This document shows positions 1 to 64,000 of a DNA stretch of 64,000 bases, one piece after another (the stretch's first letter is position 1; every line of letters begins with the position of its first letter). The translations under genes and the position numbers were made by a program. This DNA is from Mesocentrotus franciscanus (lineage: Eukaryota; Echinodermata; Echinoidea; Camarodonta; Strongylocentrotidae): contig CP137668.1 in the NCBI GenBank assembly GCA_037976565.1, positions 19,985,804 through 20,049,803 on the forward strand, written 5' to 3'. The notes beneath the pieces are model-generated. The model was not told the DNA's origin, searched no databases, and was given only the letters and a program-made list of their open reading frames with translations.

Positions 1-300
1 GAGCAGTGGCGTAATGAGCAAAAACGTTTGAGGGGGGGGGGCAGGAAAAAAAAATCTGCATCACCACCACTCTAACATGTTACATGCAGGCCCTGCGGAA
101 CGTTTTTCAAAGTGGAGGGCGGGGGGCTAAAGTATTTACGATAAGGTAGAGCAAAGCAAGTGGAGCGTAAATTGGCGTGGGGTCCAGGGGCAAAGCCCCT
201 GTGGAGGTCAAAGGGCGGAGCTCCATGAAGCTTAGGGGTTTTAGGCATTTAATAACGGTCAGATGAGCATTCAGGGAGAGGAGCGACGGAAGTGAATACC
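1..300. mobile_element. Element with gcagtggcgtaatgagcaaa terminus (cut by window edge)
   Basis: The terminus and the following blocks (ctgcatcaccaccactctaa, ggcgtggggtccaggggcaa, ggggttttaggcatttaata) recur in reverse complement at 39690-40085. Confidence 0.75.
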
Positions 301-1080
301 CCCTCACAGATTTTTGAAGTTCTGTTGTATTAAAAAATTACATTCCTTAGCAAAACTATAGTATAAAAACAAGCAATATACTTTTTTCACATTTCACTTT
401 TGTAAAATATTTACTTGTACATTTTGCAGGACATTATGCGAGGGAAGAGCGTAGCAACCGAGCGAGAAGATTTTTGCATATTTTATTAGTCTATACGCTG
501 CACTCTTGGGCCCTCCAGAGCCTAAAAGTGTGTTGCAGTCTTCAGTCAGTATTTGCTATACATTTTGGTGTGCACTTTTCTGGGGGGGGGGGAGGATCGC
601 CGCCCCTGATTTTTATTATTAATTAATTAAGTAATTAACAGTCACCTTTTTTTTAAAGTGGAGCTGAATTGGTATGATCGAATTTTATCTAAATTTCACA
701 CATTTTGGGGTCTAAAAATACTTTCATAGCAATTTTAGATCCTAAATGGGCACTAGAAATGTCATAAATAAGAATTAGAGCAATAACCATGCACTTTGAA
801 GGCAGTTGCTGTCTTAAACAAGAACTCAACTGTCCCTTTAATTCCGAGTCAAGTGTAAAAGAAAGTTGATCTTTTGAAAGTTGGGTCAATTGCAGAGTAT
901 AAAGAGTATTTAAAATTGCAATCACATGCATTATTCTAACATCAACCAATCAAAACTCTCCTCTCACGGTCCTAAACATTCCGGTACTGAGAAAAAACAG
1001 TGACCCTAATATGCCGATCCAAGGGTGCAATGGTGCTTAATCTTTTGGGGGGTTGAAATCCCACAAATAGTAATTATATA
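300..1080. other. No gene seen
   Basis: AT-rich with G tracts (581-592) and no coherent frame. The reading at 689-949 on the minus strand lacks domain or splice support. Confidence 0.5.
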
Positions 1081-1082
1081 AT

Positions 1083-1185
1083 ATTATAATATTGGATGGC
1101 TTTGAGTGTGATACAAGAATATATTGTCATAGCAAGAGCAATATATTCTTGTATCACACGAAAACAAAGCCATGCAATATTATTA
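1083..1185. repeat. Inverted repeat (stem about 35-40 bp)
   Basis: atggctttgagtgtgataca, agaatatattg, a 12-base loop, then caatatattcttgtatcaca and caaagccat. A likely foldback MITE remnant flanked by ATTATA-rich sequence. Confidence 0.8.
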
Positions 1186-1689
1186 TTATCTATATCACGC
1201 TGACTAGCTAAGTAACAACATTTTTTCAGTGCACGTTGGGTACAGTAACCAGGTACCAGCAAAAGTGTTGTTGATTTAGATAATCAAGCAATATTGTATG
1301 ACAGTTGAAGTTCCCGGATGACAGAGCAATATACGAAAACAGTATTGATCTGTTATCCAGGTACTGCGCTAAAGATATTAAATACACTGATTTATTGTAC
1401 CACTTGGAAGCCTTATATAGATAATAATACACTGTATTGTGCTCGTTTATAGCGCATATCACATGACACTCTATCGTTTCTATGTGCTTCCAAAGAACTA
1501 ATAAGATGAACATTATGTTAATATATCCTCTCCAAAAGAAAGCACCCCGTCTTTGTACACTTCACATTATTTAGCCCATACTGATCCAATATTTTATAAA
1601 CTAAAAACATTAAAAAAATCGCTGATATTCACATTTTTCAAACTGCAATCTTTATGTATAAATTTTTGATAAATACTATACCTTTGGCA

Positions 1690-2400
1690 TTTCGAAATAT
1701 TTGTGTGTACAATAGTAATATATATTCTTATCCTACACGAAACTCATCCGACTTTCATTTAACTACTTTTACCCAAAAATTATTATGGCCTATAAATCGA
1801 TAAGACACCATCATGGTCCAGATATTTGGAATGCTTTACATGACTATATTAAACACTCTGCATCTCTTTATTCATTCAAAGCCTCAATGAAAAAATATTT
1901 AATATCCAAATATTCACAAACATTATAAAGGTCTTAACGATTTTAATTGTTTGTTTATAGCAATTAATTTTAGATGACCAAGTTCATGAGCAATACGAAT
2001 CGAACACTTACTTCTATTCACTTGCACACACCCACTTGCATTTTGTTCTTTCTTTACTTTCTTTCCACTTTTTATTAAAGATACTTTCTGAACAAAATCC
2101 GTATATGTGACACTCTATTCTCCTACATACTCCTATAATAGCGTCATGGACCCCCCTCCTTTCCCGGCTGACATCGACTCAAGCATTCATGCTTATGATA
2201 GTTCAGCTAGTGGCCTCTGCAAGTTTATCTTGATTCTTTTGACTTACCTCCATACTTTCAAGTTTTCATTTATATTGCATTTTTACGTGTGTGTATTTCA
2301 GTTGTCACTCTTCATGTAAAATAAATCAATTATATTATATACTATTATATTGTTATGAATGTTTTGTATTTGATTTATCAATAAATGCAGAAACATCTGC
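1690..2400 (+). mobile_element. LINE 3' fragment (reverse transcriptase C-terminal tail)
   Basis: The plus strand reads a RHHHGPDIWNALHDYIKHS motif followed by SLYSFKASMKKYLIS and a stop near 1926, matching the 'GP-LWN-LP--I------FK---K-YL' tail of CR1/L2-type elements. An AT-rich 3' UTR follows, to about 2400. The upstream RT is absent or decayed. Confidence 0.6.
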
Positions 2401-2697
2401 TAAAAAAGAAAAAGATAGATATATGGGAAATAATGGATAAGGACCTAACGAACCATTGCTCCCCTCCCCTGAATATACGTCAATAAATATAGGCCTAACC
2501 TAACTTTTATACCTTATCAATCTGTATGATTTTGAATCCTTCCAGGCCTAGACAGACAGACTTGCATTAATAAAATCATCAAGCTAGTCCTGAAAGTATA
2601 TATGTCGGCCTGTGTCGGGCCGATTACACGAAAATATGTTTCTCAATATCCACGTCCATCTGCCGGGTTCACTAAACTTTCCACCAATGAAAAGTGC

Positions 2698-3356
2698 AAC
2701 CTGGTCTCGAACCTATAATGATGTATACAGTCATTCCATCATTCGCCTTAAAATGACTATTTATTTCATTCTAAGGGGTTAGATCTATATGCTGCGATCT
2801 ATAGCGCACGTACCATACATGCATAGTGCGTGTGTGTTTTGGTGCGTGTGTATATCGGGGTCAGTAGGCGTGGCTTTTGCCGAGATGCATGTGCGACCTC
2901 TTTAGGAAATTCGCCCAGTACCCCACCCCAAAAAATGTCAGACGTCGACTGGCTTAGCCTTATTACAGGCCCGCTTTAAAATTATTGTTATCTATTTAGT
3001 GAGGTATAGCTGTGGCGGATCCATGGATCTTGGGGGCGTGGAGGATCTTTAGGGGAGGTAGTTTAATTTTGCTTGTAAATTCTCTGAAAAATAAGTAAGC
3101 AAACAAACATACGAAAACAAGAACAACAACAGTATGGTAGGATAGGATTTCTATGTATTATATAGGCCTATGGTATTAGTAATAGGTAATGGCATGTAAA
3201 TTTCGGGTCGGGGTTAGAAATAGGCTAGTTTAAGTCATTCATTAATTAATTACTTAAATAACCAATAATCAATGAGTTTGATATTAATATTGATTATTAT
3301 TCTTTATTCTAATCATTACTATCATAAGTATTATTATTATTATTATTATTATAATC

Positions 3357-3405
<49 letters not shown>

Positions 3406-3520
3406 TTATAATGATAATAATAATAATAATATTAATAATGACAATGACAATGATAATGATAATGATAATGATAACAAAAATAATGATCATTTTTTTGTAA
3501 TGATAATAACATTAACAATA
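2698..3520. mobile_element. Dispersed element, copy in forward orientation, with AAT microsatellite
   Basis: caacctggtctcgaacctat to 3029 matches the reverse complement of 44640-44980. Further blocks (ggatctttaggggaggtag; atttcgggtcggggttagaa) match 44346-44373 and 44226-44250 in reverse. The (AAT)n tract follows, as in the other copy. Confidence 0.8.
3272..3500. repeat. AAT/ATT and AATGAC microsatellite
   Basis: ATT tract switching to AAT near 3360, so it is self-complementary, then (gataat)n. The open frames on both strands are only Asn or Ile runs. Confidence 0.95.
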
Positions 3521-4175
3521 TAGATCATCTGAAAAAATATTATAAACAAAATGTATGTGTCCTGTTGCAATATCGTTTCATAGACGTCAAAGTTTATTCG
3601 ATGAACTATCCAATACTTCAGATTCAAGGGTGTGGGAGCAATGGCAATCGAACTTGGCGTAGCCTCTGTTTCCAGATCGAGGACGCCCCCTCCCTCCCCT
3701 CGTTTGAATGCCCAGGGCAATTTCAAGTGGGTCCATGGCAATTAGTGCATATGGGACAGATCCACTCTCCGCGCCTCATAGTACTTTTTTTGTAAGGGCC
3801 CCAGCTCCGGTACTAGTACTACGGGGTACTTTTCGGGCGACAAAGTCCGGCCCGCCATTGACTTTCACACCGGAGATAGGGGTGCTTTCAAAAGAGGGAA
3901 CACGCGTATACCCTAAATAACACCGAGTGCACTGGGGCCGGGGGCCGGGGCGGGGGCATGTGCACTCATGCGGAAGGTATGCAAAGATACATTATTTTTC
4001 AAAAGATTGTTCACCCCCTCCGCTCCACCTACCTACTGCATGAAATAAGGAGTTAAGGTCCATAAATAACACCCATAATTAAGCAACATAATCCATGTAG
4101 TGTACCTGTGGGAAAGAACACGATTTTTCTATTAAAAAGTTTGAAACACTCAGACTAGCCGGACCTTTAAAGAAT

Positions 4176-4224
4176 TTCTCTGAAAAACTTTCGCGGGGAA
4201 ACCGAAACTTTCGCGGGGAAACCG
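4176..4224. repeat. 22-bp direct duplication (actttcgcggggaaaccg)
   Basis: Two adjacent copies; the CG-rich word stands out from the AT-rich flanks. No other feature. Confidence 0.85.
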
Positions 4225-4814
4225 TACTGAGCATGTAGTATTAGACCATAGGCCCTGTACAGTACATGTATAAACAAATTGATTATACACAGGGCTAGCT
4301 AGCTAGGTAGTAGATCGAGATCTAGTCGTACAAATGCTGCTTGAAGCATAGATACTGATAGCTCCTTTAGTAACATGGTGATCATGGTGATGAATTAGGG
4401 GTAGCATACTTGATTTCACTGCTAGTCTGCTGTGGCCTTTTATGTGGCATTATTATAAGCCTGATATGTAATGCGATCATGCCATATGATGATGATTTTA
4501 ATCAGCAGAATGTCAGATTGAGAGCTTTTCTGATGCTAGAATAGACGTACTGCTACTTAACTTCTAGTAGTAGTAGTCGTACTTACTCGTACGGCCAGGA
4601 CTGCTACACTACTAGGCCTACTCTACCATCAGCACTGGAACAATGCACGAGCAGGCACAGAATCGGCCATCAGAAGTCAAAACTACAATCTTGCTGTGTG
4701 AGTAGATTTTACAATAATTAGATGTTATATTGATATTGTGTTGATATTGTTGCAGAAAATTGCAACAATGCAATTGTAGATCTATAAAGTAAGTAGATTC
4801 TAACCAGCAAAACA

Positions 4815-4935
4815 AATTTTGGGGTCATATTCATAACAAAATCCGCATCACCACCAAGTACTGAACTTCTGAAGTAGCGTAATATGCAGGGGCGGCGGTG
4901 CGTCTTCCAAAATAGAGGGGGGGCACCTATAATTA
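4815..4935. repeat. Short relative of the element at 1-300
   Basis: aaatccgcatcaccacc, then tatgcaggggcggcggtgcg and tagaggggggg parallel the order of blocks at 50-125. Confidence 0.5.
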
Positions 4936-5324
4936 TAAAGGAAAACATCAAAACAAAATTGGTAAATACGTCTACATTGTCATGATTGTGATTACACTAT
5001 AGCCTATAACTTATAAGATGAAATCAATATTTATTTATTTCATTAGTTACATGGGACAAGATACTGCTTAAGCAACATAGATCTACTTTGCAGTTGGTTG
5101 TGATATGGTCTGAATATTAATTTTCTAGCTAGTAAAGCGAGCGAGCAAATTTTTAAAGATTTATGAGGTCCCAGTGTGAAAAATCACATCTTATAAAGAA
5201 GACAAAAACAAACCCTGATGAGTATTAAGCACAATGTAATGAAGAAAGACTGAAAAGTTCTTTTAAAAGTAACATAATTATAACATCTATAAATGCGAGT
5301 GAGCTAATTCTAGGGAACATTATA

Positions 5325-5860
5325 GAAAAAGGGGCTCTAAGTCGCCTTGAATTAGGGATGCTTGTTATGGAGAAAGGAAAATTAGGCACTTATCAAAGGG
5401 GAAAAGGACAGTTATTAGAAAAGAAGAGGTGCTAGTGTCAAAGTAAAAAGGGCAACTATCAGAGGTGAAAATGGCACTTCTTAATTGCACCTCACTGAAA
5501 AGGGACACTCAACAGAGATGAAAAAGGCACTTGTGAGAATGGAAATGGGGAATCTGTTGAAGGAAAAGGGCACCTATCAGAATAGGGGCACTTATCAGAT
5601 GTTAAAGGGGCATTTTGAAAAGGTGGGAATGTGTCAAAATAAAAGGGTACTTATTAGAGGTAAAAAGTGGCATTTAAGAGAAAGGTAAGGGTTCTTATTA
5701 CGAAGGAAAAAGTGCACTTATTAAAAAGGAAAAGGGGCACGAGTAAAAGGGCAAAAATATCAGAGGTGAAAAGGGAATTTCTCGCACCTGAAAAGGGGCA
5801 CTTGTCCTATGTAAAAAGGGGCACTTTGGGGGTACCTGAAAAAGTAGGGGCACAGTGCTC
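5325..5860. repeat. Degenerate G/A-rich minisatellite
   Basis: Variants of aaaaggggcacttatcagag recur roughly every 25-30 bases with much divergence. The open frames across it have only repeat-like Lys/Gly-rich content. Confidence 0.8.
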
Positions 5861-6555
5861 TTTTTCAGGTTTGCAATCAAGGGCTCAAGTACTGCTGAAT
5901 GACACTTCGCATGGTTTGTATTTTTTCTCTTGCAATACCAGTTACATATCCTTCAATCATTAATTGGTTGATGAAAACTGTAGTAAACCCAGTTAATGAA
6001 ACTGAAACTGCTCGATACGGGTTCATGAAATTTATATAATCATTATTCATTTATTCACCGACAGAACATTTTGTGATACACATGTAGAAGTGTTTTTTCA
6101 AGAGAGCAAACAAGAGGTATACCTGAAGCAACCGCATCAGTTAGGCAGTTGATAATTCAAACTTGATGAAGTGAGACTTCTCGCCATTTAAACAATCTTT
6201 GTCATTTTGACCCAAGTGCTATTTACGAGCTGGTTAATTATCCTGACTCTCTAAACATAATGAAAATTATTCAGTCAAACTGGAGGCAGAATTAAACATT
6301 GTGAACAGAAAAGTCATTAGTCTTTCAACTCGATCCTTCTCATATTTCTTTCTTTCTTAGTGTTTCCACTTAAGCAACAATTTTTTCATGACTCACTTGC
6401 ATTATGTCCACTAATCTTCCTGTTCATCATATTCTTATTTGTTGATAACACTGACTGTATGATATTTGGGCTTGCATTTTACTTGTTTTTAGTCTACTTG
6501 TGTATTGCACACTAGTACTTTTAAACTCTTATATGCGGAATTGATTTTTGTTCAG

Positions 6556-8522
6556 GTCACATATTAGAGGGAGACCCACATCGGCATCAGGCGGACTACA
6601 GTAGGTGTTTCTAGAAAGTGCTGGGCAATCAGGTATGTATCAATTGTTATCATTTACATGCATCATGTGTCTGTCATATATATACATGTATGTGTAATTT
6701 CATGATTGCAATTGTTTTGTTATTTCAATTAATCTTAATGATTGTTTCTGATAATGTATTATTTTCAATTTGAGCAATGGACCTTCTGGCAGATTAGCCT
6801 TAATTGTGCTGAACAAGTTATCAAATAAAAGCTATCATTACTTTATACTACTATACTACTACTACTACTGTACTAGTAATGTACTACTACTACTACTACT
6901 ACATACCTATCTACCCAACTACCTACCCTGTATAGTAATTTAAGAATAAGTTGAACTTTCCCAGCTGCTTATTATTGAAATTATGAAATGCAATTTGTGT
7001 GTCGGATTACAAGAATGGAAGTATTGGGAAAGATATGTTATGGGTAGTTCTATATTAACATCGTTACTGTTGCTGTTGATTTTTAACCTAGCAAAATTTG
7101 CTACTCTTGCCCATGGAACACTGTTAATTAAATTATTAACTTTACTTGCTGCAGTATGACTGTAAGAAGTTTCTGTGCTGGGAACGTGACTGGAGAGAGC
7201 ATGGACATGTATAATATTGTGTACATGATCAGCAGTCTTTGGAAGATGGATAAAATGGCAATGCTTCCATTGGTAAGTAATACTAACAATAATACATCAG
7301 AGAAGTACCTTGCAAGGATTTAGAAAATGATTTGATGGATGATTCAGGTTTTGTATTTGTACTAAATCTGAAGAATTTATAATTTGCTTGAAATTGCATG
7401 ATCAGAAAATGATAAGCATCAATACAGGTACATAAAATGACCATCCAAGTTTTGTTCGCACATCCAGTCATTGCCAATTAATAGATTCCAAATTTTAGGT
7501 CAGTTTTACGTTATATTTTATTATATTCAAGCATCTGTACGTGGTTCATAGTACATGTTTAATGGGGCCTACAGTACACTGGTTACTTGAATCCATATTT
7601 TATACCTCATTTTATATGTTATATTTTATATTCTATTATGTTGAAACATAACTGTTCCTACTTGTCTAAAACTCTAAATCATGTATTTCAGTTAAAAATC
7701 CATTTTAATTAGATCAAATAGGCTTGTTGTGGCATTTAGTGATCTTACATTTACATTTGAATGACAGATATAATATCTTGTACAATGTACATATATCTTG
7801 CATGACCCTAGGCTTCCTCAAAGATGCTTCTGTTTCAGATGAAACTTGGTTTTGCTGTAATGATTTGATCAGCTAATATATCCTGCTCCACATGGTCAAC
7901 CTTGATAAAAGAACCCACATTCAATTTAACCTAAACCTGATGTAGCAATCATTTCGGATTGAGAAACATCCTTTTTTTAATTGTTTTAAATCACCTACTC
8001 ACCACAGTTGGTGCAAGTCAGTTTTCCCATGTTCTGTAAATTAACCTCTTTTTAGCCACCCATGGAATATTATCCCATGAATATGGTATAAAGGAAGGGG
8101 CACAATACTCCAAATATAGATGTACATATAGAAATATGTCACTATTTAACATAAAATCTTAAAACAATGGGCAATTACATTTACTTTCACTTCATAAAGT
8201 CGAATTTAAGTGAAAAAGTCGTGAATTTTACTAAAAAGATGTGAGTTACAAATAACACTTGAAGAAGAATGATTTTGTATAAAGTTATCATAAATTTATA
8301 ATCTATAGTTATACAAGTGCACAGAATTTTGCAGAAAATAACTGTTTGGTAAAAATTATGTTATGTACAGACTGCCGATCTCTCATCCTACCAAATGTAA
8401 GAACTGTGGTGGGGAAGACTGCTTCAGCACACAGAAAATGGGCTCAGTTTACCTTCCTCTGCATCATTCATGGAAACCTCTAAGAAAGCATAGGCTTTGC
8501 TTCACAATTATGGATCTCGCAG
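6556..8522 (+). other. Candidate exons of an unidentified plus-strand gene
   Basis: Three segments have good acceptor and donor signals: 6556-6632 (no clean frame, possibly 5'UTR), 7155-7272 (ATG at 7156 and 39 open codons, MTVRSFCAGNVTGESMDMYN) and 8371-8522 (open as PTKCKNCGGEDCFSTQKMGS with a CxxC). The phases of the last two do not fit directly, so either an exon is missing or these are chance signals. Confidence 0.22.
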
Positions 8523-8529
8523 GTAAATG

Positions 8530-9770
8530 ATTTCCAGATACAAGTTTTTAAATAGAGACCTAAATGATAATAATTTATCTGAAAATCATAGAATCCCCTT
8601 TGCTGATTACATAATTCTATTGGATTATTTTGTAGTGTAGCCTAATTATCTTCCGAAGTATAGTTTATAAAACTTGGATGGATAGTTAAAAGTTTTGGGG
8701 TTTCCATTAAGTAGCAGTGACAACGATATTTCTTTGAAAGATATTAACATAATTTTTGGTAATGAAAGCTTGCAAAATCAGAGACAAATAAACAGTTCAA
8801 TTACTATCATATTTAGGGTTTTGTATGCCTGCCTTATTAAAGTATATAATCATGAAGACCCCATTAACTGTTACTGAAACATAGAACTGTATTCCTTATA
8901 TGGGACCAGGTATAGCAATATATTTGAACCTCTTGGAATGACTCCCATTTTCCAAGGTATACAGTATAGGTCACAATTCCTTTTAGCCACTTGCAGGAGA
9001 TGGGAAGGTATCCAAAATCTTGTGAAATAATCACTGTTGATTGTAAGGCATTCTTCTACCATAATCAAGAAAGTATTGGCTTCCTTAGAAGAACAAAATA
9101 AAGAACTCATTGAAACTTCAGACACTAGGATGGCCATATACTAAGTTCACTTCTCCGTTAAATTACATTATACCCTCTCGACCTGTCGATTTCCTCCGTA
9201 AAGATAATCAAATGTAGATAGAAATCTTTAAACATGGGTTTGTTTTAATCTGCTTTTATCTTTCGGACGATTTTTCATGCATTTCATTCATCATAAGAAT
9301 ATCGGATACACTCATATTAATTATATTATTCATGTTTTCATTTGGATGCTGTGATTAAAGATAGAGTTCAGTAATGGTCATGCAATTATATTATATAATA
9401 ATCTGTGTGGAACCAATGGGAAAGGGTACTACATAAGAATCGATGTATATACTAAGATGTTTTTAAATTTTATGTGAAGAAAATGACTTGGTCTTGCCGA
9501 TAATCACATGCACTACAGTGCCTCCAGGCAGTGAGTGTATTCCTCCTACCTCCCAGTCACCTTCTAATTTCTAGAAGTCACTAATTTTCCGCCAGTTGTG
9601 TTAAGTATTGAATCTTCTAAAAATAATAATTTTGTCATGAAATAAGTAAGCAGATGTAAATTTTATTCATGAAATTACATTTGAAGACTAAACATAGATA
9701 CACATTGCAGCAACAGTGGGTGTCAGTATAGAAATAAAGTGCTAAATATTAATTTTGTCTCGCTGAAGAA
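8530..9770. other. No gene seen
   Basis: AT-rich single-copy-looking sequence without convincing frames. Confidence 0.5.
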
Positions 9771-9775
9771 AAATA

Positions 9776-10358
9776 TTAAAGGTACTATGTCCCATTGCAG
9801 GCCAACAAAAATGAAAAGGTTAAAGCCCCACTGTATTACTTGTAGCTACTTGCTCCCTCTATATAGAAAACAATGCCTAAGCGGTGCCTGTTGGTCCCCC
9901 ATGATCCTCTTTTTCTTATGTTAATTGAGAGCTGAGTTGATGAGATAACCACCTGTCAGTGACCACGCTAATCCCTGTAATCCCTCCTGGCCAAACTAGT
10001 GCAGAGGGGCTTTAAATTCCAATGGCATTTGAAAGATAATACTGATTTAGAACTTCCTTCAAAACGAAAGGGCTGGAAAATGTCTTTTGTGGGAAAATAA
10101 CGACCATTAGTTGTATGCTGCATGTACCTGTTACAGCTCATTTTATGTATGTTATTACCAAAGAAAAAAAGATGGCAGTCAGTCACTCAATAGTGTCTGA
10201 CAGGGAAGTCTATAAAGTAAACGGGTTTCCTTGCATAATTTGAATAGGACACTGCTAACGTTTAAATTTCACAGATAGGACATACATGACATATTCATAA
10301 TTCCTGTAAAGTTTTACAGAATTTGATGTTTGCTGCAAAAGGGACATAGTGTCTTTAA
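9776..10358. mobile_element. TTAA-flanked MITE, family A, copy 1 (variant interior)
   Basis: Termini AAAGGTACTATGTCCC and GGGACATAGTGTCTTT with TTAA on both sides. The left third differs from the other copies (ccccactgtattacttgtag), while the right half (cattttatgtatgttattac, then tagtgtctgacagggaagtc) matches, so it is a subfamily or a recombinant. Confidence 0.8.
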
Positions 10359-10859
10359 CAAAAACAATTATATATTGGCCTTTGTAGGTTGCTTTGCCAC
10401 ATGTATATGATTAAGTATGTTTGATTAAAGAGAAATGTTGGAATGGTGATATGAAGCAAGATCATGTGGTTAGGGAAATTATACTGAATAATTTTGAAAT
10501 AGTTCCACAGATGCAGATGCTGATAAAATTAATGATTCAATTGTGGTTTGAGAAAAAATGTATTATTTACCGTATATTCCAGGTTGCCCTATTATCGATT
10601 TTATTATTGTTATTATTAGTAGTAGTAGTATCTTTTGAAGTTGTAGTAGCAGAAGTAGTAGTATTGTACCCCTCCCTGCAATTCAGTTACCTCTAGGACC
10701 ACGTCAATATATTAGTTAATAATTTGTGTGATAAACCATTCTATATACATTGAATTTTCTTTATTTCTACCTCATCAATGATGTAGGTTACAGAGAGATA
10801 TGTCCCACCTATGCCAAGCAAGCAAGCAAGAACTGAAAGGAATTTAAAAGGAATGTCTG

Positions 10860-11170
10860 AAGTACGATGGGCTCCCGACTTATCTTCGCATGATCCGTCC
10901 TGTGGTAGAGTATGCCGCACCCATATGGTCCCGTGGACTTACCCTCACTCACCATCAAACCATAGAGCAGGTTCAAAATAGAGCATTCAGGATCATCCTG
11001 GGCAATGTATACACGCTACAATGATGCTTTGCTTATTTGGAGCAACTGTGCACCTCTTTCGCCAAGTCCCTCCGCGACCCTCCATCCAAGTTACACCATT
11101 GTCTACCTTCTCCCCATCACATTCCTATGCTATGTTTTCTCCTTCATATTATTTCATATTATTTTATGAC
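10860..11170 (+). mobile_element. Decayed LINE reverse transcriptase fragment
   Basis: The plus strand reads MIRPVVEYAAPIWSRGLTLT then QTIEQVQNRAFRIILGN, the 'IRP-LEYA-P-W-------------Q-RA-RIILG' block of LINE reverse transcriptases. After a frameshift LEQLCTSFAKSLRDPPSKLH follows. No full open frame remains. Confidence 0.78.
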
Positions 11171-12329
11171 TATGATATGTGTTTAGACTTCTAAGACATT
11201 TTGTTGTGTTATGTTTTTCTTTATATACTCCATGCAATTCAGCACTTGGGCTGCCATGTCATTTCATTTGCTAGAGAAAATGTTCTCTTCTTTTCCTCTC
11301 ATAAACATTAAAGGTAGCTTTTATGGTTTCAGACTTTAAAATTCAATCATTTTCTGATATGTACAATCTGTGGGAATAATTGTGAAGATGGAGGTATTTG
11401 TACAATGCAACTGTCTATTAGGACTCAATGTACTCATATCTATTGAAATTTCTCAATTATTTTCATAATGTTGTCATTGATATGTTATGTATTTGAGATA
11501 TGTAATAAGATTGAAATCATTATGTCTGATAACATAGCCATTTATGTCTATTCATATCAAGTTCATTTTTGCTAATGTGAAACATGCACATTCTCAATAT
11601 AGCCATTTAACATTAAGATGTGTGTATAGTTAACATCTAAATTATTCATGCCCCTTGTAAATTTGATGTTTCTTGACTGGTTTAATAGGTCACATTCTCA
11701 AGAACATAAATCAGCTAGGACAACTCAAATAATTAAAAGATTTAAAAAATTGGTATGGGTATGAATAATTTATTTGCTAGCTGTATATTTTCATTTCAAT
11801 TTAATTTTTAAAAATAGGAAAGATTTCTTTCTCTATAGTTTCCTGCCTTTTATTTTCCTTGGCTCAGTTAGTTATACATGTACAATCAAACCTGTCTATT
11901 AAGGAAACAGAGAAAGTAGTCTCTGTAGGCAGGTGGCCTTGCTTAGACAGTGTGCGGAGGGGGAAACATAGGCAAAGTTGTTTGTCAGGGTTAATATCTC
12001 TTATGTTGTTGGTATTATCTACATATTTTCAGTTCAGTGGAAAAAATAAAGTAAAGAAAATCTGTCCTTCATAGAACAGCAATCATAACTTTTCATCTCT
12101 AAAACATTCATGTATTTTACAAGCCAAGTCTTCAATATCATATTTATACGTGATTAACAATCAATTGTAATTAATTTCATTAGTGAGTTAAGCATATGAA
12201 TGTAGTCATTTGTGGATACATGCTGTTCAATCATCATTTTATTTCATAGGTGTTAGAACATACAGGGAGAAGAATGCACAGATAGGTTTGACGTTGTTCT
12301 GCAACCACTGCATTTCTCTGTCTTTACAT

Positions 12330-12656
12330 GCACACTTTCTACTTGTTACCGGGTACAGCATATTTAAAATCCGTTCTTTAGTTTGAGCTTTATTTTCAGC
12401 ACAAATACAGCGTTTTAAAGACTTAAGATTACATGTATGTTAATTTGGTTCGCGTGCTGGTCTTTTGAAAGAGCGAAGCCGAGATTGGGTATACATTATA
12501 GTTTATTGTTTATTAATTTTTAACTTGTAACGATTTTAGTCTCACAGTTCTTCAGAATATTCCTTTCAAAGTAGCACATGTACATGTAGACTCTAAGTTA
12601 ACAACTTACATTTTCTCTGTCTTCCAGGTGATATTCTTTCTGAGTGAAACTCTGCT
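12330..12656. repeat. Diverged partial duplicate of 13,930-14,200
   Basis: Shared order of landmarks: actttctacttgttac / actttctgcttgttac, then gcacaaatacagcgttttaaa / gcacaaaaatacaatgtg, then gagcgaagccgag / gagcgatgccgag, then ttctttctgagtgaaactc / ttccgtctgagtggaagtc. MITE copy 2 is inserted at its right end. Confidence 0.55.
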
Positions 12657-13191
12657 TTAAAGGTACTATGTCCCATTTGCAGGCAAAAAAATGAAAAGGT
12701 TAAATTCCAACGGCATTTGAAAGACAATACTAATTTAGAACTTCCCTAAAAAAAAGGTGGCTTGAAAATGTCTGTAAGTGGGAAAATAACGACTATTAGT
12801 TGTCGAATCGACTTAGGAGCTATAGAGCCAGGAAGTAATAGTCTGATTTTTCAGACCATTGTACCGAATGGTCATATTTATGCTGCGCAAAGATTCAAAT
12901 AGTTTAATTTTGGCCATTACAAGAAGTGGGTTATTGATGTAGACAAATGCTCATATACCCTTTACAGCTCATTTTATGTATGTTATTACCAAAGATGAAA
13001 AAAGCCAGTCAGTCACTCAATAGTGTCTGACAGTGAAGTCTAGCAAGTACACAGGTTTCCTTGCATAATTTGAATATTAGGACACTGCTAACGTTTAAAT
13101 TTCACAGATAGGACATAGTATGACATATTCATAATTCCTGCAAAGTTCTACAGAATTTGATGTTGGCTGCAAAGGGACATAGTATCTTTAA
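12657..13191. mobile_element. TTAA-flanked MITE, family A, copy 2
   Basis: Same termini as the copy at 56563, with TTAA at 12657-12660 and 13188-13191, length 535. The interior is nearly identical to copy 4 and has no coding capacity. Confidence 0.85.
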
Positions 13192-14129
13192 GTCTTTGGA
13201 TTTCTTTGCGGTACATTCCTTTGCAGAATGCGGATTATTACGTTCCGATGGCAATTTGTTAGTCCTACTTATCTTAATAAATTGATGATTCATTTGACCG
13301 AACGTCCGAAATTTATTAGTTTTGAAAATTGAAATACATGTCCACATGACAATCAGAATCATGAACCTTGGTCACTGAAAGTATGTGCAGCAACTAAAGT
13401 GTGATTAATATTGGGGTTTATATTCATAATTCAATTAAAGCGAATGGGGGTTATGCTGGTTAAACAAGCTTGTACATGTATTTTTTGCACATTATAGAAC
13501 AAAATGACTTCTTTAAGCATTCCCAATTTTCAGCAATGATCACTATGTCTTGGTAGATTTCACCTCAACTTCCGTAAAATACGGGTAGGCTGGATTACGT
13601 AATCCATTAAACATATGGAAATATCAATTCAAGACGTATGGTTTCGTAATGCAATTCTCCCATTAGGGTCTTGTATCGCCCATAAAATAGTTATCTAATA
13701 TGTCTCAAAAGTATCTTGGTATGTAATTATTTGCTTATCTACAATAGGTGCAGTTAAGTCGAAGATTCCTGTCTCAAAGGCACATGATCTGTACTTTTGT
13801 TTGTATTTATCAGGAAAACTGATGTTTTATGGGAAGTTTTGGAGCATATGGTGAAACGATACACAGATGAGTTTGACATGTTACGATTTATTGTATCTCT
13901 GCATTTATCCATATAATGATTACTTAACACTTTCTGCTTGTTACATTGCATTTGATCTTCTTTTCCATTAGTAAAAGTTGTTTACCTCGGCACAAAAATA
14001 CAATGTGTTTAAAACTAGTAAGAATATTTATTTTGTTTACTGTATTCTCTGAAATTCTCGGAATTGCTGGTGTGGTGAGAGAGCGATGCCGAGGCAGAGT
14101 TAGTTCTTATTTTTTTAAACTCTTTGCAA

Positions 14130-14875
14130 TTTCTTGTTTTCACTTGTCTTTGGAATATTCTTCTTTTTTCCGTCTGAGTGGAAGTCCGGTTTAAGTCTTC
14201 GGAAGAGAAAGCTCATTCCTTTCCTCTTTTTGTTTAATACTTTGCATTCCTTTTCTTTTCTTTTTGAGTGGAACTCCGGTTTAAGTCTTCGGACCAGAAA
14301 CAGAGAAAGCTCATTCCTTTCCTCTTTTTTATACTTTGCATTCCTTTTCTTTTCTTTTTGAGTGGAACTCCGGTTTAAGTCTTCGGACCAGAAACAGAGA
14401 AAGCTCATTCCTTTCCTCTTTTTTTTATACTTTGCATTCCTTTTCTTTTCTTTTTGAGTGGAACTCCGGTTTAAGTCTTCGGACCAGAAACAGAGAAAGC
14501 TCATTCCTTTCCTCTTTTTTATACTTTGCATTCCTTTTCTTTTCTTTTTGAGTGGAACTCCGGTTTAAGTCTTCGGACCAGAAACAGAGAAAGCTCATTC
14601 CTTTCCTCTTTTTTTTTATACTTTGCATTCCTTTTCTTTTCTTTTTGAGTAGAACTCCGGTTTAAGTCTTGGACCAGAAACAGAGAAAGCTCATTCCTTT
14701 CCTCTTTTAAAAAAAATTTTCTTTCATTTTCTTTTCTTTTTGAGTGGAACTCCGGTTTAAGTCTTCGGATCAGAAACAGAGAAAGCTCATTCCTTTCCTC
14801 CTTTTTTAAAACTTTGCTTTCATTTTCTTTTCTTTTTGAGTGGAACTCCACTGTAAGACTGTGGACCGGAAACAG
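14130..14875. repeat. Pyrimidine-rich minisatellite, eight units of 91-96 bp
   Basis: The word gagtgga(a)ctccgg recurs at 14175, 14266, 14360, 14456, 14550, 14646, 14742 and 14838. Each unit is a long C/T tract ending in TTTTTGAG followed by tggaactccggtttaagtct. Open frames across it simply translate the repeat. Confidence 0.93.
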
Positions 14876-15756
14876 AGACTGAAATAGATCATTTCTTTCC
14901 CTTCTTTAAAATCTTTGGAATCAAACATGTAGGCCAATAGAAGTAAATAGAAGATAAATAGCTCATATTTTATTAAAAGAATGTGGCGTGTGTGAGGTTG
15001 TGTGCGAGTTTTGTTACCCTTCAAAGTTGAGCGAGTGTTGGTTATTGACTGAACAGGACGAAATCTTTGTGGGGCCGGGGAGTCATAATTATGACAAGCA
15101 AGAAAAATAAACTATACATTTATTATCATTAGTTCACTGTAATCATGTATAAACACATGTATATCGCCTTATGGGTATAAAATTTGCAAGGAGGAAGAAA
15201 ACATTCTTTGTGTACCTATATGGAAGGCCTATATGTCACTATTTTCAAATAGGACGCAGGCTTGTTCTGTCCCCCACCCCTATCATTATCCACCGGATAG
15301 TTTGTTTACGGACAAATCTTGTGTTTAAAAACGATTTCAAGCTTATATCACATATTTTCAAAGCTACTTGACCCAAATCTAGAAATATAGAGTTTATATC
15401 CCTTACAATAAGTGGGCACTTTAACGCACTAAATTGCGACCCCACCTTAAAATTCATCTTTACGAGTTGAAATGTGTGAAAGAGTTTATGACGAGAAGGG
15501 TTATATAAACCTTAAAAGTTCAAGTAACGCTATACTGAGTTATCCATGAAGGAATCACTGCTCTTTGGTTCTTCGAGCACTTCACAATGATAGGCATATA
15601 TTTGATGCAGAAATGATAGGTGGAGAATTATTTTAGCAAGTCAACGAAAGTTATACCCCCTCCCCGAAAAAAACTCACTGACAGCAAAAGAAAACACTTC
15701 CTCTACAGCAACAATAACAACAACAACTACCAATACTACTACTACTATAACTTCTG

Positions 15757-17350
15757 CTAATAATATTAACCTTAACACTAGACCTAACCCTAACTCGATC
15801 AACCCTAATTACCAAAACCATAAACCTAATCCACTCTAACCCTACTTCACCCTAGCCCTAACCTAACACTAATCCTAACTCGACCCTTATTGTGATCTAA
15901 ACCCTAACCCTAATTCACTCCTAACACCGGTCCTATTATATAAACTTACTATCGGCCCTAAATCCTAACCTTAATCCACCTCTAACCCTAACCCAACCCT
16001 AACCCTAATTCAATTCAATTTATTTTGCCAAGCAATACATAAAAAATACAGGGTAAAACAAAAACAGTATACAAAGTATCACACCATTACAATTACTAAA
16101 CACAGAAAAACACAGAATCAATTTACAAACATGAATAAAAAGCGTTTAAAAACAGAAGCGAAATTGCTTAGGCTGGTAGCAGCCAGAAAGGAGGTGGTCC
16201 TTAATTATGCAGCTGACCAAAAAACCAAATATAAAAAGTCTTATGATAATAATTTAAGCTATAATAACAATTACATGTAAAATATCATAATGAATTCAAC
16301 AACCATTGAAATCTTTAGCTAGCATCCATATAGCTAGGTCCAACAAATATTTTTTGTATTTACGTTTAAAAGTGTTAACAGATTTCGATTCAAGTATTTC
16401 ACGAGGTATAGTGCTACATAAGCAAGGTCCATTATATATTACTTTACGTTTATATGAAGTTGTATGTACAAGTGTCAAATAAAAATTATTAGCAATTTGA
16501 GTGCTATAGTGGTGTATATTACAATTTAGTATAAACAGTTTTAAAAGTGATTTGGGAAGGATTTGTAAATAGCACCGGAACATAAATATTGCACATTGAT
16601 AATTATTCATATCAGTAAAATTCAATATTTTCATTTCTTTAAAAAAGTGGATGTGTATGGGCAAGATAAGAAGTATGACAAATAGTACGAGTTGCACGTT
16701 TTTGCAATAAAATTACTTTTCTAATAATGGGTTTCATGTGCATTCCCCCATGCAAGTATTCCATAATACAAAAATGGTAATATTAAACTGTTATATATCA
16801 TCTTCAATATACATTTAGGAAATGATTTTAATTTATAGATAACACCAATATTTTTGGATAATACATTACAAACAGCATTTACATGATCAGTCCACTTCAA
16901 TTTGTTATCAATGGTGATGCCAAGAAATTTAAGTGAAGAGACCTGTTTAATTTCTGTATTACACAGATGAATAATAATTCAACCCTAACCCTCAATCAAT
17001 CCTAACCCCAAACTTATAACCGTAGAACGTTACCTTAATCCATACCTAACCATAACCCAAACACTTACCCTAGCCCTAACTCTATAGGCCTATACCGCTA
17101 GCCCTATATACCGCTTACCCTATAATCCTTATACTCAAGCCCCTAATTGCCAACATCCAAAACCCTAATTCTAGCCCTAACACTAAACCTACCAATCCTA
17201 TGCCTAATCTTTGCCCTACCCTAACCCTAATGCCAGCCCGGCCTAGAACTATAAGCCAGCATAATGCTAACAGAACCAAATCCTAGCTTAACGCCCTAAC
17301 CCTAACTCGACTGTAAATACCAAACACACCCTATATTACCCTAACTTTAA
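15757..17350. repeat. Degenerate telomere-like (CCCTAA) tract
   Basis: Runs of ccctaaccctaa and variants (cctaatcc, ccctagccc, cctaactcg) occupy 15757-16013 and 16975-17350, interrupted by the LINE at 16014-16974. The C-rich strand is the plus strand throughout. Degeneracy is high, with hardly more than three perfect hexamers in a row. Confidence 0.85.
16014..16974 (-). mobile_element. 5'-truncated non-LTR retrotransposon with 8-bp target duplication
   Basis: The minus strand encodes the end of a LINE reverse transcriptase: SLKFLGITIDNKLKWTDHVN, YNSLILPFLYYGILAWGN, then (after a frameshift) LLQKRATRTICHTSYLAHT and a tail with YNGPCLCSTIPREI and SVNTFKRKYKKYLL. These are the thumb/tail motifs of CR1/L2/jockey-type elements. 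TAATTCAA lies at both ends (16006-16013 and 16975-16982). The 3' tail is AATTGAATTGAA-like rather than poly(A). It lies within the telomere-like tract, cutting it in two. Confidence 0.88.
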
Positions 17351-18170
17351 CCAAGCTGCCTTCATCATCCGTTTTCATTTATTCATTTATTCTTTCTTTT
17401 TAACTTCTTCTTCTTCTTCTTATGATGTTGATAAGGAGGAGGAGGAGAAAGTTAGATTAAGGGTCGGAGAGATTTTTAAAGGGATAAGGCGTTTTCGTTT
17501 AAGCTGCTTCTCTTTTGCTTCCTTTCTTCTTCTCCTTCTTCTTCGTCTTTTTTCCTTGTCATTCTCTTCTTATTTTCTTTTCCATTTTATATATGGTTGT
17601 TTTAGATTAAATACAATTAAGGTTATAGTGTTCCATAAATGCTTCTGTATTTCCTTTCCTTGTTATAGAGTTCATTATTCTTTGCATACTTCTAATAAGT
17701 TCTATACTAACCACATTTTCTTGATATTCAGCTGCCGCTGCTTATGACAGTATATTTCTATTTAACGATCTATATTATGTTAAAAGAGATTTTTAAAATC
17801 CTTTTAACTATTAAAAGTGTTTTTGTTCCACATAACTTTTTATTTGCGATTTTCTCACTTTTCTCTTCCCCCTTTTATCTTTTGAATATAATGATAAATG
17901 GTAAGTTATTAAATAAAGCCTATCCATACGACTAATGATAATTGAGCTATACCTACGAATGTGCATTCATATTCTAAGAATGTATTTCTTGCTTTTCTTC
18001 TATTCTTTTTATTTGTGTTTTCTTGTCTCTTTTAAATATTTTTTTGCTTACTCCCAGCCTTTATCCCTTTCTTATTCAACATCATAACGCTTGCGGGGTC
18101 TAGGATTTCGAATGTTACTCTACTTATAAGACTGTGATATCTCTGATGATAGTGATCTTCTTGTGGTTCT
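17351..18170. other. T-rich stretch, no gene seen
   Basis: Pyrimidine-rich (cttcttcttcttctt at 17407 and again at 17526). Short frames are Phe/Leu/Ile-rich by composition only. Confidence 0.5.
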
Positions 18171-18785
18171 AGGACAATTACCCCCTGGGCAATCACCCCC
18201 CGGAAAATTACCCCCCGGAAAGCTACCCCCCAAGGACAATTACCCCGGAAAATTACCCCGGAGAATTACCCCCGAGGACAATAACCCCTAAGGACAATTA
18301 CCCCGGAAATTTACCCCCGGAGAATTACCCCCGAGGACAATTACCCCCAAGGACAATTACCCCGGAAATTTACCCCGGAAAACTACCCCCGAGGACAACT
18401 ACCCCGAGGACAATTACCCCCGAGGACAATTACCCCCGAGGACAATTACCCCCGAGGACAATTACCCCCAAGGACAATTACCCCGGAAAACTACCCCCGA
18501 GGACAACTACCCCGAGGACAATTACCCCGAGGACAATTACCCCCGAGGACAATTACCCCCGAGGACAATTACCCCCAAGGACAATTACCCCGGAAAACTA
18601 CCCCCGAGGACAACTACCCCGAGGACAATTACCCCGAGGACAATTACCCCCAAGGACAATTACCCCGGAAAACAACCCCGAGGACAATTACCCCGGAAAA
18701 CTACCCCTGAGGAATTACCCCCGAGGACAATTACCCGCCCCCATGGATAACTACGCCTGAGGACAACTACCCCGAAGACAATCAG
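18171..18785. repeat. GGACAATTACCCC(C)GA minisatellite, forward orientation
   Basis: About 36 units of 15-17 bases alternate between ggacaattaccccc- and ggaaaactacccc-type variants. The left end starts taggacaattaccccctggg, then caatcacccc; the right end is gacaatcaggattc. Confidence 0.95.
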
Positions 18786-19285
18786 GATTCAATAGCAAAA
18801 GACGATTTGACACATTGAGAGATGTTGTGAAGGCTACGAGCCCATAAAATCCGTGCATGAACCCACATTCGTTCAAATACTTGCGCGTGATGTTCCTCTC
18901 ATTACTACACATTTTTCTTTAACTATAATGTATGCAACACCACTGTGGTTGCTGTTTTCTACGAAGGATTCCTCTTGAGCAGCGTTATTTCAAATTTTTG
19001 TTAGACACAGTGCCCTCTTAAGAAATGAAAAGTTTCGCCCAATCTTAAATTCTTCACAAACTATTTATTTTGCATCACTCTGGCATTCGTCAAGAGCTAT
19101 GTACACACGTATGGGCACATTTGTTTCTTGATTTAGTGAACGAGCAAGAAAAAAAGGACAAGACATACTTATTTTCTTTTAATATGGCACCGTACATACC
19201 ATATATTTAACTTGAAGGCAATTTTTATTTCAAAATAAATTACAGTACAAGAAAACATATTTGAGTTCACCATGACAACAGAAAT

Positions 19286-19312
19286 ATATATATATATATA
19301 TAAATATATATA
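19286..19312. repeat. (TA)n microsatellite
   Basis: Alternating AT; a second, longer tract is at 20410-20437. Confidence 0.9.
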
Positions 19313-19555
19313 TTACATTACATTTATAAACATGAAGAGAACCTTTAGTTTGGAATAGATCGTGGATGAGGGCCTATTATGCATACAAAGACAAATATAC
19401 TATCAGCTGATTAGAAAAGTTACAGAGGATGCATAAATAATGAAATCTTACATCCTAATTTCTTTGTTGGGCCATTTTGGGGAGACTAGCTGTAACGCGT
19501 ACTCATCTGCGCGCAATGTATTGTTAAATTTCTAAGAAATGTAAATTCCGTACTT

Positions 19556-19625
19556 TGATTTGATACATGCGTCTTCTGGCAATTGAATTCGATTTGATAC
19601 ATGCGTCTTCTGGCAATTGAATTTG
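19556..19625. repeat. 35-bp direct duplication
   Basis: gatacatgcgtcttctggca followed by attgaatt occurs twice in immediate succession. Confidence 0.9.
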
Positions 19626-20396
19626 ATTCAATACTCGTGGCATATTAAGTCAAACTTCACAAAGATGGAATGGATACAGAGCGAGAGGGTGGGCGAAAGC
19701 TCCTCCTGGGAGGATACATGTACGTCAAGCAAAAGATTTGGCAGATGGGTACGAGGGCTTTGAATGTGAGCTACGAAGGAACACACGACAATGCAGAGCA
19801 AAAATTAAGGTAAGCATCAAACGTACCAACATATTGTGGAGTGAATGACTTGTACCAACCGTTTATTACAATACATAAGTCCCAGAGCCTATTGGTTCTA
19901 CGCCACAGCCCATTGTCTAATATATTACCAATATGAAAATGATTAAGGTTGAACAGAGCCTAACAATTCATATAATAATTTCAAATTTTTTTAAATGGAC
20001 ACTAGCATAGCATAAATTTAAGTTAAAACTTTAGACGCACGGCTTCCTAGGACCAGTGATCTCTTTGGTCAATATAATTAATGGACAGTCGGCTCAAAGG
20101 GTTGTTCCCTAAACAGCTCCTTATAAATTCTTAACTGCAAACTTTTAAACGAATTCACCGAGACACAACTGTGTCCGTTTTCTTACGTAACGTTTCCATA
20201 AAAATCAGAGGTCGCCATTGAGTCATAATTGACTCAACACACTTAACCCTAATAAGGCCGGGGCAGAGGGCACGTCCCCCGGCCGCTCAAAAATATGTTA
20301 AAATCAGCCCTAAATTCGCCAAAATGTACTGAAAAACAGGGACGTGCCCCACGGGCCCCAAAATTCAATAATTGTTTGTAATAAAAAAAATATAAA

Positions 20397-20399
<3 letters not shown>

Positions 20400-20438
<39 letters not shown>
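20400..20438. repeat. Poly(A) followed by (TA)n
   Basis: aaaaaaaaa then about 14 TA repeats; may be the 3' tail of a decayed retroelement. Confidence 0.85.
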
Positions 20439-20439
<1 letters not shown>

Positions 20440-20459
20440 AATGCCTGACCTAAAAAGTT

Positions 20460-20665
20460 GACTCCAACGAAACAAAATGTCAAATTTACAATTTTCGTGA
20501 CCAAAAAAAAGTGTCCGCTTACCAAACCCCCGCTTTTCTGCGATTTTTATGGGACCAAAAAAAGTGGGGTCCGCTTACCCCCCGCTTATTCAGCAATTTT
20601 ATGGGACCCAAAAAAGTTATCTCCGCTTACCCCCCTCCCCCGTTTATTCAGCGGCTGGCTGAGCC
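20460..20665. repeat. Degenerate tandem repeat (ccgcttacccccgcttattc)
   Basis: About three to four ~60-base units containing 'atgggaccaaaaaa', 'tccgcttacc' and 'cgcttattcagc'. It adjoins a cctggatccgcccctg terminus at 20750-20765. Confidence 0.75.
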
Positions 20666-20899
20666 GTTGCGTTTTGGGGACTAAAACAAAAATATTTATA
20701 TGTTCTCTTACCCCCGTGTGCCCCATATACGCACCCGGGAAGAAATTCCTGGATCCGCCCCTGGGCATTATGCCCCCCACGATTTTCTAATTGTTCGGGA
20801 ACGCATATGGATGGCGCCCCGACGCTCGCTGACCTTTTCTTTCGAGTCTTGCGCATCTTTAAAGAATGTTTTTGAAAATCGGATGCTTAAATATGAATA

Positions 20900-22270
20900 A
20901 TATATGATTTATGGGTAAAATGTGATTTATGACCTTATTTGCATAAATTACCATAAATATGCAAATAAGTGAATTTTTCAAAAATTGAAATTATCATAGT
21001 ATTGTATAATACACTTCACTTGACATGCGTGCAAATTTACGCGGAGATCGGCCGTTTCACGGCAGCGATCTTAAGGGCATAATCACCCCGGCCGTATTAA
21101 GAACTCAAAAGTGATTCGGTAACATTGTTGAAGGTTGATTAAAAAACGGTGTAATTTTTGTATGAAATCTTACTTATTATATTCCTTTTACTGTACTTAC
21201 AGGCAAAAAATCCTGAAAAATTCTTAAACCACAAATAAATGCACGGTTTTCTTTGAAGCGGACACTGAGTAACACCCTTTAACAGTGATTAACAGTAAAT
21301 TCTCCCAACCATTTTTGAATTTTCCAAACCGTTTTCCATGAAAATAAGACATAAGACAGGCTTTTAAAATCTTTCAACACTAAAATGTCTGGAATGTTAT
21401 GAAGAGCCAGTTTGTTGCAATCGTCACAAGACGATGTACTTTCACCTGAAATGTAATTAAATTGTGATAATATAGTTGGGAGAATTAAGGAATCGATCAG
21501 TGAGATCAGTTTTCCCAATGGTTATCATTAATAATGGTCCGTTTTCACTCAAACTTTCAGATTATCTTTAATTGTACATCTAGCAATGAAGTCACTGCCT
21601 TAGCACCATTTTCTCTCATATAAACAATGTTACCAAGTCCCTTTAAAGACCGAAAAATAAATGATTCGCAAGATCAATGTCATTGCTGTAGCTAAGGACA
21701 GCCAAATTGATGATTTTCCGCACTATATGCAAACATCACACTCGGAGAGGACCTCCTTGCAGTGGTATTTTCAGAGGAGGGAGGGGTGGGCTGGCATTGC
21801 CTACCATAAGCACAAGGTAAAGGGGATAAAATAAGAATCACAGTTTAAACTTCATGAAATTAGTGTCGTTGCTTCAGTTCATAGAGGAACCGTAAGCTTA
21901 TTAATGATCTACTGAGATCGTAATCAATTACTTAACGGTTATAGCTGAGCACAAGATTAAACAAATAACCACATTAAAATATTACTTAAAATTTGGAGAC
22001 CGGCCTAAAACGCAAACATTTTCCGTAATATGCGTTGCCACCCCACTTTTCAGTGACGATGTTTCCATCATTTCATGGTTGACTGAGCACAAACAGAGGA
22101 AAAAATTATTAAGTCATAAAGGTATTTCTTTACTTCTTGTTGTTGAAAGAAACTAAAGACGGCAAGCTAGTCAGTTACTTTCCCCCACATCGTATTTATT
22201 AGGTTATGCTTGAGTGAGCACAAATTAAAGATAGAATACAAAAATGCAATGTCATATTAAACAATAAAGG
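20900..22270. other. No gene seen
   Basis: Repeated 'ataaatatgcaaataa'-like words near 20890-20970 and an unsupported minus-strand frame at 21279-21518. Confidence 0.5.
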
Positions 22271-22274
22271 ACAT

Positions 22275-22475
22275 CAATTTGTTTATGAATAGCGACCCCG
22301 ATTTCGTATTATGAATAGCGGTCCTTAAGAGTAATGACCCTAGATATGAATTATGAATAGCGACCCTTATCTCACTTTATGAATAGCGGTCCTCAAGAAT
22401 AACAGTCCTCACGCTTTTGTGAATAGTGGCCCTCTTTCCGTTTTATGAATAGCGGTTCTTCACGTATCGGAAGTT
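22275..22475. repeat. Degenerate ~40-bp tandem repeat (atgaatagcggtcct)
   Basis: tatgaatagcgaccc / tatgaatagcggtcctt occurs six times between 22285 and 22455 with spacers of similar length. Confidence 0.8.
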
Positions 22476-22499
22476 CCACGTAATAAATCGCGGTCCTTA

Positions 22500-23855
22500 T
22501 GACTAGTGAGGTTACACTCCGAGCCAGCATGTTTATTAAGGGAAAAACATACAATCACACAAACACACAAACAAGAGAGGAATAGTCACATTTCAAAGGT
22601 GATGTAAATGAGTACCTGGTAGGAATTAATTCGTTGAAATGCTAGAGCGCCGCAGTGGCCGCCTTGCTAAAGCAAGGGTAATAATCGGGGCAGCGCCAGG
22701 AGCGTCACAACGTGACAGACATGTCCGCTATATAAGAAGCCACCATTATTAATATTATTATGAAGTAATGGATGGAGGTCAACGACCTTCTGAAAAACAT
22801 TGTTCTACAATAAAGGAAGCAATGACATACATTTTAGGAATAAACATGGTTATTTTGTCTTTAATTTGTGCACAGTCAAACATGACATATAGGTCCAATA
22901 TGATAAAAGTAACTGACAAGATATACCAAGTTTAATTTCTGTCAATATTAAATGAAATAGAGATATTAAGATTTGTTTTTGTTGTTAATGTTATTTTTTG
23001 TTCATTTTCGCTGACCTGAAGTTAGAATTGTGATTATTTTGTTCTTTAACTTGTGATCAGTCATACATGAACTAACGGATGTTAAGCAGGGTAACAGGAG
23101 GTCATCGATGGGTGTGCATGGTGTTCGCATTCAGAGCTGACAAATCATCAATTTGACAGTCTCACTACAATTAAGCAAAGGCATTAATGTAGCTAATTTT
23201 CCAAATTTTGTCTTTAAAGATAGTATCACACATTTGCAAGCCCTCAAAATCTCGATGAGATTTTTCTGCAGATGGCTTGTGATATGCAATACAATTTTTG
23301 AACAATACTCTGAAAGATTTAGAGCTCAACCCCTTCCAGTTATGAAGTAGGAAACAAAAATGTAATCAATTATTTTCTTTTATTTTCCTCATTTTCTATT
23401 ACGGCGTCTACCAGACGCTTTAAGAAGGAAAATATTAAAATTGTCATTAATAATATTTTCAGTAATAATAATGACATTACATTATCGATAACATTGTGGC
23501 GTATCCGCACTCCTCTCCAATTTGCTCAGAAAATGTAATCAACTTAATTCTCTTCGTTGTTGATGACGGAATAGATTTCTTCCATACAAGGATTGGATAG
23601 GAAAACACATTTGAAATAGTATATTTAGGGTGCATGTATAACTGAAAATTTTGTCTAAGGAAAATAAAGATTTCTGATTTTTAGTACAGAGTAGAAGGGA
23701 GGAGTTTGCAACTTAAACAAAATAAAATCTTATCTTTAATCGGAATTCATTTAAACTTTCACCGACCCATTCCTCTCATTTACCTGCTTGATTAAGTATG
23801 ACTGGCTACTTCTGGTTTCCACACAAATATTTCTGTAAAAGCACAGATACAATCC
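22500..23855. other. No gene seen
   Basis: Unremarkable AT-rich sequence; a short frame at 23153 has no domain. Confidence 0.5.
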
Positions 23856-23857
23856 TG

Positions 23858-24389
23858 TTAAAAGTACTATTCCCATTTGCAGGCCAAAAAATGAAAAGGT
23901 TAAATTCCAACGGCATTTGAAAGATAATACTAATTTAGAACTCTCCTAAAAACGGGGTTTGAAAATGTCTTTAAGTGGGAAAATAACAAATATTAGTTGT
24001 CGAATCGACTTAAGAGCTATAGAGCCAGTAAGTAACAGTCTGATTTTCAGACCATTGTACCGAATGGTCCGAACGTTTTAAGCTGCGCAGTGATTCAATC
24101 AGTTTAATTTGGCCATTACAAGAAGTGGGTTATTGATGTAGGCAAATGCTTATGTACCCTTTACAGCTCATTTTATATATGTTATTACCAAAGAAGAAAA
24201 AAGGCCAGTCAGTCACTCAATAGTGTCTGACGGTGAAGTCTAGCAAGTAAACGGGTTTCCTTGCATAATTTGAATATTAGGACACTGCTAACGTTTATAT
24301 TTCACAGATAGGACATACATGACATATTCATAATTCCTACAAAGTTCGACAGCATTAGATGTTTGCTGCAAAAGGACATAGTATCTTTA
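23858..24389. mobile_element. TTAA-flanked MITE, family A, copy 3 (degraded ends)
   Basis: Interior clearly homologous to copies 2 and 4. The left terminus is TTAAAAGTACTATTCCC and the right terminus AAGGACATAGTATCTTTAC, so both have mutated and TTAA is lost on the right. A family B element lies directly against its right end. Confidence 0.8.
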
Positions 24390-24716
24390 CGGTTCAAAGG
24401 AAATCCAACCCTTGTAACAATTCCATTGCTTTTAAGGAATGAAAGCAGATACATCAGAGAAACAGAATGGCAAAAGTTTGGAATAAATCGGACCAATGAT
24501 AAGAAAATAATGAATGTTTGATATATGAGATCACTATATACATCCATGCAAATCTCAAATTGGCAATTCTCTCATTGGATTGTGCCGTAGTGACAAATAA
24601 CCCTTCGTTTGTCTTGTACACAAATATGAAGATTTTTTCTTCTCCCAAGCGCCTTCACCCTTGGGGCACTACTTAAAATATAATATGGAGAGTATATTAT
24701 TACAGGTTCTCTAGAA
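24390..24716. mobile_element. Family B MITE, partial copy in opposite orientation
   Basis: Contains aaatccaacccttg near its left end, then atcagagaaacagaatggca and, near its right end, cttcacccttggggcactac. The last segment is the reverse complement of the family B interior at 48790-48815. Confidence 0.65.
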
Positions 24717-24750
24717 ATAATTTTTGTGTGTAGGAACAAACGGGAAGGGA

Positions 24751-25100
24751 GTGTCGTGGTCGAGTGGTTTAAGGCGCTTGACTTGGAGATTCGAAGGTCG
24801 AGGGTTCGAATCCCGACACGGCACTAATATCCTTTGGCAAGATATTAACCTGCACTTGCTACTCTCCACCCAGGTGTTAAATGGGTACCCGGTAGGATGC
24901 GACCGTCATTGTTGGTCAAACAGTTTTTGAGCGTCATGTAACGCCTGGCTGGAATGCTCCCAGGGAGTGGAGATTGTGCACACATTGTGTGCGGGTAAGC
25001 ACTGAATCAATGACCGGGGTAATAATATATTTGTAAAGCGCTTAGAGACATTTGTATTTAGCGCTATATAAATTAAATTTATTATATTATTATATTATAA
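24751..25100 (+). mobile_element. tRNA-derived SINE
   Basis: The head 24751-24824 is a tRNA-like sequence: GTGTCGT pairs with ACGGCAC, there is an A box (tggtcgagtgg) and a perfect B box (ggttcgaatcc), so an internal RNA polymerase III promoter is present. It has no long variable arm, and no clean anticodon stem can be drawn. The body (ctactctccacccaggtg, then gtaaatgggtacc-like) is a segment seen in metazoan SINEs. The tail (gcgcttagagacatttgtat) runs into a TTATA-rich end, probably shared with a partner LINE. Confidence 0.85.
24755..24822 (+). promoter_or_regulatory. Internal Pol III promoter (A and B boxes) of the SINE
   Basis: The A box at about 24757-24767 and B box at about 24803-24813 match type 2 consensus closely. 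Spacing is within the range that TFIIIC tolerates. Confidence 0.7.
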
Positions 25101-25164
25101 AGTTGTCTGCCGCTACTTTATACAGAAAATACCGATTCGGCTAATTCGAAGAGCCCTACCTATA

Positions 25165-25505
25165 TATATTTTTTTTTATTTATTCATGGTTAAAAACAAA
25201 TACAACTTGTGCCCGCATTCAGCAAAAGCTGTTTTTTCAGCGAGGCAGTGATTACATAAAATTCGAATAAAATTTAAAACAATGAAAATATAATTCACAA
25301 ACAAATATGAAAGTTATAATAAATGAACATATTTACAGAAATTTAACTACAAAATCAAATCATAGTGACAAAGGGAAAAAACCCAAAACAAACACAAAAC
25401 AATCAAATAAACAATTAAGTTTGTATCTACGGGATGAAAGTGATTCTAACTTTCAAAAATTCAAACTTTGTTCAACACGCTTCACTAATTTTCAGGTTTA
25501 GTCTT
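25165..25505. repeat. AT-rich block resembling a reversed LINE 3' end
   Basis: tttttttttatttattcatgg followed by A-rich sequence. The open frame at 25307 has no domain. Placement directly after the SINE tail is the only context. Confidence 0.35.
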
Positions 25506-25614
25506 GAGAAGTTAACTATCAATGTTGGACTCCCCGTTAACAAAAAAATCACAAGGAGTTGCTTTTAGGAAACTTAATTCGTTGTGTTGAGATCAACGTA
25601 CATGTAGCTATTTA

Positions 25615-25835
25615 GGGTGAATTGCCGTTTGGTTAACAACCAGCCAGTCTACTATCCACTTTGTCCCATAATAGTTTCGTCTACTTATCGTTAGATCTAG
25701 CGGCCATCTAGGACGACAGTCATTCAGTCTAATCCCCAATTAATCTATTACCATTTGGTCTATTATTCATTTTGTCTGATTCCTAGTTTTCTAAATGCCC
25801 ATTTCGTCTACCATCCATAATGCCTAATAATTAGT
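25615..25835. repeat. Degenerate ~22-bp tandem repeat (ccatttggtctaat)
   Basis: Variants of atccactttgtccc, ccatttggtctat, cattttgtctgat and ccatttcgtctacc follow one another. It lies just upstream of the MULE relic. Confidence 0.65.
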
Positions 25836-25876
25836 GGATGATTAATAGCCTATATATATGGGAATAATGTTTTATC

Positions 25877-25944
25877 TCTCTCAATCTCTCTCTCTCTCTC
25901 TCCCCACACTTCCTCTCTCTCTCTCTTTTCTTTTTCTCTAATAG
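25877..25944. repeat. (TC)n microsatellite
   Basis: Interrupted CT run immediately before the MULE start codon. Confidence 0.9.
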
Positions 25945-25947
25945 GTC

Positions 25948-28239
25948 ATGGGTGATAACCAATTCCGCGATAGAACGGAGCATAACCATCCGCCTAACCA
26001 TGGTAGAAGCAATGCTACGAAGGTTAAAGCAGCAACGAAGAGAAGGGCCACTGAGTCCAATGAAAGACCACAACAGGTGCTTATGGCGACACTATGCGAG
26101 GTAACAGAGGAAGGGCGGGCAGCGCTACCATCACTAAACAACATGAGGAGGAATATCCGGAGACAGCGCCAAGAGAACCCAAACGCCCTCCCCATTCCCA
26201 TGACTGTGGAAGATCTGGAAATCCCTGTAGATCAACGATTGACGCTGGGTGGAGAGCTTTTCCTTTATCACGACTCTGGAAGAAACGACCCTCGCCGGAT
26301 TTTAGTGTTTACTACGGAAAGGAACCTTCAGGTAAGAACAAGTGTTGGGGTTCATTGCCATTTGGCCTTCTACGGTTCCGCAATTTTAGGAAGTGCTGCA
26401 AAAGCATACGTATTGAGTAAAAAAGATTTCAGGATTCATTAGAATGAATTGAAATTGTGAGGTCATCATAAAGATATCCAAATACTTCCTATAAAATTGA
26501 AATTGAAATTAAATTAAAATTGGTTATTATTCTCGACAAAGTACAGGATCGGTTCTAGAACAATTCCCCTGAGGTATTGTTCTGATACGACATGATCTCC
26601 TATTTCGATTATGTTTTTAATTATCATGCTATGATAATTAAAAAACAATAAAATAAATAAAATAGCTTGGAAATAATACATACAATTTTGCAAGTGAAAC
26701 AGTTTGTTTGTTTGAAATATATAATATTCGATGCAAATGTATTCATTCTGTTTTGCTACTAGTTGCTGTCAACGTCTGAAAGTTGGTTCGCTGATGGCAC
26801 GTTCAAGGTAGTGCCGACCATCTTCTTCCAGTTGTGGACAATCCACGCCACATATGAGGACATGTGGTGCCTTTGGTTTATTGCCTCATGCTAAATAAGG
26901 ACCAGGCGTCATATGCAAGGGTACTAGCAGCACTACAGGAGGGAAGGGCGTTCTACCCAACCAGAATCATGATCGACTACGAATTTGCAGCGAAGAACGC
27001 ATTTTCCCAGGCATTTCCAAATGCTCACGTTCAAGGATGTCTTTTTCATCTCTGTCAGAGGATACATGAACGGGTATGGTGATATTTATATATTGACAGT
27101 TGATCCCTTTTTTACCCGCCATTTATTGATCAAATAGTACATTCAAGGCTCATGGCTAAAAAAAAAAAAATAGTGATACAAATATTAGGTAGAGTTTGAA
27201 ATTTGAGTAAGTGGACTTGCAAGCCATGATAAATGCTGAGGAGAGAGGGGAGGACTCTAATAAATATTTTTCTTTTAATCATCCTTTCAAGCCCAGTAAC
27301 AAAAGCTTTATATGATGATTAGAGGGTAGGGGCTAGGGGCTATATCTCTTTTCGATTGTGCCTAAAACTGACCTGGAAAAACACGGACCTCTAATCGCCA
27401 GGAGGGGAGGGGGAATATAATCGATAGTTATACTGAAAATTGGTAGGCCACAAGGAAGCTGAGTAGGATACAAGCATGTTATTTTCTCCTATAGGAAACG
27501 CTCATTGCGTATAGTCAGGCAAGGAGAAAATTTCGGGCAGCCCTGGCGGATTCGGGCGAAAAAATAGGGGACAGCGGTTTGTTCCTCCCCCTCCCCACAC
27601 TAAATGAACAGTTACCAATATCTATGCATTTTGCTCAATGGGTAGACAACAAACAATATTTCTGAAGTGTGAAAGGGCTGGTACATGTACTGTTATGAGT
27701 TTTATATTATTATTTTTAGATCAAGCAAGAAGGGCTGCAGGTGCTCTACAACGAGGATGAGGAGATCCGGACACAGGCGAGAATGATAGGAGCGATTGCA
27801 TTTGTGCCAGTGGAAGACACCGTGGAGGCGTTTGAAGCCTTGGCAGGCATTGCAAGGGCAGAGCTGCAACCTGTCCTCAATTATTTTGAGGATACTTATG
27901 TGGGTCGACCTCAAAGAGCCGCGGGACATGGTCGCCAGGCAGCGAGGTTCCCGCCCATAATGTGGAACATGTTCAATGCGACACTGCAGGGAATTTCGCA
28001 CGAACAATCATGTGGAGGGCTGGCACCGAAGGTTCCAGATCGGCGTCGGTGCCGACCACCCCTCGTTTTGGCAGTTTTTGACCTGCCTAAAACGGGAACA
28101 TGCCATGAACGAAGTAACGATCGGACAAGCGCAAGCTGGAATGGCGCCTCCCGCACGTAGGAGAGTGTACCAAGATACCAATCTCCGGCTCATCAGGCTC
28201 GTTACTAATTACCATGGGAGAGACATTGTAGATTTTTGA
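25948..28239 (+). pseudogene. MULE-type DDE transposase relic, three exon-like segments with two frameshifts
   Basis: Segment 1 (25948-26331) ends RRILVFTTERNLQ at a CAG|GTAAGA donor. Segment 2 (26763-27073) reads SWFADGTFKVVPTIFFQLWT, then shifts frame near 26863 to VPLVYCLMLNKDQ, and includes IMIDYEFAAKNAF and CLFHLCQRIHER. Segment 3 (27720-28239) has DEEIRTQARMIGAIAFVPVE and NYFEDTYVGR, then shifts near 27994 to RTNNHVEGWHRRFQ, ending at a TGA. DGTF, the IDYE Asp and the TNNxxEGWH Glu are the DDE triad of the MULE family commonly linked to FLYWCH fingers. All three residues remain, but two frame breaks make it non-autonomous. The start codon follows an acceptor-like sequence, so an upstream exon (perhaps with a zinc finger) may be missing. 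No terminal repeats were identified. Confidence 0.85.
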
Positions 28240-28938
28240 GGGCGTGTCCCATAATCTTCACTAACGATCAGTCACCTATGCTATTGTACAGTTTTTGATC
28301 AGTCCAGTTGAATTGTTTTAACATGCAGGACCTCCCATTTACTTGGCATTACATTATATGGGATGTTTTGTTTTACATTAAGAGATGCGTATATACATTG
28401 TTGAATACAGAATGATATCATTTGATATCTTCTTTTTGTATGCATTTGATCGTTTTCAGGATAAAAGTTTCTATTTTTTTTAATTCTCTTTTTTACTGTT
28501 TCATGTTTATATGATAAGCATGATTAGCATCGGGCAAGCGCAAGCTGGAATGGCGCCTCCCGCACGTAGGAGAGTGTACCAAGATACCAATCTCCGGCTC
28601 ATCAGGCTCGTTACTAATTACCATGGGAGAGACATTGTAGATTTTTAAGGGGCGTGTCCCATAATCTTCACTAACGATCAGTCACCTATGCTATTGTACA
28701 GTTTTTGATCAGTCCAGGTGAATTGTTTTAACATGCAGGACCTCCCATTTACTTGGCATTACATTATATGGGATTTTTGTTTTACATTAAGAGATGTGTT
28801 ACGTATATACATTGTTGAATACAGAATGATATCATTTGATATCTTCTTTTTTATGCATTTGATTGTTTTCAGGATAAAAGTTTCTAGTTTTTTTAATTCT
28901 CTTTTTTACTGTTTCATGTTTATATGATAAGCATGATT
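28120..28938. repeat. 409-bp tandem duplication of the MULE 3' end
   Basis: The block from about 28120 (gcaagctggaatggcgcct) to 28528 recurs at an offset of 409 bases, with only small indels and substitutions. The second copy repeats the last ~37 codons of the transposase and its stop (TGA in copy 1, TAA in copy 2). Confidence 0.92.
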
Positions 28939-29289
28939 GTGATGATCTTTGCCTCTGAGTTTTACTTTGGGATGTCAGAACTCTGTTTTTAGTACATGAC
29001 TTTGATAAGTCTCCTCCTTTGGCTTCCTTCAAGACAGCAGGAAGGTGTTTTATTTGTGTTAATGTATCATTAATATTTATCATGTTTATCCTCTTCAAAT
29101 ATGGTTTTGGGCAATACGCGCCAAAATTTGCTGGACAAGTTTTATCGTTGCAGAAAAAGCTCTTCGTATTAATCGCAACTCTCAGTCGCGTTCCCTTACA
29201 AATCCTATATTCTTTGAAAATAGCATGTTAATAATTAATGACCTCTATCTCTTCCAGTTAGGCCAGTTTTTGTAAACTAACAGTAATGA

Positions 29290-29965
29290 CATGCTCTCAA
29301 TTTTATTCATGATGTGTTCCTCCCCACCCCCTACAAAAAAATTACATTGTGGTGACTTTCATTTACCTCTTCTAAATACATTTATCTATGCCGGTCTCAA
29401 ATTTTGGAACTTTTCACGTATTTGTACTAAACTTGCCCCATCACTCCATTCTTTTAAGCGAAAAGCGAACTCGTTTCTTTACAATCTTATAAAACATATT
29501 AAATCTTCGCGTAGTCAACTCGTGTTTTACTCCCCCACAGATTGCGTTTGTGACCTTTCATATAATGTCAGTCTTCGTCCTATGTCTCTGTTGGATCATG
29601 TTCACCCAGACGTAGGAAAAGCATGTTGTTATACATTTTTAAATTATGAATTTATAATTCATAAGTTCTCATTTCACAATTTCAGATTAATCTGTTTTGT
29701 CTCCAAATGTATATGTATTTATTCCATATGTTTATTACTACCGTCTTTTGAGGATCCACATTCTACAAATCCCGCTTCTCAGTAGATCCCTCCATTTTCA
29801 CAGTTTTTTACTTTTAAACAAACGAAACATCACTTACAGCACATGTATACATTCTTTTGTAATTTAATTAATGATTTTCAAAATGATTTATGTAATTGAT
29901 TTCTTGTCATAATTGTTTATATTGATAGTTCTGTTGGAAGTGAAAATAAAACTGAAAATTGAAAC
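29290..29965 (+). mobile_element. LINE 3' fragment with short A-rich repeat tail
   Basis: The open frame includes TFIYAGLKFWNFSRICTKLA then SLHSFKRKANSFLYN, the tail motif of LINE reverse transcriptases, and stops at 29785. An AT-rich UTR ends in gaaaataaaactgaaaattg, a simple-repeat tail. Confidence 0.6.
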
Positions 29966-30689
29966 ACTGTTTGAAATGCTATTAAAGTTATTCACTTGTG
30001 ATAGAGAATGTAAATAGTTAAAATATTGCATCTTGTATGTCAATTTACCTCCGCAACATTTTAAGTTCAATACCTTTTCTTTTATATAAAGAATGATGAC
30101 AAAACAAGAATAGGATTTTCACCACATTAACTCGTACACTAGAGAACCATAAACAGCTAAACAAAAAATAAATTTTAAGCACAGTCTAAGTAGACATATT
30201 CCTTTGCTTCCAGAATTCATGAAAAGTCAAAGTTTTAGGAGACTTGGAGGCCACACTGAATAACGTCAAACAAAGCTGGCGAGAAGCGAACATCGTCACT
30301 AATGCTTAAGCGTCCCTTCGATTTTTAATCTCTGTTAAACTCGTTAAGAACAAAAGCTTGTCAATTTCATATGGTTCATAGAATTACCATGACCACGTTT
30401 CAGGGGGAAAATAAAGTAAAAATGCCTGCTTTAACCTTTTCTGAGATGGAGGTAGTGGATGTTTCTATCTTTCATATGGCCTAGAGTTTGAAAAAGTTTC
30501 ACCAATTAAAAATTAGAAAATTATGATTTGTTGAAGGTGCAAACACAAATATGCAACTCCGTGACGTGTCTTGTGAGCTCCCCGCCTATTTGCCCTGTGC
30601 TAGAAAACTTTAAAAAATCTGTATTCTTCCTTAACAAATTTTCCACATACATTCACCCAAAATATAATTAAATATAATTATTGCAAATA

Positions 30690-30830
30690 TGTTTATACAC
30701 AACCCCTGTACGAAACAAATCTATGCCGTCATAAATAACTAAGAAAATGAAAGTTCATGACATTTTCTCTAAATAGCAATTTGAAGCGGAGCTCGCATTA
30801 TACGTCACAGTGTTGCAAATTCCTGGGTGT
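30690..30830. repeat. Dispersed repeat, family C
   Basis: acaacccctgtacgaaacaa, atctatgccgtcataaataa and attatacgtcacagtgttgc match 60770-60890 (ccctgtatgaaacaaatcta; gatacatcacagcgttgtc). Confidence 0.7.
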
Positions 30831-31333
30831 GATTGTCCTCGGAGGTAATGGTGTTTCGAGGGGGTAATTGTCCTCGGGGGGTAGTTGTCCTCGGGGGTAG
30901 TTTTCCGGGGTAGTTGTCCTCGGGGGTAATTGTCCTCGGGGGTAGTTGTCCATGGGGGTAATTGTCCTGGGGGTAGTTGTCCTCGGGGGTAGTTGTCCTC
31001 GGGGGTAGTTGTCCTAGGGGGTAGTTGTCCTAGGGGGTAGTTGTCCTCGGGGGTAGTTTTCCGGGGGTAGATGTCCTAGGGGGTAATTGTCCTCGGGGTA
31101 GTTGTCCTCGGGGGTAGTTTTCCGGGGTAAATTTCCGGGGTAATTGTCCTTGGGGGTAATTGTCCTCGGGGTAATTCTCCGGGGTAATTTTCCGGGGTAA
31201 TTGTCCATGGGGGTAATTGTCCTCGGGGGGTAATTCTCCGGGGGGTAATTTTCCAGGGGGTAATTGTCCTTGGGGGTAGTTTTCCGGGGGTAATTTTCCG
31301 GGGTGATTGCCCAGGGGGTAATTGTCCTGATAC
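30830..31333. repeat. Same minisatellite in reverse orientation
   Basis: About 30 units of cctcgggggtaattgt-type, the reverse complement of the 18.2 kb array. Its right end, read in reverse, starts aggacaattaccccctgggc, then aatcacccc, so the first variant units appear in the same order as at 18171. Confidence 0.95.
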
Positions 31334-31534
31334 GCTTCTTGTTCTTCTTGTTTCTTGTTGTTTTTGCCCATTTTGCTCTTCCACTTTCCTCTCTTTCTTT
31401 GTAAGATAATTCTACTTCTTCATTTCCTCTCCTGAATTGGCAATAATAATCATAAGGGGAAGATGGTTTAATACCCGATAAATATCTGCTGTCCACTTTC
31501 GGGATTGTGTGAAAGTTAACTTGAACGTAGAGGG

Positions 31535-31735
31535 AGCCTGTGTATGGGCGGGCGGGCGGGCGGGCGCAGTGCCGTATATATAATATAGAAATACGGCACT
31601 GAGCGGGCGGGCGGGCGGGGGCAGAGCCATCTATACAGAGTTTGTCCAACATGGTTTCACTGCCAAACTCTCTAATCAATGGCACTGGGCGGGCCATTGA
31701 TTAGGATGTCTATATATGGCTCTGGGCGGGGGAAT
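31535..31735. repeat. GGGC-repeat blocks (G-quadruplex-prone) around a short hairpin
   Basis: (GGGC)5 at 31546-31566 and (GGGC)4-GGGG at 31604-31621 flank agtgccgta...tacggcact. A third, shorter gggcggg block lies near 31686. They form about two and a half units of a larger degenerate repeat. Confidence 0.8.
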
Positions 31736-31739
31736 GGGC

Positions 31740-32500
31740 CGGGTTCAATTAATGGTATACAATTGCATCCAGACGGCCGTCGATCATGAGAACGTCTTGT
31801 GTTTTCGTCTGTTGTTGTCCGGTTTAAAGAAAAGTTCCAAAGATATTTCATATTTATTTATGTGTTCGTTGATAAAGTCAATTTAAAAAAGAAATAGATG
31901 TCGAGTGATTTACCGGTAAGTATGACTGATGAACGTACCGTTTAGAATTTGTTACATGGATCTGCATACACGCCCACAAAATTAGTGTGAGATGTAGCTT
32001 CCTCAGACTCTAGTGCATGTATGCGCTTTTAAGAACCTATCGTGATGCATTTTCCTTGCTAACCGTAATTCTAGCGAATGATGGAAATGAAAACTGGTGA
32101 TACAGTATATATCTTCTTCTTTTTGTTGTAACAAGGATACATCAGAACTACAGGCTTTGTCAGGCTATATGCTATATTAATTTATATTTTGTTTAAGTTG
32201 GAATCTTCTTTGGCCTCTCGTCGACGGGATTCATAATTCTGTTTGAAAGGAACTTTAATTTTTTTATTATTGTTTACTGACAAAATTATAAAGTCTATCG
32301 GTTATGTTTTTGATTCTTATTAGTCTTTAAAAATATTTTTATACACAAACATAATGTTGATACATTCCTTTCATGCAATTTTTGTATAGTGGTTTCCTAA
32401 GCCATGGAAAATTGACAGCTAGATTGTCTGAATTAAAATTGACATTTCAAATTGCCCATAATTACACCGCAACATAAAAATCATAGATACAGTTTTGATT
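31740..32500. other. No gene seen
   Basis: AT-rich, no recognised repeats or frames. Confidence 0.5.
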
Positions 32501-32504
32501 TTTC

Positions 32505-33290
32505 GTAATTTTTATTTCGGTTTCATTCAATATCAAAACAATACAAATAATCATACAAAAGACAATTCTTTTCCATCCTAATAACAACCAAAATAATGTA
32601 ATACATGTACAATTCATAAATTTCGATAAAAATAATGAATGAAATGAGTAGAATATAAAACGAATTAAAACCCCCTCCCTTACTACCCAACCCCAAACAA
32701 AACCACTACCATCTCCAACTCACTCATCCTCACAGTACAGATGCACACTCACATACGTGTACACACCACAATAACATACACTCACACACCGCTACACCCT
32801 ACAGCCCCCCCACACACAAACATATCAAGGTTACCTGCTCACATTCTTATTAACCTCTAATTCTTCCCAATTTTTGTAAATGCAATGACAACCTGCCTAC
32901 CTTGATTGCTAAGTTCTTTTCATTGGAAGGTAAATGGTCTTCTGCCCTCTATTAAAAAAAATGTACATTTTAACAAATTTATGACAATATTCACACACTT
33001 AATTCCATTCGGGTTACCTGACAATCCTAAAAATATCCATATCCCTAGACTCGACTCGACTAAATCGAAGTGTTTAATAATAATACATACATACATTTTT
33101 TCCTCATAACGTTTATTTTGTTTTCATTCTATATCATTTTATTTCATTCAATATCAAAACAATATAAATAATTCTTCAAAATACAATTCTTTTTCTTCAT
33201 AATAACATAACTAAAATAACATAATACATGTACAAATCATAAATTACGTTTGAACAAAAATGAATGAAATCAGTTATAATATAACATTAA
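32505..33290. repeat. Two related AT-rich blocks (LINE-3'UTR-like, minus orientation)
   Basis: tttcattcaatatcaaaacaat is at 32520 and again at 33144, each followed by acaattctttt and ataatacatgtaca words. Sequence between them is C/A-rich (cacacaccgc) with no coding sense. Confidence 0.6.
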
Positions 33291-33510
33291 TATGAAGGTC
33301 ATTATTGAAAGCTTCTAAAATTGTGATTAATTTGTAAGAGTTTGTTATTTAAATGAATAACCCACATTTGTCAATGCACCATGTACTCTTTGAAAGTAAG
33401 CATTGATTCATGTAAAAAGCAAATATTTTTTTTTATTTGTTGTATTTGTTTGTCTGTGTTTGTGTTTTATTTCAAAGTTGCATTACCACTAAATGACGCA
33501 TAATTAATTC

Positions 33511-33713
33511 GAGAGTAATCCGTCACTACGTCATAATCCACTGACAAAATGGCCGATTTGAGATTCGCACAGCTGTAGTGATCTCATATTTCAAACACTC
33601 ATAACTTTCTTAATATTGGTCCGATTTATTTCAAACTTTCGCCATTCTGTTTCTCTGATTTTTATGCTTTCATTCAAATGAACTTACTAGAAGGGTTGGA
33701 TTGCTCTTTAAAA
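33511..33713. mobile_element. Family B MITE, partial copy (right part)
   Basis: From gagagtaatccgtcactacg to agggttggattgctctttaa it matches positions 48851-49059 with few differences. The left half is missing or too diverged to see. Confidence 0.8.
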
Positions 33714-33814
33714 CAGTGGATGCATGCTAAAGACTGCATTGGACGATATAGTCTTTGTAAGTTACAACCACAATGATATACTTCCCATTCCTCAAGTTGT
33801 TCACAAGTAAGCAT

Positions 33815-34004
33815 TAGGGACTTTTAGATTTGCACGACGAGAACGTGGACTGCTACGTGGACATCCTTTTAAGGCAATGTAACGTCCTTTTAAGGCACTG
33901 GCAGTGCCTGGCAGTGTGCCTTAAAAGGACTTCACATTGCCTTATTTAAAAAGGATGTCCACGTAGCAGTCCACGTTCTCGTCGTGCAAATCTAAAAGTC
34001 CCTA
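33815..34004. mobile_element. Foldback (hairpin) MITE, nearly perfect 190-bp palindrome
   Basis: Begins TAGGGACTTTTAGATTTGCA and ends with its reverse complement. The two ~85-base arms (with gacgagaacgtggactgcta and its complement) are almost identical around a short centre (cactggcagtgcc). TA flanks both ends, consistent with a Tc1/mariner-type TA target. Confidence 0.9.
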
Positions 34005-34009
34005 TTATT

Positions 34010-35000
34010 GATGTACTGTAACCACATAACAGTCAACTTCCTTTTATGTGGTCACATCGTGTTCAGGAAAATTAATGATATGCAACCATTGAAGAAAACA
34101 ACAAACAAACAAATAAACAAAGAATAAGTAAATGAAATACATGTATAAGAAATTAGAAGCATAATTAAAGAATACATAAACTTTGCACTTAGAATCCTTA
34201 GTACTTTGGTAATTGTAGTAATCACTTTGAGCTCTTAATCCCCTTGGCTATTTTGTTTTAATTGTTATAAACTGGATATTCTCCCTCGATTTTTATGTTA
34301 CCGTGTGTATATTCCGCTTGATCCTTAAGAACGAACATAGCTTAGAGAAACATCATGAAGAATAACTCATTGGAATAGTAAAGAACAATACATGGTTGTA
34401 TTAATCGGTACACATTAAGATACATAGGGCAACCACCCAAATCTCATTATTATTTCAGGGTAGGCTCTACCATACTATTACTCAGCCAAGGAGCAGACTA
34501 GTTTATTCCATCGCTGTCCATGTTGTTAGTAGCACCGGCAAAACCTAGCTGTTTCATATCAAGCCTATAGCTTTTCTGCTAGGATAAAATGCTCTTCTGT
34601 AACGAATCTGCTGGTGACTAATTACCCCTGCAATTTTATCACACATCTTTGATACAAATAGGTACATTGCACTGGTGGGCTTATAATGACCATATACTGT
34701 TCTATTCAATGGTTTGGTGTTGATTTATTGTTTTCTTTTGCTGAATGGTAATTGGTATGCCCCTTAATACATATGCATTCCCACCTTGACCTCATAATCT
34801 CCCATCCATCACCTTATCCAACACTGATCAAGACATGCCAAAGTGCAACTCTAGTAGTGAATTTCAGGAGTATAAGTATGTAATGTTGTAAATGTAACAT
34901 AGATGCCTTTTCTCTAGTCATCAATATCACTAAAGTAAGGCTTCCAGCTACAAATTAATTAGAGTCATTTAATCAATATAATCTTTTTGATATTCTTTTT
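34010..35000. other. No gene seen
   Basis: AT-rich, unremarkable. Confidence 0.5.
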
Positions 35001-35235
35001 CTAAAGATAAGGAAAACAAATATGGATTGCAACTTCTGCAATGCTGGAAAGGGATGGTGACATGAAAGTGATTACAAATTAATCAATAATACTATATGTA
35101 CATGTATACAACATTGAACGAAAAATACATGGAATTCTACTTACTTTTGTTCAAATGTAATTACTACATGAACATTTTATAATTACACACCTAACCTGGA
35201 ATCAGCATGATTAAATTGTTTCTCCTTTACTGTAG

Positions 35236-36532
35236 AAAGGAAAGAACGGTCTGCTGAATGTAAGTAACATTAGGGTAAATATTCATCATGACCAGTGCAA
35301 ACAGATCCAAATGCATTTTAAGTTTGAAAAATAATGTTTCAACAATTTCCCTTCATTCATTGTTAATCAGTAATATATATAGGAATGTAGATTGCTGATT
35401 TGCAAGTATGCTTAATTTGATACTAGTTTTTAATTAATAATACGAATTGAAAGATCTATTTTATCTTGCAAAAAACACCTTACAAGGTGAATTAAAGGCT
35501 TAGCTGCATACTACAAACTGCAAATCATAATGTCATCCATTGAATTACAACATTTTCACAGGAATTTTGAAACATTCCATATGATTTAGAAAAATATATG
35601 AATATGCCTTCGCTTGCACCTCTGCCTTGTGCGACACATTTTGTAGCCTAATATTGCAAACAAGTTACAGTTAAGCTAACAAAATATTAAAGATGATAAA
35701 TAAATAAATTGTCTTCACTTTGAGTGTTTGATATAATATGTATGTACTGTATATTTATATATATTGGCCTACTCCATCACCTTTTTCCTTTTCTTTCAGG
35801 CATGACCATAAGTATTTGGAAATGTATTGATGATTCAGACAAAACAAGAATGCTATATTGTTTCAAGCTTTCAGTGATGATGGATAATCTTGGAATTTTG
35901 CCAAGAATTTTGACTTCCTTAGATGTCTTAATGACCCAGTTTCTTATGCAATTAATGCTTCAGGAACGTAAGAAAACATTTGTTTATAAAAATTGATATG
36001 ACCCAAAATAAAAACAAAAAAGTTCCAGAGCAAAGGATCATCATGAAATACCTACATCTTATATAACTTTGTCATGTATGGAGGAACTGCTAAAAGGGTA
36101 TGGTATGAGCATATTTTAATAATCCTGTCTAACTTGATGAGTTTTGCATATGAACCGATATGATACACACCTCCATTGTACATTGTTTCCATCTGATCCT
36201 CGTCTTCTTAATCTGCTGAATGTATAAATATAATTAAATGATCAAGTGAAACCTCCAAGAAAGATCACATATAGAGCAAATGATTTCATAATGGAAGGTT
36301 AATGTAGAGTGTAATTCACCATGTATTGGAAAGGTCCAATTTCAAACATCCCCCCACTCTGTCTCTCTTCATCTCTCACTCTCTCTCTCTCTCTCTCTCA
36401 TTCTCTCCTTTCTCTGTCTCTCTCTCAGTTGTGTATTTTATATGTGAAACACCACTGTGTCAACTTGAAGGAAATAAGTTAGGTTGCCTTTATATGTTTA
36501 ATGTGGATCATGCATTGCAAAAACTTTTTTAA
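35236..36532 (+). CDS. Possible small spliced gene, three weak exons
   Basis: 35236-35259, 35800-35967 and 36429-36532 each have an AG acceptor, and the first two have GTAAG donors. They join in a single open frame (RKERSAECMTISIWKC, then LYCFKLSVMMDNLGILP and VYFICETPLCQLEGNK, then a stop). I recognise no domain. In-frame joining over two junctions has roughly a 1 in 9 chance of being accidental, and all three lie in repeat-rich DNA. Confidence 0.25.
36376..36428. repeat. (CT)n microsatellite
   Basis: Interrupted CT run ending CTCTCAG, which could also act as a splice acceptor for the weak exon at 36429. Confidence 0.9.
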
Positions 36533-36906
36533 AGACCTCTTGTATATCACCAAAATGCAAATGTATCTTTGTCACACTTCTCATTTCCTGATTTAGACAT
36601 ACTTAAGATTATTTTGGTTGTGTACTCTGAATCCAAAATATACATTCAACTGAATTTTCCATGTACTCTTCCAGTGCCTTGAGCTGTTTGCATAATGGAA
36701 TGCCACTTTATAAATACTTCATTATTATTATTATCATCACCATCATCATCATTACATTTTCATTTGAACAGAACTTTCTCCTATAAAAGCAACACTTTAG
36801 AGAACATGGTACTTTCAACAAATTTTTATAAACAGATAAAAAGATGTTAATTGCTAAGTTTAATTCTTATTTTTAAACATGTATGTACATTACAGATTAT
36901 AATTAC

Positions 36907-37240
36907 CTGCTGTGTGAGTAACGACATCTCTGGTAAGTGTAATAGTCTGATTGCCACTGCATGCTGTTAGCTGCAGCAGATTCCCTGTAGATGGTGACTG
37001 GCTGGGCTTGCTGAAGATTGTGGAAAATGTATTTGGTCTGTACATGGGATACTGTGGTGATTTTCTCTGATCATTAGAGTTGCCTACTTCATTTATTCCT
37101 TCAGTAATCTGCGTGGAGCTTTGAGGTTGCTGATCATTTGGGAAGCACATGTACAGGTGGATTATGGAAGACACTTATCCTGGGTCTTGTGGCCTCGAAG
37201 TCTGCATCCTGGGGCCGCTCATTGCCATTAGGCATTCTTT
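36907..37240 (-). CDS. FN3 gene, exon 5: low-complexity tail (frame break)
   Basis: Begins ERMPNGNERPQDADFEATRP in phase 1; after VHVLP the frame must change by one base near 37137-37143 to continue as DQQPQSSTQITEGINEVGNS and a Ser/Thr/Gln/Pro-rich stretch. The length of 334 is one above the phase-consistent value. It ends at GCAG|GTAATT, or runs on seven codons to a stop at 36890. Confidence 0.55.
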
Positions 37241-40200
37241 CTGTGTGTAATTTTAAACAAAGAACTGACATTACTAAATATTAATTACTATTATTTCACT
37301 ATGTTGAGTCTCTAGCACTATCTAACATCTCGGCGCTTGGACGGCAAAGGAAGCTAAAATGTTTGGAACTAGTGTGCCTAACAAAACAAAATATTTCTCT
37401 CAGATTTCATAGGAGGAGATGGTTAAATTATGGCATTGCCATAGATATATTTACAAATTGCAAAGAAAAGACTCCCTCCCGGAAAAAGTGAAAGGCAAGA
37501 GTCCTTTACTGGCTATAGCAATAACAATTACATAAAAATCTTCAAAAGTTTTTCATTTCAAGCAACTGAGGATAGATTTAGATACAACTTTGCAACTTTT
37601 AATGTGTCCTAATGAAATTATATGGTACTTTAATTATTTGATGATGGAATAAAACTGAAAGAAAACACACAAACATTGGAATCCACAATTCAGGTTTATT
37701 TGATGTCAATTAAAAGGTCATTAAGTTCTCCAAAGTGCAAAATCATTATGCATGATTTTGTTTTGTTTTGTTTGCTATAGGGTAGGTATCAGGGGCGATT
37801 AGGATTTCTAATCAATAAGTGAAATAGCAGTTGGCGCCTTTTCAGGAGGGAGTAGCTTCAGATTAGTTTGAGGAAAATTAAAGCAAGTCATTTACCTAAT
37901 TCACCTCAAATTTCAATTGGAATTAAAAAACAAAAAACAAACAAACAAACAAGATTCATATTCTGTGTATAGAAACCACAAGATCAAAGATCATTTTCAT
38001 GTCACTTTACTTGCACAGAATATGCAGATACTAAGATCCTATCCTATTCATCTAACCTATATAGCACTTCATACTTGAGCTTACCTTAATTTTATTCAGT
38101 TGTACATAATACTGACTAGGACCAATTTCTACCATCCAACTAAGCTGATCCTGATTAGAATTTTTTTTCTTCCCCTTTCAATTCACTTGTCAGAAAGACA
38201 TAACAATTTTAAACACATGACTTTAGTGCAACATTCAGTATATCATTTTCTCAGCTGCAGAAAAGGAGTACTTAAGTACTGTAGATATTACCAATCCATT
38301 CATTGCTTATCACTTCTCATTGTTTGATGACATTTTCAAATTGAATTATTATTACCCACCTGTTTTGTTTCCAATAGGGTTTGGTAGTGAGCTACCAACA
38401 TCATCATAGCTTGTCAATTTGGCTTCATATATTCTGTCTGGGTCTAAGGCTCTGAAGGTGTATGAATTGTCCCCAGATCTCATAGTTTCTGTGAACATAT
38501 TTGGAGAGGCAACCATTCCAAGACCAAGTGTATAGCCTTCAATGGATGTCCATGCACTTTCCTGCCACGTAAGGGTGCGCTTGTGGAACTAGTCTCTCCT
38601 TCTAAACACTCAGGCCTGTCAAGGTGTACTTGATCTGAAAAGATTGAACAGTGAATAAATAAAATCTGAATAGAAAAGGATTATACTAATTAAAAGTCCC
38701 CACATAAAGAATAGTAGGAATAATGCAAACATTTTATCAAAATATGAATTAATGCAAATCTAAACATACTTTGACTGCATTCATAGCCTGACCATATTGC
38801 TAAAAGTAGAATCTGCATTATTATTATTATCTGTTGACATCTCAATGCCTCCAAAGCAGAATCTGATTTTAATATTTATAAAATGGGATCAAGAATGTAG
38901 CCAATGAGAAGCGTCAAAATGGATCACGTGACTGTGCATTATTTTTTACTATATGCACGGTACCATCTACATGGGATGCATTTTGGTGATAACAACCGCA
39001 GATGAAGGTTGCGGGGAGACATCTTATGGCCTTGATTGTCGACCCATTTTATAAAACAACTAATACACAGGTTTTCGTTCATATTCACAATGGCACAAAA
39101 ATACACTCGGCTATGCCTCGTGAATTTTATTGCACCATGGTGAATACCCTCATGCGCTACATCGACCATAATGCACTCACACCTGTGTATTATTTGATTA
39201 CTGTTGACTTCATGATGTTGATTGATGACCAATGATGAGACATGTATACAGATTGATTATCTTGGGGATTTAATTGACAATCAACCTGCCACAGCCACAT
39301 TCATCTCCTGCATACAAAGGAAGGGAAAGGGAAAGAGAGCTAAAATGGAACAAAAAGAGGAATAAGAAAAGAAAAGGGTGAAAAGAAGGGAAGATCAGTT
39401 GCGATTAATCCCGCCAACAACGTGTTGATCGGGGCGAAATGCCCTTGCCTTCCACCCCTCCGCAGCAAACCTAAAAGAGAAAGAGAAGGAAGAGAAGGGA
39501 AAGGGAAAGAGGAGAGAAAGGAAAGAAAAAAGAAAAAGGTAGGGGTGATCAGTTGCGAATTTTCCCGCCAACAAGGTGTAGATCAGGGGCAATGGCTTAC
39601 AAATGGGGTTGGCAGTTGAAAAGTATTTTAAAGAGAAATAGAAAGAAAGAGAGAAAGAAAGAAAGAATAGTGACCTGCCAGTGTCACAAAATAATGAGGG
39701 AACAAAATATGCTCACCTAACCGTGATTAAATGCCTCAAACCCCTGAGCCTCTGGGGGCTCCGCCTCCTGGACCCCACGCCAATTAGTGTCCTGCCAGTG
39801 TCACAAATAAGGTATCAAAATAAGGTAACAAAATATGCTCATCTGACCGTAATTAAATGCCCATACCCCCTGAGCTTCTGGGGGCTCCACCCCTTGACCC
39901 CGCGGGGCTTTGCCCCTAGACCCCACGCCAATTTACGCTACGCTCTACCTACCTGATCGTAAATACTTTAGCCTCTCCCGCTCACTTTGAAAACGTTCAG
40001 CGGGGCCTGCATGTAAGAGTGGGGTGATGCAGATTTTTGTCTGCGCCCCCAAAAAAAAGTTTTTGCTCATTACGCCACTGCTGGTCACCATTACGTAGGC
40101 CTACCAATATTTGGCTCGCTTAATTTCAAATTTGGCCCCCCCCCCTACGAAATCCTGGATCCGCGCCTGAGTAAGATAACAATATGGCAGAGGTAGATGG

Positions 40201-43124
40201 ACTGAAGAAAAGAAAGGTTTGACACTTAGTGCTAGGAGACATTGATGTGAATGAAGCATACATTGGAAATTGTACATTCGGGTCATTTATTCAACCATTC
40301 CTCAATAATTTGAAAATATTTTATGTCTTGATGTCTGACATATATAACTGATAAATAATGACAGTCAAAGAAAATGCTCAAAGCTAAATAAAGATGTAAA
40401 TTTGATGCTTTACCTGTTTTCATGAATTCAGAGAAGGGTTTCATGAAGGATGTTAAGCTCTTCTCCCAAAAAGCATGAGATTTTCCCTTTGTCACTGTAG
40501 CATATTATGTGCTTACTCTCTTCCTTTTCACTTGTCTGAGAAATAAAGCACACAAATATGATAATTGTGGCTGGCTCACAGCTCCTTTACCTATATTCTA
40601 TAAAACAATGTTGTGGGAAATTGAGGAAAGACAAACAGTGGGAATTAATCAGGTAAAATATCAAACATACAATCATGCAGAATCCAGTGTTTGGTTCTAA
40701 AACACTAAAGACAATTGGTTCTTCACTCTGTCAGACCAACAGATCTACATGTATATCCATCACCCTTTAAACTTGAATTTTTGCATGATACAAGAATAGC
40801 ATTATTTTCCACCATCAAAAATGAAATGATCTTTCTCTTTTCTGATTAAAACTTAATACAGTCATGTTAAATTAATTATTTGGGGTAATGGTTTGCCATT
40901 AGTGGAGTAAGGAAAATGAGAAGGTACATTTTGACATTATTGTACACCTCTTCTACATAAGGGTGAAGGCACTTCACATCAGCTTATTGTCCTTACTCTA
41001 CTATTCGTCAACTCATCAAAGAAATTAATTTAAAAGAGTCGTGGTGGCCGGCCTTAACAGATTTAATTCCCACTAATATGAACTGAAATTCAGTATGTTA
41101 TGTACAACATTTTGATAGATATTTATATACAATATGGGGTGGCATAAGTTAAGGGACTAAGTCCAGACTAAACAAGAATTTTAGTTCACACTTCTATGGA
41201 ATGCTAGGTTTTATCTTCCTCCTTCAATATTCATGACAAAGATAATCTAGCAAGGACTTTATTGAAATTCAGTTCATAATCATATTATCTTTTTCTTCCC
41301 ATTTCATTGCAGGATTAAAATAATCTGTACAGGGTAAATGAGTTGGCAACAGGCACTCCATAAAAGTGTGGACTAAGTTAAGCCAGGCTTAACTTAGTAC
41401 GCTATCGAATACCACCCATGGAGTTTTATTATAATTTTCCTGTTCTAGGGCATGAAATTGAATAATGCATGTATGTTTATTTTCGTTTCTTGCATACATG
41501 TATATTTGCAATAAGTGGTTAAAGATCTTAACACTTCCGTATATTTTTTTATTCTCATTATTACAAGAACATGAACTCACCTTTTGTTAAAGCTTGTTTC
41601 TTAGAGCAGTGAGGCTTGATTTGTGTGAAGTCTTCTTTTGAGATCTTCCTCGGTTGCAAGATGTTCCAAGCTTTTCGACAGGCATCTTTACTGAGTGTAT
41701 AAACAGAAATAGCAAAATTGAATTTAAAAAAAAAAAAAAAAAAAAAATAATTTTTCAATGAACAAAAATGCAAAATCAACTACAAAAAGAGTAAATTTTA
41801 TTTTTGACATGCTAACAATTACAATATAATTACCACTTATTTGATTTAGGATTAAAAATCCAGTAGAGGAATTTGTTTAAATTCCAATTTGATTGATTTT
41901 TTAATGAAACTTCCACATGCGTTGTTTATCCTGCATTCCACAAGAAGAGTCTGAAGCTCAATGAGAGTCTACAATGTCAACATCTATGTTGAAAAACAGG
42001 AACATTCGTAGCATAGTTATAGCTCCTTGGTTATAGGGTCAAAGTTGCCCCTACCTATTTTCAAAATACATGTACTCTCAGTCGATGGATAAATACATTC
42101 CGGTTAAAGTGATGTAGCATATGTAGCATAAACTCCAGACATTTTTGAGGCACGGATATTTTTCTGGGTGGCAACAGCATGAATACCGGTATGAGGGGGA
42201 TGATAGCTAGCAACAGATGGGGTTAGCTCATGCAGTGCATAAGAGGCGCTAAGTATCTGTCTGCTTGGAGGAGTTTTTGAAACCTATTTGTCTTTTGATC
42301 GACGCTCTCCTCCAAAATGTAGTCTCAGCAGAACATATCCTCAAATAAAATAGACTGAATTTTGGTCTACTTGTTGCTATACTAACATGGGAGTTGAATA
42401 GTGAATACACAATTGACCTGAATTGTAAGCCTTTTCAGAAACTGCCTCTTGTGCAGTGACCAATAGTTGGCTGCATGCACATGCATGCATTTCTTTCTCT
42501 AAAGCGGAAATATCAGTTGTATTGTAACAAACAATTAAGTCCCCCAAAAAAAAAAGCATAACATTCATGACACAACATCATCTGCATGAGCAGCATCAAG
42601 CCAATTTGATTGTCTAGCTATGTGGGATTCTCCAGCATATCTGCTGGTCTGACGTAGACCAAAGTCAACAATTATCTTTTGATTGATAGTTAATAACTGG
42701 CTATTATTTGCAATTGCACAATATATACAAAAACAACAAATCATGATGAAATAGTTCTAACAATAACAATAATAATTCCTATAGTCATAATAATGTTAAT
42801 AACAATGATAATTTTGAAACTGATAATAATTAACAATGCATGTTAATAACAATTAATAGTATAGTAACAAACTAACAATATATGACATTAATAATATATA
42901 TTAATAATAGTATAGATATTAATATAATGCTGACAATACTCATAATATTAAAAGTAATTTTCATATCAATAACAATAATAATACTCGACAGTAGACTGAT
43001 CTGATGCTGATGATCATGATGTGATGATCTAAAAGTAAAACTAAATCTATCTGTCATAATCCTTTTTTTACCTTGCTTCATCCGGCATCCTCAGCTCGAT
43101 CGGCTCAGTTAATTCAACGGCCAT
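36907..43124 (-). CDS. Uncharacterised gene with one fibronectin type III domain, five exons, two single-base frame breaks
   Basis: Exons at 43072-43124 (start ATG, MAVELTEPIELRMPDEA), 41581-41690, 40414-40494, 38360-38634 and 36907-37240 join through GT-AG introns with matching phases (2, then 1, 1, 1). The N-terminal ~80 residues are charged and helical with no signal peptide visible. The next ~90 form an FN3 domain: LTWQESAWTSIEGYTLGLG, a YTFRALDPDRIYEAKL block, then VGSSLPNP. A Gln/Ser/Thr/Pro-rich tail follows. The FN3 resembles those of DCC/neogenin-like proteins only in the generic way FN3 domains do; I do not recognise the protein. One base seems missing near 38571-38577 and one extra near 37137-37143, both in short homopolymers. 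The 3' end is open: either a donor at 36907 or a read-through stop at 36890. Confidence 0.65.
38360..38634 (-). CDS. FN3 gene, exon 4: fibronectin type III domain (frame break)
   Basis: Enters in phase 1 as DQVHLDRPECLEGETSSTSA, then must shift one base near 38571-38577 to continue as LTWQESAWTSIEGYTLG and the rest of the FN3 fold to NPIGNKT. The observed length (275) is one base short of the value required by the flanking phases, supporting a single-base deletion in the sequence rather than a wrong exon model. The strand-C Trp (LTW) and the YTFRALDPDRIYEAKL block are the FN3 landmarks. Confidence 0.7.
39380..39605. repeat. Diverged tandem duplication around gatcagttgcga
   Basis: gatcagttgcgattaatccc...caacaacgtgttgatcgggg and gatcagttgcgaattttccc...caacaaggtgtagatcaggg are separated by a GA-rich tract. 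No coding sense. Confidence 0.7.
39690..40085. mobile_element. Same element in reverse orientation, with internal partial duplication
   Basis: Ends gctcattacgccactgctgg. The segment aaaatatgctcacctaacc...taattaaatgcc occurs twice (39705 and 39830), so part of it is duplicated in tandem. Confidence 0.75.
40414..40494 (-). CDS. FN3 gene, exon 3
   Basis: An 81-base, phase 1-1 exon reading TKGKSHAFWEKSLTSFMKPF then SEFMKT, between a CTACAG acceptor and an AACAG|GTAAAG donor. It is a candidate for symmetric skipping without frame loss. Confidence 0.6.
41581..41690 (-). CDS. FN3 gene, exon 2
   Basis: Encodes KDACRKAWNILQPRKISKED, then FTQIKPHCSKKQALTK. It has an ACTCAG acceptor and an AAAAG|GTGAGT donor. 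Phase 2 entry gives a Ser codon across the junction; exit is phase 1. Confidence 0.65.
41700..43060. other. Intron 1 of the FN3 gene
   Basis: Contains a 23-base poly(A)-type run (41727-41749) and diffuse aat-rich sequence (42760-42980). A short palindrome (ctaagttaagccaggctta) lies further along the gene at 41372-41400, in intron 2. Confidence 0.55.
43072..43124 (-). CDS. FN3 gene, first coding exon
   Basis: ATG with A at 43124, reading MAVELTEPIELRMPDEA and ending GCAAG|GTAAAA in phase 2. Sequence above it to about 43330 is the likely 5'UTR and promoter; it has relatively higher GC than the surroundings but no obvious TATA box. Confidence 0.6.
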
Positions 43125-43699
43125 GGCATGGCTAATTTCTACAGCAAAAACATGTGTACATTATATAGGTATATTTATACTCACTAAGTTATTTTGCGAT
43201 TTCGAACTCGGAACAGTTAACAGGGCAGTGGACGCGACGTTCAGCTCAGCTGACGCTAGTAGTAGTTGTACATCATGTAGTTGGTTTGCACGTCTTCTTG
43301 TAAAATAGCAGGCTTTTCTGGGAATGTCCGTCTGTCAAGTTAGTCTGAATATCCAGACCCTATTATTCACTCGCTTGTTTTCATTGATATATATATGCAT
43401 GTCAATTATTATAAATTTAGTCTGTGGAATTAGAACCTGCCATATAGAGTAGGCCTGTGGACCGTGCTTATGGAGAACACATTGAGGCGTAAAACGTGAC
43501 TTCAAATTAGGGGCTAGGCCTATGACAAGACATACATTAGGCTATATATCTAGCTCCATGATTGTAGGCGCGGCCTAAGTAGAAATAACATTATGACTAT
43601 GAGATCGCTAAAATCATCTAATGAATAATTAGATGTAGGCCTAATGTAAAAAAATGAGAATAATAATATGTATATCTGTTTCATGTCATTCCTATCATT

Positions 43700-44984
43700 C
43701 CTTTTATGTTGGTTAGGAATTATGATGATGATGTTTATGATGATAATTATTATTATCATTATTATCTTTATTATTATCATTATTATAAATATATTATTAT
43801 TATTATAATTATCATTACTATTATAATTACTACTACTAATGTTGATATTATTATTATCATCATTATTATTATCATTACTATTTGTGTTTTTTTTTAATTG
43901 ATTTTGTTGTTGTTGACATATATATAGCCACCAATTTCAATATCATTATCATCATCACCATTATGATTATGATTTCATTTTAATTTGTACTATAATAACA
44001 ACAATTACACTTATCATTATTTTGAAAAAATATTATTAGTGTATCATTGTTATTATTATTATAGTATTATTATCAACAAGATTATTATCAATTTCATCAT
44101 TAAAATTATTATTGTTATTACTGTAGTGGTGGTGGTCACGATCATCAAAATCAGGAGGTTCTATCTTATTATACATTAAAAAAAGTAGGGTAGTCACCCC
44201 ACTTTCTAAAACTATAGCCAATTTCTAACCCAGACCCGAAATTGACATGCCATTTAATACCGTTCCCATGCAAGGATTCTTCGCAGAATGCATTGGGCCT
44301 ACTAAATAGCAATCCTATCTTATCATGCTGTTGTTGCATTGTTTCAAGCAAACTACCTCCCCTAAAGATCCTTAAGCCCCACCACAGTGGCGGATCCAGG
44401 GGGCCAGGGGCGTACGGGCCCCCACCCCTGGCAAACAAAAGGGAAAAATAAATATGGTAACCACATTTATACCTTTTCTCTTTTTTGCTCATGGAGGGTA
44501 CCCCCTGTTGAGTAAAAAAAAAGAAATAGTGCTCATTCCCCCCCCCCCACTTATTCGCCGCTAGATATTTTGTCACGAATTGCCCCCTTTCCTCACTTGG
44601 GCCCCGACCTCGCCGCCGGCTGGATCAGTCACTGCCCCCGATCTATGGATCCGCCACAGCTACCTCACTATATATAGATAATAATAAGTTTCAAGCGGGC
44701 CTGTAATAAGGCTAGGCCAGTCGACGTCTGACTATTTTGGGGTGGGGCCGGTACTGGGCGAACATCCTAAAGTGGTAGCTAGCACGGCATCTCGGCAAAA
44801 GCCACGCCTACTGACCCCTGACCCCGATAAATACACGCACCAAAACACACACGTACGTACGTACGCACTGCTACGTGCAAATTATTGCAGCAAATAGTCC
44901 CTTAGAATGAAATAAATAGTCATTTTAAGGCGAATGATGGAATGACTGTATACATCATTATAGGTTCGAGACCAGGTTGGAAAA
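43700..44984. mobile_element. Same dispersed element, reverse orientation, carrying an extra ~260-bp insert
   Basis: Mirrors 2698-3520 but has additional sequence between about 44380 and 44640, bounded by cagtggcggatccaggg and ctatggatccgccacag, which look like terminal inverted repeats of a nested transposon. The ATT-rich tract 43720-44130 is longer than its counterpart. Confidence 0.75.
44384..44660. mobile_element. Nested element with cagtggcggatcc termini
   Basis: Starts cacagtggcggatccaggg; the opposite end is ggatccgccacag. The corresponding site in the copy at ~3005-3040 lacks this interior, so it is probably an insertion or that copy has a deletion. Confidence 0.55.
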
Positions 44985-45580
44985 GTGAGGACGCAAAATG
45001 ATCGATGTTTATTGCAATCAACTACTGATAACTATCGATTAATTTGGAATACTAGTTGACTAGAACATGCATTTGACTTCATACCAAATATTTTCTAAGT
45101 CGGTCTAATTCAGGTCAAAAGTAACGGTTTAGGGAAAACATTTTACCCTATAAAACAAACGGCATTTTTTCCCACTTGATATAGAATGTAAGTCTATTTA
45201 CGATGACTAAATGCCGCGGCATGCATCTTAATATTTTGTCAATTCAATTTAAATGAATAATTTTCATCCGAACGCCTAGTTTGTAGTCTATCTCTATGGT
45301 CTCAAATCCGTGATTGATTGATTCACGTCACACAACAAACAGTATGCGACCCGAAAACCCGGATGCAAACATGCTTGCTTTTCCCGCCGCACCGACACCG
45401 ACACCATATGCATGCCGCGTATACCGCGCGCCGCGGATAGCTGTATAACTGTGTGAGATCTTAAAGCCAACGTGCTGTCTTCGAACTTCGAACCAAGTAT
45501 CCGCCTTGGTTTTAAACTGTTTTATGCCCATATTTTGGAGACAGAATTGACTTTGAGATATCTGGAATTACTAGATCATT

Positions 45581-46333
45581 ATGGAGATCAATCTGATTCA
45601 AGAAGCTGAAGAGCGAGTCTCTAGTGATTTCGTAAACAGGCCATTGAGATCGGTCCGTCGTCGGTCGGATGTGTGGGCTTTTATGGAGTACCGCACTTCG
45701 AAAGCAAATAAGTCGAAGTACATAGAATGCAAACTGTGCGGTTTGCATCTAACCGCCTCATCCCGAAGCGGTACTTCGAATTTGAGGAATCATCTGTTAA
45801 ATCGACATGCAGATCTATACCATCCAAAAATTCTTCCTGATCGTCACCGTCTCAAACATGGTTACAGATTTGCAGCGGGTCCTTTCTCATCGAGGGATGA
45901 TAAAGTCAAAGATGAAGAAAGTGAAGAAAATCAAGACGGAGCCGAAGCGAAAAGTGAAGCCGATATTGGCGATAACTATAAGATGGAACTGGAGAGCGAC
46001 GACGAAAGAGGAATCAATGTTGACGCAAACGGCGGGGACCGCGACAGGCGCGACTCCATCACGAAAGCAAGGAACATTGCACTCGGTCAAGCTGCCAAGA
46101 AGAAAGCTGTTGCTAGACTTCAACTTCAAGGGATGCAGCAGACAAGGTTGAAAAGTGGAAGTATGCCGGGCATGTTCAGGAAGATCGTGTGTAGTAACTC
46201 CTGTGCCCAAGGCATCAGCAATTCAATATTTCGAATGCTGAATGAAGATTTATTGCCGGTGAACATGATCGAGGGACTTGGATTCCGGGCGCTTGTTGAT
46301 GCTTTACAAGCAGGGTACACTTTCCCAACAACA
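45581..46333 (+). CDS. hAT-derived gene exon 1: BED finger
   Basis: 251 codons from the ATG at 45581 to the ACA|GTAAGT donor. DVWAFMEYRTSK then ECKLCG and NLRNHLLNRH form the BED finger. An acidic/basic low-complexity stretch follows, then the hAT N-terminal motif. The reading stays open into the intron for only seven codons, so the donor is well placed. Confidence 0.8.
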
Positions 46334-49300
46334 GTAAGTTTTACAAGCTACAACTAGACTTACAACTTACAAGCAAAAACTTATTGTTTAAACAAAAATG
46401 CAACCTTTAAGTTTAACTTAAGTCCTTTATGTGTTACTTAAGTTAAAGCCATAAATAAACTAAAAAGAAACTAAATTGCAAACTTTTAAAGAAATTAATG
46501 ATTTAAACAAACTCTAACTCTAAGTTTAACAAAGTAACATACACATGTATGTCTTGTACTAGTAGTACTACTACTAGTACGTAGTAGTACTACTAGTACT
46601 AGATCTGGTAGCGCTAGTAGTAGTACTAGTAGTACTAGTAGACCGAAAGCTTCAGTCTCTGATATCGACGGTTCCGCTGAGATTACATCTGGCTCCTCTG
46701 ACCGCCTCTATTATCTATACAGATATAGACTGAGTGAGGTACGTCCTAAGCAGTAAGCTACCGGTATGTGTGGAAGGAATGGTTCGGTTTGGCTGGACCG
46801 AGATGAATGAGATATGCAACGAGTTTATTCACTCTTTACGTCTTCATATACCCACTTTAGCTGCAATATTACTCTGAATCTCATTAAAAATTAAAAATAA
46901 AACAGAAATATCTCCTTTGACTCCTTCGTCATTGGGTCAACTGTTTAAACTTTTACTTGATTTAAAAAGACGTTTTTTATCATGCACTGCTTTTTATGGT
47001 CTCCATTGTGTTAGTAGATGCCAGGAAAACATCACTTACGGGTGTTCAAAATAGCCAAAAAAATTGCCTCGCCGCTATGTGGCTCGTGGACAATGCTCTA
47101 CATCGTCATTGGGTCAAACTGTTTAAACTTTTACTTGATTTAAAAAGACGTTATCATGCACTGCTTTTTATGGTCTCCATTGTGTTAGTAGATGCCAGGA
47201 AAACATCACTTACGGGGGTTCAAAATAGCAAAAAGCTAGATCCGCTCTTGTATTCATCATGATTCATATTCATGGGATCTATTTGAATCACAAATATTGG
47301 CTCTTTGCCTACTTATACGTTAACTTAGTTTAGTAATTTTTTAGTATAATTTGTCAATCATTTACCCATCTTAACAAATCCTCATCAAAATTAGTAGATC
47401 TGCTGGTAGTGGTAGAGCTATACTAATTTGTAATTAACATATTGATTTCATTATTTTACTTCAAAGTGACCTTATAAAGACCATCTTGGTTTCTCTGCCT
47501 TCTAACTAAGTCTAATATTAATAAGAAACAAAACAAATCTCTATTTTTTAACACTCCCCACTTGAAGAAGAGTGTTGAATTAACATCCTAACATTAAAGA
47601 CTCCTAATAGCAGATTTCTTGGAGTTCACATCAATTCATAAAGTTCTTTTATTCTTGTTCATTATCACAGTTCGGTGTTGAGGAACGTCTACTTGCCCGA
47701 CTAGCAGAAGGCAGAACCAAGCTTGCCGAGCGGTTGTCAGGTGCTCTGAAAATTGGCCTCAGCTGTGATCTATGGACAGACTATCACAACAGAAACTTCA
47801 TTACAGTGACATCACATGTTATCAGCACAGACTGGAAAAATGAAAGCTGGGTCCTTGGAACCGTCAAGGTAAATCATTTGTTTTTTAAACTGCAGTTGGA
47901 CAGAAAAATAACTCAACTATAAAGTTACAAGCAGGATGGACTGGGGGATTAACATCTGGGTCAATATTTATTTACATATTTCAGTAAGAAAATTACTCAC
48001 GGGGAGAGATGGGTAGGGTGACTTTATCCCTTTCCTTTTTCATGTACATAGTGTTTGGATATGTGAATTGTTCACAATGCAAACACAGTCCATTAATTTG
48101 TTTGTTCATGTATGTCCCCAGTCTTCCCTTCTCTTTGTTGTCGAAGCTTAGCTTCTGAACTTGAAATTATGAGGTAATGACCTTTGACCTTGACCTAGTG
48201 GGCTGAAATTCTACTCACATGATGGGGAACTTGATAACCCTTCAGTCCAAGTTTCATTGAATAAGAACTTATACTTTCAAAATTATATTAAAAATTCAAA
48301 AATTTAACCTCAGGTTAAGTTTTTGATGATGATGCCACAACATAGTCTAAGTTTGTTGACCTTAAATAACCTTTGACCTTGACTTTGTGACCTGAAATTC
48401 TCCTCACATGATTGGGGATACTTGATAACCCTTTTGTCCAAGTTTCATTGAATAGGACCTTATACTTTCAAAATTATAGTAACAATTCAACCTTAGGTTA
48501 AAGGGCAATCCAACCCTTTAATAAGTTCATTTGAATGAAAGCATAAAAATCAGAGAAACAGAATGGCAAAAGTTTGAAAGAAATCGGACCAATATTAAGA
48601 AAGTTGCAATTACTATAGGTATGGGCTGAATTGATAATGTCTATATGATGTAGTGGCGTACAACTTTCCCATTTGCTCCAATACACAAAAGGACTGAAAT
48701 GTCAACCTTTCATAAACGTATGACTCGGGATGGTCTGTCCTTATTAGAGGACCTGTAATAATGTACTCTCCATGATATATTTTGAGTAGTGCCCCAAGGG
48801 TGAAGGCACTTGGAAAAAAAACACAGAAAAAAGTGATATTTTTGTATGCGACAAACGGGAGAGTAATCCGTCACTACGTCAGAATCCACTGACAAAATTG
48901 CTGATTTGAGATTTCGCACAGCTGTAGTGATCTCATATTTCAAACACTCATAACTTTTTTAATATTGGTCCGATTTATTTCAAACTTTCGCCATTCTGTT
49001 TCTCTGATTTTTCTGCTTTTATTCAAATGAACTTATTAGAAGGGTTGGATTGCCCTTAAAGTTTTTGATGTTGACGTCGCTGCCGCCACCGCCACCGGAA
49101 AAGCGGCGCCTATGTCTCGCACCAAGTTTGATATGGATACCAGTATATATAAGTTTAGTTTTCTTCAAGCAGGAATCATGGAATTCAAACAAGCTGCCTT
49201 ATACAGGAATTTTCTTCATATTTATTTATTTACATGTTTTTTTTTCCAGATAAAACTGAAATACATTAAATTTTTAACATTTCAGGTAAAGGCGAATGCT

Positions 49301-50475
49301 ACAGATGTAGATGTTGCCAAGCAAATTAAGGATATGTGCCAAGATTGCGGTGTGACGATCTCTAATGTTCCTGCAATGGTGTATGGCACAGATGGTATCC
49401 AATCGGTTGCTGACACTACTGAAAGACTGAAGGTATTGAAATCAATTTGTGCCTTTCTGAACGTGGAGAGCAGACCATGTGCAGGGGAACTATTGGGAAT
49501 CTCTGTGCAGAATGCTCTCAGTGTTCCATCTCTTGGTAAACTCATTCAAGATGCTGGTCAGCTTATCTCCCACCTGTCCACAGATCGCATTTGCCAAAAG
49601 GAATTGACAAGGTCACTGAAAGACCAGAAAAAATCTCTCACTCTCACCATATGCGACACTTCCAGTGGATGGCAAGTAATATCAGATATGTTCAGTCAAC
49701 TAGCAGAGTTAGAGGAGGTGATTTGCAAAGTTCTTGCCGACCATGAAGCGAACCTGAGTGATCTTCAATGGAAGGCACTTCATGAGCTAATCCAGGCTCT
49801 CCAAGGTGTGAAAGCTGCAGTAGCAGTCATGGGAGATGGCAGGAACAAGTCGGGTTCCTGCTGGTTACCAGTGATGCATGGAGTACTTCAGCACATTGAT
49901 ACCCCCAATTCTGAGGATATCTCTGATGATGGACAAGTCTTCAGGGACATCCTCAGTGCAGAGCTGAAGTCACGTTGTGAGCTGAATGAAATCCTGCCCA
50001 GCTCCTTGATGATGCAAGCTGCAGCCATCGATCCAAGATTTCACCACCTGCGCTTCTTATCCGATGAAGATCGAGTCCCAGTGATTGAGGGTTGAAGCAG
50101 AAACTTGCAGAAAACCACCGAGAAGGCCAGAAGGATGAAAGCCCAGAGGTTGAGGAAGACTCTCCATTCTTTGCGTTACTTGGAGAAGACGAGTTCAACA
50201 AGAAGAGTATCAAGCCAGAGGACGAGATTGACCTCTTCAGGTTGGAACGTCCAGTTTCTAGAGAGACAGATCCTCTCAACTGGTGGCGGTTGAATGAAAA
50301 GCGCTTTCCTGGTCTCTGCAAGCTCGCCAAGGGTATCCTCTGTGTGCCTATTGCTGCCACTCCTCTGTGTAAGAGTACCGAGACCAGCAGAACTCTGGAA
50401 AATCGTAAACGTCTTGATCACATGCATGTTGATGCACAGCTCTTTCTTCACAAGAACAGTGGTCTGTTTGAGTAG
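45581..50475 (+). CDS. BED zinc finger / hAT transposase-derived gene (ZBED-like), three exons, C-terminal frameshift
   Basis: Exon 1 (45581-46333) encodes a BED finger with C50, C53, H71 and H76 (CX2C...HX4H), an acidic linker and an MLNEDLLPVNMIEGLGFRAL motif typical of the start of hAT transposase domains. Exon 2 (47671-47868) carries the first acidic motif (LSCDLWTD). Exon 3 (from 49286) carries YGTDG, DTSSGWQ, the AAAIDPRF block and then, after a one-base frameshift near 50092, the C-terminal hAT dimerisation region (ETDPLNWWRLNEKRFPGLCK). Both introns are phase 0 with consensus splice sites. The conserved 'CxxH' beside the second domain is CAGEL here, and the region where hAT enzymes carry the catalytic Glu has no obvious match. 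Multi-exon structure and lost active-site features suggest a domesticated or dying hAT gene. No terminal inverted repeats or 8-bp duplications were found around it. Confidence 0.75.
46558..46645. repeat. AGT/ACT triplet tract in hAT gene intron 1
   Basis: agtagtactactactagta and its complement alternate, so the tract can fold on itself. A second (ACT)n tract lies at 6850-6905. Confidence 0.85.
46925..47235. repeat. Tandem duplication (period about 176 bp) in hAT gene intron 1
   Basis: cattgggtcaa(a)ctgtttaaac to cttacgggtgttcaaaatag occurs at about 46931-47054 and 47107-47228. The open frame through it encodes the same residues twice, with no recognisable domain. Confidence 0.88.
47671..47868 (+). 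CDS. hAT-derived gene exon 2: first catalytic-region motif
   Basis: 66 codons, phase 0-0, from an ATCACAG acceptor to an AAG|GTAAAT donor. IGLSCDLWTDYHNRNFITVT is the usual hAT motif around the first Asp. Confidence 0.8.
48179..48497. repeat. Tandem duplication (~189 bp) with TGACCTTTGACC-type words
   Basis: gacctttgaccttgacct and aacctttgaccttgactt start two copies. Shared blocks: gaaattctcctcacatga, cttgataaccctt, caagtttcattgaata. Copy 2 is interrupted by the family B MITE at its TTAA. Confidence 0.85.
48498..49059. mobile_element. TTAA-flanked MITE, family B, with about 110-bp terminal inverted repeats
   Basis: Starts TTAAAGGGCAATCCAACCC and ends GGGTTGGATTGCCCTTAA. The outer 110 bases at each end are near-perfect reverse complements (motifs cagagaaacagaatggcaaa and its complement). 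It sits in the last intron of the hAT-derived gene and interrupts the second copy of a local duplication, whose first copy shows the empty TTAA site (ggttaagtttttgatg). Confidence 0.88.
49286..50475 (+). CDS. hAT-derived gene exon 3: RNase-H-like core and dimerisation region (frameshift)
   Basis: The acceptor at TTTCAG gives VKANATDVDVAKQIKDMCQD onward. Reading ends at a TGA (50093-50095) after EDRVPVIEG. Adding one base in GAGGGTTGAAG restores LKQKLAENHREGQKDESPEV and 125 more codons to the stop at 50473-50475. The segment CVPIAATPLCKSTETSRTLE suggests further small indels where hAT proteins read 'P-S-R-FS-AG'. Confidence 0.75.
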
Positions 50476-52338
50476 ATTCCCTGTTTGAAATTATCAGAGG
50501 ATTTTCTTATACCCGTAAATGAGAATTGCAATTCTTCTGTACTACTAATGCAATGTATTCATGCATCAAATCAGTTTTCACTATTTAATAAGAAACTATT
50601 TGCATTCATTTACAAGTACAATTTATTCTTACATACTTGAGCATCAATTATGTGCACAAGCAGTTAGCAGTCCCTCAAAATTCGTTTAGAAATGGCCTCA
50701 TATGAAGTCTGTCAGATTTCTGATACAATTGAATTCTTTTATTTCCTCATTTAAAATGTGAAGAAGAAATATATTCAATTCAAATGAATTTGTTCATTTA
50801 TCTTACATCACTCAGGAATACAAAAATTGGATTTTTAAAATTCTATTGCAACCCTAATAGAATTTCATGCATAACGTGTTACATTTTATAAATTTCAAAA
50901 TGCCATTATTTCTAATACTATATGTACATGTGTATATTGATCCAAGCACAATGTTTATAGTTTATTTGCAAGGAACAATGCATGTTGCACTTTCAAAGTA
51001 CATTCAGAACTGTAAATCTAATCAATTTTTTATTTTATGTAACGGAGGAATCTCTGAGAAGAGGAAGAAGAAAGAGGAAAAATGGAAATGTTATCAAAAG
51101 TAGGTTATGATTCAAGTATACATGTAGTCGCAAGTCACTTAAAAGATTTGTAATTGTTTACTCAGTTATAGTCTAAATAAATAGGGAAAATGCAACACAT
51201 TTTTTTCAAGTTTTAATGACTTGTAACAAATGATTTAAGGATAAAATGAACTCCTGTGTTTCTTGCAACAAGTTTATTACATGGAGAATAAGAAGCAATC
51301 TTTATAACATGGACTGATCTGAGAAGCAGAGAAATTTTGGTTTGAAGTATTTCAAAACTTCTGCTGGGAATCTCTCGGCTGTCATTTGCGAATTTTTGTT
51401 CTTCCCCCTTTCCACATGATGGCAAAAAAAGCAATTGACCTTGTAAACTTCATACCAATATGAACTTGACACCATGTATCATCAACAAATGAAAAATCTG
51501 CCTTGTAAAATCAGCAAAATGCTTCTCAGATCACCTGTGTGAAATTGCCTAATACATGTACATGAACATGTACATGTAGTTGTGATTTTGTGTTAAACTG
51601 TTATAGTGTTTCCGAGCTAATATAATCATTCAAGAAATTTATATAATAAAAAAGAAGATGTAATTCAACTGTTCTTTTGTAGGCAGTCAGCAACAAAAAT
51701 TCATGTGATCTTCAAGCATCAGAGTTCAGGAAGGATATTGCTACAGCCCGTTATTTTTTGCACGCTTTGTTACTTTAGCTTCTGCTTATGTTGTCTGATT
51801 TCGGCCTTCTTTTCATTCTTGCAATTTTCTCTGATGAGGGCAAAGATGTAAAGCTTTAGAATGTCCGTTTTCGTTGCAACTTCCTATAATGTGGAAAGTC
51901 ACATTTTCTATTAAACATTTTTTTAAAAGAGAGAGATTGTATGACAATCTGCAATTATGTTGGCCTACTTTGTGGGATCTTGCACAAAAGACACAATTCT
52001 CAACTTTTCTCAAATTACCTGTAAATATGACATATGTACTTGTATATAAAACACTTTTCATACTTGCTTTGGTAACAGACAATTCAGTTGGAGAAAAAAA
52101 TGTAAATGGTTTGGAGAACGAAAATTCACATGCGTTGGTTTCCTTTCAACTTCCAAGTTGTGTGATCTATGGGAATAAATAATTGAACTGAAGCATTTAT
52201 TTTGTGGTTAATGATATGGATGTTGTTTTTTTTTTCCATTAAAAAACTAGATGGACCTTTGACTGCGTGCAATCGAAAATGATGCCTCCGCCATAGAGCG
52301 ATTTTAGGAACCAAAACAGAAGCAATTTTACAAATTCA

Positions 52339-52620
52339 AGTTTGATTGTAATCCATTAACAGGTTCTCAGAATATTGTGATTACAAGCCATTTATGTATG
52401 ACCCTTTGACCGCATGACCCTAAAATCTAATCAGTTCATTGGCTCTGCAAGATACATACATGTGCAGAGTTTAATAGTAATCCATCCGTCGGTTCTAATG
52501 ATAATGCGTTCACAAGCTATTTTGCATACATACTGAGCCCAATGACCTTTGACCTTGTGACCCTAAAATCTAATCAGTTCATTTGCTCTGCAAGATACAT
52601 ACATAACATGCCTTGAGTTT
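52339..52620. repeat. Tandem duplication (~143 bp) related to the tgacctttgacc family
   Basis: ccctaaaatctaatcagttc occurs at 52417 and 52561 with matching flanks (gtaatccat...ggttct upstream; ctctgcaagatacatac downstream). tgacctttgaccttgtgacc is in the second copy. Confidence 0.85.
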
Positions 52621-53764
52621 GCGAAAAGGGCACGGCATCTTGATGTACATTCGAGAAAGACCCTGTTGTATAAAGAGAGGGCATTGAGCTTGGTGCGTTT
52701 GATTAACACACCCAATTGAGACCACCTGGAGGGGGGGGGCGGGGGGGCATTTCTTGAAAGTACACACAAATTAGCCCTGCATATCTGCCTTTTCATTGGA
52801 TAAATGAACAGTTCTTTAAGCTCTCATGTTGGTTTTGTACTTGTTTATTTGTTTTTGTTCTTAAAGTCAATTAAAGATGAGAAAATTGGTATTCTGAAAA
52901 GTTTGTTTTTGTCCATCACTGTCTGTCCTATGGTAGTGCTGGTGAGCGTTTACGGTGGTGACAATGGCAGTGCTGGTGGTGATGATGATTGACGTAGCTA
53001 GAGTCAGTGGCTAGGGTGTTGATACTGGGGTAGGGGCAAGAGCCACGGAAAGGGTGAATACAGGAAAAAGTCATCTGTAAACCCTCTGTACTGAAACCCT
53101 GGCTCGGCCAATCCACCACTACCATCCTCAACACCAGTCACCGCTAACCAATTTAATAATCTAAAAAAATGGAATTTTAAGATGAATACAGCATTTACCT
53201 GAAAAGTGAAGAAAAATACAAATTTCACTTTTAGGCAAGAAATTGTCAATTTGATTGTCTAATGTGTCCCACACTCGACATGTGTTATCACTATTAAAGT
53301 TGGATTATGAGATCAACACACATATCATTATCATCCACAGTTCATTAACTATCACTGGTATAAGAAATGAAATATTGAAGTACATTGATTTAAAGAGGAA
53401 ATGAAAGTTTCTACAGACATATCATGTTAGAAACTTCAATTTCAAATTTTCACTCATCACCACATACACCCCAGTTTATACAAACTTGTTGAACGGCAAA
53501 ACAACTATTTCAACTATAGAACAAAAAAATTAAGAAAGCAACAGTCTTGTTGATGTCTGAATAGTTGCAAAAATGTTTTTATTGAGTCTTCCGCAATAAA
53601 CTAATCTTTATTACAAGCTACTACAGTGTACATTTGTGGGTCCCATCTTTACTGTGGCACAATGCACAAACATGAATTTGCAAATAAAAAAGTCAGGCTC
53701 ACATTAACTGATGATTGGCAAGTACAGTATTTATTTAAAGAGTTACATTTGATTATACCTTGAG

Positions 53765-53892
53765 ATTAAGCCTCGGTCACAAATGCCATTACGAACTGCT
53801 ACGAACGCCGTACGAACGATTTTCAGACAATGGAAAAACGGAGATTCGTACGAAATTATCGTTCGTACGGACCTTTGTGACCGTAGCATTAC
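53765..53892. mobile_element. Short MITE-like inverted repeat (cggtcacaaa)
   Basis: cctcggtcacaaatg and acctttgtgaccgtag form the ends; inside, cgtacgaacgat and atcgttcgtacg are reverse complements. About 125 bases, no coding capacity. Confidence 0.65.
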
Positions 53893-54707
53893 ATATCCTT
53901 TTCAAAACATAAAAGTGAATACTTTAGGTACATGCAAAGTCAATGGGTAATTGTGAGGAAATGACATTACATTCGCATCACCAAGTTGTTGGTCTCTTTA
54001 CTGTACAGCAATCTTTATATCGTCAAAAAGAAACCTGCTTTGAAAGTTTGCACTTTTCCACGAGGTTCCTACATTTCTGCAAGCTGGTATTGGTCCATTG
54101 TTGCCCTGCTCTCCAGTAGGCTCTCCAGGAGAGCTCTCATGTGTCCAGCTTACCTGTCTTACTGCCAGTGTATGGGAAAGGAGGGATGAAAGGGTACTTC
54201 AGATAACAGTTACATATATATGGTAAGCAGAAAAAAAATCAGCGAAACAATTGAAAGGTTCAGAAAAATAGTGTACATGTACAAAACAAGATAGTTTGGA
54301 ATTTTAGATGTCAATGTGACTCATGAGACAGGATTGAGAACCCCTGTTGGGAACATATTCCTGTTTGTGAGATACAAATGTCATGAAATAACTATTCCAT
54401 TATCCATATTACTAAGAGTGAGTCTGTCTAATTTTTAAGATGAAACAACAATTTTTTCATTTTTCTTAAATTACAAATTTTCTTAAATTACAAATTTTTT
54501 TGAATAATTTTGTACACAAGAAATGGGAAAGATTCCCATATTGCTGACCTGAACTTTGAAAACAAGAGAGAACAGAAAAAGTATCACTTTATTACTGGTA
54601 TTTTATTTTTCCTGAAATTTTCACTTATTTGTTTCTCTGATTTTTCTGTTTCTACTTGAACCAACATTCTCTGAAGGGAAGATATCCCAAGAAATCAAGC
54701 AACTCAC

Positions 54708-54949
54708 CAGCTTCCATCAGTAGTCTTGCCAAGTCTCCTCTGTATCGTCTTCTGTCTGCGTTCTTCCTTCTCCTTCTCTGCTATCTCCTTCCTTCTGTCT
54801 CTCCGTTCAAGGATTTTTGTGATGGCATGGGACACGTTTCCAGTGGCTGCTCTCAGTCCTAGCCTAGCCTCGGACATCTCGTACCCCATGGACATTAGCT
54901 GCATCAGTTTAGTTTCATCCACCTGCAGGGAATTGAGTACCCTCTCTGC
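54708..54949 (-). CDS. NUB1: NUB1 exon: UBA domain
   Basis: Starts AERVLNSLQVDETKLMQL and contains MGYEMSEARLGLRAATGNVS, a canonical UBA with the MGY loop and the 'A..AL/GLRA..GNV..A' second helix. A long basic/acidic helix (RRKEIAEKEKEERRQK) follows. It exits in phase 2 through CTG|GTGAGT. The next exon is not identified with confidence: an open 44-base candidate ends at a CAG|GTAAGC donor near 54149-54192 but shows no convincing NUB1 motif. Confidence 0.9.
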
Positions 54950-57900
54950 CTGTAAATATAAGAGCTTATAACATTCCTAATATGGCTATGGGAATCCTAA
55001 TCAAATGACTGGCTGATCGAGAGAGGCACAATGAAGCAGTGCATGTACATATTTGTGCCTCTAGACAACCTCTACAGCTTCCAAAACTGCAATAAATATG
55101 GATTGGTTGACACAATGGATCACCACAAGACACTCATAAAAACTCACTGAGCATTACATTTTGATAAAATAATTTTTCAGATACGTCATACTTAACTATC
55201 AAATACCAAGAATCTACACATCTACATTGTATAAAACAAACATCAGATTGCTCTTTTTGAGAAAAGAATACATTGCTACACTCAGTAATATCAAAATGGT
55301 CCAAAGACCATGCTATTTGTGCTGCAGGCTTGAGATGATTCCGAAGTTTACCAATGTGTTAATTTCATGTAATACACTCTGCACAATAATTGCCTGCCTT
55401 TAGGAGGTGATCTAACATTTCGCTCCAGTTTCCATGACATGAAATGAATAGCATTAGAGTTTGGGTTATGATTGGATTGAAGTTGGGTTTAGGTAGGGTA
55501 AATTTATAATGATGGGTCCAGAAGTGAAGTTGGGAAACTTCCTCGTGTTATTATGGAGGAGTTGTATGTCATACAATCATTTAGATATATTGCCTAAGCT
55601 AAAGCCAAAAGTAATATATCTGTTCAGTGTATTGAAGTCAACTTTTGTTGTCTCTAATGTTCAACCTACTAGAAATTGACAACAAAAACATACCTTTTCA
55701 AGAAGGTTCTTTCCCCTTCTTAAGTCATTTTGCAGGACAGCAACAATTCCCTGGAAGTAGAATAGATAAAACATGATTCCTTCAAATCAGAAATAAATGT
55801 CAAATAATATATATGTACAAATGAACAATATATATCACGGCATTATACATACCCGGTACATACAAGATTTTGTAATCCAACTGCTCAAAACCACCAATAT
55901 GGTAAGGTAGAGAATGACTTAGTAAATATTGCTCTGCATTAAACAATTTTTAAAAAGCCAACAAACATGTTACATGTAATACACATATTGGGAAAAGGCT
56001 GACTTATAAAGATGTATCATAAAGAAGTTGAAATATTTAGATACCTCTGAATAGCATCTTCTATGGCAGGCCAGTCTTGCATGTATTTCTTTTCCTTTTA
56101 TTTCTTTTTTCTAATTTTAAGACTCAATCAAGAGTGATCTGTCCCAACAGCAGGTTTAGTGACCCTCTCATTTTCTAAAACAATGTATTTCTTTTCCTTT
56201 TATTTCTTTTTTCCACTTTGAAGACTCAATCAAGAGTGATATATCCCAACGGCAGGTTCAGTGACCCTCTCATTTTCTAAAACAATTGTCTCTCTAAAGT
56301 ATTTCAATCTTGAGCAAACCGCTTCACTTTACCATATATCCTACTCCACCACACTTTGGAAGAAGATCATCCAGGAAGGATTTTCTAAGGTTTCGTCCCG
56401 TGTTTCCTTTCCCTTCAGATGACCTTCACTGACTCTCTATTAGAAAGCCATTCAAGAATACTGCAACAAAAGTTTGTTTGCTATTTCCATAGCTCACCTG
56501 TAATAAGTAGAGCCTAACGTTAAAGCATTAAGTGCTACATGTAACTCTCCTTTACATGCCTTTTAAAGGTACTATGTCCCATTTGTTGTCCAAAAAAATG
56601 AAAAGGTTAAATTCCAACGGCATTTGAAAGACAATACTAATTTAGAACTTCCCTAAAAAAAGGGGGGCTTGAAAATGTCTTTAAGTGGGAAAATAACGAC
56701 TATTAGTTGTCGAATCGACTTAGGAGCTATAGAGCCAGTAAGTAATAGTCTGATTTTTCAGACCATTGTACCGAATGGTTGTACGTTTTATGCTGCGCAA
56801 AGATTCAATCAGTTTAATTTTGGCCATTACAAGAAGTGGGTTATTGATGTAGACAAATGCTCATGTACCCTTTACAGCTCATTTTATGTATGTTATTACC
56901 AAAGATGAAAAAAGCCAGTCAGTCACTCAATAGTGTCTGACAGTGAAGTCTAGCAAGTAAACGGGTTTCCTTGCATAATTTGAATATTAGGACACTGCTA
57001 ACGTTTAAATTTCACAGATAGGACATACATGACATATTCATAATTCCTGCAAAGTTCTACAGAATTTGATGTTGGCTGAAAAGGGACATAGTATCTTTAA
57101 AGGCTCATTCAGGTATGAAACTTTAATTAAACTGCGGCATTAAAACAAAAAAAATTAATGAATGGCAACTGCATGCAAAAAATGTCCTATGCATATTCAC
57201 TGAGCTCTGCATTATAAGATACAGAAATGTGAAGCGTATTACACAGACATCATTGTTTAAAAAAATGCATCGGTCAATAACCTCATATCCACCTCGTATC
57301 TGAACAAGACTACTGCTAACAAAAGTTTGATTGGTATTTTGATATAGCTTAACCTGTAGGAAATAGAACCTCACATTATAGTTATATCGACTGCTACGAG
57401 AGGACTAGCTGTTTCTATACGCTCAAGGGATAGTTGAATCCCCTGCTATCACCCCGAGGCGCGCAGGTGATGCAGGGATTCAACTATCCCGCGAGCCAGT
57501 ACAGAAACAGCTAGTCCTCGAGTATTAAAGCAGTCGATATGACTTTTATATGCCGAATTATAACAAAAATCTACCAAGAATTCTTACCTCAGCCTTTTAG
57601 TGAGTAAAAATTTGTTAAAACATCACAGAAAATCTGAAACACTGTCTGTTAATCTTTGCTTAAAAATGAGTGAAAGTTTCAATCATTTGGGAATCGCAAG
57701 AGCACTGTATGGCGTCCGTGCTCGCACGTAGACAATTTTAACACGCAAACCAATGGGGTTCGCAGTAAACCAATGGGAATCGCAGGATCGGAGGGTAGAA
57801 AATTTTAACTAGGCCCTGTGTATGGCGTGCCGTTTGACCAATAATTCAGATAAACACTGTTTTTCGGTGATAAACAGTGTTTATCGAGATAAACTATGTT

Positions 57901-60900
57901 TATCGCCTGATAAACACAGTTTCTCTCGATAAACACTGTTTATCAGCGATAAACACTGTTTTTCGGCGATAAACATTGTTTATCGAGAGAAACTGTGTTT
58001 ATCAGTCGATAAACAGTGTTTATCTGATTTATTGGTCAAACGGCGCGCCATGTGGGCTATTGCTATGCCCTGTGAGTTGGGCATGGCTTGAAATCACGAC
58101 TCCAATTTTGATCAATCAGATGGCTAGATTTCTAAAGTGAGGTACATAAAGTGCTAACCTTCTATTGTTATCTACGTACAACGCCCTAAGACTACTGCTA
58201 ATAAAAGTTTGATGACTAGTTCCATAGCTTACCTGTAGTAAATAGAGCCTCACATAAAGTGCTAACCTTCTATTGTTATCTACTTACAACGCCCTAAGAC
58301 TACTGCTAATCAAAGTTTGATGACTAGTTCCATAGCTTACCTGTAGTAAATAGAGCCTCACATAAAGTGCTAACCTTCTACTGTTATCTACTTACAACGC
58401 CCTAAGACTACTGCTAATCAAAGTTTGATGACTAGTTCCATAGCTTACCTGTAGTAAGTAGAGCCTCACATAAAGTGCTAACCTTCTACTGTTATCTACT
58501 TACAATGCCCTAAGACTACTGCTAATCAAAGTTTGATGACTAGTTCCATAGCTTACCTGTAGTAAATAGAGCCTCACATAAAGTGCTAACCTTCTACTGT
58601 TATCTACTTACAATGCCCTAAGACTACTGCTAATAAAAGTTTGATGACTAGTTCCATAGCTTACCTGTAGTAAGTAGAGCCTCACATAAAGTGCTAACCT
58701 TCTACTGTTATCTACTTACAACGCCCTAAGACTACTGCTAATCAAAGTTTGATGACTAGTTCCATAGCTTACCTGTAGTAAATAGAGCCTCACATAAAGT
58801 GCTAACCTTCTATTGTTATCTACTTACAACGCCCTAAGACTACTGCTAATCAAAGTTTGATGACTAGTTCCATAGCTTACCTGTAGTAAGTAGAGCCTCA
58901 CATAAAGTGCTAACCTTCTACTGTTATCTACTTACAACGCCCTAAGACTACTGCTAATCAAAGTTTGATGACTAGTTCCATAGCTTACCTGTAGTAAATA
59001 GAGCCTCACATAAAGTGCTAACCTTCTACTGTTATCTACTTACAACGCCCTAAGACTACTGCTAATCAAAGTTTGATGACTAGTTCCATAGCTTACCTGT
59101 AGTAAGTAGAGCCTCACATAAAGTGCTAACCTTCTACTGTTATCTACTTACAACGCCCTAAGACTACTGCTAATCAAAGTTTGATGACTAGTTCCATAGC
59201 TTACCTGTAGTAAGTAGAGCCTCACATAAAGTGCTAACCTTCTACTGTTATCTACTTACAACGCCCTAAGACTACTGCTAATCAAAGTTTGATGACTAGT
59301 TCCATAGCTTACCTGTAGTAAGTAGAGCCTCACATAAAGTGCTAACCTTCTACTGTTATCTACTTACAACGCCCTAAGACTACTGCTAATCAAAGTTTGA
59401 TGACTAGTTCCATAGCTTACCTGTAGTAAGTAGAGCCTCACATAAAGTGCTAACCTTCTACTGTTATCTACTTACAACGCCCTAAGACTACTGCTAATCA
59501 AAGTTTGATGACTAGTTCCATAGCTTACCTGTAGTAAGTAGAGCCTCACATAAAGTGCTAACCTTCTACTGTTATCTACTTACAACGCCCTAAGACTACT
59601 GCTAATCAAAGTTTGATGACTAGTTCCATAGCTTACCTGTAGTAAGTAGAGCCTCACATAAAGTGCTAACCTTCTACTGTTATCTACTAACAACGCCCTA
59701 AGACTACTGCTAATCAAAGTTTGATGACTAGTTCCATAGCTTACCTGTAGTAAGTAGAGCCTCACATAAAGTGCTAACCTTCTACTGTTATCTACTTACA
59801 ACGCCCTAAGACTACTGCTAATCAAAGTTTGATGACTAGTTCCATAGCTTACCTGTAGTAAGTAGAGCCTCACATAAAGTGCTAACCTTCTATTGTTATC
59901 TACTTACAACGCCCTAAGACTACTGCTAATCAAAGTTTGATGACTAGTTCCATAGCTTACCTGTAGTAAATAGAGCCTCACATAAAGTGCTAACCTTCTA
60001 CTGTTATCTACTTACAACGCCCTAAGACTACTGCTAATCAAAGTTTGATGACTAGTTCCATAGCTTACCTGTAGGAAATAGAACCTCACATAAAGTGCTA
60101 ACCTTCTACTGTTATCTACTTACAACGCCCTAAGACTACTGCTAATCAAAGTTTGATGACTAGTTCCATAGCTTACCTGTAGTAAGTAGAGCCTCACATA
60201 AAGTGCTAACCTTCTATTGTTATCTACTTACAATGCCCTAAGACTACTGCTAATCAAAGTTTGATGACTAGTTCCATAGCTTACCTGTAGTAAGTAGAGC
60301 CTCACATAAAGTGCCAACTCTCTGCTATTGTCACCTTTCAATGCCATCAATCTCTCCATATTTGCTCCATAGCTACGGTTGAAGCATTCCTCACACATCC
60401 TCAGTCTAGACTCTTGTATGGATATGGGCAAAAAACAAATCAGATCATAAAATAAGATTTAACCCTTTCTGTACAATTACTAAGTTTATCGCAAGTTGTT
60501 ATATCTCTCTAGAGTAAGACTTTTGCATCTAATTTCTCTGGTCCACTGTAGAATTGAATATGAAATATCACACATGAGAAGAAAACTTCATAATACATTT
60601 ACCTGTCTCTAGCACAGAAAGATTGCTATTTTCAGGCAAAATATATAATTCACTGTGCAAATTCTATTGACATTTTACATTCACATTATTACAATTATAT
60701 CTAAAAGAAAAATATCTGAGGCAGTATTCTGAGATTCATTTTATCTCAGTGATTGCAAATACGTTTTTTAAAACCCTGTATGAAACAAATCTATTCCGTC
60801 ATCAATAACAAAGAAAATGAAATTTTATTAAATTTTCTGTGCAGAGCAAATTAGAGAGGAGCTTGCATGATACATCACAGCGTTGTCAATTTGTGTTTCA

Positions 60901-63797
60901 CTGATGACAACTTAAAAAATTCATAACTTTCCTATTTTTAATTGCATTTTGCTCAAACTTCACGAATTTGTTTCTCGCATTTTTCTGCTTTAAAAAAAAA
61001 TTAAAACCACCTTAAAAACAGGGTGGACTTCCCCTTTAAAGTTTAAAAAGTCAGTGAAAATAGCACAAATGGAATGGATGCGAAACATATACACGTGTAA
61101 AAATCCTTGTTTGCTATCAATGTGCTTACCTGCATCAGGTAGCTGGTCAACGTTTTGAAGACTTAGATAACACCATACAATGTCCAAACACAACACAGCA
61201 TAATTGTCTACTGCCTGTAGAATCTCTGATCGACATTGCCTGATGACAGAAGAAAAGAAGATGTCTTTAACCCATAAAATGCCACTAAGTTTACAAGCAT
61301 AGAGAGTGAAGGGCCACGGCGTTAAATGTATCAAACTATAGGAGTAAACAGCCTTCTCATTCCAAACAGACATTATCACATATACAATGATGTGATGCAA
61401 AGTTTCATTCATAGGGCTCTTTTTCATTGTTCATCTTGAAATAAAAATTTCTTCCATGATATCCAACTTCACAACCGGTTTATTTTCTTAAAAGGATGCT
61501 CTGCGTGAATCATTTGTTGCTCATTTGGAAAACATCATCATCCCCAGAAACCTTTCATTAATCCCAAACAAATATGTCTCAAATCTCGTTCAGATATAAA
61601 GTGGTGAACCGCAGCTTATTTTCAAAGGTGGCAACAGCGCGCAACAAAGGTCCTACGCCTATGTTAGAAGATACAGAGATGTGAAGCGTATTACATGTAA
61701 GTCATCAGATAAACAAAAACTGTAGTGGTTTACCATAGATCATCTGAAGGATGCTTAATTAGTAGGATTTATCTAGGAAAGCCAGCTCTCTAATTCTGTT
61801 TCCTTCAAGTGGTGTTTATTGACAGGTTTTATGAAGAGACAAAGACCAACCATTAGACCAAACACACCATTGCATTAACCCACATTGTCTTGATTCTGTA
61901 GTAGGATATTGGTTGGTTTGAAGTCTGTTTTGAGGTGTGACTGGGGTATAAATAACAAAACAGATTATTGTTACCATACCTAAAAGCATGGTCAGCCTCT
62001 AGTAGAATGAGCAGAGCTTCTCCATGCTGCTTCCTCTTTAAACATGCCCTTCCCTTCTCGTTCAGCGTCAACGCAACAGAGAGGGCTTGTCTTTCTTCAT
62101 CTGGTAGCTTGATTGCACGCCCGGTGTGGTCCGCAATCTGGAGAAAGTACCGGTCATCTTCTCGACCTATGCGGTCTTCTGCAAATGATAAAGTACAAAC
62201 GTAAGGCTTCTGCTGAGATGTAGAACTTAAAAAGGGAAACTTCTGTGGTGTCAAGGGCTACTATCAGTGTAACTACTGTATTGAAATACAACCTAAAATG
62301 CAACAATAAATTCAAATGTAAAGATCTACTTGAATGTTCACTATATTTTTCCATTTAAAAAGTCAATTTAACAAAATGTGTTAAGTCCTACCAAAACAAA
62401 GCAATATTCATTTTCAATCAACTTTCTTCTTTCCACGCATCATATACGAGATAAAAAGCTAAAAATAATTTTATCCACATTTTCTGGCAATTTTTATAAT
62501 TTCTCCACAATTTCTATTTTTGCATATTCTTATCAGATACATATCTATATCAGAAGATTGTAGGAATTAAAGAAAAATACCAGTGTTGACCTGTTGAAGA
62601 AGGAAAGGTTACCCTTTAACCTAGTCCTGAAACGGTTATTCTACATTGAAGGCAGCTCACCTGAGTTTCTTGTGGCAAGAATCTTGGCTGCTTCCTTGGT
62701 CCTTTCTAGACGATGACGTTGGTCGTCCTGTCTCCTTGCTTCCACCTCACTCTCTGATAGGCAAATTACCATCACCTACGAAGGATGCATAATCATGTCA
62801 TAAATGGAAAATATTGTACTGTGATCCTTGGATTCTCGGACTCCTTGGATATTCTTTCAAACACTTTGCGGGAGCACTGTGGTCTGGTGTTTCATTCACT
62901 TCACTCCTGAGTCAAGAGGCTGAGGGTTTTAATCAATGCCAATGCATTTGTTCTATATGTAAGACATCTCATCAACAGCTGTCCCTCTTAACTCACATGT
63001 TAAACGAGTGCCTTGTAGGATTTATATCTTGAAATGTGCTGTACACTGGCAGTGGTTGCCAGATCTTAACACTGGGGTTACCACTATAATTTCTAAAGAA
63101 CTTTGGAAGCACATAAATAGTAACTTTATATCATAATCTAATTTCTTAAGGTAGAATGGTATATTGTGTATCTCATTGTGATCAAAACACCTCGCAAGAT
63201 ATTTTGTATGATCATAAAGTTGAGTTCTGGTCATGCGATTGCATTGTGAAAGAAACGTTGTGAAATCGATCAGAAAAGGTTGATCATCTAGCATATAAGT
63301 ATTGGTGTGTACTGCAAGGTTCTGGAATCATCAAAATGATAAGAAATTTGGCCCAGTCTTGGTAAAGTTACAAGCACTGTACACAGAAAGATGTATATGG
63401 GACTACACGAACATGTGGCATAAAAATCCATCCCGATTTTTATGATGTTACATGCCATATTTAGAATATTAAGGCATTTGAAGAGCCATGCTTTTCAGGG
63501 AACATTTTTTCTCTGATGTTCTTCCACACTTGCATAATACAATGATAACACTCACAAATTATTTTTCACCTCTTCACAGACCTCAACCTTCTCTTTAAAT
63601 CAATTTTACGGTCATATCAACATTCCTGTCTCATAAACATAGTATAGATCATGTGAAAGATCACACGCCTGTAAACTATGTTAACCTGTGATTGTTGCCC
63701 TAGTCCTAGTTCCTGGAGGGTTTTTGTATCATCCAAGACTTGACCGCAGCTGATCAGCTTGAGGTAATCCACACCAAGAGAAGTCTGCTCACTTATC
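54708..63797 (-). CDS. NUB1: NUB1 (NEDD8 ultimate buster 1) orthologue, seven exons, partial
   Basis: Seven exons on the minus strand join in frame through GT-AG introns: 63686-63797, 62661-62775, 61980-62178, 61130-61239, 60285-60412, 55694-55750 and 54708-54949. In order they encode the end of a ubiquitin-like domain, a charged linker, a helical TPR-like middle region (motifs VDNYAVLCLDIVWCY and YVRLYLLQ) and a UBA domain (MGYEMSEARLGLRAATGNV) followed by a Glu/Lys/Arg-rich helix. This order and these motifs are those of animal NUB1, an adaptor that brings NEDD8 and neddylated or FAT10-linked proteins to the 26S proteasome. The N-terminus lies beyond the right edge of the window. Vertebrate NUB1 has further UBA domains after the first; I could not locate those exons, so the 3' end is unresolved. 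All seven exons are free of frame breaks. The intron 55751-60284 carries a 20-copy repeat made from the adjoining exon/donor junction. Confidence 0.9.
55694..55750 (-). CDS. NUB1: NUB1 exon of 19 codons after the array-bearing intron
   Basis: A 57-base, phase 0-0 exon reading GIVAVLQNDLRRGKNLLEK, between a TTCCAG acceptor and an AAG|GTATGT donor. It corresponds to the short helical segment following RLYLLQ in vertebrate NUB1. Its position shows that the whole array lies inside a functional intron. Confidence 0.85.
56455..56562. repeat. Second diverged copy of the exon/donor unit, ended by a MITE
   Basis: Includes caacaaaagtttgtttg, then ccatagctcacctgtaataag and agtagagcctaacg, which align with the array unit; the minus strand gives CAG|GTGAGC. 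The TTAA-flanked MITE copy starts at 56563 at its end, so duplication of this junction is older than that insertion. Confidence 0.65.
56563..57100. mobile_element. TTAA-flanked MITE, family A, copy 4 (in NUB1 intron)
   Basis: Begins TTAAAGGTACTATGTCCC and ends GGGACATAGTATCTTTAA: inverted termini differing at one base, TTAA at both ends, length 538. It shares its interior (cgaatcgacttaggagctat, and the end segment tagtgtctgacagtgaagtc) with the copies at 12657 and 23858. The TTAA target suggests mobilisation by a piggyBac-type transposase (inference). Confidence 0.85.
57300..57376. repeat. Diverged outlying copy of the NUB1 exon/donor unit
   Basis: Contains gactactgctaacaaaagtt and then acctgtaggaaatagaacct. 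On the minus strand this is a VRFYFLQ-like exon end followed by a degenerate donor (CAG|GTTAAG). The foldback element at 57383 begins at its edge. Confidence 0.7.
57383..57541. mobile_element. Foldback element in NUB1 intron
   Basis: The left arm (atatcgactgct, ggactagctgtttctata, gggatagttgaatccc) pairs with the right arm (gggattcaactatccc, acagaaacagctagtcct, agcagtcgatat). The loop is GC-rich (ccgaggcgcgc). Confidence 0.85.
57822..58051. mobile_element. Inverted-repeat element built from gataaacactgtttatc palindromes
   Basis: Ends ATGGCGTGCCGTTTGACCAA and TTGGTCAAACGGCGCGCCAT. The interior is about ten near-palindromic gataaacactgtttatc words, so several alternative cruciforms are possible. 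It lies about 95 bp from the start of the 108-bp array. Confidence 0.88.
58145..60304. repeat. 20 x 108-bp tandem array derived from a NUB1 exon/donor junction
   Basis: The unit starts (plus strand) at cataaagtgctaacc and recurs at exactly 108-base steps from 58145 to 60304. Read on the minus strand, each unit is 51 bases of coding sequence (VDNSRRLALYVRLYLLQ) followed by 57 bases of intron starting GTAAGC and reaching an in-frame TAA. The right end merges seamlessly into the real exon. Units differ by single bases (for example aagtag or aaatag, ctactg or ctattg), so they can be ordered. No pyrimidine-tract acceptor is visible within a unit, so whole units are unlikely to be spliced in as exons. 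Confidence 0.97.
60285..60412 (-). CDS. NUB1: NUB1 exon whose 3' end seeded the 108-bp array
   Basis: Encodes ESRLRMCEECFNRSYGANME, then RLMALKGDNSRELALYVRLY and LLQ, matching the 'C---YG---ERL--+KG------L--RLYLLQ' region of NUB1. It ends at CAG|GTAAGC. The last 51 bases of this exon and the first 57 of the intron form the unit repeated 20 times immediately downstream. The genuine exon has DNSREL where the array units mostly have DNSRRL. Confidence 0.92.
60755..61040. repeat. Dispersed repeat, family C, longer copy in NUB1 intron
   Basis: Homologous to 30690-30830 at its left and ending gtggacttcccctttaaag, a terminus resembling that of family B (TTAAAGGG...). Probably another TTAA-type MITE; its far end was not located. 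Confidence 0.6.
61130..61239 (-). CDS. NUB1: NUB1 exon with the DNYAV-LDIVWCY signature
   Basis: Encodes QCRSEILQAVDNYAVLCLDI followed by VWCYLSLQNVDQLPDA. The block CRSE-L--VDNYAVL-LDIVWCY is nearly invariant among NUB1 proteins and is the strongest single piece of evidence for the gene. The donor is GCAG|GTAAGC, exit phase 1. Confidence 0.93.
61980..62178 (-). CDS. NUB1: NUB1 exon: start of helical TPR-like region
   Basis: Encodes about 66 residues including YFLQIADHTGRAIKLPDEE and ALTLNEKGRACLKRKQHGEA, ending ILLEADHAFR. The 'LNEKGR..LK...Y/H.EAL..LLEAD..F' pattern is characteristic of NUB1. The acceptor is a clean TGCAG and the donor is AG|GTATGG. Exit phase 2 is completed by the first base of the next exon. 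Confidence 0.9.
62661..62775 (-). CDS. NUB1: NUB1 exon: end of UBL and charged linker
   Basis: Starts VMVICLSESEVEARRQDD and continues with a helical, charged stretch ending AKILATRNS. It joins in phase 0 to the UBL exon and exits in phase 1 through a CAG|GTGAGC donor. Similar linker composition (KTK-AA--LA-R) follows the UBL in vertebrate NUB1. Confidence 0.85.
63686..63797 (-). CDS. NUB1: NUB1 exon: C-terminal half of ubiquitin-like domain
   Basis: Bounded by a pyrimidine-rich acceptor (ending tgtag) and a CAG|GTTAAC donor. It reads SLGVDYLKLISCGQVLDD and then a KTLQELGLGQQSQ tail, the usual 'LKLI..G..L.D..TL.E.G....' pattern of a ubiquitin fold. It ends in phase 0 and continues in frame into the exon at 62775. 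Confidence 0.85.
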
Positions 63798-63914
63798 CTA
63801 CAGAGAGAGAGAGTGTGGTACATTAAGAAACACATGAAGACAACCACAAGCAAAAGACATACCTGGAGAAAAAGAGATAGAAAGATGGATACAGAGATAA
63901 GGAGAGATGGAGAC

Positions 63915-63918
63915 AGAT

Positions 63919-63958
<40 letters not shown>

Positions 63959-63965
63959 AGGGGGT
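63915..63965. repeat. (GA)n microsatellite followed by G tract
   Basis: gagaga run from about 63921 to 63951 and then gggggggaggggg, in the NUB1 intron at the right edge. Confidence 0.95.
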
Positions 63966-64000
63966 ATTATGAATTATGAAAATAATAAATCTATATTTTT

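Follow-up and report, generated by a model that had tools for sequence, protein, structure and literature searches.

A NUB1 exon-intron junction repeated with its splice donor as a 108-bp minisatellite in a sea urchin intron

The minus strand of the analyzed 64,000-nucleotide stretch of Mesocentrotus franciscanus DNA (the window; contig CP137668.1) encodes NUB1, and one intron of this gene opens with a tandem array of 108-bp units in which the end of the preceding coding exon (E5), its splice donor and the start of the intron are repeated together (Table 1). The native junction forms the first unit and is followed by 19 decoy donors of the same sequence. We propose, as a fairly probable reading, that this is a near-neutral minisatellite born from its own splice junction, in which the exon-most donor remains dominant and a small leak leads to transcripts with a premature stop.

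Table 1. Features of the NUB1 locus and the array, in window coordinates
Feature	Position	Strand	Remarks
NUB1 exon E5	60285..60412	-	128 nt, ends ...LYLLQ/; acceptor AAG before, donor GTAAGC after
NUB1 intron with array	55751..60284	-	4534 nt, GTAAGC...TTCCAG
108-bp tandem array	58144..60318	-	TRF; 20 donor-bearing units
First in-frame TAA if the native donor is passed	60228..60230	-	18 codons into the intron
Relic unit 57k	57306..57397	-	76% to unit; 83% over 71 bases; donor now CAG/GTTAAG
Relic unit 56k	56422..56552	-	76-78% to unit (blastn); donor CAG/GTGAGC
NUB1 exon E6 (next)	55694..55750	-	57 nt, in frame: GIVAVLQNDLRRGKNLLEK
NUB1 exon E7, with first UBA domain	54708..54949	-	Limits by eye from sequence

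The NUB1 gene and the anatomy of the array

The joined translation of E5, E6 and E7 is 143 residues long and matches human NUB1 with E = 5.6e-25 over its residues 1-131. The human protein is continuous over the exon-exon junction (VRLYLLQ/GIVAV versus LRLYLLQ/GIRNY; slashes mark splice junctions throughout), which bears out both the assignment to a minus-strand NUB1 and the exon order given in an initial annotation of this DNA. The UBL, TPR-like and UBA regions are colinear with NUB1, and among named proteins the best matches are those of Lytechinus pictus, with 86% where 81% of the query is covered, and of Diadema antillarum, with 74%. Matches to the N-terminal and UBL parts are weak (E 0.08 to 3.6), yet colinear with P0001, a protein of 613 residues that is 96% identical; the upstream NUB1 exons and the N-terminus outside the window were placed through these partly weak matches and the colinearity with P0001. 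Given that the longest contig behind P0001 is 2,410 bases, against a gene that spans more than 10 kb here, P0001 is presumably a spliced cDNA, and sequence differences suggest that it comes from a close relative. It joins E5 to E6 normally (LLQ/GIV), with nothing in between. Another NUB1-like protein, of 364 residues from Lytechinus pictus (P0003), matches E6 and ends in LLEKVCT where the window reads LLEKVCF, an ending that would result from reading on past the E6 donor; it may represent a short isoform, or its gene model may be incomplete.

The anatomy of the array is plain in the assembled sequence. TRF finds a period of 108 bp with 20.1 copies, 98% match and 0% indels, and 20 CAGGTAAG sites lie exactly 108 nt apart in 58101-60500; head-to-tail units of about 100 bp with high identity are those of a minisatellite. 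Unit 1 is the native E5/intron junction, with donor CAG/GTAAGC and the first G of the intron at 60284, and the 19 decoys lie past it in 108-nt steps down to 58232. The array thus abuts the upstream exon from within the intron and holds the native donor in its first unit, which is the arrangement of an ABCA7-type VNTR. The initial annotation had described a roughly 20-fold repeat of an exon/intron junction, with CAG/GTAAGC in every unit and a period divisible by three, and all of this holds. Its span of 58145..60412 agrees with the array but not in its end, position 60412 being the 5' end of E5, and its division of the unit into 51 nt of exon and 57 nt of intron has to be revised: the unit's GGCGTTGTAAGTAGATAACAGTAGAAGGTTA pairs with GGCATTGAAAGGTGACAATAGCAGAGAGTTG of E5 in an ungapped alignment, just before the identical tail, and therefore the exon-derived part measures about 61 nt and the intron-derived part about 47 nt, with the last ~61 nt of E5 lying in unit 1.

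Any two of units 1-19 differ at a mean of 1.5 of 108 positions, and 32 of the 171 pairs show no difference; six successive units in mid-array equal the consensus, and variants are commoner toward the edges. When 456 array bases were searched against the 773-Mb genome (21 contigs; two candidate places scored), all seven matches fell in the NUB1 array intron, one of them extending into the exon; since the search missed relic unit 56k, diverged copies of the array elsewhere in the genome are possible. Rfam families gave no matches at gathering scores in the window, and among the literature matches listed we found neither a NUB1 array nor an array of about 20 copies of a coding exon end with its donor. 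Highly identical tandem arrays are prone to error in assemblies, by which the repeat could have been collapsed or inflated. An artefact of this sort is most improbable here: variants scattered among the units argue against simple assembly copying, the relic copies attest earlier repeats, and the contig is of chromosome scale (44 Mb).

Possible donor competition and predicted transcripts

Scored with generic donor weights, on an intron slice that lacked its two 3'-most bases, all 19 decoys equal the native donor (11.0). They also share its sequence, which bears out the roughly 19 near-identical donors of the initial annotation. The donor of relic unit 56k scores 10.8, and GAGGTAAGA at 57587, also in the array intron, 10.0. 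Decoys scoring like the native donor reach 8.9/kb in the array (19 in 2.14 kb), compared with 0.065/kb elsewhere on the window's minus strand; the GTAAGT core is also present in most units, and GTTGTAAGT or ATTGTAAGT occurs at 18 places of the array. Such a density could be read as a sink or shield, whereby the 19 strong donors recruit U1 snRNP and either compete with the true donor or block premature polyadenylation; consistent with the latter, the intron past the array contains five AATAAA/ATTAAA hexamers and the array none. This reading is very unlikely in our view, given that the donor density follows automatically when a junction is repeated, that titration of cellular U1 by one intron is hardly to be expected, and that five hexamers per 2.4 kb of AT-rich intron are, as we judge, unremarkable.

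Read on into the intron, E5 continues as VSYGTSHQTLISSSLRAL and meets a TAA at +55 to +57. Across the 20 units, the same position reads TAA in 18, TTA in a single unit and TAC in the truncated unit that closes the array. The TAA of unit 1 falls inside every decoy product, at least 51 nt before the junction used and with further exons downstream, and hence, of the 20 donors, only the first is predicted to give full-length NUB1. Rather than gaining whole 36-codon units, as had been claimed, translation would stop after 18 added codons, at the in-frame TAA that the same annotation had correctly placed after decoy use. Of nine candidate proteins, a search with the read-through tail returned three. 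Each aligns over the normal exon part, which makes up 72% of the 64-residue query, and none covers the tail; this is a weak negative. The candidates were proteins of up to ~600 residues, a range below the longer full-length NUB1 proteins.

We propose that the spliceosome most likely uses mainly the exon-most donor, which alone closes the normal short exon and is also transcribed first. Occasional use of a decoy would add 18 codons and a TAA, and the resulting transcript would probably be lost to nonsense-mediated decay (NMD). With the exon-most donor dominant and the rare decoy products removed by decay, the array could be tolerated as a near-neutral element, the leak in NUB1 output being small at most. 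The same features may be viewed as a length-dependent brake, in which the decoys divert pre-mRNA to forms with a premature termination codon (PTC) that undergo NMD, or the array promotes skipping of E6, and copy number sets the dose of NUB1. The decoys match the native donor in both sequence and score, every decoy product has a PTC upstream of a junction, and human NUB1 has an isoform of reduced activity that arises through the use of another donor in exon 12 (PMC3538075). Moreover, skipping of exon 19 in ABCA7 grows with VNTR length (p = 3.24e-13; PMC5954066), and given that a longer array there changed splicing by skipping of the next exon, near-neutrality may be the wrong view of the NUB1 array. 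The search among nine candidates found no protein with the read-through tail, which speaks against a brake, and we consider this reading rather unlikely.

Predicted local structure also speaks against the near-neutral reading, for it gives the native donor no advantage: with a modelled accessibility of 0.0006, this donor ranks below every one of the 19 decoys (0.0019-0.042). A 76-nt segment around the donor, picked by eye, folds at z = -3.65 (1/300 shuffles as low), as compared to -1.81 for the native context (13/300), -0.82 for the whole unit, -0.01 for relic 56k and -0.24 for relic 57k. Structure that hides the decoys was rejected as evidence in view of these other z values and of the accessibility, which fails to set the native donor apart; structure prediction leaves the preference for the first donor unexplained. 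Recursive splicing with zero-length exons was rejected as well: CAG/GTAAGC is preceded by GGCTCTACTTACTAC, with 10 pyrimidines in 15 (4 to 9 of 15 for the other 13 AGs of the unit), and this pyrimidine stretch is coding exon. With regard to intron gain, the E5-E6 join of P0001, whose source may or may not carry the array, has no insert, and the AG sites of the unit are at best putative acceptors. The 20 donors share one sequence, each has exon sequence upstream, and the surroundings of 19 are nearly the same as well; together they constitute a natural competing-donor experiment: it is mainly position that tells them apart, and junction counts per unit would measure the effect of position on choice.

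Relic units and the history of the array

Two diverged units persist in the same intron, and the relic at 57k has three variants in common with array unit 3 (GAGGTTCTATTTCC). Several other repeated sequences were noted around them and elsewhere in the window: 1) an element at 56553-57100, adjoining relic 56k, with copies 92-96% identical at 12656-13191, 23848-24389 and 10115-10358; 2) inverted-repeat (hairpin-like) elements in the array intron at 57372-57552 and 57822-58051, the second being a tandem palindrome with a unit of ~20 bp, GATAAACACTGTTTATCGC; 3) arrays of 16-bp units at 18171-18781 and 30821-31328, which are apparent reverse complements of one another (AGGACAATTACCCCCG versus TCCTCGGGGGTAATTG); 4) a further minisatellite at 14204-14878, with a 96-bp unit, 7.1 copies and 93% match.

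The simplest history that we infer for the NUB1 array is an old duplication of the junction, then decay and insertions, and then a young expansion. A segment of about 108 bp, with ~61 nt of exon end and ~47 nt of intron start, would have been tandemly duplicated in the intron; some copies would have decayed and been split apart by mobile-element insertions; and a newer block, headed by the native junction, would have expanded and been homogenized by unequal exchange. The presence of relic copies within the same intron fits local growth and decay, and the small mean difference between units, the consensus-identical middle and the variant edges are what unequal exchange would lead one to expect.

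A different origin would make the intron half of the unit a decayed copy of the upstream exon, the whole unit having once been an in-frame exon duplication of 36 codons. In frame, VSYGTSHQTL of the unit aligns both to RSYGANMERL in the exon and to YGENHQRLV in human NUB1, and with an exon slice short by 2 bases at its 3' and 14 at its 5' end the score was reached by 11/2000 and 0/2000 shuffles, though by 275/5000 when dinucleotides were shuffled. Both sequences contain AGCTATGGA (longest-word test, 425/20000), and an anchored alignment test with the full 128 nt speaks for this origin with relic 56k (39/6000) but against it with the array unit (560/6000) and relic 57k (3077/6000). The family profile scores the intron part at just 2.3 bits, and a plain 61+47 junction duplication, the intron starting with GTAAGCTATGG..., is simpler. 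With support thus mixed, we regard an exon origin of the intron half as unlikely.

Over the 60 nt compared, the end of E5 departs from the array at 10 positions; these fall entirely within the upstream 30 nt, and the 30 nt next to the donor are identical. Eight codons differ, five by synonymous and three by nonsynonymous changes, the latter including AAA to TAA. Given that 30 identical positions after a tract with one-third mismatches would otherwise be unlikely, recent exchange or recent copying is suggested, and the coding exon end appears, in this one assembly, to join in the homogenization of the array through exchange between the two. As the tandem repeat takes in the end of a coding exon, exchange could bring a stop codon into the gene. 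A further-reaching proposal of concerted evolution would have exchange overwrite the last ~30 coding nt, selection halt the tract before the nonsynonymous differences and the TAA, and array length set the share of NUB1 transcripts lost through decoys or E6 skipping; this we regard as doubtful.

Comparison with known systems

Minisatellites comprise head-to-tail units with a homogenized center, variant edges and decayed outliers. The NUB1 array is alike in this layout, and differs in its proposed origin from, and its inclusion of, a coding splice junction. The DDX3Y minisatellite is a promoter case and not a donor array (PMC3039753). The exon 12 donor of human NUB1, described as human-specific, yields the isoform of reduced activity mentioned above (PMC3538075) and offers only a parallel to the urchin array. 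Intron gain by tandem duplication (PMC4974935) is similar in that the duplicated segment runs across a splice junction and takes the splice signals along; however, there one duplication across an acceptor gave rise to a new spliced intron, whereas in NUB1 about 20 copies across a donor lie inside an intron that was already there, and nothing points to a new one.

In the human ABCA7 intron-18 VNTR, the exon's canonical donor coincides with the array's first GT, the 25 bp unit begins at that GT, and about 12 to about 427 units are found (PMC5954066). Splicing at the donor one unit further retains that unit, shifts the frame and introduces a PTC. This single-unit retention is among two frameshifting forms, which amount to 14 +/- 6 and 2 +/- 1%, independent of array length, and the PTC forms increase with cycloheximide (PMC5954066). 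The NUB1 array is likewise intronic, abuts its exon and has the native donor first. It differs in its 108 bp unit with ~61 nt of coding exon, in that all 20 of its donors are identical in sequence, and in that an extra unit keeps the frame but adds a stop (18/20 units), whereas the ABCA7 unit shifts the frame. Length polymorphism and splicing effects were measured for ABCA7; as a precedent, the ABCA7 case indicates that such arrays are tolerated, yet can matter.
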